A stretch of DNA of 64,000 bases from Algoriphagus sp. Y33. Its GTDB lineage: Bacteria > Bacteroidota > Bacteroidia > Cytophagales > Cyclobacteriaceae. Made by a program: the position numbers and the translations under genes. The notes below the pieces were generated by a model, which worked only from the letters and a program-made list of their open reading frames with translations, did not search any database and was not told the origin of the DNA. Positions 1 through 64,000 of the stretch are shown in pieces (positions within the stretch are counted from its first letter, which is position 1; each line of letters opens with the position of its first letter). The stretch spans positions 5,074,001-5,138,000 of the forward strand of contig NZ_CP061947.1 of assembly GCF_014838715.1 (NCBI RefSeq). The letters run 5' to 3'.

Positions 1-725
1 ATCTTACGAATACTATCAGCTTGAGATTGAAGAATATCTAAGTTTTCGCTGGTTTTTTTTGTCTTTGTCTCCCTGTAAAATTCATTGACATTTTCCACTA
101 GGTTTTCATTGAACACTTTGGCGTAAGCCTCATCCTTCGAAGAGATAGTAACCTTGATTATCGTCAATTTTCTATCCGGTTTGGTTACCGAAAGTTGATA
201 CTCGCGTACCAGTTTGGCTACTTCTTTCACTACGGAATCCTGAGAAACCGTAAAATTCTCTCTGGGAATAGAGAAATCCATTGCGGCTATATCTACTTTG
301 GAAGCCCATCTTTTGTCAATCTTCTCAAATTGTATAAACCGGTCTATCAACAATTGATTTTCATCAAATGGACTTAGCAATGCCTCATCCAGCATGCGGT
401 CAGAGCGGTAAAGTTCCATTATATTGTCTCCCTGAAAAAGTCCGCTTGTTCCACCCATGGATCCCAGATTTACACCCACCAATGAGGCTAAACCTGACAT
501 TTGCCCCATGCCTCCCGAATCGCCGTCTTCCAATACAAAGGAAGTACTGGCAACAAATACAGGCTTCTTGAAAATAGAAACCAGTGCTCCTAACGCTATG
601 CCCACTATCCCTGCCAGAATTAATATTTTCCACTGGGAGATAAAATAGGACATCCACCCTGACAAGTTTTGAGTGACTTCCCTAAACGTAAATTGACTAT
701 CCGAAAAATGCTTAGATTTTGACAT
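1..725 (-). CDS. Chain-length determinant (Wzz-type) polysaccharide co-polymerase, partial
   Basis: The frame reads from ATG at 725 and is still open at the left window edge, so only about 241 N-terminal residues are visible. A cytoplasmic N-terminus of about 32 residues is followed by one membrane helix (residues 33-52, rich in I/L/G/A) and then a long periplasmic region that becomes charged and helical near the edge, the layout of Wzz proteins that set polysaccharide chain length. Its ATG overlaps the stop of the upstream SLBB export gene by one base (TAATG), implying translational coupling and a shared export machine. Whether a C-terminal tyrosine kinase domain follows cannot be seen. The family call rests on layout, composition and neighbour. 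Confidence 0.8.
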   Translation of the reverse strand, partial: MSKSKHFSDSQFTFREVTQNLSGWMSYFISQWKILILAGIVGIALGALVSIFKKPVFVASTSFVLEDGDSGGMGQMSGLASLVGVNLGSMGGTSGLFQGDNIMELYRSDRMLDEALLSPFDENQLLIDRFIQFEKIDKRWASKVDIAAMDFSIPRENFTVSQDSVVKEVAKLVREYQLSVTKPDRKLTIIKVTISSKDEAYAKVFNENLVENVNEFYRETKTKKTSENLDILQSQADSIRK

Positions 726-3301
726 TACCAGTTGATTTGAGAAATAACCAAACCCAGAGTGGCCAATCCAGTAGTGATTCCGACCACTTCACCTAAGCGT
801 AGTGGTATTTTAGGTCCTTTCGTGGGTACAATGACTTCAGCCCCGGGCTCTACCTGCGGATAATTTCTGATTCCCAACAAGCCTTTGGTCCGCTTCACTG
901 CCCCATTGGCATAGACCACGTAAGTTTGCTTTCTATTGGCACGACGCTCAAAACCACCTGCACCATTGATGTAATATTTCAGACTGCGTCCCGACTCATG
1001 CCGAAGGGTAGTAGGATAAACTAAGTCGCCTCTCATTCTTACCGTTTGAAATAATTTGGGAACTGAAAGAATATCACCTTCTTCCAATAGAAGGTCATTT
1101 TCTGAGCCCGGGGTTTTCAATATTTCATCGAGATTGATTGCCACTGCTTCGGTTTCTTTTAGTTTGACCGCAAACCCGGGCGTTTCCGAGGCAATTTGAT
1201 CCAAGGATTCTTTCTTCGCCTGTGCCAACTGGTTGTCTACAGGAGAGTTAGTTTGCTGATAATCATTCAACAAGCGCTGAAGCAGTTCTGTCTGTGCCTC
1301 AGAGTTGCTCGGATCTTCGGCAAGTTTCATACGCAGCCCTTCCAAATTCCGCTGCCGGCGCAGTTGCTCAGACTCGGTGTTGAAAAACTCGGTTCGTCTG
1401 ATTAGCGTTGCGCCTTTTGCATAGCCAAATTGATTAAGCCCTCCAGCCCGTTTGATCAAGTCGGAAATACGGTCAGCACTGCTCTCGATAGCAAATATCC
1501 CGGGTGAGTTCACCTGACCTTCAACAGCTACCAATCTCTGCATGGTGAAACTCGCTCTTTTTCTTACAATGACCTGATCAAAAGGTACCAAAGAAGGGGA
1601 GTTTGGGTGATACCCCAAGTCTGGATTCACCTGTGTGGGAATGATATCCGCCAAGGTTCCCAAGTCTGAATCCTCCAGCCGCCTTGCTATCTCTATATCC
1701 TGGGAATTTGCCGATTCCTGAAAACCTCCTGCCATCACAATCAAATCCTCTACCTTCATCTTTGCGGAATAAGGATAAACGCCGGGTCTTTTCACCTCTC
1801 CAAGTATCTGTACATATTCTTCGTTATTGATATCATATATGCTGGCGATCCTTACCACATCTTCGCGATAAAGTAAAATATCGGGACTTGTCCCATCCAA
1901 AATTCCCCGCAGATTTACCTGAATCATCTCCGTGCTCAGATCATCCTTAGTCCGAAGGATACTTGCCTGCGTAGTATAGGCATCTCCACGGAGCCCTTCT
2001 GCATTTTTTACCAGTTGAGATAGGGTAAGTCCCTCGTCCAATGCGAATGTACCTTGCCGATATACTGCGCCTTTGATCTGAACGCGATTGGAATAGCGAT
2101 CCAAGATCCTCTGAACGGTGATCTCATCCCCACCCTTAAGGATAAACATATCAAATTGATTCTGATACACATCGGATACGGAGCGCTGGTTTCCGGTAAT
2201 TCTTGAAATCGCCACACGGTCTTTGAACGCATGGTCTGTAAATCCACCCGCATAATTTAAAATGTCAGTAAACGTATCTCTGTCACTTGCCTCAAAAATC
2301 ATTGGTCGCTTTACTTCTCCTTTGATTTTCACATGAGAAAGATAGGGCGGTACTAATATGACATCTTGGTCTTGAAGCTTCAGATCAAGTTGTGCCGTAC
2401 CATTAATTAGCAAATCATAGACATCGATTTCCGCAACTTGCTTATTATTTCTGACCAATTTGATCTTTCGCATGGATCCGTTTTCATTGGGCCCCCCTGC
2501 GGCATAGAGTGCGTTGAAAACCGTGGAAAATGCACTTAATGTAAATGTGCCAGGTAACCGGACTTCTCCCAAAATGTTCACCTTTATAGTACCCACGTTT
2601 CCTAAAGTAACTTGGAGAAAGGTATTGGGATTACTCCCGAGGAGTCCCGAATAATACTTTCCTACGCGATTTTTCAGAATTCCTGTGGCTTCCTCGATGG
2701 ACTTGCCTGAGACATATACAGGCCCAATATTATCAAGAAGAACAAACCCATCCGGGTTGACCGTAGCTTCATAGTACTGCTCTGACTGACCATAGATATC
2801 CACATAAATCAAATCTCCTGGACTTAGTATATAGCTTTTTGGGGTAGCTTGATTCAGACTTGGCTCAAAACTTAAGTTTCTATTCGTCTGATAAAAAAGA
2901 GAGGATCCAAAAATTTCATTTTCACCGGTATTCATTGAAGTTTCGCCAGAAGGCTGGATCATTCCTTCATTGATTCCTGCCATATTAACCTGCTGGCGGG
3001 ATTCTCTCTTGGAGTTTTGAGTATTTCTTCCCGATGTTTGGACATCTTCCTGAATTCTAGCCCTCATTTTTGCAACTTCGCTTTTTGGCATTCCCTGCGC
3101 TTCCAGTGCTTTGAGAAACTCAGATCTGGACAAGCCTGCCTCTTCTGCCCGCAAGAGCAAGTCATCGACCTGTTCATCTGAAAGCTCATCAACTATGATT
3201 TTGCTTGCCTCGTTTAATTCTTGTGCGAAAGTTTGAGGAATAGCCAACCCTATAAAGGCCAGAAACAAGAAAAAGTGTGAGAATCGTACAATTGAAATCA
3301 T
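725..3301 (-). CDS. Polysaccharide export outer-membrane protein with repeated SLBB domains
   Basis: 858 residues. A signal peptide (about residues 1-27, hydrophobic core then TFAQ) is followed by an acidic helical region, a Poly_export domain from about residue 150 (LSPGDLIYVDIYGQ) and then about six SLBB-type repeats, each with an AGGF/AGGL/AGGP-like turn. A coiled-coil segment (around 630-700) interrupts the last repeats, and the protein ends in a hydrophobic stretch. This is the Wza-like family that forms the outer-membrane channel for capsule or exopolysaccharide; it is longer than Wza (about 380 residues) because of the extra SLBB repeats, as is common in Bacteroidota. It is upstream of, and coupled to, the Wzz-type gene. 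Confidence 0.9.
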   Translation of the reverse strand: MISIVRFSHFFLFLAFIGLAIPQTFAQELNEASKIIVDELSDEQVDDLLLRAEEAGLSRSEFLKALEAQGMPKSEVAKMRARIQEDVQTSGRNTQNSKRESRQQVNMAGINEGMIQPSGETSMNTGENEIFGSSLFYQTNRNLSFEPSLNQATPKSYILSPGDLIYVDIYGQSEQYYEATVNPDGFVLLDNIGPVYVSGKSIEEATGILKNRVGKYYSGLLGSNPNTFLQVTLGNVGTIKVNILGEVRLPGTFTLSAFSTVFNALYAAGGPNENGSMRKIKLVRNNKQVAEIDVYDLLINGTAQLDLKLQDQDVILVPPYLSHVKIKGEVKRPMIFEASDRDTFTDILNYAGGFTDHAFKDRVAISRITGNQRSVSDVYQNQFDMFILKGGDEITVQRILDRYSNRVQIKGAVYRQGTFALDEGLTLSQLVKNAEGLRGDAYTTQASILRTKDDLSTEMIQVNLRGILDGTSPDILLYREDVVRIASIYDINNEEYVQILGEVKRPGVYPYSAKMKVEDLIVMAGGFQESANSQDIEIARRLEDSDLGTLADIIPTQVNPDLGYHPNSPSLVPFDQVIVRKRASFTMQRLVAVEGQVNSPGIFAIESSADRISDLIKRAGGLNQFGYAKGATLIRRTEFFNTESEQLRRQRNLEGLRMKLAEDPSNSEAQTELLQRLLNDYQQTNSPVDNQLAQAKKESLDQIASETPGFAVKLKETEAVAINLDEILKTPGSENDLLLEEGDILSVPKLFQTVRMRGDLVYPTTLRHESGRSLKYYINGAGGFERRANRKQTYVVYANGAVKRTKGLLGIRNYPQVEPGAEVIVPTKGPKIPLRLGEVVGITTGLATLGLVISQINW

Positions 3302-3455
3302 AAGAAAAGGTAGTTCCGGTGAATCAATAACAAATATGGGGATTAAAATTCCATGAATTCCCTAGTTCCTCCAAATTTAGTCCCAAAAACCTACAGATAC
3401 ACGTTCAGGAGCCCATATTTACTGGGTATATGAACTCATAGGAAATAAACAAAAT

Positions 3456-3503
3456 CCCTGCGGCATCCTTCGCATTCTCTGTGTTAAAGCTTTTTCACCG
3501 TGG
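3456..3503 (-). repeat. Short interspersed repeat, family B, copy 1
   Basis: A degenerate stretch of CTTYGCR-like units (here ctgcgg, cttcgcat, ctctgtg) ending in a TTAAA block, lying 12 bases beyond the stop codon of the radical SAM gene. Related stretches occur at 37281-37325 and 52841-52880, also directly downstream of minus-strand genes. This copy is the most diverged of the three. Confidence 0.4.
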
Positions 3504-3514
3504 AGGCAAGTAAA

Positions 3515-4519
3515 CTACTCCGTACAATTCCTACAAATGTCGATCTTATTTCTATCACCGAGCAGCTGTGTTCGGAAGTGTTGATAGGGTAGAGATGTCC
3601 AGATAGAAGCTAGTGATTGTGATTTCAATTCACCCATTACATACTTGGCATCTTTGTCAAAGCAGCATGGGACTACTTTTCCATCCCATGTAGCTACTAC
3701 GCCTTGCCACATCCGCCAGCATTTATTCTCTTGCTTTTTCTTTAATCTCCATTTACCATTTTCTGCAGGTACATATCTGGAATATCCCAAATCAGACGGG
3801 ATCAACTCGGAACCATTTTCGAAATTATAGATCTGGGTAGTTTTCAGCTGCAGTTCATCAACCTGTAATTTCTCTGCCCAGCGTTTTAATCCGGGAAGTT
3901 GATGTTCGTTTTGTCCCGTGACAAGAAACTGCAATATCACACGGGGAAAGTGTTGTCCGGACTTTTTCCGTTCTGTCAAGAGTAGCTTAATTCCCTCCTG
4001 CACTTGCTCCAATCGGCCCCCTATGCGGTATTTTTCATAAATCCCCTGCGTGATCCCATCCACTGAAACTATCAATTGTTTCAAGCCACTTTGGAGAACT
4101 CCATTGACTTGATTCTCCGTTAAATAATGTGCATTGGTAGAGGTTGAGGTGAAAACTCCTTTGGAATCTGCATAGGCTACCATTTCCAAAAAATGTGGAT
4201 TCAAAAATGGTTCTCCCTGAAAATATAAATGCAGCCAAGTGATATGCTGGTATGTTTGATCAATAGTTCTTTGAAAAAGAGCTTCTTGAAGCATACCCGT
4301 AGGTCTTGAAAATGCCCGTAATCCCGAGGGGCATTCCGGACAGCGTAAGTTACAGCCAGTAGTAGGCTCTATGGAAAGTGTAGTAGGCTTACCCCAAAGA
4401 ATCGGTCTGCCCACAAGCTTGGAAATCTGAAACGAGCAGACTAGCAGCGCATAGTTAATTATTTTCTGAAATGTCAGAAGACGAAAGAATACCATTGCCG
4501 TGATCAACTTATTTTTCAC
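3515..4519 (-). CDS. Radical SAM/SPASM domain protein
   Basis: 334 residues. The CxxxCxxC motif that binds the S-adenosylmethionine-cleaving [4Fe-4S] cluster is at residues 56-63 (CNLRCPEC), followed by the (alpha/beta) radical SAM barrel. Further cysteines in the last 70 residues (KCW, VPCCFD, ICRNCTE) fit a SPASM domain carrying auxiliary iron-sulfur clusters. Family members modify peptides, sugars or lipids; the substrate here is unknown and no small peptide substrate was seen beside it. The first 40 residues are hydrophobic and may attach it to the membrane. The longest frame starts with GTG at 4519; ATG at 4495 is an alternative. It is upstream of the polysaccharide export genes, separated by 213 bases. 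Confidence 0.85.
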   Translation of the reverse strand: MKNKLITAMVFFRLLTFQKIINYALLVCSFQISKLVGRPILWGKPTTLSIEPTTGCNLRCPECPSGLRAFSRPTGMLQEALFQRTIDQTYQHITWLHLYFQGEPFLNPHFLEMVAYADSKGVFTSTSTNAHYLTENQVNGVLQSGLKQLIVSVDGITQGIYEKYRIGGRLEQVQEGIKLLLTERKKSGQHFPRVILQFLVTGQNEHQLPGLKRWAEKLQVDELQLKTTQIYNFENGSELIPSDLGYSRYVPAENGKWRLKKKQENKCWRMWQGVVATWDGKVVPCCFDKDAKYVMGELKSQSLASIWTSLPYQHFRTQLLGDRNKIDICRNCTE

Positions 4520-4564
4520 GAAGCCAAGTAAGGCAGAGAAAAGAACAGAAGCAATTCAGAGGTC

Positions 4565-5605
4565 CTATTTCACAACTTCTAGCACGGAAACCGGTTTGGC
4601 CTTATTTTTCAGGCTGATCTCTCCCAGTTGTTGAAAAGTAAATAGGTCAGAAATTCCCTGAGTACATTTCTCCAAAATCAGAATCTGGCCGGGGGCTGCA
4701 GTACTTTGAAGTCGGGCAGCTACGTTTACAGCATCACCGATCACGGTGTAGTCCAGTCTTTTCAATGATTGGGAGCCGATATTTCCGGAAACCATTTCCC
4801 CTGAATTCAGCCCTATAGATACCTTGGGGCTGAAATTTGATTTTTTGGAATACATAGGCATTGAGTTCATTTTATCCCGAATAGCTATACTAGCCCTCAA
4901 TGCTCTTTCTATCTGATCCTGACCTTTGAAAACGGCCATTACCGCGTCACCTATAAATTTGTCCACAGCTCCCTTTTGATCTATAATTTCGCGTACCATC
5001 AGGTCGAAATACTCATTAAGCAGGGAGACGACCACATTAGGTTCTTCATTTTCAGAAATCCGGGTAAATCCTGACAAGTCCACAAAAACCACTGTTGCTT
5101 CCACTGTTTCGTTTTCCATCAGGGATGTTTCAGATTCCTTTCCTATCATGAAATTGAGGACGGTTTCATCCACGTACATTTTCAGGATGTTGTTTTCCTT
5201 CAGCGCAGTGAGGGTAGATTTGATCTGGTTGATGTGCTGAAGAGTCTTCTCTATAGTAATCTCCAAATCCTGAAAATCGACTGGCTTGGTAATGAAATCA
5301 AATGCTCCTCTATTCATCGCAGTACGAATATTTTCCAAGTCGCCGTAAGCAGAGATAATCACAGCTTTGAGCAGTGGATTTTGTTCTTTTACTTTGGTCA
5401 AGAGAGTAAGTCCATCCATTTCCGGCATATTAATATCACTCAAAATCATGTCGATATCAGGATGTGCCTGTAACCTTTCTAAAGCCTCCCGCCCATTCAG
5501 CGCAAATACAAAATCATACTCCCCCGTTCGAATCTTACGCCTGAATTTCTGCATTAGCAGGATTTCCAAATCTGCTTCATCGTCTACTACAAGTATCTTA
5601 GCCAT
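4565..5605 (-). CDS. Response regulator fused to a class III adenylate/guanylate cyclase
   Basis: 346 residues in two domains. The receiver (1-120) has the acidic pair D8/D9, phospho-acceptor D57 in SDINMP, S85 and K107. A helical linker (about 120-165) leads to a class III nucleotide cyclase domain (about 168-346) with both metal-binding aspartates, D176 in VDLSGFT and D220 in [10 protein letters not shown], and the helix motif [11 protein letters not shown]. Family knowledge says it makes cAMP or cGMP under control of phosphorylation. It lies 11 bases after the lone receiver and behind the histidine kinase, so a kinase-to-second-messenger route is likely. Its receiver resembles the neighbouring receiver, suggesting duplication. 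Starts with ATG. Confidence 0.9.
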
Positions 5606-5616
5606 AGGTCAATGAT

Positions 5617-6000
5617 CTATTCTTGATTGATTATTCTTCCAATTTCTTTTTTTAGGGAATCAAAATCTATCGGTTTAGTGAAAAATTCCTTGGCCCCTGA
5701 TTCCATTGCTTTCTTATAATTCTCAGTATCCCCATAAGCAGAGATCATGCTCACGCTGATAGCCGGAAATTTGTTTTTAATCCTATCTAGTAACTCTAAC
5801 CCTGTCATACCGGGCATATTAATATCTGAAAACACATAAACGACTTCAGGTGGATGTTCGCTGACAAGTAACTTGAGAGCCTCCTCACCAGAAAAGGCAA
5901 ACGCAAGATCCAAAAGCCCACTTCGGACTTCTTTTCTGAATTTCTGGCGAAAAAGCAGCTCTATATCCCGCTCGTCATCGACGATTAATATTTTTGTCAT
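5617..6000 (-). CDS. Single-domain response regulator
   Basis: 127 residues, a receiver domain only. Acidic pair D9/E10 with D8 region VDDE, phospho-acceptor D59 (SDINMPG), switch S87 and K109 (FFTKPIDF) are all in place, so it should be phosphorylatable. With no output domain it could pass phosphate on, compete as a sink, or act by protein contact. It lies between the histidine kinase (92 bases upstream) and the receiver-cyclase (11 bases downstream), with which it shares sequence such as the QKFRK/QKFRRK segment after the acidic pair. The ATG at 6000 is the only reasonable start. Confidence 0.9.
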   Translation of the reverse strand: MTKILIVDDERDIELLFRQKFRKEVRSGLLDLAFAFSGEEALKLLVSEHPPEVVYVFSDINMPGMTGLELLDRIKNKFPAISVSMISAYGDTENYKKAMESGAKEFFTKPIDFDSLKKEIGRIINQE

Positions 6001-6092
6001 GGTGTTGATAGTATGATTGGCAATGTATTTTCAAATCCGGGAAAACTATCCCTCTTGGGATAAAATACCAAAGTTTCCTCTGGATTCCTTAA

Positions 6093-7475
6093 TTATTCCG
6101 GAAGGAAAATAAGAAATTCGGTCCAGGAATCTTTTCCATTTTCCTTAGTGTTATTTTGACTGGTTACAGTCAGTTTTCCTCCATGTACTTTTATAATATC
6201 ATAGCTCAATGAAAGCCCCAAACCCGTTCCCAGTCCAGTTGGCTTAGTAGTGAAAAAAGGCTGGAAGATTTTGTCTTTAACCTCTTCAGGCATTCCTGTC
6301 CCATTGTCTTTCACCCTAATCTCAACACCTGTTGCAGTTCGTTTGGTACTTAACAATACCGTGGGTTTGTAGTCATCCACAAGCCCAGAATTTCCCAGTT
6401 CAGTCAACTGCCTTTTCTTTTCGGAAACTGCATAAAAGGCATTATTGACCAGATTCAAAATCACCCTTCCTATCTCTTGGGAAACGACATTTACCATGCC
6501 CACAGTCTCGTCAAAGTCAGTCTCCATACTTGCGTTGAAAGATTTGTCTTTGGCTCTAAGTCCATGGTAGGAGAGGCGAAGGTATTCATCTGCCAATTCA
6601 TTGATGTTAGTAGACTCTTTCACCCCAGTACTACTTCGACTATGCTGAAGCATTCCTTTCACGATAGCATCCGCCCGCTTTCCGTGATGGATAATCTTAT
6701 CTTCATTGCCTTCTAGGTCACTTACTATTAGCCTTATTTCTTCAAGATCCCCTTTTTCCAATTCAACTTTCAATTCTTCAAGAAGCTCTTTATTCAATTC
6801 AGAGAAATTGGTCACGAAATTCAGAGGGTTTTGTATTTCATGGGCAATACCTGCTGTGAGCTCGCCCAAAGAAGCCATTTTCTCGGATTGTATCAGTTGG
6901 GATTGGGTAGCTTTAAGTTCATAAAGTGTCTTCTCCAAGGCCTCTTTTTGAGCGGTAATTTCTGAAGTCCGTTCTGCCACCTGTATTTCCAACGCATCCT
7001 TTAATTTCTGCGATTGTTTGAATTGAAGTTCTTGCTGAGCAGCTTTTATTCGCTCTATTTCCAAAGCTTTCCGCTGCTTACGGTTGATTATAAGTTGTGC
7101 GATCAGCCATATCCAGGCAAATAACTCCGCTGTCTCAAACCACCCCTCATAGCTATCATAAAACTCAGGGGCAATTAATTCTATGAAATCCTGAAGAATA
7201 TAGGTTATCACCAAAGGCAAAAAGGTATACACGTACTGTTTCAGCGGAGAGAACACCTTTTGACTATATGACGCATATATTAGATATAAAATTGCTGCAT
7301 AGGATACCCACGTCAAGAAACTTTCTATGGCATGAAAGGACACCTGAACCAGCAACAGAACACATCCTGCTATTAGGCATTGAAGAAAAGTCTTCTGCCA
7401 CTCAGGATAAACCTTTTTCGTCTGCTCATGGGTTTGCAGATACCTAAAGGCAATAATCAGAAGTATATAATCCAT
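6093..7475 (-). CDS. Membrane sensor histidine kinase
   Basis: 460 residues from ATG 7475; an in-frame TTG at 7520 would add 15 residues, and the frame stays open further upstream without another usual start, so the N-terminus is uncertain. Four to five membrane helices fill the first 130 residues, followed by a long coiled coil (about 135-200). The H-box is GIAHEIQNPLNF with H212 as phospho-acceptor, then the N-box (NLVNNAFYA), G1 (DNGTGMP), F-box (FFTTKP) and G2 (GTGLGLSLSYDI), a complete HATPase_c domain. It heads a three-gene run with a lone receiver and a receiver-cyclase, the probable partners. No extracellular sensor domain is visible, so a signal sensed within the membrane is likely. 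Confidence 0.88.
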   Translation of the reverse strand: MDYILLIIAFRYLQTHEQTKKVYPEWQKTFLQCLIAGCVLLLVQVSFHAIESFLTWVSYAAILYLIYASYSQKVFSPLKQYVYTFLPLVITYILQDFIELIAPEFYDSYEGWFETAELFAWIWLIAQLIINRKQRKALEIERIKAAQQELQFKQSQKLKDALEIQVAERTSEITAQKEALEKTLYELKATQSQLIQSEKMASLGELTAGIAHEIQNPLNFVTNFSELNKELLEELKVELEKGDLEEIRLIVSDLEGNEDKIIHHGKRADAIVKGMLQHSRSSTGVKESTNINELADEYLRLSYHGLRAKDKSFNASMETDFDETVGMVNVVSQEIGRVILNLVNNAFYAVSEKKRQLTELGNSGLVDDYKPTVLLSTKRTATGVEIRVKDNGTGMPEEVKDKIFQPFFTTKPTGLGTGLGLSLSYDIIKVHGGKLTVTSQNNTKENGKDSWTEFLIFLPE

Positions 7476-7636
7476 GTAAACTGGGGTTGTATTAAAAACA
7501 AAGACATAAGTGCCAGGCAAAATAACAATAAATTCAGTAGTGAATACTTCTGAATACCCGGAATCAAAGCAGATTCGGACATCGATGAGTATAAGTGTTC
7601 TATTGCCTCTTACACGTGGGAAGCTTTAAGGTTTCA

Positions 7637-8956
7637 TTACCCAAGGGGATTTTCGTGCTCTTTATTGTGCTTTGAAAGCAGCTTAACTAAGTAGTAAATT
7701 AAAGTAAGTATCAGTATAAAAATAAGGATTCCTGTCTTCTCATAACCTGTTAGATTGGAAAGGAAAAATAGGATAATGCCTGCTGATAAAACGGGAACGG
7801 TATGTCCAAATGGAATTTTGAAATTCTCGGTAACCCCTTCATCCCTTTTCCTTAACTTGATTACAGCTAAGGCTACTCCAAAATATACCAAAAGCATACT
7901 TGCTGAAGCGATTACAGCCAACTGGCGAAAACCGCCAATAGCAGCTAGAGTAAAACCAATTCCTGAATAAAGTAAAATCGAGACATAAGGAGTTTTAAAT
8001 CTGGGATGGATAGCGGCCAATCTTTCCAAAGGAATAACCCGGTCGCTTGCCAAACCAAAGATCACTCTCGGCAGGTTCAAAATTTCTCCACTTAGCATAC
8101 CAAACATCGATACTCCTGCTCCGATCAATAAGAGTGTGTAGCCTATTGGGCCGAAAACTACGCTGGCAACGGAGGCTAAGGGAGCTTCCTTAAACTGCGG
8201 CAACTGGTCTCCCAGGACTCCCTGAGAAACAGTCTGGATTAGAATGTAGAGGATCAATACAGAAGATATGCCAATGAAAATAGCCTTGGGAACTGTCTTT
8301 TGCGGATTTTTGATTTCACCTCCCACAGTAAGTCCTGCGTCTCCACCCTGAAAAGCAAAGAATAATATCAGGGATGCCTCCCCAAAACTTGCAAATGAAG
8401 GAGCTGTATCCCAATATAAATTGGCAAGAGAAATATCTTCCCAGCTGAAAAATATCAGCAAAATCAAGGGGGTAAGTTTCGCAACAGTGTTGATTTTCAC
8501 CAATCCAATTCCTTGCCTGACTCCAATTACATTCAGTGAGCACAAGCCCCCAAAAATCAAAAACAAGAGGATAATCCGTATGAATTGAGTATTGAAAACC
8601 GGGAATGCCAACCCGATTAATTCTATTAATGCGTTTGCTACTGCCGCATCAGAAAAAGCACTGCCCATTACCATAAATACTGCAGCCAAAAACCCGGGAT
8701 AGGGACCAAAGGCAGTTTCCACGTAGGCATATCCTCCTCCTGAACGGGTTACTTTGCTTCCCGCTTCTGCGAAACACAGCATAACCATAGAAATCAAGAA
8801 TCCGCAGAATAGGTAAACAAAAATCCCCGAGGACCCCATGATTTCGGCCACTATTGCCGGCAACACGAAAATTCCTGCTCCAACAATGATATTGATGATA
8901 TTAGCCGAGAGCCCCAGCACACCTATTTCCCGCTTTAACCCCGTTTCTTTATCCAT
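7637..8956 (-). CDS. APC-family amino-acid permease
   Basis: 439 residues with about 12 predicted membrane helices. The first helix carries the APC substrate-binding break (IIVGAGIFVLP), and TRSGGGYAYVETAFGP in the third helix region is typical of the amino acid-polyamine-organocation superfamily. It should import (or exchange) amino acids across the inner membrane by a secondary mechanism; the specific amino acid cannot be read from the sequence. It begins 14 bases after the gamma-glutamyltransferase stop and is surely co-transcribed, which suggests uptake of amino acids freed from glutathione or other gamma-glutamyl peptides in the periplasm. Confidence 0.88.
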   Translation of the reverse strand: MDKETGLKREIGVLGLSANIINIIVGAGIFVLPAIVAEIMGSSGIFVYLFCGFLISMVMLCFAEAGSKVTRSGGGYAYVETAFGPYPGFLAAVFMVMGSAFSDAAVANALIELIGLAFPVFNTQFIRIILLFLIFGGLCSLNVIGVRQGIGLVKINTVAKLTPLILLIFFSWEDISLANLYWDTAPSFASFGEASLILFFAFQGGDAGLTVGGEIKNPQKTVPKAIFIGISSVLILYILIQTVSQGVLGDQLPQFKEAPLASVASVVFGPIGYTLLLIGAGVSMFGMLSGEILNLPRVIFGLASDRVIPLERLAAIHPRFKTPYVSILLYSGIGFTLAAIGGFRQLAVIASASMLLVYFGVALAVIKLRKRDEGVTENFKIPFGHTVPVLSAGIILFFLSNLTGYEKTGILIFILILTLIYYLVKLLSKHNKEHENPLG

Positions 8957-8970
8957 GGTAATTAGTAGCC

Positions 8971-10668
8971 TTAATAGCCTCTGGCACCGCCGTCTTCACT
9001 GGAAGAATCCGAAGCACCGGTGTAGAGCCTTTTGGAAGCATCGTAAGTAATGCCCATCAGTACGCCTATATTGGTAGTAGGCGCAAGCGTATGTCCCATT
9101 TTTTCCAGTGCCTCTCTGGTATCAGGTGATAGCAGATCACGTTCATACAGTATACGGTCAGGCAACCATTGATGATGGATTTTCATGGCTTCTATCGCCC
9201 GATCCACTCGCATATCATAGGCCAAAACATTCAGTACTGTCTGGAAAACCGTGTTGATAATAGTCCTTCCTCCCGGACTGCCTATTACCAGATAGGGTTT
9301 CCCGTCTTTTGCTACGATGGTCGGGGTCATACTGGATAGCATACGCTTTTCAGGTGCCACTAAGTTAGGATCTGACCCGATTTGTCCGGTTAAAGTCGTC
9401 TTGCCCGGCACAGGGTTGAAATCTCCCATTTCATTATTGAAAATAAAGCCCAGCCTCTCTGATCCCATTTTTACGCCATATGAGTTCTCTAACGTATAAG
9501 TCATTGAGATCGCGTTGCCCTCTTTGTCTACTATTGAAAAATGGGTGGTATTTTCGCCCCCATAAGGATGTCCAAATTTTGTAGGGTCGCTGACAGACGC
9601 CTTGTTCATATCAAGATTTTCAAATCGCTTCCTTGCAAACTCCTTCGAAAGCAACCTGTCTAAAGGCATATCAGGATTAAAATCAGGATCTCCCAAGAAC
9701 TCTGCCCTATCAGCAAAAGCTCTTCGCATTGCCTCTGCCACCAGATGAACATAGGCTGTAGAGTTGAATTCAATCTCTGAAATATTGGCTTCTTCCATAA
9801 GATTCATCATCTCGATCAAGGCAACACCGCCCGAACTTGGTGGAGGCATGGAGTAAATATCATATCCATTGAAAGTTCCTTTCAGAGGCTCCCGCTCCAC
9901 AGCTTCGTACTTTTCCAGATCCTCGCGTGTGATGATGCCACCATTGGCTTTCATATAGTCTTCGATTTCCTGCGCCACCCAGCCTTTGTAGAACCCATCT
10001 CTTCCATTCTTTTGGATTTCTTTTAGTGTTTTTGCCAGCGCAGACTGCTTCCAAGTTTCTCCCGGCTTTACGATCTCCCCATCTTTTCCCCTGAAGTAAT
10101 TCTTCATTATATCTTCGGAAGGATCCCGGTTTGTCATTCGCATAGCTGCATTGTAGAGACCATAGGACATTGTAAACCCCTTTTTTGCCAATTTCACTGA
10201 AGGTTTCACCAATTCCGACCAAGGAAGTTTTCCGTACTTCTGATGCGCTTGATATAACCCTGCGACGGTTCCGGGCACTCCTACGGCCAAAAGCCCTTTA
10301 TGATTTGAATTATCCTTTATTTCCCCCTTTTCATCCAGAAACATGGTTGGACTTGCTGCCAAAGGTGCTTTTTCACGAAAATCAAAAGTGGTTACCTCTC
10401 CATTTGATTTCATAAACACCAAAAAGCCTCCACCACCTATATTACCGGCTTCGGGATGAGTCACTTCCAACGCAAAAGCCGTTGCTACGGCAGCATCTAT
10501 AGCATTCCCCCCTTTTTTGAGGATATCCACACCTACCTGTGAGGCGATCACGTGGTCTGAGACTACCATTCCATTATCGGCGTAGGTCTGCGCTTTAGCC
10601 GAACTTATTATAACGAGTAGGAGTATTGAGCAGCTCAATGCTGCGTTTCTGACAAAATTATTTTCCAT
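8971..10668 (-). CDS. ggt: Gamma-glutamyltransferase precursor
   Basis: 565 residues, the usual family length. A signal peptide (residues 1-27, ending SSAKAQ) targets it to the periplasm. The autoprocessing site is in ENTTHFSIVD: cleavage before T374 would free that threonine as the N-terminal nucleophile of the small subunit. The substrate-binding PPPSSGG (275-281) and the oxyanion-loop motif GSPGGRTI near the C-terminus are present. It hydrolyses gamma-glutamyl bonds, as in glutathione, or transfers the glutamyl group to water or amino acids. The next gene, an amino-acid permease 14 bases downstream, probably takes up the products. ATG start at 10668. Confidence 0.95.
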   Translation of the reverse strand: MENNFVRNAALSCSILLLVIISSAKAQTYADNGMVVSDHVIASQVGVDILKKGGNAIDAAVATAFALEVTHPEAGNIGGGGFLVFMKSNGEVTTFDFREKAPLAASPTMFLDEKGEIKDNSNHKGLLAVGVPGTVAGLYQAHQKYGKLPWSELVKPSVKLAKKGFTMSYGLYNAAMRMTNRDPSEDIMKNYFRGKDGEIVKPGETWKQSALAKTLKEIQKNGRDGFYKGWVAQEIEDYMKANGGIITREDLEKYEAVEREPLKGTFNGYDIYSMPPPSSGGVALIEMMNLMEEANISEIEFNSTAYVHLVAEAMRRAFADRAEFLGDPDFNPDMPLDRLLSKEFARKRFENLDMNKASVSDPTKFGHPYGGENTTHFSIVDKEGNAISMTYTLENSYGVKMGSERLGFIFNNEMGDFNPVPGKTTLTGQIGSDPNLVAPEKRMLSSMTPTIVAKDGKPYLVIGSPGGRTIINTVFQTVLNVLAYDMRVDRAIEAMKIHHQWLPDRILYERDLLSPDTREALEKMGHTLAPTTNIGVLMGITYDASKRLYTGASDSSSEDGGARGY

Positions 10669-10902
10669 ATGATTTTAAGGTTGGGCTAGTGGTTAGGGTA
10701 AAAATAAGAGAAAATCCCAAATCCTATTGTGAAGTTGTGACCAACGGAAGATTTGACTTTTAGTGATCCTATATCTCCTAGAGAGAGGAAATCACATACC
10801 TGCACTTCCTAACCTTGCCTATCAGATTGACTCGTCAAAAAAAGGTCTTTTAAACAAAGTAAATTCGGACGTTTGAACAAAGTCACCTACTTTAAACACT
10901 CC

Positions 10903-10910
10903 TAATTTTG
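10903..10910 (+). promoter_or_regulatory. Promoter -7 element (TAnnTTTG) of the SDR gene
   Basis: TAATTTTG is a perfect match to the Bacteroidota -7 consensus and ends 24 bases before the ATG at 10935. The nearest TTTG upstream (10872-10875) is farther away than the usual -33 spacing, so only the -7 element is claimed. The surrounding 10669-10934 gap separates divergent genes. Confidence 0.45.
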
Positions 10911-10934
10911 TCTTAATCAAAAACAAATAAGACC

Positions 10935-11927
10935 ATGAGACAAAACAATTATCAGGGCGCATTGCAGAAACCAATTGGTTCTGGATTTAACGCCAAATCT
11001 ACGACTACTGAGGTGATCAACGGTATTGATCTTATAGGGAAAATAGCCATCGTAACAGGTGGAAACACGGGTATCGGACTGGAAACTACCAAAACACTGG
11101 CTGCCGCGGGAGCCACTGTCATTGTACCTGCAAGAACCATGGAGAAAGCAAAACGAAATCTCGACGGCATTGCCAACGTGGAATTGGAGGAGATGGACTT
11201 AATGAATCCCGATTCTATTGACCTCTTTGCCCAAAAGTTCATTGAATCGGGCAGACCCCTTCATTTACTGATCAATAATGCGGGGATCATGTGGGTTCCG
11301 CTGCGCAGAGACAGACGGGGTATTGAGTCGCAATTAGCAACCAATTATTTAGCGCTGTTTCAGCTTACTGCCAGATTGTGGCCGGCACTTAAGAAAGCAA
11401 ATGGCGCCAGAGTAGTGAATGTCTCTTCTCACGGACATCAGTTTGCCCCATTCAATTTTGAGGATCCTAATTTTCTGACTAGAGAATATGAAACACTACA
11501 AGGATACGGTCAGTCCAAAACAGCAGTGAATCTCTTTTCACTTGAGTTGGACAATCGGGCACACGAGTCAAAAATACGAGTGTACAGCGTTCATCCAGGT
11601 TCCATTGGCGGAACGGAATTGGGAAGAGAGGCACCGCTGGAATTATTCCGGAAAATGGGTTTCTGTGATGCCGAAGGCAATATACTACCGGAAGTAGCTG
11701 CCTCGTTGAAAACTATTCCACAAGGTGCTGCCACTACAGTATGGTGTGCCACTTCACCGCAGCTCAATGGAATAGGAGGTGTCTATTGTGAAGATGGAGA
11801 TATTGCCGAACTAGCCCAAGACAGTGCCATGTCTGCCGGGGTAAAGGCCTATTCATTGGATAAAGCTGCTGCCGGCAGGCTGTGGAAATGGAGTGAGGAA
11901 ATCACCGGAGTGGAATTCAGTATGTAA
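10935..11927 (+). CDS. Short-chain dehydrogenase/reductase
   Basis: 330 residues of classical SDR type. The Rossmann cofactor motif is VTGGNTGIG (about residues 40-48), NNAGIMW marks the central strand, and the catalytic YxxxK is YGQSK with a serine upstream (NVSSHGH). It uses NAD(P)H to oxidise or reduce an alcohol/ketone; the substrate is unknown. It is somewhat longer than the 250-residue core, resembling retinol dehydrogenase/WW-domain oxidoreductase-like SDRs often annotated as generic oxidoreductases. The AraC-type regulator 62 bases downstream on the same strand may control it. A good -7 promoter element lies just upstream. Confidence 0.88.
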   Translation: MRQNNYQGALQKPIGSGFNAKSTTTEVINGIDLIGKIAIVTGGNTGIGLETTKTLAAAGATVIVPARTMEKAKRNLDGIANVELEEMDLMNPDSIDLFAQKFIESGRPLHLLINNAGIMWVPLRRDRRGIESQLATNYLALFQLTARLWPALKKANGARVVNVSSHGHQFAPFNFEDPNFLTREYETLQGYGQSKTAVNLFSLELDNRAHESKIRVYSVHPGSIGGTELGREAPLELFRKMGFCDAEGNILPEVAASLKTIPQGAATTVWCATSPQLNGIGGVYCEDGDIAELAQDSAMSAGVKAYSLDKAAAGRLWKWSEEITGVEFSM

Positions 11928-11989
11928 TCGACATGAGCTGATTATTTTGTATCATAGGACTACTGAAAAAGTGTATCTTAAACGATATC

Positions 11990-12790
11990 ATGGAATTTAA
12001 AGCAAAATATATAACAGATGACATTAAGCTCTCCTCCTATGAGGACAAGTTTTTTAAATCGGACATCATGTTCGATCATCACATGCTGGTGTGGTTCATT
12101 TCGGGAGAAACCAAGATTGTGCAGGCCGATGCCACGTATATATTTAAGAAAGGAGATATTTTCCTTATCCCTAGAAATCAACTTGCTACCATTATCAATT
12201 ATCCGAAAGATGGCAGGCCACACAAAAGTGTGGTCATGCATCTTTCTACAGGCAGACTACGCGAATTTTATGGTAAACTTAACGTTAAAGTCAAAGCAAC
12301 AGAGCAGCGAATCCTTCATTATCGCGACCATCCCTTATTGGAAAGCTGCCTCTCTTCTTTGATTCCGTACTTCGATATGAAAGAACTTCCCGAGGAGATT
12401 GCTTCTTTGAAGATTGTTGAAGCGATCAGTATTTTAAGAAGCATTGATAAAGGAATTGACCATATATTAGCAAATTTCGAAGAACCGGGAAAAATCGATC
12501 TGATCACCTATATGGAGAAGAACTTCATGTTCAATTTGCCTTTGGAGAAGTTCGGCTACCTTACAGGGCGAAGTCTCACTACATTTAAACGTGATTTTGG
12601 AAAAGCATTCAATACCACTCCCCAACGATGGCTCACCCAAAAGCGTCTGGAGCTGGCACACTACCATTTTGTGGAAAAGAAAAAGAGACCCATCGAGGTT
12701 TGTTATGAAGTGGGCTTTGAAAACCTGTCGCATTTTTCATATGCTTTCAAAAAACATTTCGGGTATGCGCCTTCTTCGTTGATTCAATGA
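11990..12790 (+). CDS. AraC-family transcriptional regulator
   Basis: 266 residues. The N-terminal part (about 1-120) looks like a cupin-type sensing domain (beta-rich, with GDIFLIPRNQ). The C-terminal 100 residues hold two helix-turn-helix units of AraC type: LEKFGYLTGRSLTTFKRDF and the conserved second unit VCYEVGFENLSHFSYAFKKHFGYAPS. It binds DNA in response to a small ligand. It follows the SDR gene closely, so regulation of that gene or of itself is plausible but unproven. ATG start at 11990. Confidence 0.9.
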   Translation: MEFKAKYITDDIKLSSYEDKFFKSDIMFDHHMLVWFISGETKIVQADATYIFKKGDIFLIPRNQLATIINYPKDGRPHKSVVMHLSTGRLREFYGKLNVKVKATEQRILHYRDHPLLESCLSSLIPYFDMKELPEEIASLKIVEAISILRSIDKGIDHILANFEEPGKIDLITYMEKNFMFNLPLEKFGYLTGRSLTTFKRDFGKAFNTTPQRWLTQKRLELAHYHFVEKKKRPIEVCYEVGFENLSHFSYAFKKHFGYAPSSLIQ

Positions 12791-12890
12791 AAAATCAATT
12801 GATGATTTTGAAACTCGGTAAAGTGCTTACCATTTAAGCCATACAATAGCCCAATCATGCATTATCAATCTCATCATTAATCCGGATAAC

Positions 12891-14036
12891 ATGCCGAAGC
12901 GATTTGTTGAATACACTTCCGTGGCACAAGACTTTACTGCCAGATATCCGCTAGTGGCGTACGTAGGCACTCAGGTAAGTTATTGGACTATTGCAAACCT
13001 TCTCCTTGCTATAATTGTCAGTCTGCTGTCGCAAATAATTGCGTTACAGTTCAAGCTGCCTTTGTTCGTGAGTCCGGTTTCCCTGATTTTGGTAGCTATG
13101 GCTTTGGGCATGCTCTATGGAATTAGCTTAGGGGTATCGGATTATTTTCTTGACAGAAGTTTCTTTAGAAAGCTATCGCTGGGAAAAGTGATTCTTATTA
13201 AGGCATTCGGATCATTGGCACTTTTGATTCTTCTGTTGTTTTTGCTGCGTTTTGCGCTTTTTGACTTTCTGATTGTACCATCAGTCGGTAGCCCTTCTGC
13301 CCTATTGAATGAGGAATCATGGAGACTTTCATTCTATTTGCTGCTGATCTATTATTTATTTACGACCTTGATTATCAATTTTGTCAACCAGGTCAACAAG
13401 AAGTATGGACCGGGTGTATTGGCACCGTTGCTTTTGGGCAGGTACCGCAATCCTAAAGAGGAAAATAGGATTTTTATGTTTATGGATTTGAAATCATCCA
13501 CCACCATCGCCGAACAGTTGGGGCATTTGAAATATAGTTCCTTTATAAGGGACTGTTTTTGGGATATCAACAAAGTGCTATTTCCCTTCAGAGCACAGGT
13601 TTATCAGTATGTGGGAGACGAAATCGTTGTTACATGGCCTGTTTCCGTAGGGGTAAAGAACCACTTCTGCATCCGTTTTTATTTTGCCTGTAAACAACAG
13701 TTTCTGAGCCGGGCAGAGCATTACAAAACAACCTACGGTTTACTTCCAGAGTTCAAGGCCGGTATGCATATGGGTAAGGTAACTGCTGTGGAGATAGGAG
13801 AAATAAAGAAAGATATTGCATATCACGGTGACACGCTAAATACAGCTGCCCGAATACAAGGTGTGTGTAATGATTACAAAGAAAACATTATAGTTTCTGA
13901 CTATGTGATAGAGAGACTTGGGATAGATCCACGCATGAAAGTCAAAACACTCGACAAGGTCCTATTGAGAGGAAAAACAGAAAAAATAGGGATTGTGAGT
14001 GTGGATTGGATTGAAGCGGAAGAAAAAGTCATCTAA
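12891..14036 (+). CDS. Membrane-bound class III adenylate/guanylate cyclase
   Basis: 381 residues. Four hydrophobic segments (about 30-52, 58-80, 98-128, 145-166) form a membrane domain, followed by a class III cyclase catalytic domain. The two metal-binding aspartates are D199 (FMDLKSST) and D243 (YVGDEIVVTW), and the GDTLNTAARIQG helix carries the transition-state residues. It should convert ATP (or GTP) to the cyclic nucleotide. This is the second class III cyclase in 10 kb, of different architecture from the receiver-cyclase at 4565-5605. No cyclic-nucleotide-binding regulator was seen in the window. It stands alone between AraC and a 511-base gap. Confidence 0.88.
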   Translation: MPKRFVEYTSVAQDFTARYPLVAYVGTQVSYWTIANLLLAIIVSLLSQIIALQFKLPLFVSPVSLILVAMALGMLYGISLGVSDYFLDRSFFRKLSLGKVILIKAFGSLALLILLLFLLRFALFDFLIVPSVGSPSALLNEESWRLSFYLLLIYYLFTTLIINFVNQVNKKYGPGVLAPLLLGRYRNPKEENRIFMFMDLKSSTTIAEQLGHLKYSSFIRDCFWDINKVLFPFRAQVYQYVGDEIVVTWPVSVGVKNHFCIRFYFACKQQFLSRAEHYKTTYGLLPEFKAGMHMGKVTAVEIGEIKKDIAYHGDTLNTAARIQGVCNDYKENIIVSDYVIERLGIDPRMKVKTLDKVLLRGKTEKIGIVSVDWIEAEEKVI

Positions 14037-14365
14037 TTACGACATTAAGAAACAGGACGTGCAAGCGGTTGAGGTCTTTTTATTTGGATTCCTTATTTCT
14101 TAAAGTCAGAAAGAGTAAAAGATACTCTCCCCAGAATCTACACTGGCAGCAATTCAATTACCTCTGAAAAAATTGTTGACGTTAAGACCGCGCAAGAGCG
14201 GGTGGATTAATAGGCTATGGAGTTTTCTAAAGATTTGTGAATCCTGAATGTCGGCTGGTTTCTAAAAACCTACACAGGTTTATTTTCATAAAACACCTTA
14301 CTTTCAAGACAAAAGTACAGAAGAGAAAACATCAAAAAACTTGTAAGTTGCGATGTTTAAAACCT

Positions 14366-14390
14366 GTCATTTTTTCAGTGAAAAACTGAC
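14366..14390. promoter_or_regulatory. Imperfect 25-base palindrome upstream of hsp20
   Basis: Arms GTCATTTTTTCA and TGAAAAACTGAC around a single central base match at 11 of 12 pairs. It lies about 160 bases before the hsp20 ATG and could be an operator; it does not match CIRCE. Confidence 0.35.
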
Positions 14391-14441
14391 AAAATTTACT
14401 CAAATCCAAATTGGCATTTGACTTGTTTTTTTTACTTCACG

Positions 14442-14453
14442 GAATCGCGATTC
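14442..14453. promoter_or_regulatory. Perfect 12-base palindrome upstream of hsp20
   Basis: GAATCGCGATTC reads identically on both strands and lies 94 bases before the hsp20 ATG. It is a candidate operator; the binding protein is unknown. Confidence 0.35.
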
Positions 14454-14547
14454 TTTTGTTAGTCGCCTCCTTCGATAGTCATGTATAGATCAGGATACTT
14501 ATCGGATTAGGCACGTTTATTTGTTGAACTATTAAAATTGTAAAGCA

Positions 14548-15009
14548 ATGAACACATTAATGAAAAGAAACAGTTTAAGCCCTGCCACCACTTTATTCGA
14601 CGATTTTCCCAGCAGAGGTTTATTTGATTGGTTGGATTCGGCCGGCATCGGCCGAACAAGCGAAAGCAACACCCTACCCCGTGTAAATATCGCTGAAACC
14701 GGGAATGATTTTCGGGTAGAGATGGCTGTCCCGGGCATGAAAAAGGAAGACTTTAAAGTGGAACTAGACAACAATACCTTAACTATTCAAGCTGAAGTAA
14801 CCGAAAATTCAGAGAATCGCAACGATGACGACGTGGGCTATACCCGGCGGGAATTCAGCTATCGTTCTTTTAAAAGATCCTTCTACTTGCCAAATACCGT
14901 AGAGAATGACAAAATTGAGGCAAAGTATCAAGAGGGGATCCTTCACCTAGTCATTCCGAAGCGGGAAGAGGCTAAGAGAAAACCTGCAAGAACTATTCAA
15001 ATCACCTAA
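14548..15009 (+). CDS. Hsp20/alpha-crystallin small heat-shock protein
   Basis: 153 residues. A variable N-terminus (1-45) precedes the alpha-crystallin domain (about 48-140): PRVNIAETGNDFRVEMAVPG at its start, the YTRREFSYRSFKRSFYLP segment, and the AKYQEGILHLVIPK strand near the end. Small heat-shock proteins are ATP-independent holdases that form oligomers with unfolded cytoplasmic proteins. The gene stands alone, with two palindromes upstream and a strong terminator just after the stop, so it is a single-gene transcript, probably stress-induced. The usual IxI-type tail is represented by RTIQIT. Confidence 0.95.
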   Translation: MNTLMKRNSLSPATTLFDDFPSRGLFDWLDSAGIGRTSESNTLPRVNIAETGNDFRVEMAVPGMKKEDFKVELDNNTLTIQAEVTENSENRNDDDVGYTRREFSYRSFKRSFYLPNTVENDKIEAKYQEGILHLVIPKREEAKRKPARTIQIT

Positions 15010-15013
15010 CTTA

Positions 15014-15052
15014 AGTGTGGGCAGTTCTCAAAAGACTGCCCACACTGTTTTT
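15014..15052 (+). terminator. Rho-independent terminator of hsp20
   Basis: A 12-base-pair perfect stem (arms 15014-15025 and 15035-15046, GC-rich with GTGGGCAGT) with a 9-base loop, followed by a T-run at 15048-15052. It begins 5 bases after the hsp20 stop. Confidence 0.9.
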
Positions 15053-15228
15053 CTAATTTCTTTTGGAACTAAACTTTCCAAAGGAGTTGTACGCTAGTAT
15101 ATTCCGGTAAATATGAAGCTTCCCCGCCACTAAAAACTACTTGATAAGTAGACCATTTTATAGCATCGGGTAGCATCTTTCTAGGCTAGATTCTACAGGA
15201 ATGATGTTTAACAAAAAGTTGTACAAAA

Positions 15229-15447
15229 ATGAATAAAAGCTCTTTTCTGGATTACTATAAAACCATACTCGAAAAAGTAAGTTTTGATCAAAAGCTGCTT
15301 GAGAAAGAATATAAAAAAGCAAAACAGTTACTAAAAGTTTCTGAAGTAAGGGAACTGGATTATTGGATGCATCATAAAGGACTTGCCCACAAGTTGAACC
15401 CTCTTTCCCTTGATCAAAATAAAAATAGGATCGGTGATTTTCATTGA
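15229..15447 (+). CDS. Small conserved-type hypothetical protein
   Basis: 72 residues, not recognised as a named family. It is charged and helical (FLDYYKTILEKVSFDQKLLE, then KEYKKAKQLL), rich in K, E, L and Y, with no signal peptide or membrane helix, so it is probably a cytoplasmic helical protein. It sits alone between the hsp20 terminator and prfA. The amino-acid composition is natural and the opposite frames are not open, which supports it as real; the function is unknown. Confidence 0.6.
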   Translation: MNKSSFLDYYKTILEKVSFDQKLLEKEYKKAKQLLKVSEVRELDYWMHHKGLAHKLNPLSLDQNKNRIGDFH

Positions 15448-15719
15448 ATTTTTTATGCCAATTTGAGAAAGTTGCTAAATCGGCAAGGATGTTATATTCC
15501 TACATTGATGGAAAAATGTCCATCTTGGTCATCATTATTGGCTCCACTCAACTCAATAGGCTACAACTGCCAATCAATTTAAATCTTGCCGACCGGGGGT
15601 CAGACGCAATGGACAGAACAGAATAGTGTTCTAAAGTATTTCATTTCAAATTCTCCAGCACCTCTTACTGTTCTGTTTTATTAGTTACGCTTGATATTCT
15701 GCCTCCCGGGAAATTTGCC

Positions 15720-15727
15720 TACTTTTG
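15720..15727 (+). promoter_or_regulatory. Promoter -7 element of prfA
   Basis: TACTTTTG matches TAnnTTTG. Transcription would start near 15732, downstream of the TTG at 15725 that would extend the prfA frame, so it fixes the prfA start at ATG 15746. A TTG at 15691-15693 is the nearest -33 candidate but is spaced rather far. Confidence 0.55.
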
Positions 15728-15745
15728 CGCAGCGATTTAAATACT

Positions 15746-16825
15746 ATGCTGGACAAATTACAATCAATCAAAGAACGCTTCGAGGAAGTCGGGCAATTAA
15801 TAGTTCTGCCGGAATCCATGACGGACATGAGCAAATATGCCAAGCTGACCAAGGAATACAAGGACTTGGAAAAAATTGTAAAAGTCTATGATGAGTACAA
15901 TTTGGTCGTGCAGAATATCGTCAGTTCCAAGGAGGTTCTGGATAAAGAAAAAGACCCTGATTTCAGGGAAATGGCCAAAGCTGAATTGGAAGAGCTGAGA
16001 CCCAGAAAAGAAGCGCTCGAGAATGAACTGAAGCAATTGCTGATCCCTAAGGATCCAAATGATGCCAAAGATTGTATTCTGGAAATCAGAGGAGGAGCGG
16101 GCGGTGATGAAGCCTCCATTTTTGCAGGGGATTTATTCCGTATGTACCAGCGCTTCTGCGAAATGCAAAATTTAAAATTAACCGTACTCGATCTGACATT
16201 TGGTTCTGCAGGAGGATATAAAGAAATCATTGCCACTATTTCCGGAGGGGATGATGTATATGGAAGGATGAAATATGAGTCTGGAGTCCATCGTGTACAG
16301 CGTGTACCTACGACAGAATCCCAGGGACGTGTACACACCTCTGCCGCCTCTGTGGCAGTATTGCCTGAGATGGATGAAGTGGAAGTAAACATAGACATGA
16401 ACGATGTGCGAAAAGACACCTATTGTTCTTCAGGTCCAGGTGGACAATCTGTGAATACCACATACTCGGCAGTACGTCTGACCCACGAACCTTCAGGGCT
16501 GATTGTGACCTGTCAGGATGAAAAGTCTCAAATCAAGAACTTCGAAAAAGCCCTGAAAGTGCTGAGATCGCGCCTTTACGAAATCGAACTGGCCAAGCAC
16601 AATGATGCCGTGGGGGCTCAGCGCAAATCTATGGTCGGTTCCGGAGATAGATCTGATAAGATCCGAACTTACAATTATCCACAGTCAAGAGTCACAGACC
16701 ATAGAATCAATAAAACTGTGTATAACCTCCCCGAGGTAATGGATGGACATATTGAGGATTTTATATCCGCATTGAGATTTGCCGAAAATCTTGACAGGAT
16801 GAACACCAGCGGATTAGAAGAATAG
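15746..16825 (+). CDS. prfA: Peptide chain release factor 1
   Basis: 359 residues, the standard RF1 length. It recognises UAA and UAG and triggers peptidyl-tRNA hydrolysis on the ribosome. The codon-recognition motif PxT is PTT in RVPTTESQGRVHTSAA, and the catalytic GGQ is in SGPGGQSVNTTYSAVR, with the glutamine that is normally methylated. The N-terminal helical domain (1-100) precedes the RF-1 core. The frame could be extended to TTG 15725, but the predicted promoter overlaps that codon, and MLDKLQSIKERFEEV is the usual RF1 beginning. It is monocistronic as far as can be seen, followed by an acetyltransferase after 83 bases. Confidence 0.97.
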   Translation: MLDKLQSIKERFEEVGQLIVLPESMTDMSKYAKLTKEYKDLEKIVKVYDEYNLVVQNIVSSKEVLDKEKDPDFREMAKAELEELRPRKEALENELKQLLIPKDPNDAKDCILEIRGGAGGDEASIFAGDLFRMYQRFCEMQNLKLTVLDLTFGSAGGYKEIIATISGGDDVYGRMKYESGVHRVQRVPTTESQGRVHTSAASVAVLPEMDEVEVNIDMNDVRKDTYCSSGPGGQSVNTTYSAVRLTHEPSGLIVTCQDEKSQIKNFEKALKVLRSRLYEIELAKHNDAVGAQRKSMVGSGDRSDKIRTYNYPQSRVTDHRINKTVYNLPEVMDGHIEDFISALRFAENLDRMNTSGLEE

Positions 16826-16908
16826 GCTGGGCATTTGCATAAATTTGCTTAGAATTTATTGATTCTGCGATTAGCCTGTTATCTTGAAGAATTAACCATC
16901 TGACTTTT

Positions 16909-17433
16909 ATGATTATTACCGGAGAAAGAGAAATAAGACTAGTGACCTGGAATGAGGCTCATTTTCATCAACTCTATCCCTTGGCCAATAATCCGAAGAT
17001 TGCAATGAATCTAAAGGACAGCTATCCTCAGCCTTACACAATCCATGATGCACGCTATTGGATAGAGCATAATCAGAAGTTCAACCCTCCACAGAATTTT
17101 GCTGTGGAATTTGAGGGAAGATTGGCAGGGTCTATAGGTTCTGAGCGGGGGAAAGATGAACTCCGCACCAACATGGAGTTGGGCTTTTGGATAGGTGAGC
17201 CCTTTTGGGGCAAGGGAATTGCGACTGAAGCTGTGAAATTGTACACCAAGTATATTTTCGAGAAATTCGACATCGAGCGCATTTTTGCCCAAGTCTATGA
17301 TTTCAACGGACAATCCATGAATGTCTTGGAAAAAGCAGGTTATTTCCCAGAGGCTATTTTGAAAAAGGCTTTTGTGAAAAACACCACCGTGGGAGACATC
17401 TTCCAATATGTAAATATCCGGGGAGAACAATAA
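16909..17433 (+). CDS. GNAT-family N-acetyltransferase (RimJ/RimL-like)
   Basis: 174 residues. The GNAT fold is seen in ELGFWIGEPFWGKGIATEAV, where the acetyl-CoA pyrophosphate loop (Q/RxxGxG/A type) reads FWGKGIAT, followed by the late motif QVYDFNGQSMNVLEKAGY. This layout resembles RimJ/RimL and SpeG-type enzymes that acetylate protein N-termini, antibiotics or small amines. The substrate is not readable from the sequence. It ends 46 bases before the convergent end of the large secreted protein; an AT-rich inverted repeat between them may end both transcripts. Confidence 0.88.
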   Translation: MIITGEREIRLVTWNEAHFHQLYPLANNPKIAMNLKDSYPQPYTIHDARYWIEHNQKFNPPQNFAVEFEGRLAGSIGSERGKDELRTNMELGFWIGEPFWGKGIATEAVKLYTKYIFEKFDIERIFAQVYDFNGQSMNVLEKAGYFPEAILKKAFVKNTTVGDIFQYVNIRGEQ

Positions 17434-17463
17434 CCAAAAAAATACAGGTACTATCCTGAAAAA

Positions 17464-17482
17464 TAAGTATAGCCTATACTTA
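17464..17482. terminator. Possible bidirectional terminator between convergent genes
   Basis: A perfect inverted repeat, TAAGTATAG and CTATACTTA around one central base, lies between the plus-strand acetyltransferase and the minus-strand secreted protein, and includes the latter's stop codon. It is AT-rich and without a long T-run, so it is a weak candidate. Confidence 0.35.
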
Positions 17483-20299
17483 CTTCACGATTACCTTTCT
17501 TACCAACACGTCCGATCCAGTAGTATAGAGTCGGATTAAATTCATTCCTCTGGGCAGATGCTCCAAGCTGATTTCCTTGGTAGCATTGCTCATCCCTATA
17601 GTCTGAATCACTTGCCCAAAGGCATTAATTACTTCCAAACTGATATAATTTCCTCCTCCCAATTGCAGATTTACTGTTCCTGAAGAAGGATTTGGGTATA
17701 TACGCACACTTAAATCCGTCTTTTCGGGAAGGGCAGTAATTACATCGACATTTACATCAAGAATTCGCGACACACCTTCGTTACATTCATTTTCAGGGGT
17801 GACCGTAAGCTGGAAATCACCTTCTTTCACCCAAAGCACAGTCACCTTCTCTGTTCCTTGACCCAATAGAATCACCCCTCCTTCATCGGAAACAGTCCAT
17901 TGGAAATTCACTGCGTTCTGGGCTGGTACGGCGTATTCTACTTCCCATAACCCCGTTTGAACCTCTCCCCGAACTTCCCCGGGTTGCTCGGGAGGCAAGT
18001 TTACAGTAATCTCCTTTAGAATAGGATCAGCCTTTCCACAGGAATTTTCTTGGACAAGCCTGAGCTCTTGACTTCCCGGCGAATTCCAATTTACAAGGAT
18101 CTCTGATGTACCCTGCCCTTCTACCACTTCTCCTCCGCTTACTTCCCACATATAATCTACGCCCCCTAGTTGCGGGACTGAGTAAACAATGCTTTCGTCT
18201 AAACAAACAGAGCCATTACCTTCGATCTGTGGAATATCTCCCGGCATGGCCGATACGATCACTTCCAAGGCAGAGGTCTTGCCATTTCCACAGAAATTCT
18301 CCATACTCACATACACCCCATTACGTCCTGTGATTTTCCATAACACCTCTATCTTAGCCGTGCTCTGTCCTGAAATAATTTCACCTCCATCTACCCTCCA
18401 AACAAATTGAGCCCCAGGAACACCGGTGTCTTCTACAGAATAACTACCCACGCCAAGACAGGATTGATTTGCCCCCGCAATCTCACTCAAACCTGTGGGC
18501 GCAACGCATTCATACCTTAAGATGGTACCATCATCCCCAACAGCATAAGCCACCGTAGGAGTCCCCACACTAATTCCTTTAATATTGCGACTGGTTCCAC
18601 TGGGTATTTCTACCCATGATTCTCCCCCGTCCCTTGTCTGGAGAATCATTCCATTATCTCCTGCTATAAAACCCAGGTTTTCATCCCAAAAATCGACAGA
18701 ATTAAAATTTTCTTTAAAAGAAACCTCAATCATACGCCAAGTCTTGGCCTTGTCTTCCGACTTGAGAATAACTCCGGCATCACCGACTATTATAGCAGTA
18801 CTAGAGTCCAGTTTTGAGAGGGCGTTTAACTTCTCTGAAGTAAGCTTTGGGAGATTTTCCCAAACGCTTCCACCATTTGACCAGCTGATCTGCCCATTGT
18901 CTCCCATGGCAAAACCTATCTGATAATCAAAGAATGTAATGTCCCGTAGATTCTCGGTTGTGTTTGGTTGAATGCCGGCAGCATCCCATGTTCCACCCGA
19001 ATTAAACGATCTGGCGATATATCCACCCGTTCCTGTGACATATACAACTGAAGGTGCAAAAAGATAAAAGCCGGTAATCGTCTCTGAAGTCTGGGCAGGG
19101 ACAGATGCCCAAGATGAACCGCTGTTGGATGTTCTAAAAATCTTGCCTTCCGCAACTCCCACATAGCCAAAAGCAGTACTCCAATAATCCATCCCAACGA
19201 TGTCAGTCTCTTCCGGAAGTGGCCGATAAACTATGCTGGTGGCACCGTTGCTTGTGACGTAATCAGCACCTTTCTGTCCTGTAATATGTCCTGCCCGATC
19301 AGATTTGAAATCTACTGCGGAGAAATCATTTCGAATTCCCGCCAGTCGCTGGATATAGCTACTGCCGGCGTTGGTCGATGAAATGACATAACCATCTTCC
19401 CCGACGGCAAAAACTAGGTTACTGACCGGCTTGAAAGCTAAGGCATTCAAATCCCTGGTATTGCTAGCTCCTAGGTTAGCCTTGCCAAAAGTAACGCCCG
19501 AATTGGTAGATCTAAGTCCAGTTGCTTCCTCGCCTACCACTGTGACTATACGGATGTCCAAAGGGCTAATTGCGACCTTTTTCAAATCCGACGTTGCCGG
19601 TGAAACTTGGGACACCCATGTCTCTCCACCGTCGAGGGTCTTAATAATACTTCCCCCATCTCCCACTGCATAGCCTACAAGTGGAGAGGAAAAAGCGATT
19701 CCATTAAGATTCTTTCCCAAATCTGAATTTAGTGATGCCCACCGATTCCCTCCATCGTAAGTTCTCAGAACCAGCCCCTGATTTCCTACTACGTAAGCAG
19801 TGTCGGAATTGATAAAGACTATATCATTCAAACTTTGGTCTGTACCGGAATTCAGTTTCGTCCATGTCTCTCCTTTAGAGTCAGAAAGCAACATCTCTCC
19901 GCTATCCGATATCGCCAATATTTTATTCTCAGAGGAAATAGCTACGCTTTTCAGTGCCTGGTGGGTTCCGGATGCTTTCTGGCTCCATGTATCACCCCCA
20001 TCCAGCGTCTTGAATATTAACCCATTTTCTCCTACCACAACACCTGTATTTTCATTCCAAAAGGAAAGATCCAATAATTTCCCATCAGCATTTACCGATA
20101 ATTCTTCCCAGGAATTCCCGCCGTCTAATGTGCGGATAATAAGATTTTCGCCTACTGCAAAGCCCACGTATTCATCCACCCAGGCAATAGATTCCAAATC
20201 CAATCCCCAGCTTTGCATTCTGGCCCAGGTTTGGGAAAAAAGTTCTGTGCTGAGCAACATCCCTAATACAAATAGACCAACGATTTTTTGCATAAGCAT
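17480..20299 (-). CDS. Secreted Ycf48/BNR-repeat protein with PKD-like domains and T9SS sorting domain
   Basis: 939 residues from ATG 20299 (another ATG at 20293; a TTG at 20314 lies inside the promoter and is rejected). After the signal peptide come about ten Ycf48-like/BNR repeats (TxDGGxTW, VGDxGxIxKT units) to about residue 600, forming one or two beta-propellers. Then three repeated immunoglobulin/PKD-like modules (about 610-850) and a type A C-terminal domain of the type IX secretion system with IYPNPSSGTVNLQL and a final RKVIVK. It is therefore exported across the outer membrane and probably attached to the surface. Its ligand is unknown. It is a single-gene unit with its own promoter, convergent with the acetyltransferase. 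Confidence 0.88.
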   Translation of the reverse strand: MLMQKIVGLFVLGMLLSTELFSQTWARMQSWGLDLESIAWVDEYVGFAVGENLIIRTLDGGNSWEELSVNADGKLLDLSFWNENTGVVVGENGLIFKTLDGGDTWSQKASGTHQALKSVAISSENKILAISDSGEMLLSDSKGETWTKLNSGTDQSLNDIVFINSDTAYVVGNQGLVLRTYDGGNRWASLNSDLGKNLNGIAFSSPLVGYAVGDGGSIIKTLDGGETWVSQVSPATSDLKKVAISPLDIRIVTVVGEEATGLRSTNSGVTFGKANLGASNTRDLNALAFKPVSNLVFAVGEDGYVISSTNAGSSYIQRLAGIRNDFSAVDFKSDRAGHITGQKGADYVTSNGATSIVYRPLPEETDIVGMDYWSTAFGYVGVAEGKIFRTSNSGSSWASVPAQTSETITGFYLFAPSVVYVTGTGGYIARSFNSGGTWDAAGIQPNTTENLRDITFFDYQIGFAMGDNGQISWSNGGSVWENLPKLTSEKLNALSKLDSSTAIIVGDAGVILKSEDKAKTWRMIEVSFKENFNSVDFWDENLGFIAGDNGMILQTRDGGESWVEIPSGTSRNIKGISVGTPTVAYAVGDDGTILRYECVAPTGLSEIAGANQSCLGVGSYSVEDTGVPGAQFVWRVDGGEIISGQSTAKIEVLWKITGRNGVYVSMENFCGNGKTSALEVIVSAMPGDIPQIEGNGSVCLDESIVYSVPQLGGVDYMWEVSGGEVVEGQGTSEILVNWNSPGSQELRLVQENSCGKADPILKEITVNLPPEQPGEVRGEVQTGLWEVEYAVPAQNAVNFQWTVSDEGGVILLGQGTEKVTVLWVKEGDFQLTVTPENECNEGVSRILDVNVDVITALPEKTDLSVRIYPNPSSGTVNLQLGGGNYISLEVINAFGQVIQTIGMSNATKEISLEHLPRGMNLIRLYTTGSDVLVRKVIVK

Positions 20300-20311
20300 A
20301 GTTGAATTAAA

Positions 20312-20341
20312 CAAAAATAAGTTATTTAAGGTCTTGTCAAA
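20312..20341 (-). promoter_or_regulatory. Promoter of the secreted Ycf48-repeat gene
   Basis: On the minus strand, TTTG (20338-20341) is followed after 18 bases by TATTTTTG (20312-20319), a -33/-7 pair of the Bacteroidota sigma-70 type. Transcription would start near 20307, a few bases before ATG 20299. This is the best two-element promoter in the window. Confidence 0.65.
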
Positions 20342-20444
20342 GTGACGGGCTTTGCTTCTTTAGTATTACTGACACTCGATTTAGAAACTTAGGGCAAAAT
20401 CACATGATGATTTGTATTTTTAGCTGTTCCTAACTACAGCCCTT

Positions 20445-21098
20445 ATGAAGCATTTCTTATATTTTATAGCTACAGCCTTAATTTTAGTCTCATGTGGTCC
20501 TCAAGAGCGTGTTTCCAAAAGCGTTTTTGATGAAGTGAACAATGCTATGGAAGCAAAAAAGTTATCCGATGCGCAAATTATCCAAGAGGCTATGGTCTGG
20601 GGAGATTCCATTAGCCTCGAAGCACAGCAGCAACTGATGGCAAACCTTCACAAAGCTGTTGGAGAAGGAGGATTTACCGAAGCATTGGAATTTTGCAATG
20701 TAAATGCTGTTCCTATTATAGAAGAGCTGAGTCGGAAACATGGAGTTTCCATCCGACGGACATCTTCCCGCGCCAGAAATCAAGACAATTTACCCACGGA
20801 TGATGAATTGCCAATCCTTGAAGCGTATGAATATAATGTGGAAAATGGCATCGAAAATGGACCAAATATACAGCGTATAGAAGATGGGGACATTTTGCTT
20901 TATACCAAAGCAATTGTTATTCCATCCGAATTTTGTTTGTCATGTCATGGGGATCCGACAAATGATATATCTGAAGCTGTTTTGAACAAGATAGATTCTC
21001 TTTATTCGGAAGATCTGGCAAAGGGTTTTGAGGTGGGAAATCTGAGAGGAATATGGTCTATAAAAATCCCTAAAAAAGCAGTGGTGAATCGCTTATAA
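20445..21098 (+). CDS. DUF3365/Tll0287-like haem-binding lipoprotein
   Basis: 217 residues. The N-terminus is a lipoprotein signal with lipobox LVSC (Cys about residue 17), so the protein is membrane-anchored in the periplasm or outer membrane. The C-terminal part carries CLSCHG, a CxxCH site for covalent haem c, preceded by the segment VIPSEF typical of the DUF3365 (Tll0287-like) family. Members act as redox or gas sensors or electron carriers; here there is no kinase partner domain. It stands between the secreted propeller gene (divergent) and the SusC operon, without clear linkage to either. Confidence 0.8.
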   Translation: MKHFLYFIATALILVSCGPQERVSKSVFDEVNNAMEAKKLSDAQIIQEAMVWGDSISLEAQQQLMANLHKAVGEGGFTEALEFCNVNAVPIIEELSRKHGVSIRRTSSRARNQDNLPTDDELPILEAYEYNVENGIENGPNIQRIEDGDILLYTKAIVIPSEFCLSCHGDPTNDISEAVLNKIDSLYSEDLAKGFEVGNLRGIWSIKIPKKAVVNRL

Positions 21099-21254
21099 CA
21101 ATCGATTGAAATGCGACTGTGGGGCAATTTTTAATATTTTTTTAACAGAATTTTATTCTGAATATCTATCAATTGTCCATTTTTTCATGGGATAATCATA
21201 TTTTTTACACCATCTTTATAGTTGTGTGGTTTTTTTGTTAAAAAACAGTCATTT

Positions 21255-21284
21255 TTTGGCAAAAAACAGTTTGGTATTGCCAAA
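21255..21284. promoter_or_regulatory. Inverted repeat upstream of the susC-like gene
   Basis: TTTGGCA (21255-21261) and TGCCAAA (21278-21284) form a 7-base inverted repeat about 50 bases before the ATG of the SusC gene, and AAAAAACAGT occurs twice nearby (about 21240 and 21261-21270). It may be an operator for the operon; no regulator gene is adjacent. Confidence 0.35.
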
Positions 21285-21335
21285 GCATTGGGGGACATTA
21301 GATTGTTAAATTATATTAATTAATAGTAAACCCCT

Positions 21336-24300
21336 ATGCTAATGAGAAACTTTACTCATTTTAAGCTATTCAGCATGACATTGATATTTTGTCTGGGGCT
21401 GATTAGCGCAGCGTTCGCACAGACCCGGGAGGTGTCTGGTGTGCTTATTTCCGGAGAAGATAATCTTCCTCTTCCCGGTGCCTCTGTCCTCGTCAAGGGG
21501 ACTACAAACGGTACAGTAACCGACATTGACGGTAAATTTTCTCTTACTGTTTCAGGTCCTGAAGACATACTGGTGATCTCATTTATAGGTTTTGCTCCTA
21601 TGGAAGTCCCGGTTGGCAATAATTCTACGTTTGATTTAACCTTATTACCTGACACCAAGTCTCTCGAAGAGGTCATTGTGGTAGGATATGGGGAGCAAAA
21701 AAAGGAAACGATTACAGGATCCGTGGCGACAGTAAAAGGCAAGGACCTAAACAAGTCACCCGCAATGAATCTATCCAACTCTATTGCCGGCCGTATGTCA
21801 GGGGTTGTAGCGGTAAACAGAAGTGGAGAACCCGGTAATGATGGATCCAATATCAGAATTAGAGGGTCGAACACACTTGGAAACAATAGTGCACTGGTAG
21901 TAATAGACGGAATTCCTGACAGAGCAGGAGGAATTGAGCGATTGAACCCGAATGACATTGAGAGTATCTCAGTACTAAAAGATGCCTCTGCAGCGATTTA
22001 CGGATCAAGAGCTGCAAACGGTGTAATTCTCGTAACTACCAAAAGGGGTGCTACAGGTGCTCCGGAGCTTACATTCCAGATGAATCAAGGATTTGCCCAG
22101 CCCACCGTTGTCCCTGAGTTGGCAAATGCTGCCCAGTACGCAGGCATGCTGAATGATCTGGATATCTATGCACTCCCTACCTCAGAATGGGCTGCTGCCA
22201 ATTCCGCTTATAAGGAAAGTGGAGAATACACCAGACCAAATGGACAAGTAAGATCTGCTCCTTATACTCCTGCAGAATTGGAGTTGTATAGAAATGGTTC
22301 CGATCCTTGGAACTACCCAAATACAGACTGGTATGATGCTACTTTACGCAATTGGTCTCCTCAGAGTAGGTATAATCTACAACTGGTCGGCGGTAGTGAG
22401 AACGTGAAGTATCTGACTTCTCTCGGTTACCAAAATCAGGATGCATACTATAAAAACGCTGCTACAGGCTACAAACAGTATGATTTCCGCATCAATCTAG
22501 ATGCAACTATCAACAAGTATGTAAAAGTGGGGCTGGGAATTGTGGCTAGAGAGGAGTACAGATTCTACCCTACCCGAGGAGCGGGGGCGATCTTCCGAAT
22601 GCAGATGAGAGGAAAACCAAACCAGCCTGCTTTTTGGCCAAACGGGTTACCGGGTCCGGATATCGAAAACGGTGAAAACCCGGTGGTGATCACTACCAAT
22701 GCAACCGGTTATGACCGTGACAAAAGAGATTACGTTCAGACTACCGGTAATTTGGAAATCAAAATACCTGGAGTAGAAGGGCTGAAATTTACAGGTACCG
22801 CAGCCATTGATAAATCCATGAGATTTATCAAAAGATGGGAAACACCTTGGACGCTTTATGAGATGGGAACTGGTTTTGAAGATGATGGAGTTACTCCAGT
22901 ATTGGTGCCAAGCCAAAGAGGTCCTGCAGAGCCAAGATTAAGAGAAGAGAATATCAACCAATTAAATGTTCTTCTAGGCGGTGTATTTAATTACGATAAG
23001 GTTTTTAGTGACGTACATACACTGAATGTAGTGGCAGGTGTGAACCGGGAGACAATTGAAAGTAATAATTTCAATGCGTTCAGAAGGTATTTTATCTCAA
23101 CCTCTATTGATCAGATGTTTGCGGGAGGTGATCTGGAAAAGAATAATGGAGGAGGAGCCTTTGAAAGATCCCGTTTGAACTACTTCGGTAGAGTAGCCTA
23201 CAATTACCAAGAAAAGTATCTGGCAGAATTTCTATGGAGATATGACGGTTCTTATATTTTTCCTGAGAATACCCGATATGGTTTCTTTCCGGGAGTAATG
23301 CTTGGCTGGGTAGTATCTGAGGAAGGCTTCTGGAAAAATTCCTTAGGCAAGACATTTGATTTCTTCAAAATTAGGGGTTCTTGGGGGCAATTGGGTAATG
23401 ACCAAATCTTCTTTGATAGTAACGGGGATGGTACTCAAACGCTTCAAGAATATCAATTCCTTTCTACTTACGGATTTGATTCCTATATCATCAATGGGGT
23501 GGAGGCGAAAACCTTATTTGAAACCAGAGTTCCAAACAATGCCATTACCTGGGAGATTGCCAATAACTCCAACTTAGGATTTGAAGGTCAATTCCTACAG
23601 GGTAAGGTTTTCTTCGAATTTGATTTGTTCTACAATAAGAGAACGAATATCCTTTGGAGAAAAAATGCTTCTGTCCCTCAATCTACTGGGCTTACCCTTC
23701 CCGCCGAGAATATAGGAGAAGTTGAAAACAAAGGATTTGATCTAAATCTGGGCATCCGTGGTGGCAAAGGTGAATTTCAGTATTCTATCAGTGCCAACGG
23801 AGGGTTTGCTAAAAACAAAATCTTATTCTGGGATGAGTCCCCGGGAGCACCGGAATGGCAAAGATCTACCGGAAAGCCTATGAACACAGAGCTTGTTTAC
23901 CAATACGATGGTGTATTCAGAGATCAGCAAGAAATTGACGCTGAGTCCTTGGACTATTCTGCCATCACCAATAACCTACGTCCAGGTGATATGAAGTACA
24001 AAGATATTGGTGGTAGAGATGCGGACGGCAATTTTGTGATGATTCCAGATGGCAAGATCACTCCGGACGATAGAGTGCGCATGGATCAAAACAATATCCC
24101 TACATTCCAAGGAGGTGTAAACATCAATGCAAACTGGAAAGGGTTTGATTTGGCTATTCTGTTTCAGGGAGCGATGGGTGCAAGACAATATGTAAGCGCT
24201 GGAGAGTCCGGAAATATCGGTAACTACCTATCTGACATTTATGAGAACAGATGGACGATTGATAATCCAAGTAGCGTAGACCCAAGAATCGCAAACAGAT

Positions 24301-24563
24301 CTGATCAGTATTATTCAGGAGGGAACACCTATTGGTTTAGAAAAGCTGACTACCTAAGGTTGAAAAACATAGAAATTGGCTATAATATTCCTGCCCATAT
24401 CAGTGAGAAAATAGGCGTTAAAAATGCCAGGATCTACGTGAACGGATTGAACGTGATTACTTGGGATAAGTTGAAAGTTTATGATCCGGAATCAGATAAC
24501 TCCACCGGACAGTATTATCCTCAGGCAAGGGTAATCAACACAGGTCTTTCTGTTTCATTTTAA
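21336..24563 (+). CDS. SusC/RagA-type TonB-dependent outer-membrane transporter
   Basis: 1075 residues. Signal peptide (about 1-29, ending AAFAQ), then a carboxypeptidase-regulatory-like domain (about 32-110, GVVxGxDNLPLPGASV type), a TonB box region (LEEVIVVGYGEQKKE), the plug domain with the SusC signature of ASAAIYGSRAANGVILVTTK, and a 22-strand barrel ending in TGLSVSF. It works with the SusD lipoprotein as a lid-and-barrel importer energised by TonB. The ligand is not predictable from the sequence. It heads a seven-gene run on one strand. The start could be ATG 21336 or ATG 21342. Confidence 0.95.
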   Translation: MLMRNFTHFKLFSMTLIFCLGLISAAFAQTREVSGVLISGEDNLPLPGASVLVKGTTNGTVTDIDGKFSLTVSGPEDILVISFIGFAPMEVPVGNNSTFDLTLLPDTKSLEEVIVVGYGEQKKETITGSVATVKGKDLNKSPAMNLSNSIAGRMSGVVAVNRSGEPGNDGSNIRIRGSNTLGNNSALVVIDGIPDRAGGIERLNPNDIESISVLKDASAAIYGSRAANGVILVTTKRGATGAPELTFQMNQGFAQPTVVPELANAAQYAGMLNDLDIYALPTSEWAAANSAYKESGEYTRPNGQVRSAPYTPAELELYRNGSDPWNYPNTDWYDATLRNWSPQSRYNLQLVGGSENVKYLTSLGYQNQDAYYKNAATGYKQYDFRINLDATINKYVKVGLGIVAREEYRFYPTRGAGAIFRMQMRGKPNQPAFWPNGLPGPDIENGENPVVITTNATGYDRDKRDYVQTTGNLEIKIPGVEGLKFTGTAAIDKSMRFIKRWETPWTLYEMGTGFEDDGVTPVLVPSQRGPAEPRLREENINQLNVLLGGVFNYDKVFSDVHTLNVVAGVNRETIESNNFNAFRRYFISTSIDQMFAGGDLEKNNGGGAFERSRLNYFGRVAYNYQEKYLAEFLWRYDGSYIFPENTRYGFFPGVMLGWVVSEEGFWKNSLGKTFDFFKIRGSWGQLGNDQIFFDSNGDGTQTLQEYQFLSTYGFDSYIINGVEAKTLFETRVPNNAITWEIANNSNLGFEGQFLQGKVFFEFDLFYNKRTNILWRKNASVPQSTGLTLPAENIGEVENKGFDLNLGIRGGKGEFQYSISANGGFAKNKILFWDESPGAPEWQRSTGKPMNTELVYQYDGVFRDQQEIDAESLDYSAITNNLRPGDMKYKDIGGRDADGNFVMIPDGKITPDDRVRMDQNNIPTFQGGVNINANWKGFDLAILFQGAMGARQYVSAGESGNIGNYLSDIYENRWTIDNPSSVDPRIANRSDQYYSGGNTYWFRKADYLRLKNIEIGYNIPAHISEKIGVKNARIYVNGLNVITWDKLKVYDPESDNSTGQYYPQARVINTGLSVSF

Positions 24564-24576
24564 CTAACCCGAACTA

Positions 24577-26445
24577 ATGAAAAGAAATATAAAACACTTA
24601 GTAATAATGCTATCAGCTTGCTATACGCTTGCAAGTTGTAATGATGAGTTCTTAAATACTGACCCACTAGGGGAAGTATCTGAATCTGCAGTTTGGACAG
24701 ATCCTGCATTGGCAGAGGCCTTTGTGACGGGTATCTACCAAGGATTTGGCCAAGGTGGTTTTAATGAAGAAATGCTTGCATCCTTAACTGATGAAGCGAT
24801 TTTCACACACCCTGGACGTGGTCTTAATAACATCACGGAAGCTAGAATAAATTCTGCTGATGTAGGGTGGAATAGTGACGCTCGTAGGACCTATAATTGG
24901 CAAAGACTATATAGCTATATCCGTAGGACAAATATTGCAATCGAAAATCTTTCTGATCCCCAGTTTGACAATACCGGTGGAATTGTAGACAGATTGTTGG
25001 GTGAAGCCAAATTTATGAGAGCTTACTACTACCATGATTTAGCACGCTATTTTGGAGGAGTACCTTTGATTGCCCGCCCTTATGAACTTGGAGAAGAGAC
25101 TTACGAAGAGCCTAGAGCTACTTGGGAAGAAACTGTCAACTTCATTATAGCCGATTTAGATGATGCGGCCACTTTGTTGGAAGGAAAGAGTATGGTACCA
25201 GGTCGTACAAGTGAATTGGCTGCCTTGGCACTGAAGTCAAGAGTCCTTCTGTATGCTGCAAGTGACCTTCATGATGCACCTACAGCGCAGAGCAATGCAA
25301 CCACACTGTCAGGGTTTAGTGATATTGACTTACTGGCGTATACATCAGGCAATAGAACCGAAAGATGGCAAAAAGCCCAAGCTGCTGCCATGGAAGCTAT
25401 TCAGAAAGGATCCGGCAATCTATTTGGACTTTCCTCTCCTGTATCCCATGAGGACGGTATCCAAAACTACATCAATAACTCCATGGCCAGAAATGGTGGG
25501 GAGAATGAGATTATTTTGGGTAGATATTTCATCAATGCCAAGCAGGAAGATGGGGGTCGTCAAGGCTTATTCAATGGTCCAAATGGCTATAACAACTGGG
25601 CTGGAAATACTCCTGTACAATTGCTGGTGGATGACTATGAAATGATGGACGGGACTGAGTTTGACTGGTCAAATCCAGCTCATGCTTCTACACCTTATGA
25701 AAACAGAGATGCCCGATTCTATGCATCTGTGCTTTATGATGGAGCTCAATGGAAGCCAAGATCCACTGCCAATATGCCAAAAGATCCACTGGGACAAATA
25801 CAGACGGGGACATATGAAGTAACCGATGGCTCCGGCACCAAAGTGACCCACTTTGGGCTAGACACCAGAAACAGTTCTATTGAGGATTGGAATGGCAGTT
25901 ACACTGGTTACTATTTTAGAAAATTCATCGATGCTGATCCGGCTATTGTTGACCAAAATACTTGGCAGGAAGTTCCTTGGCCTATTATCAGATACACTGA
26001 GGTTGTGCTAAATTACGTAGAGGCATCTCTGGAACTGGGACAGGAAGAAGAGGCACGAAACTGGTTAAATCAAATTAGATTTAGAGTTGGTCAGCCTGCT
26101 ATCACCGATACGGGCGATGCATTGGTAGAGCGCTATAGAAATGAGCGACGAATTGAGATGGCTTACGAAGAGCAAAGATTCCATGATGTTCGTCGTTGGA
26201 TGATTGCTGAGGAGACCTTTGGTCGTCAAGCAAATACAATTAGCATCACGGGTACGCTCAAATCCGGTCAAACACTTTCTACCTATAGATATGATCCGGG
26301 GGTTTATAACTATGAGTATCAAGTGGTGCCGATTGATCCTGGAAAAGAAAATAGATTATGGCTGGATAAAATGTATTTCATACCTATTCACAGAGATGAG
26401 ATTAACAGGAACTCAAACCTTGTACAGAATCCAGGATTCGATTAA
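24577..26445 (+). CDS. SusD/RagB-type nutrient-binding lipoprotein
   Basis: 622 residues, 13 bases after susC. Lipoprotein signal with lipobox LASC (Cys about residue 20) and the usual N-terminal NDEFLNTDPLGEVSESAVW. The TPR-rich SusD fold is seen through AKFMRAYYYHDLARYFGGVP and, near the C-terminus, YRNERRIEMAYEEQRFHDVRR, a hallmark of SusD proteins. It sits on the cell surface over the SusC barrel and captures the substrate. It is longer than SusD itself (about 550 residues), which is common for RagB-like relatives. A stable hairpin follows its stop. Confidence 0.95.
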   Translation: MKRNIKHLVIMLSACYTLASCNDEFLNTDPLGEVSESAVWTDPALAEAFVTGIYQGFGQGGFNEEMLASLTDEAIFTHPGRGLNNITEARINSADVGWNSDARRTYNWQRLYSYIRRTNIAIENLSDPQFDNTGGIVDRLLGEAKFMRAYYYHDLARYFGGVPLIARPYELGEETYEEPRATWEETVNFIIADLDDAATLLEGKSMVPGRTSELAALALKSRVLLYAASDLHDAPTAQSNATTLSGFSDIDLLAYTSGNRTERWQKAQAAAMEAIQKGSGNLFGLSSPVSHEDGIQNYINNSMARNGGENEIILGRYFINAKQEDGGRQGLFNGPNGYNNWAGNTPVQLLVDDYEMMDGTEFDWSNPAHASTPYENRDARFYASVLYDGAQWKPRSTANMPKDPLGQIQTGTYEVTDGSGTKVTHFGLDTRNSSIEDWNGSYTGYYFRKFIDADPAIVDQNTWQEVPWPIIRYTEVVLNYVEASLELGQEEEARNWLNQIRFRVGQPAITDTGDALVERYRNERRIEMAYEEQRFHDVRRWMIAEETFGRQANTISITGTLKSGQTLSTYRYDPGVYNYEYQVVPIDPGKENRLWLDKMYFIPIHRDEINRNSNLVQNPGFD

Positions 26446-26469
26446 TCAGACTTATTCTTAATTTTAAAT

Positions 26470-26497
26470 CTAAGCCACTCCTTCTGGGGTGGCTTAG
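26470..26497 (+). terminator. Intercistronic hairpin after the susD-like gene
   Basis: Arms 26470-26481 (CTAAGCCACTCC) and 26486-26497 (GGGGTGGCTTAG) form a 12-pair stem, one pair G-U, with a 4-base loop, 14 bases before the next ATG. There is no T-run, so it is more likely a partial terminator, attenuator or mRNA-stabilising element that lowers expression of the downstream genes relative to susC/susD. Confidence 0.6.
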
Positions 26498-26510
26498 CTT
26501 ATTTTAAATC

Positions 26511-29500
26511 ATGACAAAAGGAACCCTTATAACACTAGTTGGACTCGCCATTTTGATAATGTCTTGCTCTAAATCCGACACGTCGAGCCCAACTGACAAT
26601 TCACAGGTAGCCTCCACTCCTCTGTTTAATCTATTGCCCCCCGAACGAACAGGAATTACTTTTTCAAATAGAATCGAGGAGAACCTCAACCTCAATGTCC
26701 TGATGTATGAGTACCTCTACAATGGAGGTGGGGTAGCCGTGGGCGATCTGAACGGAGATGGATTGGAGGATATTTATTTTTCTGCCAACGTAAGCGGAAA
26801 TCAGCTTTACCTGAATCAGGGGGATCTGAAATTTATAGAAACTGCCCAAGTTTCCGGGGCAACCGGAAGACAGGGCCCTTGGAAGACAGGAGTAGTATTT
26901 GTCGATATCAACGGCGACAATAAATTGGATATCTATCAATGTTATTCCGGGAACTTACCTACTGAGAAAAGGACCAATCAACTTTTTGTAAATCAAGGAA
27001 ATGATGAAAACGGAATTCCTATTTTTAAGGAAATGGCGGAAGAATTCGGAATAGCATCCAATGCTCCCAGTACCTCAGCTAGCTTTTTTGATTTTGATCT
27101 TGATGGAGATTTGGATCTTTTCCTCCTAAACCACAACACTCAATCCATCCAGAATCAGGATGTGAGTTTGACTAAAAAAATGCTTCAGGAGAAGCACGAA
27201 GCCGGCTCACAGCTCTTCGAGAATCGGAATGGGAAATTTGTGGAGATTACACTAGAGGCAGGAATTTCCAGTTCAAGCCTTTCCTATGGACTGGGAGTAG
27301 CCGTGGCAGATATCAATCAAGATGGCTGGCCGGATATTTACATCGGAAATGACTATTCCATGCCCGATTATCTCTACATCAATCAGAAAGACGGCACATT
27401 TAAGGATGAAATTTTGGCACGTATGGGTCATACCTCCCATTTCTCCATGGGAAATGATATCGCTGATTTCAATAACGACGGGTTACTGGATATTTTCACC
27501 CTCGACATGCTTCCTGAGAGCAATGAAAGACAAAAACTGCTTCTTTCCCCAGATAATTTTGAACTGTTTGAATTGAATGTGAACAGGGGATTCCATCATC
27601 AGTACATGCGGAATATGCTGCACCTAAATTCCGGAGACGGGATTTTTCAGGAAATTGGGCAGTTGGCAGGCGTATCTAATACGGATTGGAGCTGGGCCTC
27701 TCTTTTGGCAGATTTTGACAATGACGGCTGGAAGGATTTATTTGTCACCAATGGCTACTTGAGGGATTATAACAATCAGGACTTTCTGAAATACATGGAC
27801 AATTATGTCCAGACCTCCGGAGGAAAACTCAAGCGCGAAGATTTGCTGAATATGGTCAACAACATGCCCTCTTCAAACTTGACCAATTACATTTTTCAGA
27901 ACAGCGGAGACCTAACTTTTCAAAACCAAACCAAGGAATGGGGAATCAACCAGGTGCTGAATAGCAGCGGTGCCGTCTACAGTGATCTTGACAATGACGG
28001 GGATCTTGATCTCATCGTAAATAATATCAATGCTCCTGCAGCTATCTATGAAAATAAAACTGCCCAACTAAAAGGAGGGAATTACCTGAAAGTGAAGCTT
28101 TCGGGATCAGCAAAAAATTCCTTCGCTCTCGGAGCTAAAGTCGAGCTCTTTGCCAGCGGCACTATACAACTATTAGAACAGAACCCCTATCGCGGCTATC
28201 AGTCTTCAGTGTCAACCATTCTTCATTTTGGACTGGGGGATTTCACCGAAATAGACTCTCTTATAGTCTCCTGGCCGGGAGGAAAGATCTCCAAAACATA
28301 TCAAGTCACCTCAAATCAACTGCTGGAATTAAGTGAAAATGATGCAATAAATTCCTCCGGCATCAAGCCCGTTACTACTGAGGTATTTTTAACTGAAAAA
28401 ACAATTCTAAAAAATATCCAAGGTAGAGATTTCAATGATTACAAAAGACAGCCTTTGTTGATCAATCCTGTTTCAGGAAATGGCAAAGCGATGGTTTTTG
28501 CCGATTTTAATGGAGATGGGCGCGAAGATTTGTTCGTGGGAGCGGGGTCTGATGCAGGTGCTTCCATCCTTATGCAAAACCCCGATGGGTCATTTGTCAA
28601 ACAGAATACCGGTGCGTTCACATCAGCAGCCAAATCCGAAGACACAGATGCTGTTGCCTTCGATGCAAATGGGGATGGTCATATGGATTTGTATGTAGCC
28701 AGCGGGGGTGTCTATGACTTCAACGTAGGAGACGATGCATTGCAGGACCGGCTTTATCTCAATGATGGAAAAGGTAATTTCACACTAGCTTCCGGTGCTC
28801 TTCCGGCAGAGGCATTTCCTACAGGTACTTTACAAGTGGCTGATTTCAATTTTGATGGAATCCCCGATCTATTTGTGGGTGCCCGCATCAATCCGGGTCA
28901 GTTTCCTACTTCCCTTGGAGCAAGGATTTGGATCAATGACGGGAAAGGAAGGTTTACCGATCAAACAAAGCAACTTGCTCCCACTTTTGTTAATATGGGG
29001 ATGCTGACAGACTCAGGTATTGCAGATCTGGATCAGGACGGAAATCCGGAATTGATCGTATTGGGCGAGGCTATGCCTATTCAGGTATTTTCTTTCCTTG
29101 ATAATCAGTGGAAAGAAACGACTTTGGATTTCTTCGAGAAGCATGAATTTGGTTTTTGGAATGACGTGACTCTGGCAGATTGGGACGGGGATGGACAGGT
29201 GGAGATGCTGGCAGGCAATCTTGGGACCAACTCCCAAATCAAAGCATCCCCCACCCAGCCTGCAGAAATCCTTTACAAGGACTTTGATGGAAATGGCTCT
29301 GTTGATGCTTTCTTAGGATATTATATACAGGGGGAAAAATACCCTGCCGCCGGCAGAGACGAAATTTTGGGACAGGTTCTTTTCCTCAAAAAGAGATACT
29401 TGGATTTCAAATCATTTTCCACTGTGAAGATGGATGAGCTATTTACCCCACAGGAGCGAGAGGGCACAAATTCCATATTCATAAACCGCCTTGAGACTAC

Positions 29501-29858
29501 TTATTTTGCTCGGGATTCTACAGGAAAATTTGTTCCTAATCAACTTCCCCTACAAGCTCAATTCTCTCCTGTATTTGCATCGGAAGCGGTAGATGTAAAT
29601 GGCGATGGGAATTTAGACATGGTTCTTGGAGGAAATATTGGCTATGGCAAACTATATTTCGGAAAATATGACGCAAATCATGGAGTTGTTCTGCTTGGGG
29701 ATGGAAAAGGGGAATTTACGAATATCAACAAATCCCAAAGTGGATTGAACATTATCGGGAATGTCAGAAAAATCAGTTCCGGTAACGGGCTACTCCTTAT
29801 CTATTCAGATGAATCTACGGTAAGCATCTATTCGCTCCATCCATCAAAAACGGACTAA
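26511..29858 (+). CDS. FG-GAP/VCBS repeat lipoprotein with ASPIC/UnbV domain
   Basis: 1115 residues. Lipoprotein signal with lipobox LIMSC (Cys about residue 19). Many FG-GAP/VCBS repeats with calcium-loop motifs such as DLNGDGLEDIYFS, DINGDNKLDIY, DFDNDGWKDLF and DFNGDGREDLFVG build one or two beta-propellers. Between the halves is an ASPIC/UnbV domain (about 545-610; ARxEL-like GAKVELFASG and SLIVSWPGGKI). Such proteins are found with SusC/SusD in Bacteroidota and are thought to bind substrate or surface partners; the function is unproven. It follows the hairpin after susD and precedes the FGE-like gene by 51 bases. Confidence 0.9.
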   Translation: MTKGTLITLVGLAILIMSCSKSDTSSPTDNSQVASTPLFNLLPPERTGITFSNRIEENLNLNVLMYEYLYNGGGVAVGDLNGDGLEDIYFSANVSGNQLYLNQGDLKFIETAQVSGATGRQGPWKTGVVFVDINGDNKLDIYQCYSGNLPTEKRTNQLFVNQGNDENGIPIFKEMAEEFGIASNAPSTSASFFDFDLDGDLDLFLLNHNTQSIQNQDVSLTKKMLQEKHEAGSQLFENRNGKFVEITLEAGISSSSLSYGLGVAVADINQDGWPDIYIGNDYSMPDYLYINQKDGTFKDEILARMGHTSHFSMGNDIADFNNDGLLDIFTLDMLPESNERQKLLLSPDNFELFELNVNRGFHHQYMRNMLHLNSGDGIFQEIGQLAGVSNTDWSWASLLADFDNDGWKDLFVTNGYLRDYNNQDFLKYMDNYVQTSGGKLKREDLLNMVNNMPSSNLTNYIFQNSGDLTFQNQTKEWGINQVLNSSGAVYSDLDNDGDLDLIVNNINAPAAIYENKTAQLKGGNYLKVKLSGSAKNSFALGAKVELFASGTIQLLEQNPYRGYQSSVSTILHFGLGDFTEIDSLIVSWPGGKISKTYQVTSNQLLELSENDAINSSGIKPVTTEVFLTEKTILKNIQGRDFNDYKRQPLLINPVSGNGKAMVFADFNGDGREDLFVGAGSDAGASILMQNPDGSFVKQNTGAFTSAAKSEDTDAVAFDANGDGHMDLYVASGGVYDFNVGDDALQDRLYLNDGKGNFTLASGALPAEAFPTGTLQVADFNFDGIPDLFVGARINPGQFPTSLGARIWINDGKGRFTDQTKQLAPTFVNMGMLTDSGIADLDQDGNPELIVLGEAMPIQVFSFLDNQWKETTLDFFEKHEFGFWNDVTLADWDGDGQVEMLAGNLGTNSQIKASPTQPAEILYKDFDGNGSVDAFLGYYIQGEKYPAAGRDEILGQVLFLKKRYLDFKSFSTVKMDELFTPQEREGTNSIFINRLETTYFARDSTGKFVPNQLPLQAQFSPVFASEAVDVNGDGNLDMVLGGNIGYGKLYFGKYDANHGVVLLGDGKGEFTNINKSQSGLNIIGNVRKISSGNGLLLIYSDESTVSIYSLHPSKTD

Positions 29859-29909
29859 ATTTCAGCCCGAACCCTATTATATTTAATGCTAAAGATTTTT
29901 TCTTAGAAC

Positions 29910-30875
29910 ATGTTTAAAACAACCCGGCAATACCTAGTGGCAGCTGCATTGATACTAATGAGTTTTAATGTGAATACAGCCAATTTTGAATCTTACAACC
30001 AGAAAATCCCCGGGACAGGCGTGATTTTCCGGATGACTCCCATTCCGGAAGGAACTTTCATGATGGGTTCCGAAAGTTCAGCAAATGCAGATGAAAAACC
30101 CGCCCATAAAGTAAAAATTGACGCATTTTGGATGGGAACCCATGAGGTGACTTGGGATGCTTTTGAGCTTTTCTTGGACAAAAACTATGAGCTTGCTATT
30201 TCCGAAGGCCCTATTGGTGACCTCGTGGATGGATTGAGCAGACCGAGCATGCCGTATTTGGACATGACCTTTGGGATGGGCAAGGAGGGCAAGCCTGCAA
30301 TAGGAATGACCCAATATGGAGCTATACAATTCTGCCATTGGCTATATCTGAAAACGGGGATTTTCTATAGACTTCCCACAGAAGCAGAATGGGAATATGC
30401 AGCCAAAGCCGGATCAGAAACAAGATTCTTTTTCGGAGATGATTCTTCGCAGCTGGGTGAATATGCCTGGACCAAAGAAAATTCTGCGGAAACTACACAC
30501 CCTATTGGTGAAAAAAAGCCGAATCCTTGGGGACTTTATGATATATATGGCAACGTGCTGGAATGGACTTCAGATCATTATGATCCTGAATTCTATACAT
30601 CCTCATCTGCTTCCAATCCACTCAATCCCTCAACAGCACTTTATCCAAGGGTGGTACGGGGAGGAAGCTACGATACAGAAGCCTCCGAAATAAGTTCTAC
30701 CAAGCGCTATGTGAGTTCGGCAGATTGGAAACGAATAGATCCTCAGATACCCAAAAGCCAATGGTGGTTTCCGGAAGCGCCATTCTTGGGCTTGAGACTA
30801 GTAAGGCCACTTATACCTCCTAGTCCTGAAGAAATTATGGCTTACTATCAAGCTGCCCCGATTACCGATTACTAA
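29910..30875 (+). CDS. Exported FGE-sulfatase-fold protein without catalytic cysteines
   Basis: 321 residues. An N-terminal hydrophobic segment suggests export. The rest is the formylglycine-generating-enzyme fold: PIPEGTFMMGSESS, then HKVKIDAFWMGTHEVT, RLPTEAEWEYAAKAG, NPWGLYDIYGNVLEWTSD and VVRGGSYD, ending in FLGLRLVRP. In true enzymes the segment after RGGSY carries the cysteine pair that activates oxygen on copper; here it reads RGGSYDTEASEISSTKRY with no cysteine, so sulfatase activation is unlikely. No sulfatase is nearby. It is more likely a binding or non-classical FGE-like oxidase module serving the operon. Confidence 0.87.
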   Translation: MFKTTRQYLVAAALILMSFNVNTANFESYNQKIPGTGVIFRMTPIPEGTFMMGSESSANADEKPAHKVKIDAFWMGTHEVTWDAFELFLDKNYELAISEGPIGDLVDGLSRPSMPYLDMTFGMGKEGKPAIGMTQYGAIQFCHWLYLKTGIFYRLPTEAEWEYAAKAGSETRFFFGDDSSQLGEYAWTKENSAETTHPIGEKKPNPWGLYDIYGNVLEWTSDHYDPEFYTSSSASNPLNPSTALYPRVVRGGSYDTEASEISSTKRYVSSADWKRIDPQIPKSQWWFPEAPFLGLRLVRPLIPPSPEEIMAYYQAAPITDY

Positions 30876-30892
30876 CCCTTAATATCCATACT

Positions 30893-32203
30893 ATGAAATT
30901 AGAAAACTCCCGCAGGGATTTCATCAAAACCTCCGCACTGGTTACGGGCGGATTGATGACTGCACCCTTTGTCCTTCCAGGTGCCTATGCCGCACCTGTC
31001 AATGAATTGAAATTAGCTCTTATCGGCTGTGGCGGTCGTGGTACAGGTGCTGCTTTTCAAGCATTGGCAACAGGTCATAACATCAAAATAGTCGCTCTGG
31101 CAGATGCCTTCAGAGACCGGTTAGATAATGCACATAAGGCATTAAGTGAAAAATATGGAGACAAGCTTGCTGTTTCTGAGGACATGAAATTTGTAGGTTT
31201 TGATGCATATAAAGATGCGATCGCTCAAGCAGACGTAGTGATCCTTGCCACACCTCCGGGATTTCGCCCGATGCACTTCGAAGAAGCCGTGAAGCAAGGC
31301 AAGCAGGTCTTCATGGAAAAGCCCGTAGCTGTAGATGCTGCAGGCATCAGAAAAGTCCTGAAAGCAGCCGAAGAAGCAAAAGCTAAAAAACTAAACGTAG
31401 TAGTTGGTCTTCAGAGACATTATCAGGCAAACTACATCGAGACAATCAAACGCATTCATAATGGTGATATCGGTGATATCATCAATGGCCAAGTATATTG
31501 GAATGATGGCGGAGTCTGGGTAAGAGAGCGTCAGCCTGGACAGACTGAAATGGAATACCAGATGAGAAACTGGTACTACTTCAACTGGCTCTGCGGAGAT
31601 CACATAAATGAACAGCATGTACACAACATCGATATCGCCAACTGGGTAAAACAGGGTACGCCGGTGAAAGCGGAAGGTACGGGCGGCCGACTTATTCGGA
31701 CTGGCAAGGAAAATGGAGAAATCTATGACCACCATGTCTTGACTTATACTTATGCTGACGGATCAGTGATCCACAGTGAGTGCCGTCACTTCCCCGGTGC
31801 TCAAAATCGTGTAGACGAAAGCTTCCAAGGGACAAAAGGAACTGCATTTCTAAGCGCAGGAAATCACGGTGTACTTAAAGACTGGAAAGGCAACGTGCTC
31901 TATGACCATGACCGAAAAGATCAGCCAAATCCATACCAGGTAGAGCATGACCTGCTTTGGGATGCATTGTTCAATGGGGAATATAAGTTTGCTGACGCTG
32001 AAAATGCAGCGAAAAGTACCATGACTGCGATTATGGGGAGGTACGCCACTTATTCAGGCAAGCCGCTCACTTGGGATGAAGCCCTAAACGGTCAAATAGA
32101 CTTAATGCCCGAAACACTGGCTTGGGATGCTATGCCAAAAATATTGCCTGGACAAGACGGCTATTATCCACATGCAATCCCGGGAAAAACCAAAGTAATT
32201 TAA
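30893..32203 (+). CDS. Tat-exported Gfo/Idh/MocA-family oxidoreductase
   Basis: 436 residues, 17 bases after the FGE-like gene. The N-terminus has a twin-arginine signal (SRRDFIKTSALVTGG), used to export the folded, cofactor-loaded enzyme to the periplasm. The NAD(P)-binding Rossmann motif is LALIGCGGRG, and the family EKP motif with the catalytic lysine is in VFMEKPVAVDA. The C-terminal domain is of the GFO_IDH_MocA type. Members oxidise sugars, inositols or glycosides at a secondary alcohol, or act through bound NAD as GH109 hydrolases. The adjacent isomerase suggests a keto-sugar route in the periplasm. Confidence 0.92.
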   Translation: MKLENSRRDFIKTSALVTGGLMTAPFVLPGAYAAPVNELKLALIGCGGRGTGAAFQALATGHNIKIVALADAFRDRLDNAHKALSEKYGDKLAVSEDMKFVGFDAYKDAIAQADVVILATPPGFRPMHFEEAVKQGKQVFMEKPVAVDAAGIRKVLKAAEEAKAKKLNVVVGLQRHYQANYIETIKRIHNGDIGDIINGQVYWNDGGVWVRERQPGQTEMEYQMRNWYYFNWLCGDHINEQHVHNIDIANWVKQGTPVKAEGTGGRLIRTGKENGEIYDHHVLTYTYADGSVIHSECRHFPGAQNRVDESFQGTKGTAFLSAGNHGVLKDWKGNVLYDHDRKDQPNPYQVEHDLLWDALFNGEYKFADAENAAKSTMTAIMGRYATYSGKPLTWDEALNGQIDLMPETLAWDAMPKILPGQDGYYPHAIPGKTKVI

Positions 32204-32205
32204 TC

Positions 32206-33117
32206 ATGGAAAGAAGAGGATTTATAAAGAAAGTTGGTTTGGGAAGCACCTTTTTGGGGGTTTCCGGGACTATGAGTATGCCGTCCTTTGCCGCAGGCAA
32301 AGCGGAGCCTACCTTCAATATGGATTTTGCGCCGCATTTCGGGATGTTTAAGAATTCTGCTCCTGGAGGAATTGTAGACGAGCTGAAATTTATGGCTGAC
32401 CAAGGTTTCAGATCGCTAGAAGACAACGGGATGCTGGGACGGTCTGTGGAAGAGCAAACGCTTATCGGTAAAACACTTGAATCTCTTGGAATGAGAATGG
32501 GTGTATTTGTAATAGACGGGGGCGAGAATTGGAAGACCTCCCTTACCACGGGCAAAAAAGAGCATGAAGAGTTGTTTGTAGACACATGCAAGAAATCTGT
32601 GGAAGTAGCCAAGCGGGTCGGCGCAAAATGGATGACTGTAGTTCCCGGCTATTTCGAAAGAAATCTACCGATGGGTGTGCAAACCGGGAATGTCATTGAA
32701 GCCTACAAGCGTGGCACCGAGGTATTGGAAAAAGAAGGATTAGTAATGGTGATGGAACCATTGAGTGACAATCCCGATCTTTTCCTACGTCATGCTGATC
32801 AGTCGTATATGATTTGCAAAGCTGTGGATAGCCCAGCATGTAAGATTCTGTACGATATCTATCATATGCAGCGCAATGAAGGAAACCTGATTGCCACGAT
32901 GCAAAAAACCTGGGATGAAATAGCTTACATCCAAATAGGAGATAATCCAGGCAGAAAGGAACCAGGAACCGGAGAAATCAATTATAGCAATGTATTCCAA
33001 TTCATCCATGAAAAAGGTTTCAAAGGTGTGATGGGTATGGAGCATGGCAATGCGTTACCGGGAGTAGAAGGAGAAAAAGCATTAATCCAAGCCTATAGAA
33101 AAGTTGACATAGTCTGA
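32206..33117 (+). CDS. Tat-exported sugar phosphate isomerase/epimerase-like TIM barrel
   Basis: 303 residues. ATG at 32206, two bases after the preceding stop, is chosen because it places a twin-arginine signal (ERRGFIKKVGLG) at the N-terminus; upstream in-frame starts lie inside the previous gene. The body is an xylose-isomerase-like AP endonuclease-2 family barrel of hydroxypyruvate-isomerase type, with MVMEPLSDNPD and LYDIYHMQRNEGN, the metal-binding Glu/Asp/His positions, and GMEHGNALPG at the end. It would isomerise or epimerise a keto-sugar or related acid. Coupled to the oxidoreductase before it. Confidence 0.9.
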   Translation: MERRGFIKKVGLGSTFLGVSGTMSMPSFAAGKAEPTFNMDFAPHFGMFKNSAPGGIVDELKFMADQGFRSLEDNGMLGRSVEEQTLIGKTLESLGMRMGVFVIDGGENWKTSLTTGKKEHEELFVDTCKKSVEVAKRVGAKWMTVVPGYFERNLPMGVQTGNVIEAYKRGTEVLEKEGLVMVMEPLSDNPDLFLRHADQSYMICKAVDSPACKILYDIYHMQRNEGNLIATMQKTWDEIAYIQIGDNPGRKEPGTGEINYSNVFQFIHEKGFKGVMGMEHGNALPGVEGEKALIQAYRKVDIV

Positions 33118-33130
33118 TTTTAGAATAGAA

Positions 33131-34165
33131 ATGATCAAAAGAAAAGTACTGGCGCTATCATTATTGGTAGCGCTTTTTTCCTGTAAAAAATCTGAGGAAA
33201 ACTTAGCGGATAAACCAAGCGGCTGGGATATCCTTGAGACACCTGTCGAATCTTCCTTAAGAGGTCTTTCTCCACTTACCAATGAAATAGCCTGGGCAAG
33301 CGGAAGCAATGGAGTATGGTTGAGAACCATAGACGGGGGAAAGACTTGGGATCATGGTGTAGTTGCAGACTTGGACACTGTGGATTTCAGATCGATTCAT
33401 GCTTTTGATGCCATGACTGCGATTGTAGTCTCAGCAGGGCAGCCAGCTGTGATTTACAAAACGGAAGACGGGGGAGAATCTTGGGTTCTAAAGCATCAAG
33501 AGAATGAAAATGCCTTTTTGGACGGTATCAGCTTTGCCTCCAATACTCGTGGATTTGTAGTAGGGGATCCCTCTGATGGAAAATGGACAATCCTCCAAAC
33601 TGCCAATCAGGGAAATACTTGGTATCCTATAGATTCTCTGCCCGGAGCAGTGGATGGAGAAGCTGCCTTTGCTGCCAGTGCCACCTCACTACTTGCTGAG
33701 GGGAACCTGCTTTGGCTCGGTACGGGAGGAACGGAGTCCAACCTCCATTTTTCCAAAGATCTGGGAGCTACTTGGGAAAAGTACAATTCCCCTTTCGTAC
33801 AAGGAGAATCTTCCCAGGGTATTTTTTCCATAACAAGCATGGGCGGTGGGGAAATAGTTGGAGTAGGCGGAGATTATCTGAATGAAGATATGCAGGAAGG
33901 TATTGCAGGAATTTTTATCTCTGAAAGTAAGGAATGGATAAAACCACAGCAGGGGCCGGATGGATATCGATCGGGTGTAGTTTATTTTCCTATGCATAAA
34001 TGTCTGATCGCTGTAGGTCCATCAGGCTCGGATTATTCCACTGATGCAGGAATTAATTGGCAGCCCATATCCAATGAGGGTTTCCATGCAGTGAAAATGG
34101 GACATGCTGATGGTTCTGTATGGGCATCGGGTGCTAAAGGAAAAATAGCTAAATTAACCTATTGA
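33131..34165 (+). CDS. Ycf48/BNR-repeat lipoprotein
   Basis: 344 residues. Lipoprotein signal with lipobox LFSC (Cys about residue 18). The rest is one beta-propeller built of Ycf48-like repeats with Asp-box motifs TIDGGKTWDHG, TEDGGESWVLK, TANQGNTWYP and STDAGINW. The family often is annotated as an oxidoreductase because homologues stand beside Gfo/Idh genes, but no redox motif is visible; a periplasmic or surface binding role is more likely. It starts 13 bases after the isomerase and is the last gene of the run beginning with susC. Confidence 0.85.
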   Translation: MIKRKVLALSLLVALFSCKKSEENLADKPSGWDILETPVESSLRGLSPLTNEIAWASGSNGVWLRTIDGGKTWDHGVVADLDTVDFRSIHAFDAMTAIVVSAGQPAVIYKTEDGGESWVLKHQENENAFLDGISFASNTRGFVVGDPSDGKWTILQTANQGNTWYPIDSLPGAVDGEAAFAASATSLLAEGNLLWLGTGGTESNLHFSKDLGATWEKYNSPFVQGESSQGIFSITSMGGGEIVGVGGDYLNEDMQEGIAGIFISESKEWIKPQQGPDGYRSGVVYFPMHKCLIAVGPSGSDYSTDAGINWQPISNEGFHAVKMGHADGSVWASGAKGKIAKLTY

Positions 34166-34188
34166 AAAATTCCCAAACACGGATTAAT

Positions 34189-34210
34189 CAAAGCTCTTAA
34201 GAAAGCTTTG
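34189..34210 (+). terminator. Weak hairpin at the end of the susC operon
   Basis: CAAAGCT and AGCTTTG form a 7-pair stem 24 bases after the stop of the last operon gene. The following T-run is poor, so this is only a candidate terminator. Confidence 0.35.
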
Positions 34211-34476
34211 TCTTCAATACTAGTAAAAGATTTGCATATTGGTTAAGTTTTAAATGGGGATTATGCATTAGGTTTCGTTATGAAGGCAATAATTTCAAGA
34301 AAATCGGGCTGTTTGGAGAGTGAGTGCGCTGCGGTGGATATGATGAAATCGAAAACGGCAATGGAATGGCTGATTTTGAAGCAATTAATGGCTGCAATAA
34401 CTTGTGCGCCGTGGCGTAGAATTTCTAATCCATATTTCAGGTTAAAGTGTAATACCATTTTGCTATCTTTAAGCTT

Positions 34477-34639
34477 AGAGCTTGTTTAAACTTTATCCTT
34501 TGGCCTGCGATTGCGCCTCTTTCGCCCACTCTTCGGCTATTTTCCGGGATGTAGCTGTGGCTACGACCCAGAAAATGAGTCTCGATTGAACGAAAAATGC
34601 GTCAATCTCGGCTTCAAAAACAACATTTAAACAAGCTCT
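34477..34639. mobile_element. MITE-like element with 14-base terminal inverted repeats
   Basis: AGAGCTTGTTTAAA at 34477-34490 is the exact reverse complement of TTTAAACAAGCTCT at 34626-34639. The 163 bases between the ends are richer in GC than the flanks and non-coding, the layout of a non-autonomous miniature transposable element or a deletion remnant of an insertion sequence. Clear target duplications were not seen. No transposase with these ends is in the window. Confidence 0.55.
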
Positions 34640-34678
34640 TAACCCCAATTACTGCTAATAAACCTGAATATTATAAAG

Positions 34679-35413
34679 ATGTTTGAAATCGTACCGTCTA
34701 TATGGCTAATCAACGGCAAATGTGTTCGACTTAAAAGAGGCGATTTTTCCACTGAGGAAGTGATATCAACCAATCCCTTAGAAATCGCTCAGGCATTTGA
34801 AGGTATAGGAATTAAAAGGGTTCACTTGGTGGATCTGGACGGGGCCCGTAGAGGAGAGCCCAAAAACTACCATATCCTAGAAGCAATAGCAGGATATACT
34901 GACTTGAAAGTTGATTATACAGGCGGAATTACCACTGACGGTGACGTAATCAAATCATTTGAATTTGGAGCTTCCACCATTACTGCGAGTTCGGTAGCAG
35001 CTAATCACCCGGAACGTTTTACTCAATTTATTCTTTCTTATGGACGCGAAAAAATCAATCTAGCGGCTGATATCAACCCTGTGGACTATAAAATCAAAAT
35101 CAGAGGTTGGTTAAAAAAAACCGAAATTGATCTGTTCGACCATATTGACTTTTTCTATGAACGAGGTCTCAAATACCTGAAATGTTCTGACGTATCGAGA
35201 GACGGTGTGATGGAAGGTCCTAATTTTGCTCTCTTTCAGAGTATCAGAGATAAATTTCCTGAAATTCATCTTGCGGCAAGTGGTGGGGTAAGAGGTATTG
35301 ACGATTTTAAGCGACTTAGGGACATGGGAGTGTCTGCCAGTGTTTTTGGGAGAGCTTATTATGAGGGGATGATAAGTCTTCAGGAGTTAGAGAAATTTCT
35401 GTCAGATAATTGA
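34679..35413 (+). CDS. HisA-like TIM-barrel isomerase paralogue lacking the first catalytic Asp
   Basis: 244 residues, the length of HisA (ProFAR isomerase of histidine synthesis). Family segments are clear: GKCVRLKRGD, VHLVDLDGA, the first phosphate-binding GGI region (DYTGGITTDG), SDVSRDGVMEGPNF and ASGGVRGIDD for the second phosphate site. However, HisA begins PAIDL with the aspartate as general base; here it is PSIWL with Trp at position 9. The second acid (ADINP) is kept. No other his gene is nearby. It may be an inactive or re-purposed paralogue rather than the pathway enzyme, although automatic tools would call it hisA. Confidence 0.85.
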   Translation: MFEIVPSIWLINGKCVRLKRGDFSTEEVISTNPLEIAQAFEGIGIKRVHLVDLDGARRGEPKNYHILEAIAGYTDLKVDYTGGITTDGDVIKSFEFGASTITASSVAANHPERFTQFILSYGREKINLAADINPVDYKIKIRGWLKKTEIDLFDHIDFFYERGLKYLKCSDVSRDGVMEGPNFALFQSIRDKFPEIHLAASGGVRGIDDFKRLRDMGVSASVFGRAYYEGMISLQELEKFLSDN

Positions 35414-35761
35414 TTAGTCTGCTTTGAATTTGTCCACTATATAGAGAAAAATATTAAATGACAGTGTAGAAGGAGCTGTTTCGTTCTTTTTACCTTCGCC
35501 GCTTACATGACTATCCTTTTTGACAGCAGTAGATTTGGTGCCGGTTAGCGTTGTAGCAGAAGGTTGACTGTGTTGGGTTTGTACATCACTGCCACTTGAA
35601 CTATTTTCTATCAATAGCTTGTCAATGGGTCTTGCATTATCCATTTCTGAGTTCTCCTGCTCGCTTTGGGCCATCGAATCTCCTGAATAAATGCACATTC
35701 CGAGCAAAGCAATGCTGCAAAAGAGGATTTTACTAAAAGGAAATTTTGATGTAGAGATCAT
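35414..35761 (-). CDS. Small secreted hypothetical protein
   Basis: 115 residues. A signal peptide (FSKILFCSIALLGMCIYSGDSMAQ) is followed by a Ser/Glu/Thr/Gln-rich, probably disordered stretch and a short C-terminal hydrophobic or amphipathic segment (LSFNIFLYIVDKFKAD). No family is recognised. It is convergent with the HisA-like gene, with no bases between the two stop codons. The clear signal peptide supports it as a true gene; function unknown. Confidence 0.6.
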   Translation of the reverse strand: MISTSKFPFSKILFCSIALLGMCIYSGDSMAQSEQENSEMDNARPIDKLLIENSSSGSDVQTQHSQPSATTLTGTKSTAVKKDSHVSGEGKKNETAPSTLSFNIFLYIVDKFKAD

Positions 35762-35835
35762 AGTTGGAAGTAGTTACCTTATATCTTACTCTGGGTTTTT
35801 GTAAAAGGTTCCTAAAATTATAAAAAAAATTGACT

Positions 35836-36174
35836 ATGCAAACGATTGACTATAAAGATTTCGACAAAATAGAATTGCGTGTAGGAACGATTGTGAGGGT
35901 TGAACCATTTGAAAAAGCCCGCAAACCGGCTTATAAAATTTGGGTTGACTTGGGTAAGGAAATTGGCGTGAAGAAATCCTCCGCCCAGGTCACTGTCCAT
36001 TATCACCGTGAGGATTTAATAGGTCGGCAAGTCGTATGCGTTTGTAATTTTGCTCCCAGACAAATAGCAGATTTTATGTCTGAGATTTTGATTACCGGAT
36101 TTGAATCAAGTGAAGAAGGGATAGTCCTAACTTCAGTAGAGCGGAAGGTGCCAAATGGAGCCAAATTGCATTAG
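35836..36174 (+). CDS. csaA: CsaA-type tRNA-binding-domain protein
   Basis: 112 residues from ATG 35836 (a TTG two codons upstream is rejected). It is one OB-fold tRNA-binding domain of the kind found in MetRS C-termini and Arc1p: FDKIELRVGTIVRVEPFEKARKPAYKIWVDLG, here quoted only in part as ELRVGTIVRVEPFEKARKPA, with the later VCVCNFAPRQIADFMSE. CsaA of Bacillus has chaperone-like, protein-export-related activity and binds tRNA; the true role is not settled. The length is exactly that of CsaA. It stands alone, divergent from the secreted small protein. Confidence 0.88.
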   Translation: MQTIDYKDFDKIELRVGTIVRVEPFEKARKPAYKIWVDLGKEIGVKKSSAQVTVHYHREDLIGRQVVCVCNFAPRQIADFMSEILITGFESSEEGIVLTSVERKVPNGAKLH

Positions 36175-36365
36175 AGGGAGCGTTTTTAGAAACGTCTAAG
36201 TTTGGCAAATTAAGTGCCTGCCTGAGGTCAAGTCAAAGCTTCTCAGACTACGCACCTTCTTGGCTGAGTCGAAGCCCTATTTTAATCACACTTCATTCTT
36301 GCTGTATTCATAGCCTACGTAACCGGCAGGTGGAAAGTCCTAATTGAGGAATATTTCTCTTTAAG

Positions 36366-37184
36366 TTAAAGTGAATAGGGAAAGTCCAAGGGGTCCGGAT
36401 AGTCAAATTCAAATCCTGCCCTGAGGATTTTATCTCCTGAAACAATCCTGTCATTTTCTATAGAAGAGTTTTGGTAGCTTTTTGGGGCTTCTAATCCAAG
36501 ATCAAGCACGTTACGTTCATAGATATCTTTCCGTAGGGAATGTACAGGCGCTACACCATTCAAAGTAGTATTCCAGATCTCCTTTTCGATGACCCAGGCT
36601 AGCATTCGTGTAGCATCATTTCGGTAGATAAAATTTACACGGGTATGTCCCGCTACATTATCACGTCCAGCGACATACTTGCCGGGAATTCTATCATCGC
36701 CCAGCAATCCTCCAAACCTCACTATGGTTAACTCCCTAACCCCTTGAAATGTCAATTCTCCTTTCAGTTGGGTGAGATTTCCGGTGGTAGCCGCAGTAAT
36801 TTCCTCTTCCTCTGTATAGGCATCCTGGCGATTCTCGTCAGGATATACACCTGTGCTGGATACATAGATGATTTTACGGATGCCGGATTGATCTACCATA
36901 CTTCTCAAAAACTTCAATTGCTCCAAATAAAATTTTCCGTCTGTGGTGCGGGATCTTGGAGGAATATTAATGACCAATACTTCGCTCGTAAAAAGTTCCT
37001 GAAACCCTTTCCCTTGGGGAAAAGGGACCAGTGAAAATTGAATCGCATTTACACCACTGGCTTTAAGCCTGGTTTGCTTTTCAGACGAGGTGGTGCTCCC
37101 TACTACGTCATAGCCTTGTTTGATCATAAGTTGCGCTAGAGGCAATCCTATCCATCCGAGACCTATTATAGAAATTTTTGTCAT
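36366..37184 (-). CDS. NAD(P)-binding epimerase/dehydratase-like protein (YeeZ type)
   Basis: 272 residues. An N-terminal Rossmann motif (ISIIGLGWIGLPLA) binds NAD(P), followed by IYVSSTGVYP, the position of the catalytic Ser/Tyr in extended SDRs. The rest fits the atypical extended-SDR group that includes YeeZ of E. coli, whose substrate is unknown. It could epimerise or reduce a nucleotide-sugar-like compound, but the YxxxK motif is not clear, so function is left open. It stands alone between the CsaA gene and a family B repeat. Confidence 0.82.
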   Translation of the reverse strand: MTKISIIGLGWIGLPLAQLMIKQGYDVVGSTTSSEKQTRLKASGVNAIQFSLVPFPQGKGFQELFTSEVLVINIPPRSRTTDGKFYLEQLKFLRSMVDQSGIRKIIYVSSTGVYPDENRQDAYTEEEEITAATTGNLTQLKGELTFQGVRELTIVRFGGLLGDDRIPGKYVAGRDNVAGHTRVNFIYRNDATRMLAWVIEKEIWNTTLNGVAPVHSLRKDIYERNVLDLGLEAPKSYQNSSIENDRIVSGDKILRAGFEFDYPDPLDFPYSL

Positions 37185-37280
37185 TGATGCTCAAGAAAAA
37201 TATTCATGAAGATTAACTTCTTACGGAAGAAAGGATATACCTACTTGCGGGCGGTGTTCAGCCAGACTATTATTCTAATA

Positions 37281-37325
37281 CTGTGCCCTCTGCTAACCTT
37301 TGCGTCTTTCACGATTAAAAGGCTT
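37281..37325 (-). repeat. Short interspersed repeat, family B, copy 2
   Basis: On the minus strand it reads TTTTAATCGTGAAAGACGCA followed by AAGGTTAGCAGAGG, related to the CGCAAAG units at 52841-52880. It lies just beyond the terminator of the fatty acid hydroxylase gene. Confidence 0.4.
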
Positions 37326-37328
37326 TAA

Positions 37329-37358
37329 GAAAAAAACCTCCCTTTACTGAGGGAGGTT
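37329..37358 (-). terminator. Rho-independent terminator of the hydroxylase gene
   Basis: On the minus strand, AACCTCCCT/AGGGAGGTT arms (37335-37343 and 37350-37358) form a 9-pair stem with a 6-base loop, followed by a run of T's (A's at 37329-37336 on the plus strand). It starts 9 bases after the stop at 37367. Confidence 0.88.
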
Positions 37359-37366
37359 CTTGGTAA

Positions 37367-37993
37367 TTAGTCTTTCTTAGGAATTGTCCCCAGAATATAA
37401 TCCCATAATGGTGTACTTACTCCAAAGGCCACATCGGGATCCTTGTAATGGTGAATTGCATGGTGTACCCAGAGAACCTTCATAAAATTCTTTGGAGGCT
37501 GAATAGCATGCACCAAATAGTGAATTCCCAGATACAGCGCATATCCAAGCAAAAAGCCCGGCAGGAAGTAGTAAGCCAGGTCTCCCATAGTTAATTTGAA
37601 TATCAGATAGAGGATGGCTGCATAAGCTGCACTTACAAACGGAGGCATGGCCAATCTGTCTTTATCCTTGGGATAATCATGATGCACCCCATGCACCGTA
37701 TATTGTAACTTGTCCTTTATCGGCGTATTAGGCTCCATGTGGAAAAAATGCTTATGCATCATGTACTCCACAAGAGTAAATCCAATGTAACCCACCACAA
37801 ACAGCAACACAGCTGTTCCTACCCCCACTGAAGTTTTTTCAATTCCAAAGTATATGGAAACGGCCCCCAAAATGATAAACATCGTGATAGGCATCCAAAT
37901 AGGAGTACGTGTTATTCTTTCAAGAATAGGGTTGGAGAACATCCGGGCTGTTCCGAAATTATCCGGTTTATCCAATCTTCCAATCTTTTTCAT
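37367..37993 (-). CDS. Fatty acid hydroxylase / sterol desaturase family protein
   Basis: 208 residues with about four membrane helices. The di-iron histidine motifs of the superfamily are present: HKHFFH (about residue 80), VHGVHHDYP, HYLVH and WVHHAIHHYKD. It is an integral membrane, O2-dependent hydroxylase; the short length and HG[VI]HH[DE] type are like fatty acid 2-hydroxylases that act on sphingolipid acyl chains, and sphingolipids are known in Bacteroidota. It is a single gene with its own strong terminator. Substrate assignment is inference. Confidence 0.9.
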   Translation of the reverse strand: MKKIGRLDKPDNFGTARMFSNPILERITRTPIWMPITMFIILGAVSIYFGIEKTSVGVGTAVLLFVVGYIGFTLVEYMMHKHFFHMEPNTPIKDKLQYTVHGVHHDYPKDKDRLAMPPFVSAAYAAILYLIFKLTMGDLAYYFLPGFLLGYALYLGIHYLVHAIQPPKNFMKVLWVHHAIHHYKDPDVAFGVSTPLWDYILGTIPKKD

Positions 37994-38110
37994 ACGTTAC
38001 TTAATAAAACTGTACTTAATCACCCAACACTCAATTGGGCTTTATTCTGCAAAGATAATTTAAAACTGTCTTTAGTCCCTGTGATTTTACTGACAATAAT
38101 CAGGTAATGA

Positions 38111-39247
38111 TCAAATTTCCACCATAGTTGATTCGATTGTCTTCTGATAATAAGCCACATAGTGCGGTAAAATCATTGAAATATCAAACTCTTTCGCCCT
38201 AGCAAGCGCATTTTTCTTGAAGGTGGACAGGTTTGCATCATCCAAAATAAAGAGTGCTTTTTCTTTCATGTACTGAATGTCACCAATCGCGGAGACAAAC
38301 CCCGTAACTCCGTCTATGTTCAGTTCAGGGATTCCTCCCGCATTGGAAGTAAGGATTGGCACTTCGCAGGCCATCGCTTCAAGAGCCGCCAAGCCGAAGC
38401 TTTCTTTCTCAGAAGGCATCAAAAATAGATCCGCAACTGAAAGCACTTCTTCCACCGCATCCAATTTCCCTAAGAAACGCACATCATCGCTAACTCCCAA
38501 TTCACGGCAAAGACGCTCCATTTTATCACGCTCAGGACCATCACCTACTAGCAGTAATTTTGCCGGAATTTCTTTTCGAACTTCATAGAACACCTTAATT
38601 ACATCCTCAACCCGTTTTACCTTTCTGAAATTAGAGGTATGGACTAGTAGCTTTTCACCATTTGGACAGATTGCTAATTTGAAATGCTCCTTCTTCTGCC
38701 TTTTGAAACGATCCAAGTCAATGAAGTTAGGAATCACTTCAATTTCCCGCTGTATATCAAAGAACGCATAGGTTTCTTTTCTCAAATCCTCGGATACAGC
38801 CGTCACTCCATCAGATTGGTTAATGCTGAATGTAACCACCGGTTCATAGCTGGGATCCTTCCCTACCAAGGTAATGTCAGTACCGTGAAGTGTGGTAACT
38901 ACCGGAATTTGAATGCCTTGGGTTTTTAGAATTTGCTTGGCCATATAGGCTGCGGAGGCGTGGGGAATCGCATAATGAACATGAAGCAAATCAAGCTTCT
39001 CATATTTCACCACACTTACCATTTTGCTTGCAAGCGCAAGTTCATAGGGGGCATGTTCGAAAAGAGGATAACTCTTTATGTCTACCTCATGATAGTATAG
39101 ATTTTCGCTAAAAAAGTCTAACCGGGACGGCTGCTTATAGGTAATGAAATGAACTTCATGACCGATCTTCGCAAGACCTTTGCCTAGTTCTGTCGCAACT
39201 ACCCCACTACCTCCGAAAGTCGGGTAGCAAACAATGCCTATTTTCAT
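38111..39247 (-). CDS. bshA: N-acetyl-alpha-D-glucosaminyl L-malate synthase
   Basis: 378 residues from ATG 39247; an upstream GTG/ATG-like extension of 14 residues is rejected because MKIGIVCYPTFGGSGVVA is the universal BshA start. It is a GT4-family GT-B glycosyltransferase with LLHVHYAIPHASAA, the N-terminal-domain acceptor site, and the UDP-sugar-binding EKESFGLAALEAMACEVP. It joins UDP-GlcNAc to L-malate, the first step of bacillithiol, the low-molecular-weight thiol of many Bacteroidota. Length agrees with BshA. It is a single gene here; bshB and bshC are not in the window. Confidence 0.95.
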   Translation of the reverse strand: MKIGIVCYPTFGGSGVVATELGKGLAKIGHEVHFITYKQPSRLDFFSENLYYHEVDIKSYPLFEHAPYELALASKMVSVVKYEKLDLLHVHYAIPHASAAYMAKQILKTQGIQIPVVTTLHGTDITLVGKDPSYEPVVTFSINQSDGVTAVSEDLRKETYAFFDIQREIEVIPNFIDLDRFKRQKKEHFKLAICPNGEKLLVHTSNFRKVKRVEDVIKVFYEVRKEIPAKLLLVGDGPERDKMERLCRELGVSDDVRFLGKLDAVEEVLSVADLFLMPSEKESFGLAALEAMACEVPILTSNAGGIPELNIDGVTGFVSAIGDIQYMKEKALFILDDANLSTFKKNALARAKEFDISMILPHYVAYYQKTIESTMVEI

Positions 39248-39631
39248 AATACTCTGGACTGGTTTATTAACCTGGTTTTTAACACGCATTAACTCCCGTT
39301 TTGTTCAATTTCGCTGTTAATTATCGATTTATTATGAAATAATGGCTGTATTTTATTGAATATCAGTACTTCTAACAAAATAATTATTCAGGTTAAAACA
39401 GGTTTCCAAAAAAAACCTTGAGAAAATCTATTCCCAAGGGTTTTTGCTAGCTAGTCACTTAAGTTATTATTAATGTATAATATCCGCTTTTCTACCACTA
39501 AGCAGCAAAGGATTTGGTGAAATTTATCATTTAGGTCACTCTAGTCGTCGGTCTTCCTCGCCGTAGAGGGTCTTCCAGCCAGTAAAACAAAGAAAATATG
39601 GCTATTGGCATCATTGCGGATAATCCATTAC
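39248..39631. other. 384-base gap between bshA and the GMC oxidoreductase gene
   Basis: AT-rich, without a supported gene. It holds a likely minus-strand terminator at 39408-39445. A GC-richer stretch (39540-39600, gtcggtcttcctcgccg) has no recognised role. Confidence 0.4.
39408..39445 (-). terminator. Probable terminator downstream of the GMC oxidoreductase operon
   Basis: Arms AAAAACCTTG (39411-39420) and CAAGGGTTTTT (39435-39445) pair with one bulged base around a 14-base loop; on the minus strand a run of eight T's follows. It is some 190 bases after the stop at 39632, so the link is tentative. Confidence 0.5.
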
Positions 39632-41347
39632 TTATCCTTTTTTACTTTCTTTTACTGCATGATGTGCAGCTCTGGCAGCAAAAGCCATATAAGTCAACGT
39701 GGGGTTCTGGGTAGCAGTGGAAGTCATACATGCCCCGTCAGTGACATACACATTGGGCACGGCATGAAGCTGATGGTTTGCGTTAAGCATGGAGGTTTTA
39801 GGATCTCTGCCCATTCTAACACCACCCATTTCGTGGATATCCAATCCGGGCACACGGTGGTCATCACGTACTGAAATGTCCGTGAAACCTGCTTTTTCAA
39901 ACATTTCTGAGATTTGCTCTTGATAATCAATGATCATTTTCTCATCATTGTCATCATACGCTACATTGAATTTCAATGTGGGAAGTCCGTAAGGATCAAG
40001 TTTCTCCGTGTCCAGAGCAATAAAATTGGATTCTTTTGGAATCGTCTCTCCCATCATATGGGATCCTACTCTCCACGGACCATCAGGAGGAGTAGGGTTC
40101 AGCATGCTGTTTTTCAATTCCATCCCGACTCTAGCATCCGCCACATAGCCTCCACCCCGATATGCGCTAAAACCGCCTGCGTAGCCGCGAAGAAAATCAG
40201 TTTCCTGCTTTTTCACATTTCTAAATCTAGGAATATAGCCGCTTGTAGGCCGTCCTCCGGATGTGGTATATTCCATATAACCGTCGTACGCACCGCTCAC
40301 TCCAGCCCGGTAATTGTGGAAAGCAAAATATTTCCCCAAAACTCCGCTGTCATTTCCCAGCCCATTTGGAAACCTTGCTGAAGTGGAATTCATCAGAATA
40401 GCATTAGAATTGGTCGCAGCAGCATTAATGAAGATTACATCCGCATAGAATTCTTCCATTTCTTTGGTATGGGCATCTATCACTCTCACCCCTGTGGCCT
40501 TGCCTTTTTCCTCATCATAAATTACCGAATGGACTACCGAATCCGGTCTTAACGTAACATTTCCGCTTTTCAACGCCCATGGAATAGTGGATGAATTACT
40601 GCTGAAATATCCCCCAAAAGGGCAGCCACGCTGACAAAGGTTTCTGTTTTGGCAAGATGCTCTTCCTTGTACCGTAAATTCCGGTCTGGGCTCATGAATG
40701 TGAGCACAGCGAGCAGAAATCATATGTCGGTCACCGTAGACTTCTTTCATCTTCTGGGCAAAATGCTTCTCAACAATATTCAGGTCGTAGCCCGGCAAGA
40801 ATTCTCCGTCGGGCAGCACATCGAGGCCATCCAGATTACCCGACACACCGGCAAACTTCTCTACATGGCTATACCATGGAGCTATGTCCTTGTATCGAAT
40901 CGGCCAGTCTACAGCAAATCCATCTCTCGCCGGCCCTTCAAAATCATAGTCTGACCAGCGCTGCACCTGCCTTGCCCAAAGTAGGGATTTCCCTCCTACC
41001 TGATAGCCTCTGATCCAATCAAAAGGCTTTTCCTGTACATAGGGCTGATCAGCGTCTTTGACGAAAAAATGCTCCGAATCCTCACCAAATGCATAACACT
41101 TGGCTACAATCGGGTTCTCATCGAGAACTTTCTGCGAAAGCTTTCCTCTATGCTTAAATTCGTAAGGAAGCATATTGGTAGTAGGGTAGTCCTTGATATG
41201 CTCTACGTTTCTTCCCCGCTCCAACAAAAGAGTTTTCACACCCAAATCACCGAATTCCTTCGCTGCCCATCCTCCACTGGCACCTGAGCCTACTACAATG
41301 GCCTGATATGTTCGTTCTTGTTTATTTTGGATATTCAAATTAGCCAT
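39632..41347 (-). CDS. GMC-family FAD oxidoreductase
   Basis: 571 residues. The FAD-binding motif VVGSGASGGWAAKEF with GLGVKTLLLERG-like continuation (DLGVKTLLLERG) is at the N-terminus. The GMC C-terminal segment VYVTDGACMTSTATQNPTLT carries the catalytic His/Asn region, and DIHEMGGVRMG precedes it. Cysteines in QNRNLCQRGCPFGG may bind a cluster or stabilise the fold. It oxidises a sugar or alcohol. It has no signal of its own; its start overlaps by 8 bases the stop of a Tat-signal small subunit, which would carry it to the periplasm, as in gluconate/fructose dehydrogenase-type complexes. Electrons probably go to a cytochrome c or quinone. Confidence 0.93.
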   Translation of the reverse strand: MANLNIQNKQERTYQAIVVGSGASGGWAAKEFGDLGVKTLLLERGRNVEHIKDYPTTNMLPYEFKHRGKLSQKVLDENPIVAKCYAFGEDSEHFFVKDADQPYVQEKPFDWIRGYQVGGKSLLWARQVQRWSDYDFEGPARDGFAVDWPIRYKDIAPWYSHVEKFAGVSGNLDGLDVLPDGEFLPGYDLNIVEKHFAQKMKEVYGDRHMISARCAHIHEPRPEFTVQGRASCQNRNLCQRGCPFGGYFSSNSSTIPWALKSGNVTLRPDSVVHSVIYDEEKGKATGVRVIDAHTKEMEEFYADVIFINAAATNSNAILMNSTSARFPNGLGNDSGVLGKYFAFHNYRAGVSGAYDGYMEYTTSGGRPTSGYIPRFRNVKKQETDFLRGYAGGFSAYRGGGYVADARVGMELKNSMLNPTPPDGPWRVGSHMMGETIPKESNFIALDTEKLDPYGLPTLKFNVAYDDNDEKMIIDYQEQISEMFEKAGFTDISVRDDHRVPGLDIHEMGGVRMGRDPKTSMLNANHQLHAVPNVYVTDGACMTSTATQNPTLTYMAFAARAAHHAVKESKKG

Positions 41348-41912
41348 TGATTCTGGATTTTTGGGTTTCTGAGATTAAAGCGGAGCCATTATATGGCCCA
41401 GGTATAAGTGAAAAAGGAATTATCTCCGTCTGAATGTACTCAGAAGCCATATATCCCTGCATGGTAAGTCTCTTTGTGGTATTTAGGAAATAAGAGACAG
41501 CACTATCCTTTTCTCCTTCCGCATTTTCAGCAGGCTGGAGGTCTATGCCCGCCTGAATCAGGTTTTCTTTTTCCTTAGTGCTGAGTTTGCCAAACTTTTT
41601 ACCTCCTTGATTCTTGGCAAAATCGGAGAATGCAGCAAGCCCACTGGTAAAAAGAGTCTGGTTTTCAGAGCTCAAACAATCATTTACCATCACAAGTATA
41701 AAGTCGGGCACTTCCAAATCCAGTGCTCCCTTTAATTCTCCCGCAGGAATAATTGCATCAGATATTTCTCCCAAAAGTTGCTTTTGGGAAGCCGTTACTT
41801 TTAGGTTGTTGTAAGCTGCCAATATATCTTCAGCACTAAAATCACAGGAGGGAATCAAGGCAAGCCCTCCCGAAATCAACGCCAAATGTCTAAGTGCAAT
41901 TCGTCTGTTCAT
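41340..41912 (-). CDS. Gluconate 2-dehydrogenase subunit 3 family protein
   Basis: 190 residues. The N-terminus carries a twin-arginine signal (MNRRIALRHLALISGG) with a possible lipobox further on (IPSC), followed by the helical gluconate_2-dh3 fold: LLGEISDAIIPAGELKGALD, where the IPxT/A motif is typical. It is the small subunit that chaperones and exports the GMC catalytic subunit encoded immediately downstream with an 8-base overlap. Together they form a periplasmic FAD-dependent sugar or polyol dehydrogenase; which substrate is unknown. Confidence 0.9.
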   Translation of the reverse strand: MNRRIALRHLALISGGLALIPSCDFSAEDILAAYNNLKVTASQKQLLGEISDAIIPAGELKGALDLEVPDFILVMVNDCLSSENQTLFTSGLAAFSDFAKNQGGKKFGKLSTKEKENLIQAGIDLQPAENAEGEKDSAVSYFLNTTKRLTMQGYMASEYIQTEIIPFSLIPGPYNGSALISETQKSRING

Positions 41913-42004
41913 AGGTTCTAGATTGTAGGGTGATAAATCTGGGGTTTAAGTTAGCCAAATCGGTTCTTATTTGCCATAATATACTATAGGAGGAGCAATA
42001 AGAT

Positions 42005-44053
42005 TCATTTGGTCAATACACCCACTTCTGCGAAAGTCGCCGCATTTCCGTCCGCAGTTTTACTTGCTCTCAGGCGAATGAACTTTGCTTTTACCCCATC
42101 GAAACGGATGGTTTGTTCAATTGGACTATTCACAATATTAGAGAATTCTCCCGAAGCAGCCTGTTTCCATGAATTGCCGTTTGTACTTACCTCAAAGATG
42201 AAATTGGTGATGAATCCTTTAGGATATCTTCCTTGCATAGGCATATACGTGAAGCCCTTTATAATGAGTTCTTCTCCCAGATCGATAGTCAGGTTATTAT
42301 CACCACTTTCAAAATAACTCTCCGGATTTTCATCTATTGCCAGTTCACCGTTTGCCTGACTGGCCTTCCAATTGGATTTGGCAATATCCACATCTATCCT
42401 CTCCGCTTCACTTATCTTACCCGAAACGGGATCTACTGAAATGGCCTTCAGAGTTGTTGCTTGATCGACTTTGAACGGATTAGTGTATTGTTGACTTTCT
42501 GCATTGGGATCAGAATCATCAAGTGAATAATAAATATTAAGTCCCTGGTCAGGGCTGGAAAGTGTAATTTCTCCAGACTTATTTCTGGAAAATGTAGGAG
42601 GGATGATCAATTTTGGAGCATCATAAATCCCGACTTTCGAGATTAACGGAATATCCTTGCCATCCGTAAACCGAACACGGACAGTACTTGCTGTCACATC
42701 AGGAAATCTTAAGATTCTTTTGTAACCCACTGTAGTCCCCTCGGCAATTTTCTCCCAGCTTCCGTTTACCTCTTTTTCCAAAACAAAGGATTTTACCCGC
42801 TGTCCAAGTGGGGTATATTCTTGGAGCATAAGGCGATTGAAGCTTAATTCTTCTCCAAATTCCAGTTTAATCTCTGCTTCTTCTGTTCCATCAGAAGTGG
42901 TCCAATACGTCTCATAATCTTCGTCTAATACGTTTTTGACCTCATAGCCTTTTCCCCGCTCATCATTCGCCCTTGCCGTAGCTTTCGATGCCAGATTTAC
43001 AGCAAAATCCTTTTCCACTTTAGCAGCAAGTTTCATGATCGCGTCCACGTCATTTTCATGAATTAGACCTCTGGTGTCCACGGGGAAGTTGATCAGCAAA
43101 GAGGTATTTCTTCCTATACTGTTGTAATAAATGTCTAGCAAGTTTGGAAGACTCCTGACTTTGTGATCTTCATAGGTATGGTAATACCATCCCGGACGTA
43201 TGGAAACATTCGTTTCGGCCGGCACCCAGTGCGTGCCGAATTCTTGCCCGGCTGCATATTTTTCGGGATAATCAGGCATTCCTGCATAGACAGAGTCACG
43301 CATCAGGTTGGCCCAGTTTGTTTCAAAAGCCTCTCCGTGTTCATTTCCAACCCATCGTACATCCGGGCCACCATCACTGAACATCACAGCATTCGGCTGC
43401 AATTCCCGAACGAGTTGGTAAACCTCCGGCCATTGATAATAGGTCAATTTATCTACTTTCCGGGTTTCATTTGCCCCGCCATAATAGCCGTCACCACCAT
43501 TGGCGCCATCAAACCAAACTTCAAAAATCTCCCCATAATTGGAAAGCAATTCGGTCAGTTGATTTCTCATGTAAGTAATGTATTCCGGCTTGCCATAGTC
43601 CGGATGATTTCTGTCCCAAGGCGAATAATAAATCCCGAACTTCAATCCGTATTCCTTGCAAGCCTCAGCAAGCTCTTTGATCAAATCGCCTTTTCCATCT
43701 TTCCAAGGACTGTTTTTGATAGAATGCTCTGTATATGCAGACGGCCACAGCACAAATCCATCGTGATGTTTGGCCGTGATGATCAATCCTTTCATTCCTG
43801 CTTCTGCCGCTACTTTTGCCCATTGTCTGGGCTGAAGGTCAGAGGGGTCAAACATTTCCGGTTTTTCATCGCCAAATCCCCATTCTCTATCAGAGAAAGT
43901 ATTCATATTGAAGTGCAAAAAACCATAATATTCCAGTTCCTGCCAAGCAATCTGACGGGGCTCAGGAACAGGTAAAACAGGGGTTGGTGGAGCTGCTTTT
44001 TCAGTGCAAAAAGAAAGGGCTAATAACAGTACCAGCCAAAGTGTATTTTTCAT
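42005..44053 (-). CDS. GH29 alpha-L-fucosidase lipoprotein with F5/8 type C domains
   Basis: 682 residues. Lipoprotein signal with lipobox LSFC (Cys about residue 16). The GH29 barrel (about 30-350) has GLIITAKHHDGFVLWPS and the nucleophile aspartate in EVWFDGANG. Downstream are a discoidin/F5-8 type C domain (about 360-460), a small chitobiase-C-type beta domain (TLSSPDQGLNIYYSLDDSDP) and a second discoidin-like domain to the end. It cleaves alpha-L-fucose from glycans, probably at the cell surface. It is divergent from a TonB-dependent receptor and has no SusD partner beside it. Confidence 0.93.
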   Translation of the reverse strand: MKNTLWLVLLLALSFCTEKAAPPTPVLPVPEPRQIAWQELEYYGFLHFNMNTFSDREWGFGDEKPEMFDPSDLQPRQWAKVAAEAGMKGLIITAKHHDGFVLWPSAYTEHSIKNSPWKDGKGDLIKELAEACKEYGLKFGIYYSPWDRNHPDYGKPEYITYMRNQLTELLSNYGEIFEVWFDGANGGDGYYGGANETRKVDKLTYYQWPEVYQLVRELQPNAVMFSDGGPDVRWVGNEHGEAFETNWANLMRDSVYAGMPDYPEKYAAGQEFGTHWVPAETNVSIRPGWYYHTYEDHKVRSLPNLLDIYYNSIGRNTSLLINFPVDTRGLIHENDVDAIMKLAAKVEKDFAVNLASKATARANDERGKGYEVKNVLDEDYETYWTTSDGTEEAEIKLEFGEELSFNRLMLQEYTPLGQRVKSFVLEKEVNGSWEKIAEGTTVGYKRILRFPDVTASTVRVRFTDGKDIPLISKVGIYDAPKLIIPPTFSRNKSGEITLSSPDQGLNIYYSLDDSDPNAESQQYTNPFKVDQATTLKAISVDPVSGKISEAERIDVDIAKSNWKASQANGELAIDENPESYFESGDNNLTIDLGEELIIKGFTYMPMQGRYPKGFITNFIFEVSTNGNSWKQAASGEFSNIVNSPIEQTIRFDGVKAKFIRLRASKTADGNAATFAEVGVLTK

Positions 44054-44174
44054 TATTAGGTGAATTAAGCTGGAATATTAGCTCTTTTGGATGGAAATCG
44101 AAAGCGAAATGTGCTTTTGAAGTGTTGAAAATAACCTTTGATAACTTTGAATTACATACTTCAGGAGAAAGCAG

Positions 44175-44182
44175 TTAATTTG
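44175..44182 (+). promoter_or_regulatory. Near-consensus -7 element just before the TonB receptor gene
   Basis: TTAATTTG differs from TAnnTTTG at one position and ends 5 bases before ATG 44188, so the transcript would be leaderless or nearly so. A TTTG at 44146-44149 is a possible -33 element. Confidence 0.4.
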
Positions 44183-44187
44183 TAGGC

Positions 44188-46431
44188 ATGAATAAAATTT
44201 TTGCACTTGTATTATTACTGATCTCAACTTTGTGTCAAGCCCAGATCCATATCAAAGTACTGGACGCATCCACCCGTCTGCCTATAGAAAATGTAAGGGC
44301 TAGTACAAATGGCAGGTACTTGTCTTCGAGTAATGTGGAAGGTGAGATAACAATTGATTCGTCTGGGAAACTACCGATCGAATTCGAAGTAGAGGGCTAT
44401 AAACGGGAAACCAAGGAAGTCTCCTCTGGGGAATTAGTAATAATTACACTTACCAAAGTAATCATACATCTCTCGGAGATCACTGTTTCTGCTTTTGAGT
44501 CTGAGCGTCCTCTGCTGGAACAATCCGCTTCAATTGCCGTGGTCTCCGAACAGGACTTCAGTCGCTTCAATGAAACATCCCTTGTTAATTCATTCAACAC
44601 AAAGCCGGGAGTCCGAATCGAAGAGCGCGCACCTGCCAGTTATAGAATTTCTATCCGGGGCAGCTCACTCCGTGCCCCTTTTGGTGTGCGAAATGTGAAA
44701 GTGTATTGGAATGAAGTTCCATTCACTTCACCGGATGGAACCACCGCATTGAATCTTCTCGACCTATCCAATATCCGAAATGCCGAAGTGATCAAAGGTC
44801 CTTCGGGAAGTATCTATGGTGCCGGTAATGGTGGTGTAGTCAATCTATACAGTCCGGCCAATCCTTCCGGTGGAAGAATTTCAGCGGATTTTATGGTGGG
44901 AGACTTTGGGATGACACGCTACAAATTGGGCGTTGCCCAGCAAGTGGGGAAAGGCGGATTTGAGGCTTCCTATGTAAGCCAAAAAGCGGACGGCTATCGC
45001 GAGCATTCGGCAATGGATAGGCAGGTCTTCCAATTGGGAGGATTTCTCTCTGTCTCAGACAAGCAGGAAATCCGAACTCAATTATTGATTTCTGATCTCA
45101 AATACCAGATTCCCGGCCCTTTAAATTCTGATCAATTAGCAGAGGATCCAACACAGGCCAGACCTGGATCTGCTACCCAAAACAGCTCCATTTCCCAGCA
45201 ATCTGTCTTCGCTTCTCTGGGACATTTGTATAGATTTTCTTCGAAGCTCAAGAATTCCACTACGCTCTATCTAAATACCAATGATTTTGAAAATCCTTTT
45301 ATTCTGGATTATAAAAAGGAGTTGGGGTATGGTTTTGGGGGTAGAACCAAGTTTACGTTTGACGGGAAATTGGCAGGAAAAGATCTGAGAATAATTGCCG
45401 GCGGAGAATACCAGACTAGCTTGACAGATGCGCAGAACTTTGGAAATGTAAACGGAGTAGCCGATACGGTACGATTTGCAGACAAACTTCGGGCTACCCA
45501 GGGATTTTTGTTTCAGCAGGCTGAGTGGAATTTAATGGAGAACTTTATGCTGACTTTTGCCCTCAGCGAAAATTTCAGCAGCTTGGAAATTGACAGGCAG
45601 ATCGATGCTTCCGGAGCAGCAATCGGGCTTCAGAAGAGAACGTTTGATCCGATAGTGGTTCCCCGCTTTGCGCTGAATTATCAGTTTAATCAATATTCAG
45701 GAATCTATGGAAGTATCAGCAGCGGCTTTTCCCCACCGACCGTAGATGAAGTCAGGACGAATGAGGGGAGTCTAAACCTTGACCTGGAAGCAGAAAAAGG
45801 AGTGAATTACGAAGTAGGATATAGAAGGGGAAAAGGCAAGTTGAATATGGAGCTAACCGCTTTTTATTTCAAGCTCGATCAAACAATTACCACCTATACC
45901 AATCCTCAAGGGGTAGTTCTATTCAGGAATGCAGGTTCCACCAATCAAAAAGGAATAGAAGCAGCAATTGATTATGCCCTGATTAGAAATGAAACCACCT
46001 TTATCCGTGATCTAAAGATTGGAACAGCATTTACAGGTAATTATTTCACGTTCAAGGATTATCAGAAAGCAGCTAATGACTTCTCGGGAAATGACCTGAC
46101 GGGAGTTGCTCCGAACACCTTGGTCAACCGATTGGATCTACGCACCAAATTTGGGGTTTATTTGAATTTCACACATCAATATGTAGATGAAATCCCGCTA
46201 GATGATGCCAATACGGTTTATCAGGATGCGTATAATCTGGTGAATCTACGGTTTGGCTGGGCAAGAAGCTTTGCGGGAAAGTGGGAACTGGAAGCATTTG
46301 CAGGGGCAGACAATTTGCTGAATGAAAGCCACTCACTTGGTAACGATCTCAATGCCTTTGGCGGAAGATATTATCAGCCCGCTCCGACTAGGAATTGGTA
46401 TGGTGGAGTGAAAGTGGCGTTTTTGTATTAG
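44188..46431 (+). CDS. TonB-dependent outer-membrane receptor
   Basis: 747 residues. Signal peptide (about 1-18, LISTLCQAQ), a short carboxypeptidase-regulatory-like domain (about 20-95), then the plug (SISAVAEQ-like SIAVVSEQDFSRFNET, RISIRGSSLRAPFGVRNVKV, GPSGSIYGAGNGGVV) and a 22-strand barrel with C-terminal aromatic residue (GGVKVAFLY). It resembles siderophore/vitamin or metal receptors (FecA/BtuB-like) rather than SusC and has no SusD beside it. The ligand is unknown; it is divergent from the fucosidase. Confidence 0.93.
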   Translation: MNKIFALVLLLISTLCQAQIHIKVLDASTRLPIENVRASTNGRYLSSSNVEGEITIDSSGKLPIEFEVEGYKRETKEVSSGELVIITLTKVIIHLSEITVSAFESERPLLEQSASIAVVSEQDFSRFNETSLVNSFNTKPGVRIEERAPASYRISIRGSSLRAPFGVRNVKVYWNEVPFTSPDGTTALNLLDLSNIRNAEVIKGPSGSIYGAGNGGVVNLYSPANPSGGRISADFMVGDFGMTRYKLGVAQQVGKGGFEASYVSQKADGYREHSAMDRQVFQLGGFLSVSDKQEIRTQLLISDLKYQIPGPLNSDQLAEDPTQARPGSATQNSSISQQSVFASLGHLYRFSSKLKNSTTLYLNTNDFENPFILDYKKELGYGFGGRTKFTFDGKLAGKDLRIIAGGEYQTSLTDAQNFGNVNGVADTVRFADKLRATQGFLFQQAEWNLMENFMLTFALSENFSSLEIDRQIDASGAAIGLQKRTFDPIVVPRFALNYQFNQYSGIYGSISSGFSPPTVDEVRTNEGSLNLDLEAEKGVNYEVGYRRGKGKLNMELTAFYFKLDQTITTYTNPQGVVLFRNAGSTNQKGIEAAIDYALIRNETTFIRDLKIGTAFTGNYFTFKDYQKAANDFSGNDLTGVAPNTLVNRLDLRTKFGVYLNFTHQYVDEIPLDDANTVYQDAYNLVNLRFGWARSFAGKWELEAFAGADNLLNESHSLGNDLNAFGGRYYQPAPTRNWYGGVKVAFLY

Positions 46432-46500
46432 TAGCAAGTAGCTAGTAACAGGACTAGAGATATTAGAGCCGAGAATCTAGAGGTAAGAGGCGCGAATTTG
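46432..46500 (+). repeat. Short interspersed repeat, family A, copy 1
   Basis: Immediately after the receptor's stop comes TAGCAAGTAGCTAG and then GACTAGAGATATTAGAGCC and GAGAATCTAGAGG. The same words recur at 51030-51094 (reverse), 52725-52780, and inside the ABC-F gene at 47398-47495 (reverse). Confidence 0.6.
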
Positions 46501-46590
46501 GCAACTCCCCCTTGGCTTACTTGGCTGATTTGGATTTGAGAATCAATTAAAGGTAGCAGGGGGGATTTTCTAGGAAGTTAGAGCTAATTT

Positions 46591-47055
46591 TTAAATCCCA
46601 AGTTCTCTTTTCTTTTTTCTAATCAAATTCCCCATCTCGCTGTGGTCAGTGGTATAGCCACCAACACTTGTATATTTTGGCTCTGTATTAAACCAAACTG
46701 TCTTGTCTTTAATTTTGAGGCTATACAGCGGAGGAAAAATAAAATGAAATTGGGAAATTGAGTCGATCGCTAACCATTCGAAGATTTTTTCTTCTCCATT
46801 TTGCTTTATAGTTATCGTTTGATTCCCTACCTCAACAACTGCAAACTTCTCTTTGATTGAAAAGAAAAGTACTATGAGAATCACTCCAATAATTCCAAAT
46901 ACACTAGTTGTAATTGGACTCATAACACCAGCTTCTCCATTTAACTCAACTGCCGATGGAAAAACAAAGGACAGCAGTGGCACAAATATTACTAAAAGAC
47001 CAATGCCCAATAGGCCGTACTTAAATAGTAAATGATAGGTTTTGTTACTTTCCAT
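46591..47055 (-). CDS. Hypothetical membrane protein
   Basis: 154 residues, no family recognised. Two membrane helices lie in the first 65 residues (LLGIGLLVIFVPLLSFVF and TTSVFGIIGVILIVLFFSI), followed by a beta-rich domain with a PH-like pattern (VEVGNQTITIKQNGEEKIFEW) and a basic tail. The pattern of two helices plus a PH-like domain is seen in bacterial bPH families, so membrane association with the domain in the cytoplasm is likely. It is a single gene of unknown role. Confidence 0.6.
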   Translation of the reverse strand: MESNKTYHLLFKYGLLGIGLLVIFVPLLSFVFPSAVELNGEAGVMSPITTSVFGIIGVILIVLFFSIKEKFAVVEVGNQTITIKQNGEEKIFEWLAIDSISQFHFIFPPLYSLKIKDKTVWFNTEPKYTSVGGYTTDHSEMGNLIRKKKRELGI

Positions 47056-47147
47056 TGTGTTTTTCGTGCCCTATAGCTTTCCTTCAGCTTAATTGAAAAG
47101 AGATTGCTTCACTCCCTCGTCGTTCTCAATGACGCTTAACATTTCAG

Positions 47148-49076
47148 TTACTCTATCCCGTCCAGTTCACTTAATTCCAACCAAGTCAATTCCAATTCTT
47201 CCAACTCAGCATTGATTTCTCCCATGCGGTTGGATTGCTTGATCAATTCCTCATGATCATCTATTCCCGCAGAGATTTTTTCGGTAATAACAGATTTTTC
47301 CTTTTCCAGTTTGGCAATGGAAGCATTCACCTCCTTGAATTCTTGCTTTTGCTTAAAACTGGCTTTAGCCTTTGTAGGAGCCGAAACTTTGGCTTCAGCA
47401 TCTTGATTCTTGCTACTTGTTGCTTGTGTCTTTTCTTCTTGACTCTTGGTTCTGAATTCCTGACTCTTGGTTCTAGATTCTTGGCTCTTTTCTGTCTCGC
47501 GGAACTCAGAATAATTTCCCGGAAAATCACTGATCTCGCCTTCTCCTTCGAAGACAAACAAATGTTCCACCAAGCGATCCATGAAATACCTATCGTGGGA
47601 AACGATGATCAAACAGCCCGGGAAGGTATCCAAAAACTCTTCCAGCGTGTTCAGCGTCATCAAATCCAGGTCATTGGTCGGCTCATCCAGAATTAGGAAG
47701 TTTGGATTTTTGATCAGAACCATCAATAGCTGAAGTCTTCTACGCTCTCCTCCACTGAGTTTGGCGATTGGCGTATGCTGTTGCTTTGGGGGAAAGCCAA
47801 ATTGAGTCAGAAACTGGGATATGGTAATCGTAGCACCACCGGCGATCGTCACCACTTCTGCGACTTCCTTTACAATGTCAATCAGACGCTTTTCCTCATC
47901 AAAACTCCCTTCTTCCTGCTTGTAGTAACCAAAAGCTGTAGTCTGCCCGATAGCAACGGTTCCGGAATCAGGGGCAAGCTGACCCGTGATCATATTGAGG
48001 AAAGTAGTCTTTCCGGCACCATTTGGGCCTACTATTCCGATCCTGTCTTTCTTCTTAAAGGTGTAGGAGAAATCATTGACGATGGGCTTGTCTCCAAAAG
48101 ACTTTTGGAGCTTGTCGATTTCTATAATCTTATTACCAAGCCGCTGAGTAGTTACAGTCAACTGAATATCACGTTCTTCACGCTTTTGGGAGGCTTTTTC
48201 TTTGGTATCTTCGAAAGCATCCACGCGGTATTTTGCCTTGGTGCTTCTTGCTTTTGGCTGACGACGGATCCAATCCAGTTCCTTTTTGTATAGGCTTTTG
48301 GCTTTTTCGAGTTCTATATCTTCGATCTCCATTCGCTCCTCTTTCTTGTCAAGGAAGTAACCATAGTTCCCTTGGTAGCGATGTATTTTTCCCTGATCGA
48401 GTTCTAGGATTTCGTTGGTTACTTTTTCCAGGAAATAGCGGTCGTGAGTGACCATAAAAAGTGCAAGGTTGGCTTTCGCCAAATAGTCTTCCAGCCATTC
48501 AATGGTTTCCAGATCAAGGTGGTTGGTCGGCTCATCAAGTAGCAACAAATCAGGTTTTTCCAGAATCGCTTTTGCCAAGGCAACCCGCTTACGCTGCCCG
48601 CCGGAAAGTGTCCCTACAGGAAGATCTGTATCATGAAGCCCCAGTTTGCCGAGCACTTCTTTCACCTGATATTCAAAATCCCAAGCCTGGAACGCGTCCA
48701 TTTTCTCAAACAATACCGACATCTTATCAGAATTATCAATGCCCCGCTCTGCTTCCAGCATGGCTTTGTGATAGTCTTCGATCACCTTGAGCACTTCAGA
48801 ATTGCTTTGATCGAAAATGGTCTGGTAAATACTCATTGTCCCCTCAAAGACCGGGTTTTGGTGCACATAGGCCACTTTCACCTGTTGATTGGTTCCAACT
48901 TGACCTGTGTCAGGAATCTCCAAGCCCATGATTATTTTCATCAGGGTAGACTTGCCTGCGCCGTTGATGCCTACAAGGGCGATTTTCTGGCCTTGGGAAA
49001 TGCCAAAAGAGATATTGGAAAAAAGCTTGCGCTCACCGAACGCTTTACTGAGATTTTCGACCGAAAGGTAATTCAT
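47148..49076 (-). CDS. ABC-F family ATPase (Uup-like)
   Basis: 642 residues with two ABC ATPase domains and no membrane segment. Walker A motifs are GINGAGKST and GPNGAGKTT; the signatures are LSGGQRKRVALA and LSGGERRRLQLL; Walker B motifs are LLLLDEPTNHLDL and LILDEPTNDLDL. ABC-F proteins act on the ribosome (translation factor or quality control). A C-terminal coiled coil (about 590-642), as in Uup, may bind DNA or RNA. Between the second ATPase domain and the coiled coil is a low-complexity stretch (KSQESRTKSQEFRTKSQ and following) whose DNA matches the family A interspersed repeat. The promoter -7 element lies 4 bases before the ATG. Confidence 0.95.
   Translation of the reverse strand: MNYLSVENLSKAFGERKLFSNISFGISQGQKIALVGINGAGKSTLMKIIMGLEIPDTGQVGTNQQVKVAYVHQNPVFEGTMSIYQTIFDQSNSEVLKVIEDYHKAMLEAERGIDNSDKMSVLFEKMDAFQAWDFEYQVKEVLGKLGLHDTDLPVGTLSGGQRKRVALAKAILEKPDLLLLDEPTNHLDLETIEWLEDYLAKANLALFMVTHDRYFLEKVTNEILELDQGKIHRYQGNYGYFLDKKEERMEIEDIELEKAKSLYKKELDWIRRQPKARSTKAKYRVDAFEDTKEKASQKREERDIQLTVTTQRLGNKIIEIDKLQKSFGDKPIVNDFSYTFKKKDRIGIVGPNGAGKTTFLNMITGQLAPDSGTVAIGQTTAFGYYKQEEGSFDEEKRLIDIVKEVAEVVTIAGGATITISQFLTQFGFPPKQQHTPIAKLSGGERRRLQLLMVLIKNPNFLILDEPTNDLDLMTLNTLEEFLDTFPGCLIIVSHDRYFMDRLVEHLFVFEGEGEISDFPGNYSEFRETEKSQESRTKSQEFRTKSQEEKTQATSSKNQDAEAKVSAPTKAKASFKQKQEFKEVNASIAKLEKEKSVITEKISAGIDDHEELIKQSNRMGEINAELEELELTWLELSELDGIE
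47398..47495 (-). repeat. Family A repeat captured in the ABC-F coding sequence
   Basis: Read on the minus strand, the segment contains AGTAGCAAGAATCAAGATG, which differs by one base from AGTAGCAAGTATCAAGATG at 52725-52743, and AGAATCTAGAACCAAGAG, close to GATTCTAGAACCTAGAG in the same intergenic copy. It is in frame and codes the K/S/Q/E/T-rich linker. Confidence 0.6.
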
Positions 49077-49080
49077 GCCG

Positions 49081-49088
49081 CAAAAGTA
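49081..49088 (-). promoter_or_regulatory. Promoter -7 element of the ABC-F gene
   Basis: On the minus strand TACTTTTG matches TAnnTTTG and ends 4 bases before ATG 49076. Transcription would begin at or within a base or two of the start codon, giving a leaderless mRNA. Confidence 0.55.
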
Positions 49089-49343
49089 AGGAAAAGGCAG
49101 GCAAGAAATGCTTTAATTCAAATGAGCTTCTTAAATGCACAAGTAATTATTTCATGTTTTACGATGACCAGCTCAATTTGAATAAAAATACGGCACGTGG
49201 AAGGAATGAGCAGAATTAGATGGTTTTGGACATTTTTGAGCCAAATCACTCTATGGAAGTCCATTAGTTAGAGATTTTCAATCACCATGCTGGTGGTTCT
49301 TGAGTTTTAAAATAGTTAAATCTCCATCCTACTCCAGAAAGGC

Positions 49344-50546
49344 TTACCTTTGTACTTTAGAAACAGAAGAAAGGTCATTTCGAAGCTTCAATGAAACCAA
49401 TACAGTTTGGTCATTCATCAATTCCTCCTTATTCTTTTGAAAAAAATCATGGATGTTATCTGGCTCGATTTCTACCTTTTCCCCAGCAAATTTATTAGCA
49501 TAGTCATTATAAAAATCAATAGAATTAATACTATAAATCACTTGATCATTGTAGTATGTCCATGGGATATTTCTGATCCGCATTTCATCTATATCGTTTT
49601 CAAAACCAGAAACTTGGGACAAAATATTGAATTCTTTATCTAATAAGATAAAATGTATGCCCTTATTATATTGGTATAAAGACATAAAATATAAATCTCC
49701 CAATGCAGTAAACATTGAAATGTGTTCCACTAGCTGATTTTCCCTGATGAAATTTTGGTAAGTATCTCTATCAACACTATTTAATCTAATAAAATCCAAT
49801 TCATTTACACCCTGTAACCCTAAATCAAATTCCAAACGCTGTTTGAATTTTAACTTCTCGTCGAAAAAAACAACTTGGCTTGTATAAGGAATAGGAAAAA
49901 CAAATCCTCCCTCAAAACCGGGACTGAAACCATTACGGACCCCAAACTGAAATTTGTCGAACCCTAGTCTGATTTCGATTGCTTCTTCAATAAGTTCCTT
50001 TCCCTCAAATACTAGAAAATTGTAATCTGATCCGTCCCTAATATTGTTCATAAAAAACAAGGTTCTTCCACTTCTCGCAATAAATGAAGAGGCATTTTTT
50101 GGAATTTTTTCCTCTGTTAATAGTGATTGGACAGTGTCAAATGACACTATCTTCCTCAGACTTCTATCTAAAATTAAAAGAGTGTCTTCCCTAACCTGAA
50201 AAACTTCCACTTGTTGGTATTCTCCTGGTCCTTGACCGTTGGCTTTAAATATAAAATCAATATTTCCAAATCTGTCAAACCTGTGTACATTGCTGTTAAA
50301 ATAATCTTGTACGTAAATAAACTTGTCATTTATATGAATTTGATAGGGCTCTACCAAAGGATTAGCATCATCACTTTTTAATAAAGTATAACTTATCCCT
50401 TTGAATATGTCCGATAACTTCTGTTGGGTGGAATTGTCCAAATCAATTTTTATCACTCTCTCATTTACAATACTTTTTTTGGAGGATTGCTTACATGACA
50501 AAAGAGTAAAAAAAACAAGAAAGTAAAGTATAGTTGTTTTGCCCAT
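49344..50546 (-). CDS. 6-bladed beta-propeller lipoprotein
   Basis: 400 residues. Lipoprotein signal with lipobox LLSC (Cys about residue 18). The body has the NHL-like propeller pattern of the Bacteroidota 6-bladed beta-propeller family: IQVQDYFNSNVHRFDRFGNI (read as FIYVQDYFNSNVHRFDRFG) and GQGPGEYQQVEVFQV, the GxGPGEY motif being its hallmark. It is anchored in the periplasm or at the surface and presumably binds a ligand. A small peptide-like ORF (50592-50810) lies upstream in the same orientation, with a strong hairpin between them, an arrangement known for this family next to NVEALA-type peptides. Confidence 0.85.
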   Translation of the reverse strand: MGKTTILYFLVFFTLLSCKQSSKKSIVNERVIKIDLDNSTQQKLSDIFKGISYTLLKSDDANPLVEPYQIHINDKFIYVQDYFNSNVHRFDRFGNIDFIFKANGQGPGEYQQVEVFQVREDTLLILDRSLRKIVSFDTVQSLLTEEKIPKNASSFIARSGRTLFFMNNIRDGSDYNFLVFEGKELIEEAIEIRLGFDKFQFGVRNGFSPGFEGGFVFPIPYTSQVVFFDEKLKFKQRLEFDLGLQGVNELDFIRLNSVDRDTYQNFIRENQLVEHISMFTALGDLYFMSLYQYNKGIHFILLDKEFNILSQVSGFENDIDEMRIRNIPWTYYNDQVIYSINSIDFYNDYANKFAGEKVEIEPDNIHDFFQKNKEELMNDQTVLVSLKLRNDLSSVSKVQR

Positions 50547-50559
50547 TATTCTGTGTTAT

Positions 50560-50584
50560 AGCTGCCTGTCTTCCACAGGCAGCT
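50560..50584 (-). promoter_or_regulatory. Perfect intercistronic hairpin between peptide ORF and propeller gene
   Basis: AGCTGCCTGT (50560-50569) and ACAGGCAGCT (50575-50584) form a perfect 10-pair GC-rich stem with a 5-base loop, 13 bases before the propeller ATG on the minus strand. There is no T-run after it, so attenuation, processing or stability control is likelier than simple termination. Confidence 0.65.
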
Positions 50585-50591
50585 TACCTAA

Positions 50592-50810
50592 TTACCCTAT
50601 TGTTCCAACTTCATCGCAATGCTTTTGACCTGATACATCACAAGTTTGGGAGCCATCAAATCTACAGCGTGTTACACTTCCCCCTCCAGTGCAATCAATC
50701 GTTTGTATCCAATAACTTCCACTTGCTGGAGTCTGTGTAATTGGAGTGAATGATAAAGTCATCATGCCAACGATTCCTATTCCTAAAATTACTTTTTTCG
50801 TGGTTTTAAA
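50592..50810 (-). pseudogene. Small exported cysteine-containing peptide, start codon lost or frameshifted
   Basis: On the minus strand the frame reads FKTTKKVILGIGIVGMMTL, a signal-like N-terminus, then 53 residues with four cysteines in IDC, TRC, QTC and KHC, stopping at 50592. There is no ATG, GTG or TTG before the first in-frame stop upstream; the codon where a start is expected (50808-50810) is TTT. An internal ATG at 50765 would give 57 residues but lose most of the signal peptide. A one-base change in the T-run at about 50808-50811 would join it to a TTG a few bases upstream. It resembles the small NVEALA-type peptides that precede propeller genes, by layout rather than by a clear motif. 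Confidence 0.5.
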
Positions 50811-50829
50811 ATTTCAATTTTTTAACTAC

Positions 50830-50843
50830 CTCTTGGCCAAGAG
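50830..50843. promoter_or_regulatory. Perfect 14-base palindrome upstream of the peptide/propeller pair
   Basis: CTCTTGGCCAAGAG is fully self-complementary and lies 20 bases before the expected start of the peptide frame on the minus strand. It is a candidate operator. Confidence 0.45.
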
Positions 50844-51029
50844 CGACTAACCGACTGATTAGCTAGCCGTAACATATTATTATTATTTCAATCCAAATCT
50901 TTAAAACGAAAAAATCGTCAGTTCACTAAAAACACCCTGTATAGGGTATGCAAAATCGGACACTTTATAATTATTCCCAGAACCCATGGAAATTACCTAA
51001 TTAGAATTTCACCAAATTCTACTTTCAAG

Positions 51030-51094
51030 TCGAAATTCCTTGATTCTAAAATCTTGGCTCTCGTATCTTGATGCTTTTCTCTAGCTACTTGCTA
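51030..51094 (-). repeat. Short interspersed repeat, family A, copy 3
   Basis: On the minus strand it reads TAGCAAGTAGCTAG (identical over 14 bases to 46432-46445), then GCATCAAGATACGAGAGCC and AAGATTTTAGAATCAAGG. Confidence 0.55.
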
Positions 51095-51107
51095 GTCTGA
51101 AAAGTCT

Positions 51108-51115
51108 TACCTTTG
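51108..51115 (+). promoter_or_regulatory. Promoter -7 element of rlmN
   Basis: TACCTTTG matches TAnnTTTG and ends 4 bases before ATG 51120, so the rlmN mRNA should start at or next to its ATG. Confidence 0.55.
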
Positions 51116-51119
51116 TGCT

Positions 51120-52187
51120 ATGGAAGCAATTCAGAAAAAAGACATCCGTAAGCTATCCCTTTCCCAGTTGGAAGAATTCTTTTTGGCTCATGGGGAAAAG
51201 AAATTCCGCGCCAAACAGGTATATGAATGGCTGTGGAATAAGTCTCTGAAGAACTTTGATGAGATGAGCAATATCTCGCTGAGTACACGGGAAATGCTCA
51301 AAGCGCATTTTGAGATCAACCATATCCGTGTGGATCTGATGCAGCATTCCTCTGATGGGACGATCAAGAATGCGGTAAAGCTCTATGATAACAAGATCGT
51401 AGAGTCAGTTCTGATACCCACGACAAAGCGGATTACTGCCTGTGTTTCCTCTCAGGTGGGTTGCAGCCTGGATTGTAATTTCTGCGCCACGGCACGATTG
51501 AAGCGCATGCGTAACCTGAACCCAGACGAGATCTACGATCAGGTGGTGGCGATCAAAGATGAAGCGGAAACCTATTTTCAGCGTCCACTGACCAATATTG
51601 TTTTTATGGGAATGGGAGAACCGCTCCTGAACTATGCCAATGTGCTGGAAGCAATAGATAAGATCACCTCACCCGAAGGGCTGGGAATGGCACCCCGAAG
51701 AATCACTGTTTCTACCGTAGGCGTGACTAAAATGATCCGTAAACTCGCAGATGATGAAGTTCGCTTCAACTTGGCGGTATCGCTTCACTCAGCCATCAAT
51801 GAAACCCGTTCACGCTTGATGCCTATCAACGACAGTAATCCCGTGGAAGAACTGGGGGAATCTCTAAAATACTGGTACGAAAAGACCAAACGGAAAGTCA
51901 CCTACGAATATGTGATTTGGGATGGGATCAATGACGACGAGAGACATGCCCGTGCGCTGGCAAAATTCTGCAAGATCATCCCTTCCAAAGTCAATCTGAT
52001 CCAATATAATCCAATAGACGAGGGAGAATTCCGACAGGCTAAGCAAGAAGCCGTGGACATGTATGTACGGGTATTGGAGTCACAGGGAATCATAGCCAAA
52101 GTAAGAAAATCCCGTGGCCAGGATATCGATGCAGCCTGTGGACAATTGGCCAATAAAAACGAAGTGGCTGAACTGAATACCGCCTGA
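51120..52187 (+). CDS. rlmN: Dual-specificity RNA methyltransferase RlmN
   Basis: 355 residues, the family length. A radical SAM enzyme that methylates C2 of A2503 in 23S rRNA and A37 in some tRNAs. The CxxxCxxC cluster motif is CSLDCNFCATA. VFMGMGEPLLNY and RRITVSTVG are typical, and the catalytic cysteines are C in the VSSQVGC segment region and the C-terminal RGQDIDAACGQL, where the cysteine forms the methylated intermediate. The N-terminal helical domain (KFRAKQVYEWLWNK) binds RNA. It is a single gene with a promoter so close to ATG that the message is probably leaderless. Confidence 0.97.
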   Translation: MEAIQKKDIRKLSLSQLEEFFLAHGEKKFRAKQVYEWLWNKSLKNFDEMSNISLSTREMLKAHFEINHIRVDLMQHSSDGTIKNAVKLYDNKIVESVLIPTTKRITACVSSQVGCSLDCNFCATARLKRMRNLNPDEIYDQVVAIKDEAETYFQRPLTNIVFMGMGEPLLNYANVLEAIDKITSPEGLGMAPRRITVSTVGVTKMIRKLADDEVRFNLAVSLHSAINETRSRLMPINDSNPVEELGESLKYWYEKTKRKVTYEYVIWDGINDDERHARALAKFCKIIPSKVNLIQYNPIDEGEFRQAKQEAVDMYVRVLESQGIIAKVRKSRGQDIDAACGQLANKNEVAELNTA

Positions 52188-52244
52188 GATTTGCTTTCTT
52201 CGCTAAAGCCATCTAACTACTAATCTATTTTAAAAACATACGTT

Positions 52245-52721
52245 ATGAACAAGGCTTTACTGATTTTTTGGACAGTTTTTATGCCCTCTTTTGTCACTGC
52301 AGCTCAAACCCAGGAACAGGGAAATGCACGGTTTCATGGCTATGGAACCTATGGTTTGAGGTACCATAACTTCGGAGTCGGTGCTGGAATAGAATATTTC
52401 TTTGTAGACAAATTCGCCCTGATGCCCAGTTATACGTTTGTCTTTCCGCAGGTGGGAAAGGAAAGTAACCTCAGTGCCGATTTGCGGTATTATGTTTCAG
52501 AAGGACCTTCCCAGCTTTATTTTATGGCAGGATATAGTCAGACTTGGGTAGATACCCAGCCGGATGGAGCAGGTACGAGAAGAAACCAAAAAGGAGCTAA
52601 TATGGGTGTGGGAGCGTATGTACGCGTGACGGAGTTTATTGGCCTAAGTACTGAGTTTCGCTTCCAAAGCCCTTTTCCAAGAGAAGTCGGATTTAGAGTT
52701 GGGTTGGCAATTCCATTGTAA
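52245..52721 (+). CDS. Small outer-membrane beta-barrel protein
   Basis: 158 residues. A signal peptide (about 1-20, ending VTAAQ) is followed by alternating hydrophobic/polar strands with aromatic girdles (YGTYGLRYHNFGVGAGIEYF, LYFMAGYSQTWV, GANMGVGAYVRVTEF) and a C-terminal strand VGFRVGLAIPL. This is the pattern of an eight-stranded barrel such as OmpA/OmpW-like or outer-membrane-beta-barrel family proteins. No enzymatic motif is visible. A family A repeat begins 4 bases after the stop. Confidence 0.75.
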   Translation: MNKALLIFWTVFMPSFVTAAQTQEQGNARFHGYGTYGLRYHNFGVGAGIEYFFVDKFALMPSYTFVFPQVGKESNLSADLRYYVSEGPSQLYFMAGYSQTWVDTQPDGAGTRRNQKGANMGVGAYVRVTEFIGLSTEFRFQSPFPREVGFRVGLAIPL

Positions 52722-52724
52722 GTG

Positions 52725-52780
52725 AGTAGCAAGTATCAAGATGTAAGATATTAGATTCTAGAACCTAGAGCCTAGAAACT
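52725..52780 (+). repeat. Short interspersed repeat, family A, copy 4
   Basis: AGTAGCAAGTATCAAGATG is followed by TTAGATTCTAGAACCTAGAG and CCTAGAAAC. It starts 4 bases after the barrel gene's stop and shares 18 of 19 bases with the segment inside the ABC-F gene. Confidence 0.6.
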
Positions 52781-52840
52781 ATGTGATAGAATAATAAGCC
52801 ACATTCACTATTCGTCCTAATCAATGATCAAGCTTGGCTG

Positions 52841-52880
52841 TGACCTTTGCGTTTTCTTTGTGCTCTTTGCGGCTAAAATT
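52841..52880 (-). repeat. Short interspersed repeat, family B, copy 3
   Basis: On the minus strand it reads TTTTAGCCGCAAAGAGCACA, then AAGAAAACGCAAAGGTCA, a series of RCRCAAAG units. It follows the rhomboid gene's stop codon (52881) without a gap. Confidence 0.5.
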
Positions 52881-53819
52881 CTACTTTTTCGAAAACTCAA
52901 ACAGCTTCCGTTTCTCTTCCTTATTCAGTGCTTCGTAACCTCTGTCGGCGATTTTGTCCAGTATCTTATCTATTTCCTCTTGGGTTGCCTCACCGGAATT
53001 AACGGGTGTAGAAGTAGATTTAGAAGACTTCTTGAAAGAGGAAAATCCACCCCCACTGGTGGTTTTTGCTTTACGGTAGGAGACTTTTACATTGCTTTTT
53101 CTCCCGGAGAAAAGATCCTCGAAAAAAATCCCAACCTTCTGCACAGGCACTCCCCAATCATTTCCTTTACGGAGCTGAATGATGTAGAGATAACCAAGCA
53201 ATGCTCCTCCCAAGTGTGCCAGTTCTCCGCCTGCATTAGCACCTACAGAATTGGCAAATGATAGAATCACATAGAAGATCGCAATATATTTGATCTTTAC
53301 CGGCCCTAGTAGTAATAGGAAGAATGTAGTATTAGGACTGAGGGTAGCTGCTCCTACCACGATAGCAAATACTCCTGCACTCGCTCCAAGCATCAGGGAA
53401 CTATTGATAGACTGACTGAAATAAGGAGCCAAATTGTATATCAGTACATAAAAAAGTGCTCCAGCCAAACCTCCAAGAATGTAGAGATTGGCTAGCTTTC
53501 TACTTCCCAGAAACTGATGAATCAGCTGTCCAAACCAGAAGAGGAAAAGCATGTTAAAGAGAATATGGAATATTCCCTCATGCAAAAACATGTAGGTAAA
53601 AATACTCCATGGCTGTGTACCGAGTCTCGGTAAAGCAGCAGGCATCATCAGATATGAAAGCGCGGTGGTGTACAAATCACCCAATCCACCGATAGTCATA
53701 AACACCCGAAAGATCAGCACAACGAAAAACACCAAAAGATTAATGGCAATCAGCTTGTAAAGGCTATTGTCACTGTGCTTAAAAGCATTCCGAAGATTTT
53801 CCCAAAAGTTACCGTACAT
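52881..53819 (-). CDS. Rhomboid-family intramembrane serine protease (longer copy)
   Basis: 312 residues with six membrane helices in the first 215. The catalytic serine is in GASAGVFAIVVG (about residue 145) and the catalytic histidine in ELAHLGGALLG (about 203); HILFNMLFLFWFG is the conserved loop/helix before them. The C-terminal cytoplasmic tail (about 220-312) is basic then ends in TQEEIDKILDKIADRGYEAL, a small helical domain found on many Bacteroidota rhomboids. It cleaves membrane proteins within the bilayer. It starts 2 bases after the other rhomboid's stop and is the last gene of the mutL operon. Confidence 0.93.
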   Translation of the reverse strand: MYGNFWENLRNAFKHSDNSLYKLIAINLLVFFVVLIFRVFMTIGGLGDLYTTALSYLMMPAALPRLGTQPWSIFTYMFLHEGIFHILFNMLFLFWFGQLIHQFLGSRKLANLYILGGLAGALFYVLIYNLAPYFSQSINSSLMLGASAGVFAIVVGAATLSPNTTFFLLLLGPVKIKYIAIFYVILSFANSVGANAGGELAHLGGALLGYLYIIQLRKGNDWGVPVQKVGIFFEDLFSGRKSNVKVSYRKAKTTSGGGFSSFKKSSKSTSTPVNSGEATQEEIDKILDKIADRGYEALNKEEKRKLFEFSKK

Positions 53820-53821
53820 AG

Positions 53822-54613
53822 TTAATAAAAGCTGTTTCTGTCTTTTTTCCAGAAGTAAACCAAAACTCCGCCAATCACCAATCCGCTCAGGTGGGCGAAG
53901 TGTGCCACATTGTCCAGTGGATTATTCACAAATACGTTATATATGGTATAAAGGCTATAAAAAAGCACCATATATTTTGCCTTGATGGGGATAGGGGGGA
54001 AGAGCAAGAATAATTGAGTATTGGGGAAAAGCATCGCAAATGCGATCAAAACCCCGAAAAGAGCACCTGAGGCTCCGACCATAGGTACGTTTCTCTGTAC
54101 CTCCAAAATTGCATCAAGAGTTTGGTTAGCCTGGCTGATTATATTTAGGTCATCAGGATTGCGGCTATAATCATCCACAAAATCGAATACAGTCCGCTTG
54201 AAAAAACCACGATTTTCGATTACCAGTTTATTGAAGGTTTCCGGATCAGGGTTGCTCTGGAACATAGCTACTTTTTCCTCCAGATTGTTCATCCGGTAAG
54301 CGGTATAGCCAGAATATAAGACCCCAGATCCTATACCACAAACCATCCAAAGGATCAGTAGTTTCTTTGGTCCCAGAAACTGCTCTAACAAAGGCCCGAA
54401 AATCAGCAATCCAAACATATTGCCAAACAAATGCCAAAAATCAGCATGCATAAACATGTACGTCAGAAACTGAAATGGTTTGAAATAAGGGCTGTGAATA
54501 TAATAAAGCGCAAACCACTGATTCAACTGCGGAAAGATAAATTGGGACACGATAAGTAGCCCAATGTTGATGATCAGTAGGTTTTGGACTACAGGAGTTA
54601 TATTTCTAAACAT
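53822..54613 (-). CDS. Rhomboid-family intramembrane serine protease (shorter copy)
   Basis: 263 residues with six membrane helices. The catalytic dyad is S in VGASGALFGVLIAF (about residue 180) and H in HFAHLSGLVIGG (about 242); MHADFWHLFGNMFGLLIFG is the conserved N-terminal element. An insertion with charged residues (about 105-170) lies between the early helices and the GxSG helix. It lies one base after mutL and two bases before the second rhomboid, so all are translated from one message. Substrates are unknown. Confidence 0.93.
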   Translation of the reverse strand: MFRNITPVVQNLLIINIGLLIVSQFIFPQLNQWFALYYIHSPYFKPFQFLTYMFMHADFWHLFGNMFGLLIFGPLLEQFLGPKKLLILWMVCGIGSGVLYSGYTAYRMNNLEEKVAMFQSNPDPETFNKLVIENRGFFKRTVFDFVDDYSRNPDDLNIISQANQTLDAILEVQRNVPMVGASGALFGVLIAFAMLFPNTQLFLLFPPIPIKAKYMVLFYSLYTIYNVFVNNPLDNVAHFAHLSGLVIGGVLVYFWKKDRNSFY

Positions 54614-54614
54614 G

Positions 54615-56462
54615 CTATTTGCCGAAGAAGGAATGAATACTGCTTAAATCTAATTTCACGAACGTTTTGTTCCCTCCCAATCCATAATTTGGGTTTTGAC
54701 AGGCAAATAGATGACCTACCAGGGTTTCCATCTCTTGTGAATTTAGTTTTTGCCCTTTTTTCAAGGACGATTTGCGGGCTAATGAGCGCGCTAGATTTTC
54801 TCTTGTATCGAGCGAAAGTTCACTTTTGAAATGCTTGTATTGCTCCAATAGCCCTTCAAAAAGCTCTTTTTCGTTTTTGACAGGTATATCCGCAGGGACA
54901 CCCTGAATGAGTACTGTATCCTTGCCAAACTCTGAAACCATAAAACCCAAACTGTGGAGTTCAGGCATAATATCCATCACCAACGCATAATCCGAGGGGC
55001 CGAGATTGATGGTCGGAGGGAAGAGACATTGCTGTGAAGTCCCTTGAGCGAGTTTCAGCTGTCGCAAATAGCGCTCATAGAGAACCCGCTCATGAGCAGT
55101 CTGCTGATCAATAATCAAAAAACCTGTGGACATCTGGGCGACTACATAGCTAAGTTCAACCTGAAAAGTAGCTCCGGTAGATTCCGTTTCAGTACGTTTC
55201 GGGATAAATTCACCGGCATCATCCGGTTTTGCTCTACTTTCAAAAGTCAAAACTTCCGTCTCTTCGGGCTGGATAGTTTGTTTAACTTCCCTCGTAGTTG
55301 GCTGGGTGCCTTCAAATAGTTTCTCCCAGCCCGATGTACTTGCCTGCTTGAATTCAGGTGTATTGAATGATTTGTAGCTATATTCACGATCCACCTGCAC
55401 TTTTTTCTCAGGATCTTTGTCCCACTTTTCGTTAAAATTCACGTCAAGACTAAAATCAAGTGAAGGAACGACATGATGTGCCCCCAGAGCCTGTTTTACC
55501 GCAGAGCGAATCACCGCATAGATTGTCCGTTCGTCGTCAAACTTGATCTCAGTTTTGGTGGGGTGGACATTGATATCGATATGAGAAGGGTCGATTTCCA
55601 GAAAAAGCACATAAAATGGATGCTGATCCTGCTGTAGCAATCCTTCAAAAGCCGAACTTACAGCATGATTCAGGTAGCTGCTTTTGATGTAACGATTGTT
55701 GACAAAGAAAAACTGCTCCCCCCGGGTTTTCTTGGCATTTTCAGGTTTTCCTATATATCCTTTCACGTTCACATGAGGGGTTAGTTCCTCGCAGGGAACA
55801 AGTTGTCCTTGGTAGTTTTTGCCAAAAAGCCCCACAATTCTATGACTAAGCTTGCCTGGCGTAAGGCTAAATACTTCCAGGTCTTGCTGAAACAACGAAA
55901 ATCCGATTTCAGAATACGAAAGTGCCACCCGCTGAAATTCATCCACGATATGACGCATTTCCACGGGATTGGACTTCAGGAAATTTCTTCGGGCGGGCAC
56001 ATTATAAAACAGGTTTTTCATAGAAACCGAGGTTCCTACATTTCCTGCAAACGGTTCTTGCTTTTTCACTTCTGATCCTTCTATTTGGATCAATGTTCCC
56101 AGTTCAGACTCTGCTTGTCTGGTTTTCAATTCCACCTGAGCTACTGCGGCGATAGAAGCCAGCGCTTCTCCCCGAAACCCAAATGTCCTGATAGAAAAAA
56201 GATCTGAGGAACTGCGGATTTTGGATGTAGCATGGCGCTCAAAACTCATACGGGCATCGGTAGCAGACATGCCTTTCCCGTTATCAATTACTTGGATTAG
56301 TTGTTTCCCTGATTCTTTTATCACCACTTGCACTTGGGAAGCACCTGCATCCACAGCATTCTCAAGAAGTTCCTTGAGTGCGGATGCGGGTCTTTGAACT
56401 ACTTCTCCCGCTGCAATTTGATTGGCTATCGCATCAGGGAGGAGCTGGATGACATCACTCAT
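54615..56462 (-). CDS. mutL: DNA mismatch repair protein MutL
   Basis: 615 residues. The N-terminal GHKL ATPase (1-330) has ELLENAVDAGASQ, DNGKGM and TFGFRGEALASI, and the FFVNNRYIKSS strand. A variable linker (330-430) leads to the C-terminal dimerisation domain. In the endonuclease-type MutL the motif DQHAxxExxxxE binds metal; here it reads DQQTAHERVLYE, keeping the acidic residues with Gln for His, while the CPHGRP-type site is replaced by NPNYGLGG, so nicking activity is doubtful. It overlaps the upstream gene by 8 bases and is followed closely by two rhomboid genes. Confidence 0.96.
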   Translation of the reverse strand: MSDVIQLLPDAIANQIAAGEVVQRPASALKELLENAVDAGASQVQVVIKESGKQLIQVIDNGKGMSATDARMSFERHATSKIRSSSDLFSIRTFGFRGEALASIAAVAQVELKTRQAESELGTLIQIEGSEVKKQEPFAGNVGTSVSMKNLFYNVPARRNFLKSNPVEMRHIVDEFQRVALSYSEIGFSLFQQDLEVFSLTPGKLSHRIVGLFGKNYQGQLVPCEELTPHVNVKGYIGKPENAKKTRGEQFFFVNNRYIKSSYLNHAVSSAFEGLLQQDQHPFYVLFLEIDPSHIDINVHPTKTEIKFDDERTIYAVIRSAVKQALGAHHVVPSLDFSLDVNFNEKWDKDPEKKVQVDREYSYKSFNTPEFKQASTSGWEKLFEGTQPTTREVKQTIQPEETEVLTFESRAKPDDAGEFIPKRTETESTGATFQVELSYVVAQMSTGFLIIDQQTAHERVLYERYLRQLKLAQGTSQQCLFPPTINLGPSDYALVMDIMPELHSLGFMVSEFGKDTVLIQGVPADIPVKNEKELFEGLLEQYKHFKSELSLDTRENLARSLARKSSLKKGQKLNSQEMETLVGHLFACQNPNYGLGGNKTFVKLDLSSIHSFFGK

Positions 56463-56868
56463 GTTTTTTCTTGGGTTTTAGCCTGAAGAAAAAATAGATC
56501 GCCGCTACAAGTGCCCCTGCGTATCCCATGTACTCAAATATGACAGGACCCAAATACACGTACCCAAAAATAGATCCCAGAAGCAATAAAAATATAAAGG
56601 TCCGTATCATCGCTGTAGAAGCAAAGATATTTGCTCCATCACGCTCTTTTATCCCCTTATGTTGCGCAAAGGACCCACGAATACCTGCGCCATAAGAGCC
56701 GAAATCCCGTGAGGTTCCATCACTTTTCTCCAGAAGTCCCTGAGCTTCCAAGTCTTTTTTGATCTGGGAGGTTCTATGCTCGATCTCCTCACGCACCGGA
56801 TCATAATACCGTGGTTTGATATCAAATCTCATGGGAGCGGCGGTGCGAAATACAGATGGGAATTTCAT
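56455..56868 (-). CDS. Hypothetical membrane protein, first gene of the mutL operon
   Basis: 137 residues. A charged N-terminal half (RFDIKPRYYDPVREEIEHRTSQIKK, quoted in part) with a helical segment and a glycine-rich stretch (RDFGSYGAGIRGSF) precedes two C-terminal membrane helices (IRTFIFLLLLGSIFGYVYL and YAGALVAAIYFFFRL). Proteins of this shape are common upstream of mutL in Cytophagales, but no function is known to me. It overlaps mutL by 8 bases. A family C repeat ends just upstream of its ATG. Confidence 0.7.
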   Translation of the reverse strand: MKFPSVFRTAAPMRFDIKPRYYDPVREEIEHRTSQIKKDLEAQGLLEKSDGTSRDFGSYGAGIRGSFAQHKGIKERDGANIFASTAMIRTFIFLLLLGSIFGYVYLGPVIFEYMGYAGALVAAIYFFFRLKPKKKHE

Positions 56869-56883
56869 ATGTTTATATTTTCC

Positions 56884-56960
56884 TTTAAGTGGTCATATGG
56901 AATCCCGCAAGGTAGGACAATCATCCCTACGAGTGAAGTTATCGTCATGCTCGATTTCAT
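56884..56960 (-). repeat. Short interspersed repeat, family C, copy 1
   Basis: Bounded by TTTAAGTGGTCAT (56884-56896) and CATGCTCGATTTCAT (56946-56960). On the minus strand it runs from ATGAAATCGAGC to ATGACCACTTAAA and ends 16 bases before the ATG of the gene at 56868. Confidence 0.6.
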
Positions 56961-56975
56961 ATGATTATAAATTTC

Positions 56976-57102
56976 TTTAAGTGGCCATAACCCGTACCTT
57001 GACGAAAGAAACGGGAGAACCTGTCTCGAACTCGATTCGGGACAACCTCTCATGGATTATAATAATCCAAATGTGTATTGTCTTCCACATGCTCGATTTC
57101 AT
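56976..57102 (-). repeat. Short interspersed repeat, family C, copy 2
   Basis: Bounded by TTTAAGTGGCCAT (56976-56988) and CATGCTCGATTTCAT (57088-57102), in tandem with copy 1. It shares an inner block (57021-57042) with copy 3, 19 of 22 bases identical. Confidence 0.6.
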
Positions 57103-57376
57103 GACGTTGTAATTTTTAAAGTGTGCTTCACGTTAAGTTAAAAGCACATCGTGGGAATAAGTTCCAGCATATTGACCGGATATCAAATTTATCACCTTTT
57201 TAACCCGGTTTAGGGCTGAATGTTACCTTATCTTTCAGTATCTTCAACTAAAGAAGTTCTAAACTTCGTAAATGGAGTAGCCACTGGGCTTAGAAGGTTT
57301 GCAAAAGCCAAAGGATATCGAATCGGTCGGTTCACAAATTTATTTAGAAAGTTAAGGATTAAAAATTTACTCAAGA

Positions 57377-60337
57377 ATGAGCAATAAGCTTTGGAGAATT
57401 TTCGCAGTTGGTATTATAGCTCTTACATTTTCTTCGGGAAAACTCGATGAATCATTAAAAATAGCAGATCCGCTTTCTACCACGGATTCAATGGATCAAC
57501 TCAATTGGGTAGACTCTGTCTTCAGTAGTCTTACTTTTGATGAGCGCTTGGGTCAGCTTTTTATGGTTGCGGCTTACTCCAATAAGGATCAGAAGCATGT
57601 AGATGAAATCAGCACTCTCATAAAAAAAGAAAATCTTGGTGGGTTGATTTTTTTTCAGGGAGGACCTAATCGACAGGCACGTCTGACCAATTACTACCAA
57701 GCTCAATCAAAAACTCCGCTGCTGATAGCCATGGATGCAGAATGGGGAATTAGTATGCGACTGGATTCCGTGCCCGATTTTCCAAAAGCGATGACGTTGG
57801 GTGCTGTGCAAAATCCTGACTTGGTGTATACTATGGGGAAGGAAATTGCAAGACAATTTAAGGAACTAGGTATGCACATCAACTTCGCCCCTGTGGTGGA
57901 TGTGAATTCCAACCCTGAAAATCCAGTGATCGGGTACCGGGCATTTGGAGGAGATAGAGAAGTAGTAACCAGCCATGCTATTTCGTATATGAAAGGACTA
58001 CAGGACAACGGGGTGATTGCAAATGCAAAGCATTTTCCCGGCCATGGAGATACCGAAGCCGATAGCCATTATTCTTTGCCGGTGATCAAAAATCATGAGC
58101 AACGGATCTGGGATGTGGATTTATACCCTTATCAGGAACTTTTCAAGGAAAACCTAATGTCTGTAATGGTAGCTCACTTAAATGTTCCCAGTCTAGACGA
58201 TGCGGGAAATATGGCTACCAGTCTTTCCAAAAAAGTGGTGACAGACCTACTTCAGAACCGGATGAATTTTCAGGGTTTGATCTTTACGGATGCGCTTAAT
58301 ATGAAGGGTGTCGCCATCTCCAATGCCCCTGGAGAAGTAGATTTAAAGGCATTGCTGGCAGGAAATGATGTTCTGCTCTATTCTCAGGATGTACTAAAAG
58401 CCAAAACACTTATCAAATCGGCAGTAGCGGATGGAAGGATTTCTGAAAAGGAAATTAATCGTAGGGTAAAAAAGATTTTGCGTGCTAAGTACTGGGCTGG
58501 ACTGAATGCGTACAAACCCATCAACACCTATAAGCTTGCAGAGAGACTGGATACGCCTGAGACGCAGACAATCATTGAGGAGCTATATGCCGATGCCATC
58601 ACAGTCGCTGTGAATAAAGGCAATCTACTTCCTTTCAAAAACCTAGATCTAACCCGTTTTGCAAGCCTGAGCATAGGTGATGAAGGAAAAGATTTTCAGA
58701 AATACCTATCCAAGTACGCTAAATTTGAACATTTCAGTATAGCCAAGGCTGCTAACGAGACAACTCATTACAATACCATGAAGCAGCTGGAAGACTTCGA
58801 TGTAGTAGTAGTCGGCTTAATGGGTGTGACGAACAGTCCAAAAAGAAAATTTGGCATTTCTGATAGTGATGTGAAATTCATAAAGGATCTTGCAAAGCGT
58901 CAAAAGGTGGTGACGGTGCTTTTTGGCAATGCATATGCCGCACAGCAATTGGAGGGAATCGGGAATGTCGTATTTGCTTATGAAAATAATCCGGTGACCC
59001 AAGAGCTGGCTCCCCAGATACTTTTCGGAGCCAGAAATGCAACAGGTATTTTGCCGGTAACGGTGAGTGGAGAGTTTACGGCTGGGGTAGGAGGATACAT
59101 GAAGGCTATCAATAGGCTATCGTATGGCACTCCCGAAAGTGTAGGACTGGATGGCAAGACGCTCGATAAGATAGATGAAGTGGCTAATCGGGCAATCAAA
59201 ATCCAAGCTACCCCTGGGGCAAATGTTTTGGTTGTGAAAAATGGAAAAGTGGTTTTTGAGAGATCCTATGGGAAGTTAGAGTACACGTCCAGTCCTGCTG
59301 TGAATTCTGAGACAGTTTATGACTTGGCTTCCATCACCAAAGTATTGGCAACAACCCAAGCAGTGATGTTTCTAGAAAGTCGCGGGGAGTTGGATATGGG
59401 AAATTCTCTGGAAGATTATCTTCCCGAACTCAAAGGCACAAATAAAGGAAAGATGGTGCTGAGAGATGTAATGGCGCATGAAGCAGGGCTGGTTGCATTT
59501 ATTCCCTATTATGCCCGAACAGTAGAAGCAGGTCAATGGCGCGGGGATTATTACAAGCCAATGTCTTCACTTGGTTTTACAAGACCCATTTCCAACGACA
59601 TGTTTGGAATGGACGCCCTTCGTGACAGTATCTGGCACTGGACTGTGGAATCGAAAATCACCCCAATTCCCAGAGGAGCGGGGAAGCATAAATATGTATA
59701 CTCTGACCTTACCATGTACTTGATGCAGGCAGTAGTAGAACGGATAGTGAATCAGCCTATGGAAACATTTTTAGATCAAAACTTTTATGCGCCTCTTGGG
59801 CTTAGCACCATGACGTTCAACCCGGCTTTTAAGATGCCAATTGACAATATAGCACCAACTGAAAATGATATAGTATTCCGAAAAAGGTTAGTCCGGGGAT
59901 ATGTGCATGACCCGGGGGCGGCCATGTTTGGTGGAGTGGCAGGTCATGCGGGCCTTTTCGGGAAAGCAAATGATCTCGCCGTAATGATGCAGATGATGTT
60001 GAACCAAGGCAACTACGGGGGAGTGGACCTCATACGACCGGAGACGGTGAAGAAATTCACCAAAAACCAATCCAGCCAAAGTCGCAGGGGCTGGGGCTGG
60101 GACAAGCCCAACACTGAAGTAGGGAAGGGTGGATCTGCAGGAGACTTGGCTCCAAAATCCACCTTTGGACATACAGGATTCACAGGAACCTGTGTATGGG
60201 CAGACCCTGACAATGATCTGATTTATGTATTTCTTTCGAACCGTGTCTACCCAGATGCTACGAATACTAAATTGCTCAAAGAAGGAATTCGTACAGAAAT
60301 CCACGATATCATTTATGAGGCAATGGGCAAGAGATAG
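57377..60337 (+). CDS. GH3 beta-N-acetylhexosaminidase (NagZ-like) fused to a serine hydrolase/beta-lactamase domain
   Basis: 986 residues. A probable N-terminal export signal is followed by a GH3 domain (about 50-560): KHFPGHGDTEADSHYSLPV holds the NagZ-type catalytic His-Asp pair and FTDALNMKGV the nucleophile Asp. NagZ enzymes remove GlcNAc from muropeptides. After residue about 600 comes a class C beta-lactamase/serine hydrolase domain with SITK (SxxK nucleophile), YSD (YxN-like) and HTG (KTG-like). The fusion suggests periplasmic peptidoglycan turnover, trimming sugar and peptide. This two-domain form occurs in Bacteroidota. It is a single gene. Confidence 0.93.
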   Translation: MSNKLWRIFAVGIIALTFSSGKLDESLKIADPLSTTDSMDQLNWVDSVFSSLTFDERLGQLFMVAAYSNKDQKHVDEISTLIKKENLGGLIFFQGGPNRQARLTNYYQAQSKTPLLIAMDAEWGISMRLDSVPDFPKAMTLGAVQNPDLVYTMGKEIARQFKELGMHINFAPVVDVNSNPENPVIGYRAFGGDREVVTSHAISYMKGLQDNGVIANAKHFPGHGDTEADSHYSLPVIKNHEQRIWDVDLYPYQELFKENLMSVMVAHLNVPSLDDAGNMATSLSKKVVTDLLQNRMNFQGLIFTDALNMKGVAISNAPGEVDLKALLAGNDVLLYSQDVLKAKTLIKSAVADGRISEKEINRRVKKILRAKYWAGLNAYKPINTYKLAERLDTPETQTIIEELYADAITVAVNKGNLLPFKNLDLTRFASLSIGDEGKDFQKYLSKYAKFEHFSIAKAANETTHYNTMKQLEDFDVVVVGLMGVTNSPKRKFGISDSDVKFIKDLAKRQKVVTVLFGNAYAAQQLEGIGNVVFAYENNPVTQELAPQILFGARNATGILPVTVSGEFTAGVGGYMKAINRLSYGTPESVGLDGKTLDKIDEVANRAIKIQATPGANVLVVKNGKVVFERSYGKLEYTSSPAVNSETVYDLASITKVLATTQAVMFLESRGELDMGNSLEDYLPELKGTNKGKMVLRDVMAHEAGLVAFIPYYARTVEAGQWRGDYYKPMSSLGFTRPISNDMFGMDALRDSIWHWTVESKITPIPRGAGKHKYVYSDLTMYLMQAVVERIVNQPMETFLDQNFYAPLGLSTMTFNPAFKMPIDNIAPTENDIVFRKRLVRGYVHDPGAAMFGGVAGHAGLFGKANDLAVMMQMMLNQGNYGGVDLIRPETVKKFTKNQSSQSRRGWGWDKPNTEVGKGGSAGDLAPKSTFGHTGFTGTCVWADPDNDLIYVFLSNRVYPDATNTKLLKEGIRTEIHDIIYEAMGKR

Positions 60338-60343
60338 GATTCG

Positions 60344-61294
60344 CTAGAAAGGTAATTTACCCAAATCCACATTGCCTCCCGAGAGGATAATTCCAACTTT
60401 CTTGCCACTGAATCTATCTTGATTAGCTAATAAGGCTGCCAAAGGGACAGCGCAAGAAGGTTCCACAACGATTTTCATCCGCTCATAGATCAGACGCATT
60501 GCATCTATGATTTGTGGATCCGAAGCTAGTAGTATGTCAGATACGTAGGCTTGAATCAGTTTGAAATTCCAAGCACCCAATGAGGTTCGTAATCCATCGG
60601 CGATGGTATTTGGAGCAGTTTGAGGAATTAATTTGTTTGCATGGAAGGATTGAAAAGCATCGTCAGCTCCTTGAGGCTCTGTACCGATAACCTCAATGCT
60701 GAGATTTAGGTAATGCGCAGCTAAAGAAGTCCCGCCAAGCAAACCTCCTCCGCCCACAGGAGTTAGAATGACATCTAAATCTTCTTGATCCTCGATTAGC
60801 TCCAATGCACAGGTAGCTTGTCCCTCTATTACATCCATATTGTCGTAAGGAGGGATAAACGTAGCTCCCGTTTTTTTCACGGTTTCTTCCAGAGCAGTTT
60901 CTCTTGCTTCAAGGGTCGGTTCGCATTCTATAATAATCCCTCCATAACCCTTCACGGCCTTCTTTTTGATTTCAGGAGCATTGGAGGGCATCACGATGTA
61001 GGAAGGGGTTCCTGCAAGAGTAGCCGCTCTTGCCAATGCTGCTGCATGATTTCCACTACTATGTGTTGCTACTCCTTTAGCCTTTTGTGTATCGGTAAGC
61101 TTCATTACAGCATTTGCCGCACCTCTTGCTTTAAATGCACCGACTTTCTGAAAGTTTTCACACTTGAAAAATATTTCACACCCTGCAATTTCGTTGATTG
61201 CTGATGAAGTCATAATAGGCGTTCGGTGAATAAACTGCTGGATACGTTCATGTGCCGCTTGGATATCAGCAAGGGATGGGAAGTCAATTTTCAT
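60344..61294 (-). CDS. Threonine/serine dehydratase (PLP, fold type II)
   Basis: 316 residues from ATG 61294; the frame extends upstream to 61339 but that part lies in the family C repeat and is rejected. The PLP lysine is in KVGAFKARGAAN, SSGNHAAALA binds the substrate carboxylate, and GGGGLLGG the phosphate. With no ACT regulatory domain it is the short catabolic-type threonine dehydratase or serine racemase-like enzyme, giving 2-oxobutanoate or pyruvate plus ammonia. It is a single gene; a family C repeat begins 20 bases upstream and may shape its expression. Confidence 0.93.
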   Translation of the reverse strand: MKIDFPSLADIQAAHERIQQFIHRTPIMTSSAINEIAGCEIFFKCENFQKVGAFKARGAANAVMKLTDTQKAKGVATHSSGNHAAALARAATLAGTPSYIVMPSNAPEIKKKAVKGYGGIIIECEPTLEARETALEETVKKTGATFIPPYDNMDVIEGQATCALELIEDQEDLDVILTPVGGGGLLGGTSLAAHYLNLSIEVIGTEPQGADDAFQSFHANKLIPQTAPNTIADGLRTSLGAWNFKLIQAYVSDILLASDPQIIDAMRLIYERMKIVVEPSCAVPLAALLANQDRFSGKKVGIILSGGNVDLGKLPF

Positions 61295-61314
61295 GTATTT
61301 TATAACTTTTTTCT

Positions 61315-61415
61315 TTTCAGTGGTCATTATCTGTCCCAAACTCGATTAGGGAAAATCCCGCATTACGGATCAGCTTGCGTCATGCCTATCGGCCGCCAAG
61401 CAGGCTCGATTTCAT
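61315..61415 (-). repeat. Short interspersed repeat, family C, copy 3
   Basis: Bounded by TTTCAGTGGTCAT (61315-61327) and GCTCGATTTCAT (61404-61415), with the inner block 61331-61352 shared with copy 2. Again it lies immediately upstream of a minus-strand gene. Confidence 0.6.
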
Positions 61416-61483
61416 GCGCTGAAATTAGCTAAATTTGGGTTTGGTAGCTTAAGAATACTAGATGATATTCCTATCTTCCCTGC

Positions 61484-62152
61484 ATGAAGTGGAATGAGAT
61501 TGATTTTTTCCCGATCATGGGCGAAACACTAAGCAATGAGAATACCTTCGCATTGAATCTTAGTCACACTAATCCTGATTTGGAGAGTTTGGACTTGTCT
61601 AATACTGCCGCATTTGATGAATATATAATGCTGCAGATAAAAAATTCCGGCAGCAAATATGGCATAGGTGGATACTTGGAACACAGAGCTATATACCGCA
61701 GAAGTGCTGTCTTTGGGACTGGGGAAGCAGATTTTCGAAATATACATTTAGGAATTGATATTTGGGCTAAAGCAGGAGCCCCTGTTTTTTTGCCACTTAA
61801 TGGACGCGTTCACAGTCTTCAGGACAATGCCGGCTTCGGAAACTACGGCGCTACTATTATATTGGAACATGACCTCTTTGGAAGGAAACTTTATACCCTT
61901 TATGGACATCTTTTTCTATCTGACCTTGAGAACCTAGAAGTAGGACAAAAACTAAAAGCCGGAGAATTACTGGCTCATATAGGACCATTTCCTGAGAATG
62001 GTGATTGGCCACCACACTTGCATTTTCAGGTGATCTGGGATTTGATGGGAAATGTTGGAGACTTTCCTGGTGTCTGCTCCAAGCGGGAAGTTGATAAATA
62101 TGTCGCTAACTGTCCGGACCCCAATTTGATTTTGCGAAGCAACGTGATCTAA
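61484..62152 (+). CDS. M23-family peptidase domain protein
   Basis: 222 residues. The LytM/M23 zinc site is present: HLGIDIWA (HxxxD, about residues 88-92) and HLHFQVI (HxH), with the intervening beta fold (GNYGATIILEH, YTLYGHLF). It should cleave peptide crosslinks in peptidoglycan. No signal peptide or membrane segment is visible from ATG 61484, so either export is by another route or it acts on cytoplasmic substrate; an upstream start was not found. Its stop overlaps the convergent coaX stop by 4 bases. Confidence 0.88.
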   Translation: MKWNEIDFFPIMGETLSNENTFALNLSHTNPDLESLDLSNTAAFDEYIMLQIKNSGSKYGIGGYLEHRAIYRRSAVFGTGEADFRNIHLGIDIWAKAGAPVFLPLNGRVHSLQDNAGFGNYGATIILEHDLFGRKLYTLYGHLFLSDLENLEVGQKLKAGELLAHIGPFPENGDWPPHLHFQVIWDLMGNVGDFPGVCSKREVDKYVANCPDPNLILRSNVI

Positions 62153-62919
62153 GCATTGGCTTGGGTGATCAGTCGCAACCCTTCGAGTGTCAGATTCCTG
62201 TCGATTTCATCAAAGACTTTTTCCAAAGGGGTTAAGATCTCAGCTAATCCGCCCGTCGCAATTACTGTAAATTTCATGTTAGTTTCCAGCGAGATCGTCT
62301 CTAGCATACCTTTTACCAAACTCGTATAGCCATAAAAAACCCCGGCCTGAATCGCATGAATGGTGTTTTTGCCTAGAGCAGATTTCGGAAGCTTTAATGC
62401 TACATCCGGAAGTTTGGAGGTATTCGTGAAAAGTGATTTGATGGCTGTCTTTAATCCGGGGACAATATTCACCCCTAAAATCTCACCGCAAGCATCTACC
62501 ACAGTAAATGTAAGTGCCGTTCCGAAGTCAACTATGATTAGGGGCTTGGAATACAACGAATAAGCTGCCATCACATTACACATCAGATCGGTACCGATTT
62601 CATTGGGACGCAGACTTCTGATTGGTAGTTTTTCAAAACTTGCCGGTGAAATAAGGTAAGGCAACGTACCGAAGTAATTTTCGCAAAACTGAAGAATCTG
62701 TTCATTGATCTCAGGGACCACTGAACTGAAACCGATTCTTCTTATATCCGCCGGGCTGATCCCATGCTCTAAAAAATACAATGGTACTTTTTTGTGAAGT
62801 TGGGCCGGGAATTTGGAAGAATGCGTTTCGATCCGAAAATGGTTCTTCCAACTTTTATTTTCTTCATCATACAGCGCAAAAACCACATTAGAATTTCCCG
62901 CATCTATTGCTAAAAACAT
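62149..62919 (-). CDS. coaX: Type III pantothenate kinase
   Basis: 256 residues, the CoaX length. It phosphorylates pantothenate with ATP, the first step of coenzyme A synthesis. The ASKHA-fold motifs are the N-terminal DAGNSNVVFALYD phosphate loop, LRPNEIGTDLMCN in the pantothenate site, and VDFGTALTFTVVD. The later VPGLKTAIKSLFTNTSKLP and ATGGLAE complete the fold. Type III kinase is the only form in many Bacteroidota. The gene is divergent from the acetyltransferase, with a -7-like element at 62951-62958, and convergent with the M23 gene. Confidence 0.95.
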   Translation of the reverse strand: MFLAIDAGNSNVVFALYDEENKSWKNHFRIETHSSKFPAQLHKKVPLYFLEHGISPADIRRIGFSSVVPEINEQILQFCENYFGTLPYLISPASFEKLPIRSLRPNEIGTDLMCNVMAAYSLYSKPLIIVDFGTALTFTVVDACGEILGVNIVPGLKTAIKSLFTNTSKLPDVALKLPKSALGKNTIHAIQAGVFYGYTSLVKGMLETISLETNMKFTVIATGGLAEILTPLEKVFDEIDRNLTLEGLRLITQANA

Positions 62920-62950
62920 TGTTTCTCGGATTTGATTAAATTAGCCTTCC

Positions 62951-62958
62951 CAAAATTA
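62951..62958 (-). promoter_or_regulatory. Promoter -7 element of coaX
   Basis: On the minus strand TAATTTTG matches TAnnTTTG and ends 31 bases before the coaX ATG. It lies in the 61-base divergent gap with the acetyltransferase. Confidence 0.45.
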
Positions 62959-62980
62959 AACGGTTTTATAAACTTTGAAC

Positions 62981-63457
62981 ATGTACACGCTAAGAGAAGG
63001 AAAAATCGAGGATCTTCCTCGGGTATTGGAATTGATAAATGAGTTGGCGCTTTATGAAAAGGCACCGGAGCAAGTGTCCAATACACTTGAAATGATGGAG
63101 GTAGATGGGTTTGGTGAAAATCCTGTTTATGGAATGTTTGTATGCGTGAAAGATGAGACTTCGGAGATTGTCGGCATTGCAATTTACTATTACCGCTACA
63201 GTACCTGGAAAGGCAAGCGAATTTATCTGGAGGATCTGGTGGTCACTCAATCCGAGCGTGGCAATGGTGCAGGAAAGCTGCTTTTTGACCGTATCATGAA
63301 GAAATGCTTGGAGGAAAATTGTACGGGAATGATGTGGCAAGTGCTTGACTGGAATGAGCCTGCGATCAATTTCTATAGGAAGTATGGCACAACCTTAGAA
63401 GCAGGGTGGCTAAACGCACACTTACAAGACTATGAAATAAAGCAGCTCCTTGATTAG
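62981..63457 (+). CDS. GNAT-family acetyltransferase (diamine acetyltransferase-like)
   Basis: 158 residues from ATG 62981 (TTG two codons earlier rejected). The pattern LREGKIEDLPRVLELINELA, EDLVVTQSERGNGAGKLLF (acetyl-CoA loop ERGNGAG) and VLDWNEPAINFYRKYG is that of spermidine/spermine or thialysine N-acetyltransferases. It probably acetylates a diamine or amino-acid side-chain amine. The start lies only 61 bases from the divergent coaX ATG, so the promoters overlap. An inverted repeat follows 8 bases after its stop. Confidence 0.9.
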   Translation: MYTLREGKIEDLPRVLELINELALYEKAPEQVSNTLEMMEVDGFGENPVYGMFVCVKDETSEIVGIAIYYYRYSTWKGKRIYLEDLVVTQSERGNGAGKLLFDRIMKKCLEENCTGMMWQVLDWNEPAINFYRKYGTTLEAGWLNAHLQDYEIKQLLD

Positions 63458-63464
63458 CGTAAAT

Positions 63465-63512
63465 AAAAATATTGCAGATACAAGAATATGATATTGTGTT
63501 TGCAATATTTTT
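63465..63512. promoter_or_regulatory. 12-base inverted repeat between the acetyltransferase and the antitoxin gene
   Basis: AAAAATATTGCA (63465-63476) and TGCAATATTTTT (63501-63512) are perfect inverted repeats with 24 bases between, and a T-run follows. It can be an AT-rich terminator of the acetyltransferase or an operator of the antitoxin gene, whose ATG lies 33 bases beyond. Confidence 0.5.
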
Positions 63513-63544
63513 TTTGTAAATTAGTGAGCGTTAAATGAATAACC

Positions 63545-64000
63545 ATGACACATACTTGGAAGATATCATTAGGAGAAAAGGAGTCTGAGATCATCCGTAC
63601 AGGCAATGATTCCTATTATTTTTTTCAAGAGACTATATCCATGGTAAGTGAGCCATCGCAGACTTATGGGGTGGCCGTTTCGTTTCATGATACAGGTGAG
63701 CTTTTTGATTTTCTTGACTTTACCCAGCAGGATGTTTCAGAAATGCTAGAGGTGGATCCCAGCACATTGTCACGTTGGCGCAAAGAAGACAGAAAGCTTA
63801 CTAAGATCCTTACTAAGAGTATTCTGGAGATAGATCAGGTTATTGCGAAAGGAGTCCGGATTTTCGGTTCGGAGGAGTTGCTTTCGCAATGGCTTCACAC
63901 TGAAAATGCATCCTTGGGCAATCAAAAGCCGGCTACTCTAATGAAAAACCCTTATGGCACTGATCGTGTGGATGAAGCCATAGAGGCCATGTCATGGGGA
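63545..64000 (+). CDS. Xre/MbcA/ParS-type (DUF2384) antitoxin of a RES-Xre system, partial
   Basis: 152 residues are visible from ATG 63545; the frame is open at the right window edge. The central part, FTQQDVSEMLEVDPSTLSRW, is an Xre-like helix-turn-helix, and the following ILTKSILEIDQVIAKGVRIFGSEE plus QWLHTENASLGNQKP is the DUF2384 layout, ending LMKNPYGTDRVDEAIEAMSWG (quoted in part). In RES-Xre modules this antitoxin binds and neutralises a RES-domain NAD-degrading toxin encoded directly downstream, and represses their shared promoter. The toxin lies outside the window, so the pairing is inference. Confidence 0.75.
   Translation, partial: MTHTWKISLGEKESEIIRTGNDSYYFFQETISMVSEPSQTYGVAVSFHDTGELFDFLDFTQQDVSEMLEVDPSTLSRWRKEDRKLTKILTKSILEIDQVIAKGVRIFGSEELLSQWLHTENASLGNQKPATLMKNPYGTDRVDEAIEAMSWG

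Follow-up and report, generated by a model that had tools for sequence, protein, structure and literature searches.

The peptide and propeller genes on the minus strand of the window (the whole 64-kb stretch of Algoriphagus sp. Y33 DNA analysed here) may be read as one of a family of exchangeable two-gene peptide-propeller cassettes, in which the propeller would act as the cognate binding or immunity partner of its peptide; we put the probability of this reading at roughly one half. The units have the order of a ~110-nt header (TAA repeat, TATGTT, two hairpins, start codon and the first ~7–9 codons), a peptide gene, a hairpin and a class-matched propeller gene, and most of them occupy a single chromosomal gap, which is empty in the majority of relatives examined. 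The mutated peptide start beside an intact partner in the window suggests a paired poison-antidote or signal-receptor system. The features of the locus are:

51120..52187, plus strand: ORF that we take to be rlmN from its sequence, the divergent neighbour and one edge of the cassette site
50934..50947, minus strand: inverted repeat ACCCT-ATAC-AGGGT, spotted by eye upstream of the promoter region
50894..50897, minus strand: TTTG, candidate -33 element; TTTG or TTG lies directly 5' of the TAA repeat in most leaders
50877..50885, minus strand: (TAA)3 repeat; in 22 of 23 leaders the repeat has 3 to 22 units
50871..50876, minus strand: TATGTT, candidate -7 element, kept in most leaders
50846..50863, minus strand: leader hairpin 1, seven pairs and a 4-nt loop; two-sided changes in six of the seven pairs among 22 distinct leaders
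50830..50843, minus strand: leader hairpin 2, the 14-base palindrome; two-sided changes in three of five pairs
50801-50799, minus strand: ACG in place of the ATG start; the aligned codon in Algoriphagus sp. AGSA1 is ATG
50592..50801, minus strand: class A peptide frame, 69 codons from the ACG plus stop, four Cys
50560..50584, minus strand: intergenic hairpin in the peptide-propeller gap, ten perfect pairs
49344..50546, minus strand: propeller lipoprotein gene, PF17170, intact, 400 aa (ORF, profile and model)
47148..49076, minus strand: ABC-F gene (ORF), the other edge of the cassette site

The peptide and propeller genes of the window

The preliminary description had reported a start-less frame of 72 codons with a signal-like N-terminus and four cysteines; the N-terminus and the cysteines stand, and the frame counts 73 sense codons. 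It opens after an in-frame TGA (50816-50814), and the first ATG, GTG or TTG within it is the internal ATG at 50765. The AGSA1 ortholog, which begins with ATG, bears out that the start was lost, but the ATT, ATA or internal ATG that had been proposed as substitutes are rejected, because the ATG of the ortholog aligns with the ACG at 50801-50799. A start at 50765 is disfavoured also because the basic N-terminus of the Sec-type signal carried by the window peptide would be dropped. The AGSA1 peptide is 81% identical to that of the window, retains all four cysteines and precedes a propeller 71% identical to the window propeller, so that a homologous peptide does stand before an orthologous propeller, contrary to the refuting condition set in the preliminary description. 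Simple counting against AGSA1 gave a dN/dS of about 0.17 over the peptide frame as a whole and 0.12 over the mature region, while the propeller stands at 0.10 (dS 1.7, near saturation); these values indicate purifying selection on both genes. Together with the four intact cysteines, the dN/dS implies either that the start was lost recently or that the ACG works, and a value of 0.17 would equally fit a peptide still made from the ACG. The ACG has an A at -3, a base that favours initiation in Flavobacterium johnsoniae (PMC6847099). Given the change from ATG to ACG, the window peptide is probably silent or only weakly made, with its partner kept.

In Bacteroidota, NVEALA peptides (PF14055) adjoin propeller genes, and the window locus resembles them in that a small peptide of exported type is encoded immediately ahead of a propeller lipoprotein. 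It differs in that none of the classes tested matches NVEALA; the core common to the peptides described here is C..[RK]C..C.VS.Q..C. The suggestion of an NVEALA-type peptide was thus abandoned: no NVEALA match at E<=1 was obtained for the window peptide or for seven class representatives, and among 72 genus genomes none scored above the 27-bit cut-off of PF14055 (best E 0.0036). Nor did the window peptide match TIGR04149 (cut-off 25 bits) at E<=1. Searches of Pfam (window peptide and classes A–G) and NCBIfam (window peptide and classes A–E) returned nothing above family cut-offs; sub-threshold matches, such as AimP (15.4 of 35 bits), were judged signal-peptide noise, and the single PDB match of the class A profile (E 0.24) was judged chance.

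The assignment of 49344-50546 to a six-bladed propeller lipoprotein agrees with a PF17170 '6-bladed beta-propeller' match of 104.1 bits (cut-off 22.9) over residues 27-339, the number of blades being that of the family name and not a count on the model. The predicted model (pLDDT 88, pTM 0.84) matches solved propellers, the closest being Bacteroides fragilis BF0058 (4raa; TM 0.67, E 1.9e-16), which is only 15% identical to the window propeller. BF0058 and BVU_1028 (3s9j), solved members of PF17170 (DUF5128) and PF13970 (DUF4221), belong to the same propeller families as the cassette propellers, and their listings give no function. The lipobox-like Cys of the window propeller is invariant across 19 aligned propellers, and its named relatives are from Algoriphagus (three loci). 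Literature searches on NVEALA, DUF5128 and related topics found neither such peptide-propeller pairs nor a role attributed to them.

The 10-pair hairpin at 50584-50560 proved perfect, as described; it is one of two perfect 10-bp hairpins (loop 3–8) in the window, and its RNA fold reaches -19.1 kcal/mol (z -4.2).

A structured leader behind a TAA repeat

The 14-base palindrome CTCTTGGCCAAGAG (minus strand, 50843-50830) is likewise perfect, and no other perfect palindrome of that length or longer occurs in the 64 kb. It is not the stand-alone feature of the preliminary description: a conserved leader follows a (TAA)n repeat and contains two covarying hairpins side by side, of which the palindrome is the second. 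A block in the upstream DNA of four species is better conserved than its flanks, and a covariance model built from seven leaders retrieved 21 copies, spread over 15 of the 72 genus genomes, the same 21 as a second model; two further leaders were found in two other genera (sample of 390 family genomes). In an order-wide sample containing few family genomes, leaders occurred in 7 of 390 genomes, all of them genus members, so that rare copies may exist elsewhere. A search of the whole window against Rfam gave no match, and the leader corresponds to no known RNA family at gathering score.

In an alignment of 22 distinct leaders fitted to the covariance model, pairing holds in 96.2% of cells and two-sided changes occur at 9 of the 12 pairs; none of 500 shuffles reached either the paired percentage or the covariation score, and 3 of 500 reached the number of two-sided pairs. 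A seven-row MAFFT alignment that was not model-fitted gave 25 of 500 shuffles reaching the score and 268 of 500 reaching the two-sided pair number. Of nine leaders folded singly, one exceeds its shuffles (HL-49, z -3.9) and the others lie between z +0.7 and -1.3. The two inverted repeats could be DNA operators instead of RNA hairpins, since palindromic operators also covary and hairpin 2 is a perfect palindrome in the window. This is unlikely, however, because G-U pairs are frequent (nine sequences at each of three pairs), which favours RNA over a DNA operator; the 4-nt loop of hairpin 1 and a UUCG loop in G001 also speak for RNA hairpins. A candidate operator could lie further upstream in the inverted repeat ACCCT-ATAC-AGGGT, and similar inverted repeats were seen by eye before some other leaders (for example, G053 and G069). 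Separately, at L066 and L067 (G009 and G008) a terminator-like T-run follows hairpin 2.

The TAA tract lies directly upstream in 22 of the 23 leaders and falls inside a putative promoter spacer, with TTTG and TATGTT as candidate promoter elements. The B and D paralogs of G025 have an identical leader with 3 and 10 TAA units, respectively; variation in unit number was observed between paralogs and species only. The arrangement resembles the phase-variable nadA of Neisseria, which has a simple repeat of varying copy number in the promoter region (PMC2791445). It differs in that the units here are TAA, placed between TTTG and TATGTT, with variation confined to paralogs and species.

Cassette classes, their chromosomal site and their headers

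Each of the 23 leaders is followed by a small Cys-rich ORF of exported-peptide type and then by a propeller gene, with two exceptions: in the G025_F unit both peptide and propeller are broken, and in G184 the two genes are separated by an ORF that is presumably transposase-like. At this G184 locus (L076, around 8216), transposase-like ORFs were noted in two places, immediately ahead of the leader and in the gap that separates the peptide from its propeller. Hairpins were found in all 20 peptide-propeller gaps folded (z -1.8 to -6.5; long gaps taken to 150 nt, two further gaps not parsed). The peptides were sorted by eye into seven classes, A to G, with the window in class A; class E may comprise two classes, as G022 and G003 differ from its other members. 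Among class representatives, the propellers of B, D and E belong to PF17170, as does that of the window, and those of C, F and G to PF13970. Class C units (L059 in AGSA1, about 6657-9573; L058, L076 and L077) contain two further lipoproteins, a small one with a CxxC-like motif and one that is again propeller-like, both lacking a Pfam match; these extra lipoproteins are possibly a disulfide helper.

Twelve of the 15 leader-bearing genomes of the genus have a cassette flanked by def or rlmN on one side and the ABC-F gene on the other (in ten of them on a single contig; for G025 and G003 this was inferred over contig breaks); in relatives, rlmN adjoins ABC-F or def. Cassettes elsewhere are those of G008, G009 and G045 and the G025_F unit. 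A second home, behind a gene that we take to be tsf-like, was seen in G009 (L066) and G008 (L067), both with class F peptides. Among 40 further ABC-F loci (G003, G008, G009 and G045 included, 14 additional ABC-F genomes left out), 33 had no cassette and a neighbouring gene within 68-317 bp, four had a leaderless propeller, two had other genes and one was too short. The ABC-F gene was matched at E<=1e-150 in 65 genus genomes, once in each of 64 and split into three in G039. A tRNA-type insertion site was ruled out, there being no tRNA within the window. Tandem cassettes occur in G001 (four) and AGSA1 (two). A clean deletion from an AGSA1-like double to the single cassette of the window is only partly right, as the window header is a patchwork of the A-type and C-type headers of AGSA1.

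The type of propeller goes with the class of the peptide. Median propeller identity was 0.54 within a class between genomes (32 pairs), 0.26 between classes in different genomes (191 pairs) and 0.25 between classes within one genome (8 pairs), and the observed mean was reached by none of 5,000 permutations of class labels that had been assigned by eye beforehand (22 of the 23 cassettes, G025_F being dropped for its broken propeller). Partner type thus tracks peptide class, the co-inheritance looked for in a toxin-immunity pair. Leaders follow the host genome, on eight pairs: leader identity was 0.63 within a class between genomes, 0.61 between classes in different genomes and 0.97 across classes within a genome, the eight same-genome pairs coming from three genomes (six from G001, one each from G025, 1.00, and AGSA1, 0.75). 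In four of the five G001 comparisons, the block held in common begins at the TAA repeat and ends near codon 7-9; in the B-E pair it reaches 468 bp further upstream (part of the upstream sequence of G001_C was masked).

It is very unlikely that the likeness of headers within a genome merely marks the units as recent duplicates. The tandem layout in G001 and AGSA1 and the additional 468 bp of the B-E pair, which no other pair shares, would fit duplication, but the cargo of tandem units is only 0.22-0.40 identical, against 0.48-0.62 to other-genome counterparts (classes B, C and D), which implies that the units are old. That old classes carry almost the same header in one genome points to recombination or gene conversion at the ~110-nt header, which would keep the headers alike.

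The pairing extends beyond the leader-bearing cassettes. A profile from nine diverse peptides with the common core matched 22 of 196 family genomes in 13 genera, and at 30 loci of peptide relatives (one listed match had no locus; two overlap profile members or their orthologs) a propeller stands just downstream in 27 and upstream in 6. None is in reach at L181, L192 and L195, and the peptides of L181 and L192 look whole. Within the genus, eight of nine leaderless relatives precede a propeller (L036 does not). In a phylum-wide sample with few family genomes, the peptide family was present in 3 of 395 genomes, all of the genus. In the genome of the window itself, small Cys-rich ORFs precede the propellers L002, L003 and L004 and not L005, L006 and L008; a further propeller gene (L006/L007, G000:C1:2320411-2321312) is broken by stops. 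The peptide before L002 (G000:C1:1979620-1980330) is a four-Cys GG-leader peptide like TIGR04149 (20 bits, cut-off 25), unlike the window peptide with its Sec-type signal and no match, and propellers may therefore also pair with peptides exported by another route.

Peptide decay and the role of the pair

Five of the 23 peptides carry a lesion or a near-cognate start: that of the window (ACG start, otherwise intact), G013 (ATA start and one Cys lost), G053 (CTG start, body intact), G003 (frameshift) and G025_F (nonsense, with the propeller broken too). All but the last retain an open propeller frame, and between G003 and G022 the propeller dN/dS is 0.13. This asymmetry could mean that a costly secreted factor is lost and its partner kept, that near-cognate starts work, or that the events are recent. 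The window peptide might also be a plain dead gene, with neighbouring features that have no present role, as its ACG start and the decay of related copies (G003, G025_F and G013) would allow. We regard this as possible, if doubtful, given an intact frame with all four cysteines, the low dN/dS of the peptide, above all in its mature part, and the strong constraint on the propeller.

Under the cassette reading, a promoter whose spacing is tuned by TAA copy number would drive a peptide mRNA stabilised by the 5' hairpins, and the intergenic 3' hairpin would trim or attenuate this mRNA by partial termination, with read-through to the propeller gene. The peptide would be exported through Sec and then disulfide-bonded, and the lipidated propeller would bind its own peptide class at the cell envelope, in a cognate binding or immunity role. 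Recombination or gene conversion, by keeping headers within a genome alike, would allow peptide and partner pairs to be gained, lost and exchanged. We know of no precedent for a propeller as an immunity protein.

A secreted self or kin signal with a surface receptor is a somewhat unlikely alternative, in which classes would be communication groups and peptide loss would leave listeners that do not speak; class coupling and the decay asymmetry fit it as well as they fit immunity, but the cassette listings, inspected by eye, contain no constant signalling gene, and to our knowledge no downstream pathway is known. Less likely still, the propeller could have an ordinary envelope function such as uptake, with the peptide as its subunit, cofactor or folding partner. 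Tight pairing across 13 genera would suit such a subunit, and the fold matches include the BtuG propeller lipoproteins of Bacteroides, which are reported to bind vitamin B12 at the surface (PMC6143338). However, a needed subunit should not vanish alone, as the open propeller frames in four of the five lesion cases would require, and presence-absence at the site does not suggest a housekeeping role. Our order of preference is binding or immunity, then signalling, then an ordinary envelope subunit.

The cassettes resemble CDI toxin-immunity cassettes (PMC3150448) in a conserved leading part with variable, partner-matched cargo, in presence-absence at a single site and in the retention of the partner when the effector is damaged. 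They differ in that the cargo here is a Cys peptide of ~40 aa, a putative toxin, each with its own leader, and that the partner is a lipidated propeller. Taken further, and only tentatively, Bacteroidota would have in these peptides a new class of secreted, polymorphic Cys-peptide weapons (or kin signals), with lipidated propellers as immunity proteins or receptors, mainly one slot, a repeat-tuned promoter and a recombination-homogenised structured leader, and the window strain would be silent for the peptide and keep the partner.

Propeller lipoproteins with adjoining small peptide genes recur in Cyclobacteriaceae, and the locus offers a small testable set of seven peptide classes with class-matched propellers, empty-site relatives and natural peptide-defective variants, together with a leader that predicts where the transcript begins. 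An unexplained annotation pattern is thereby turned into a direct test of binding, protection or signalling.
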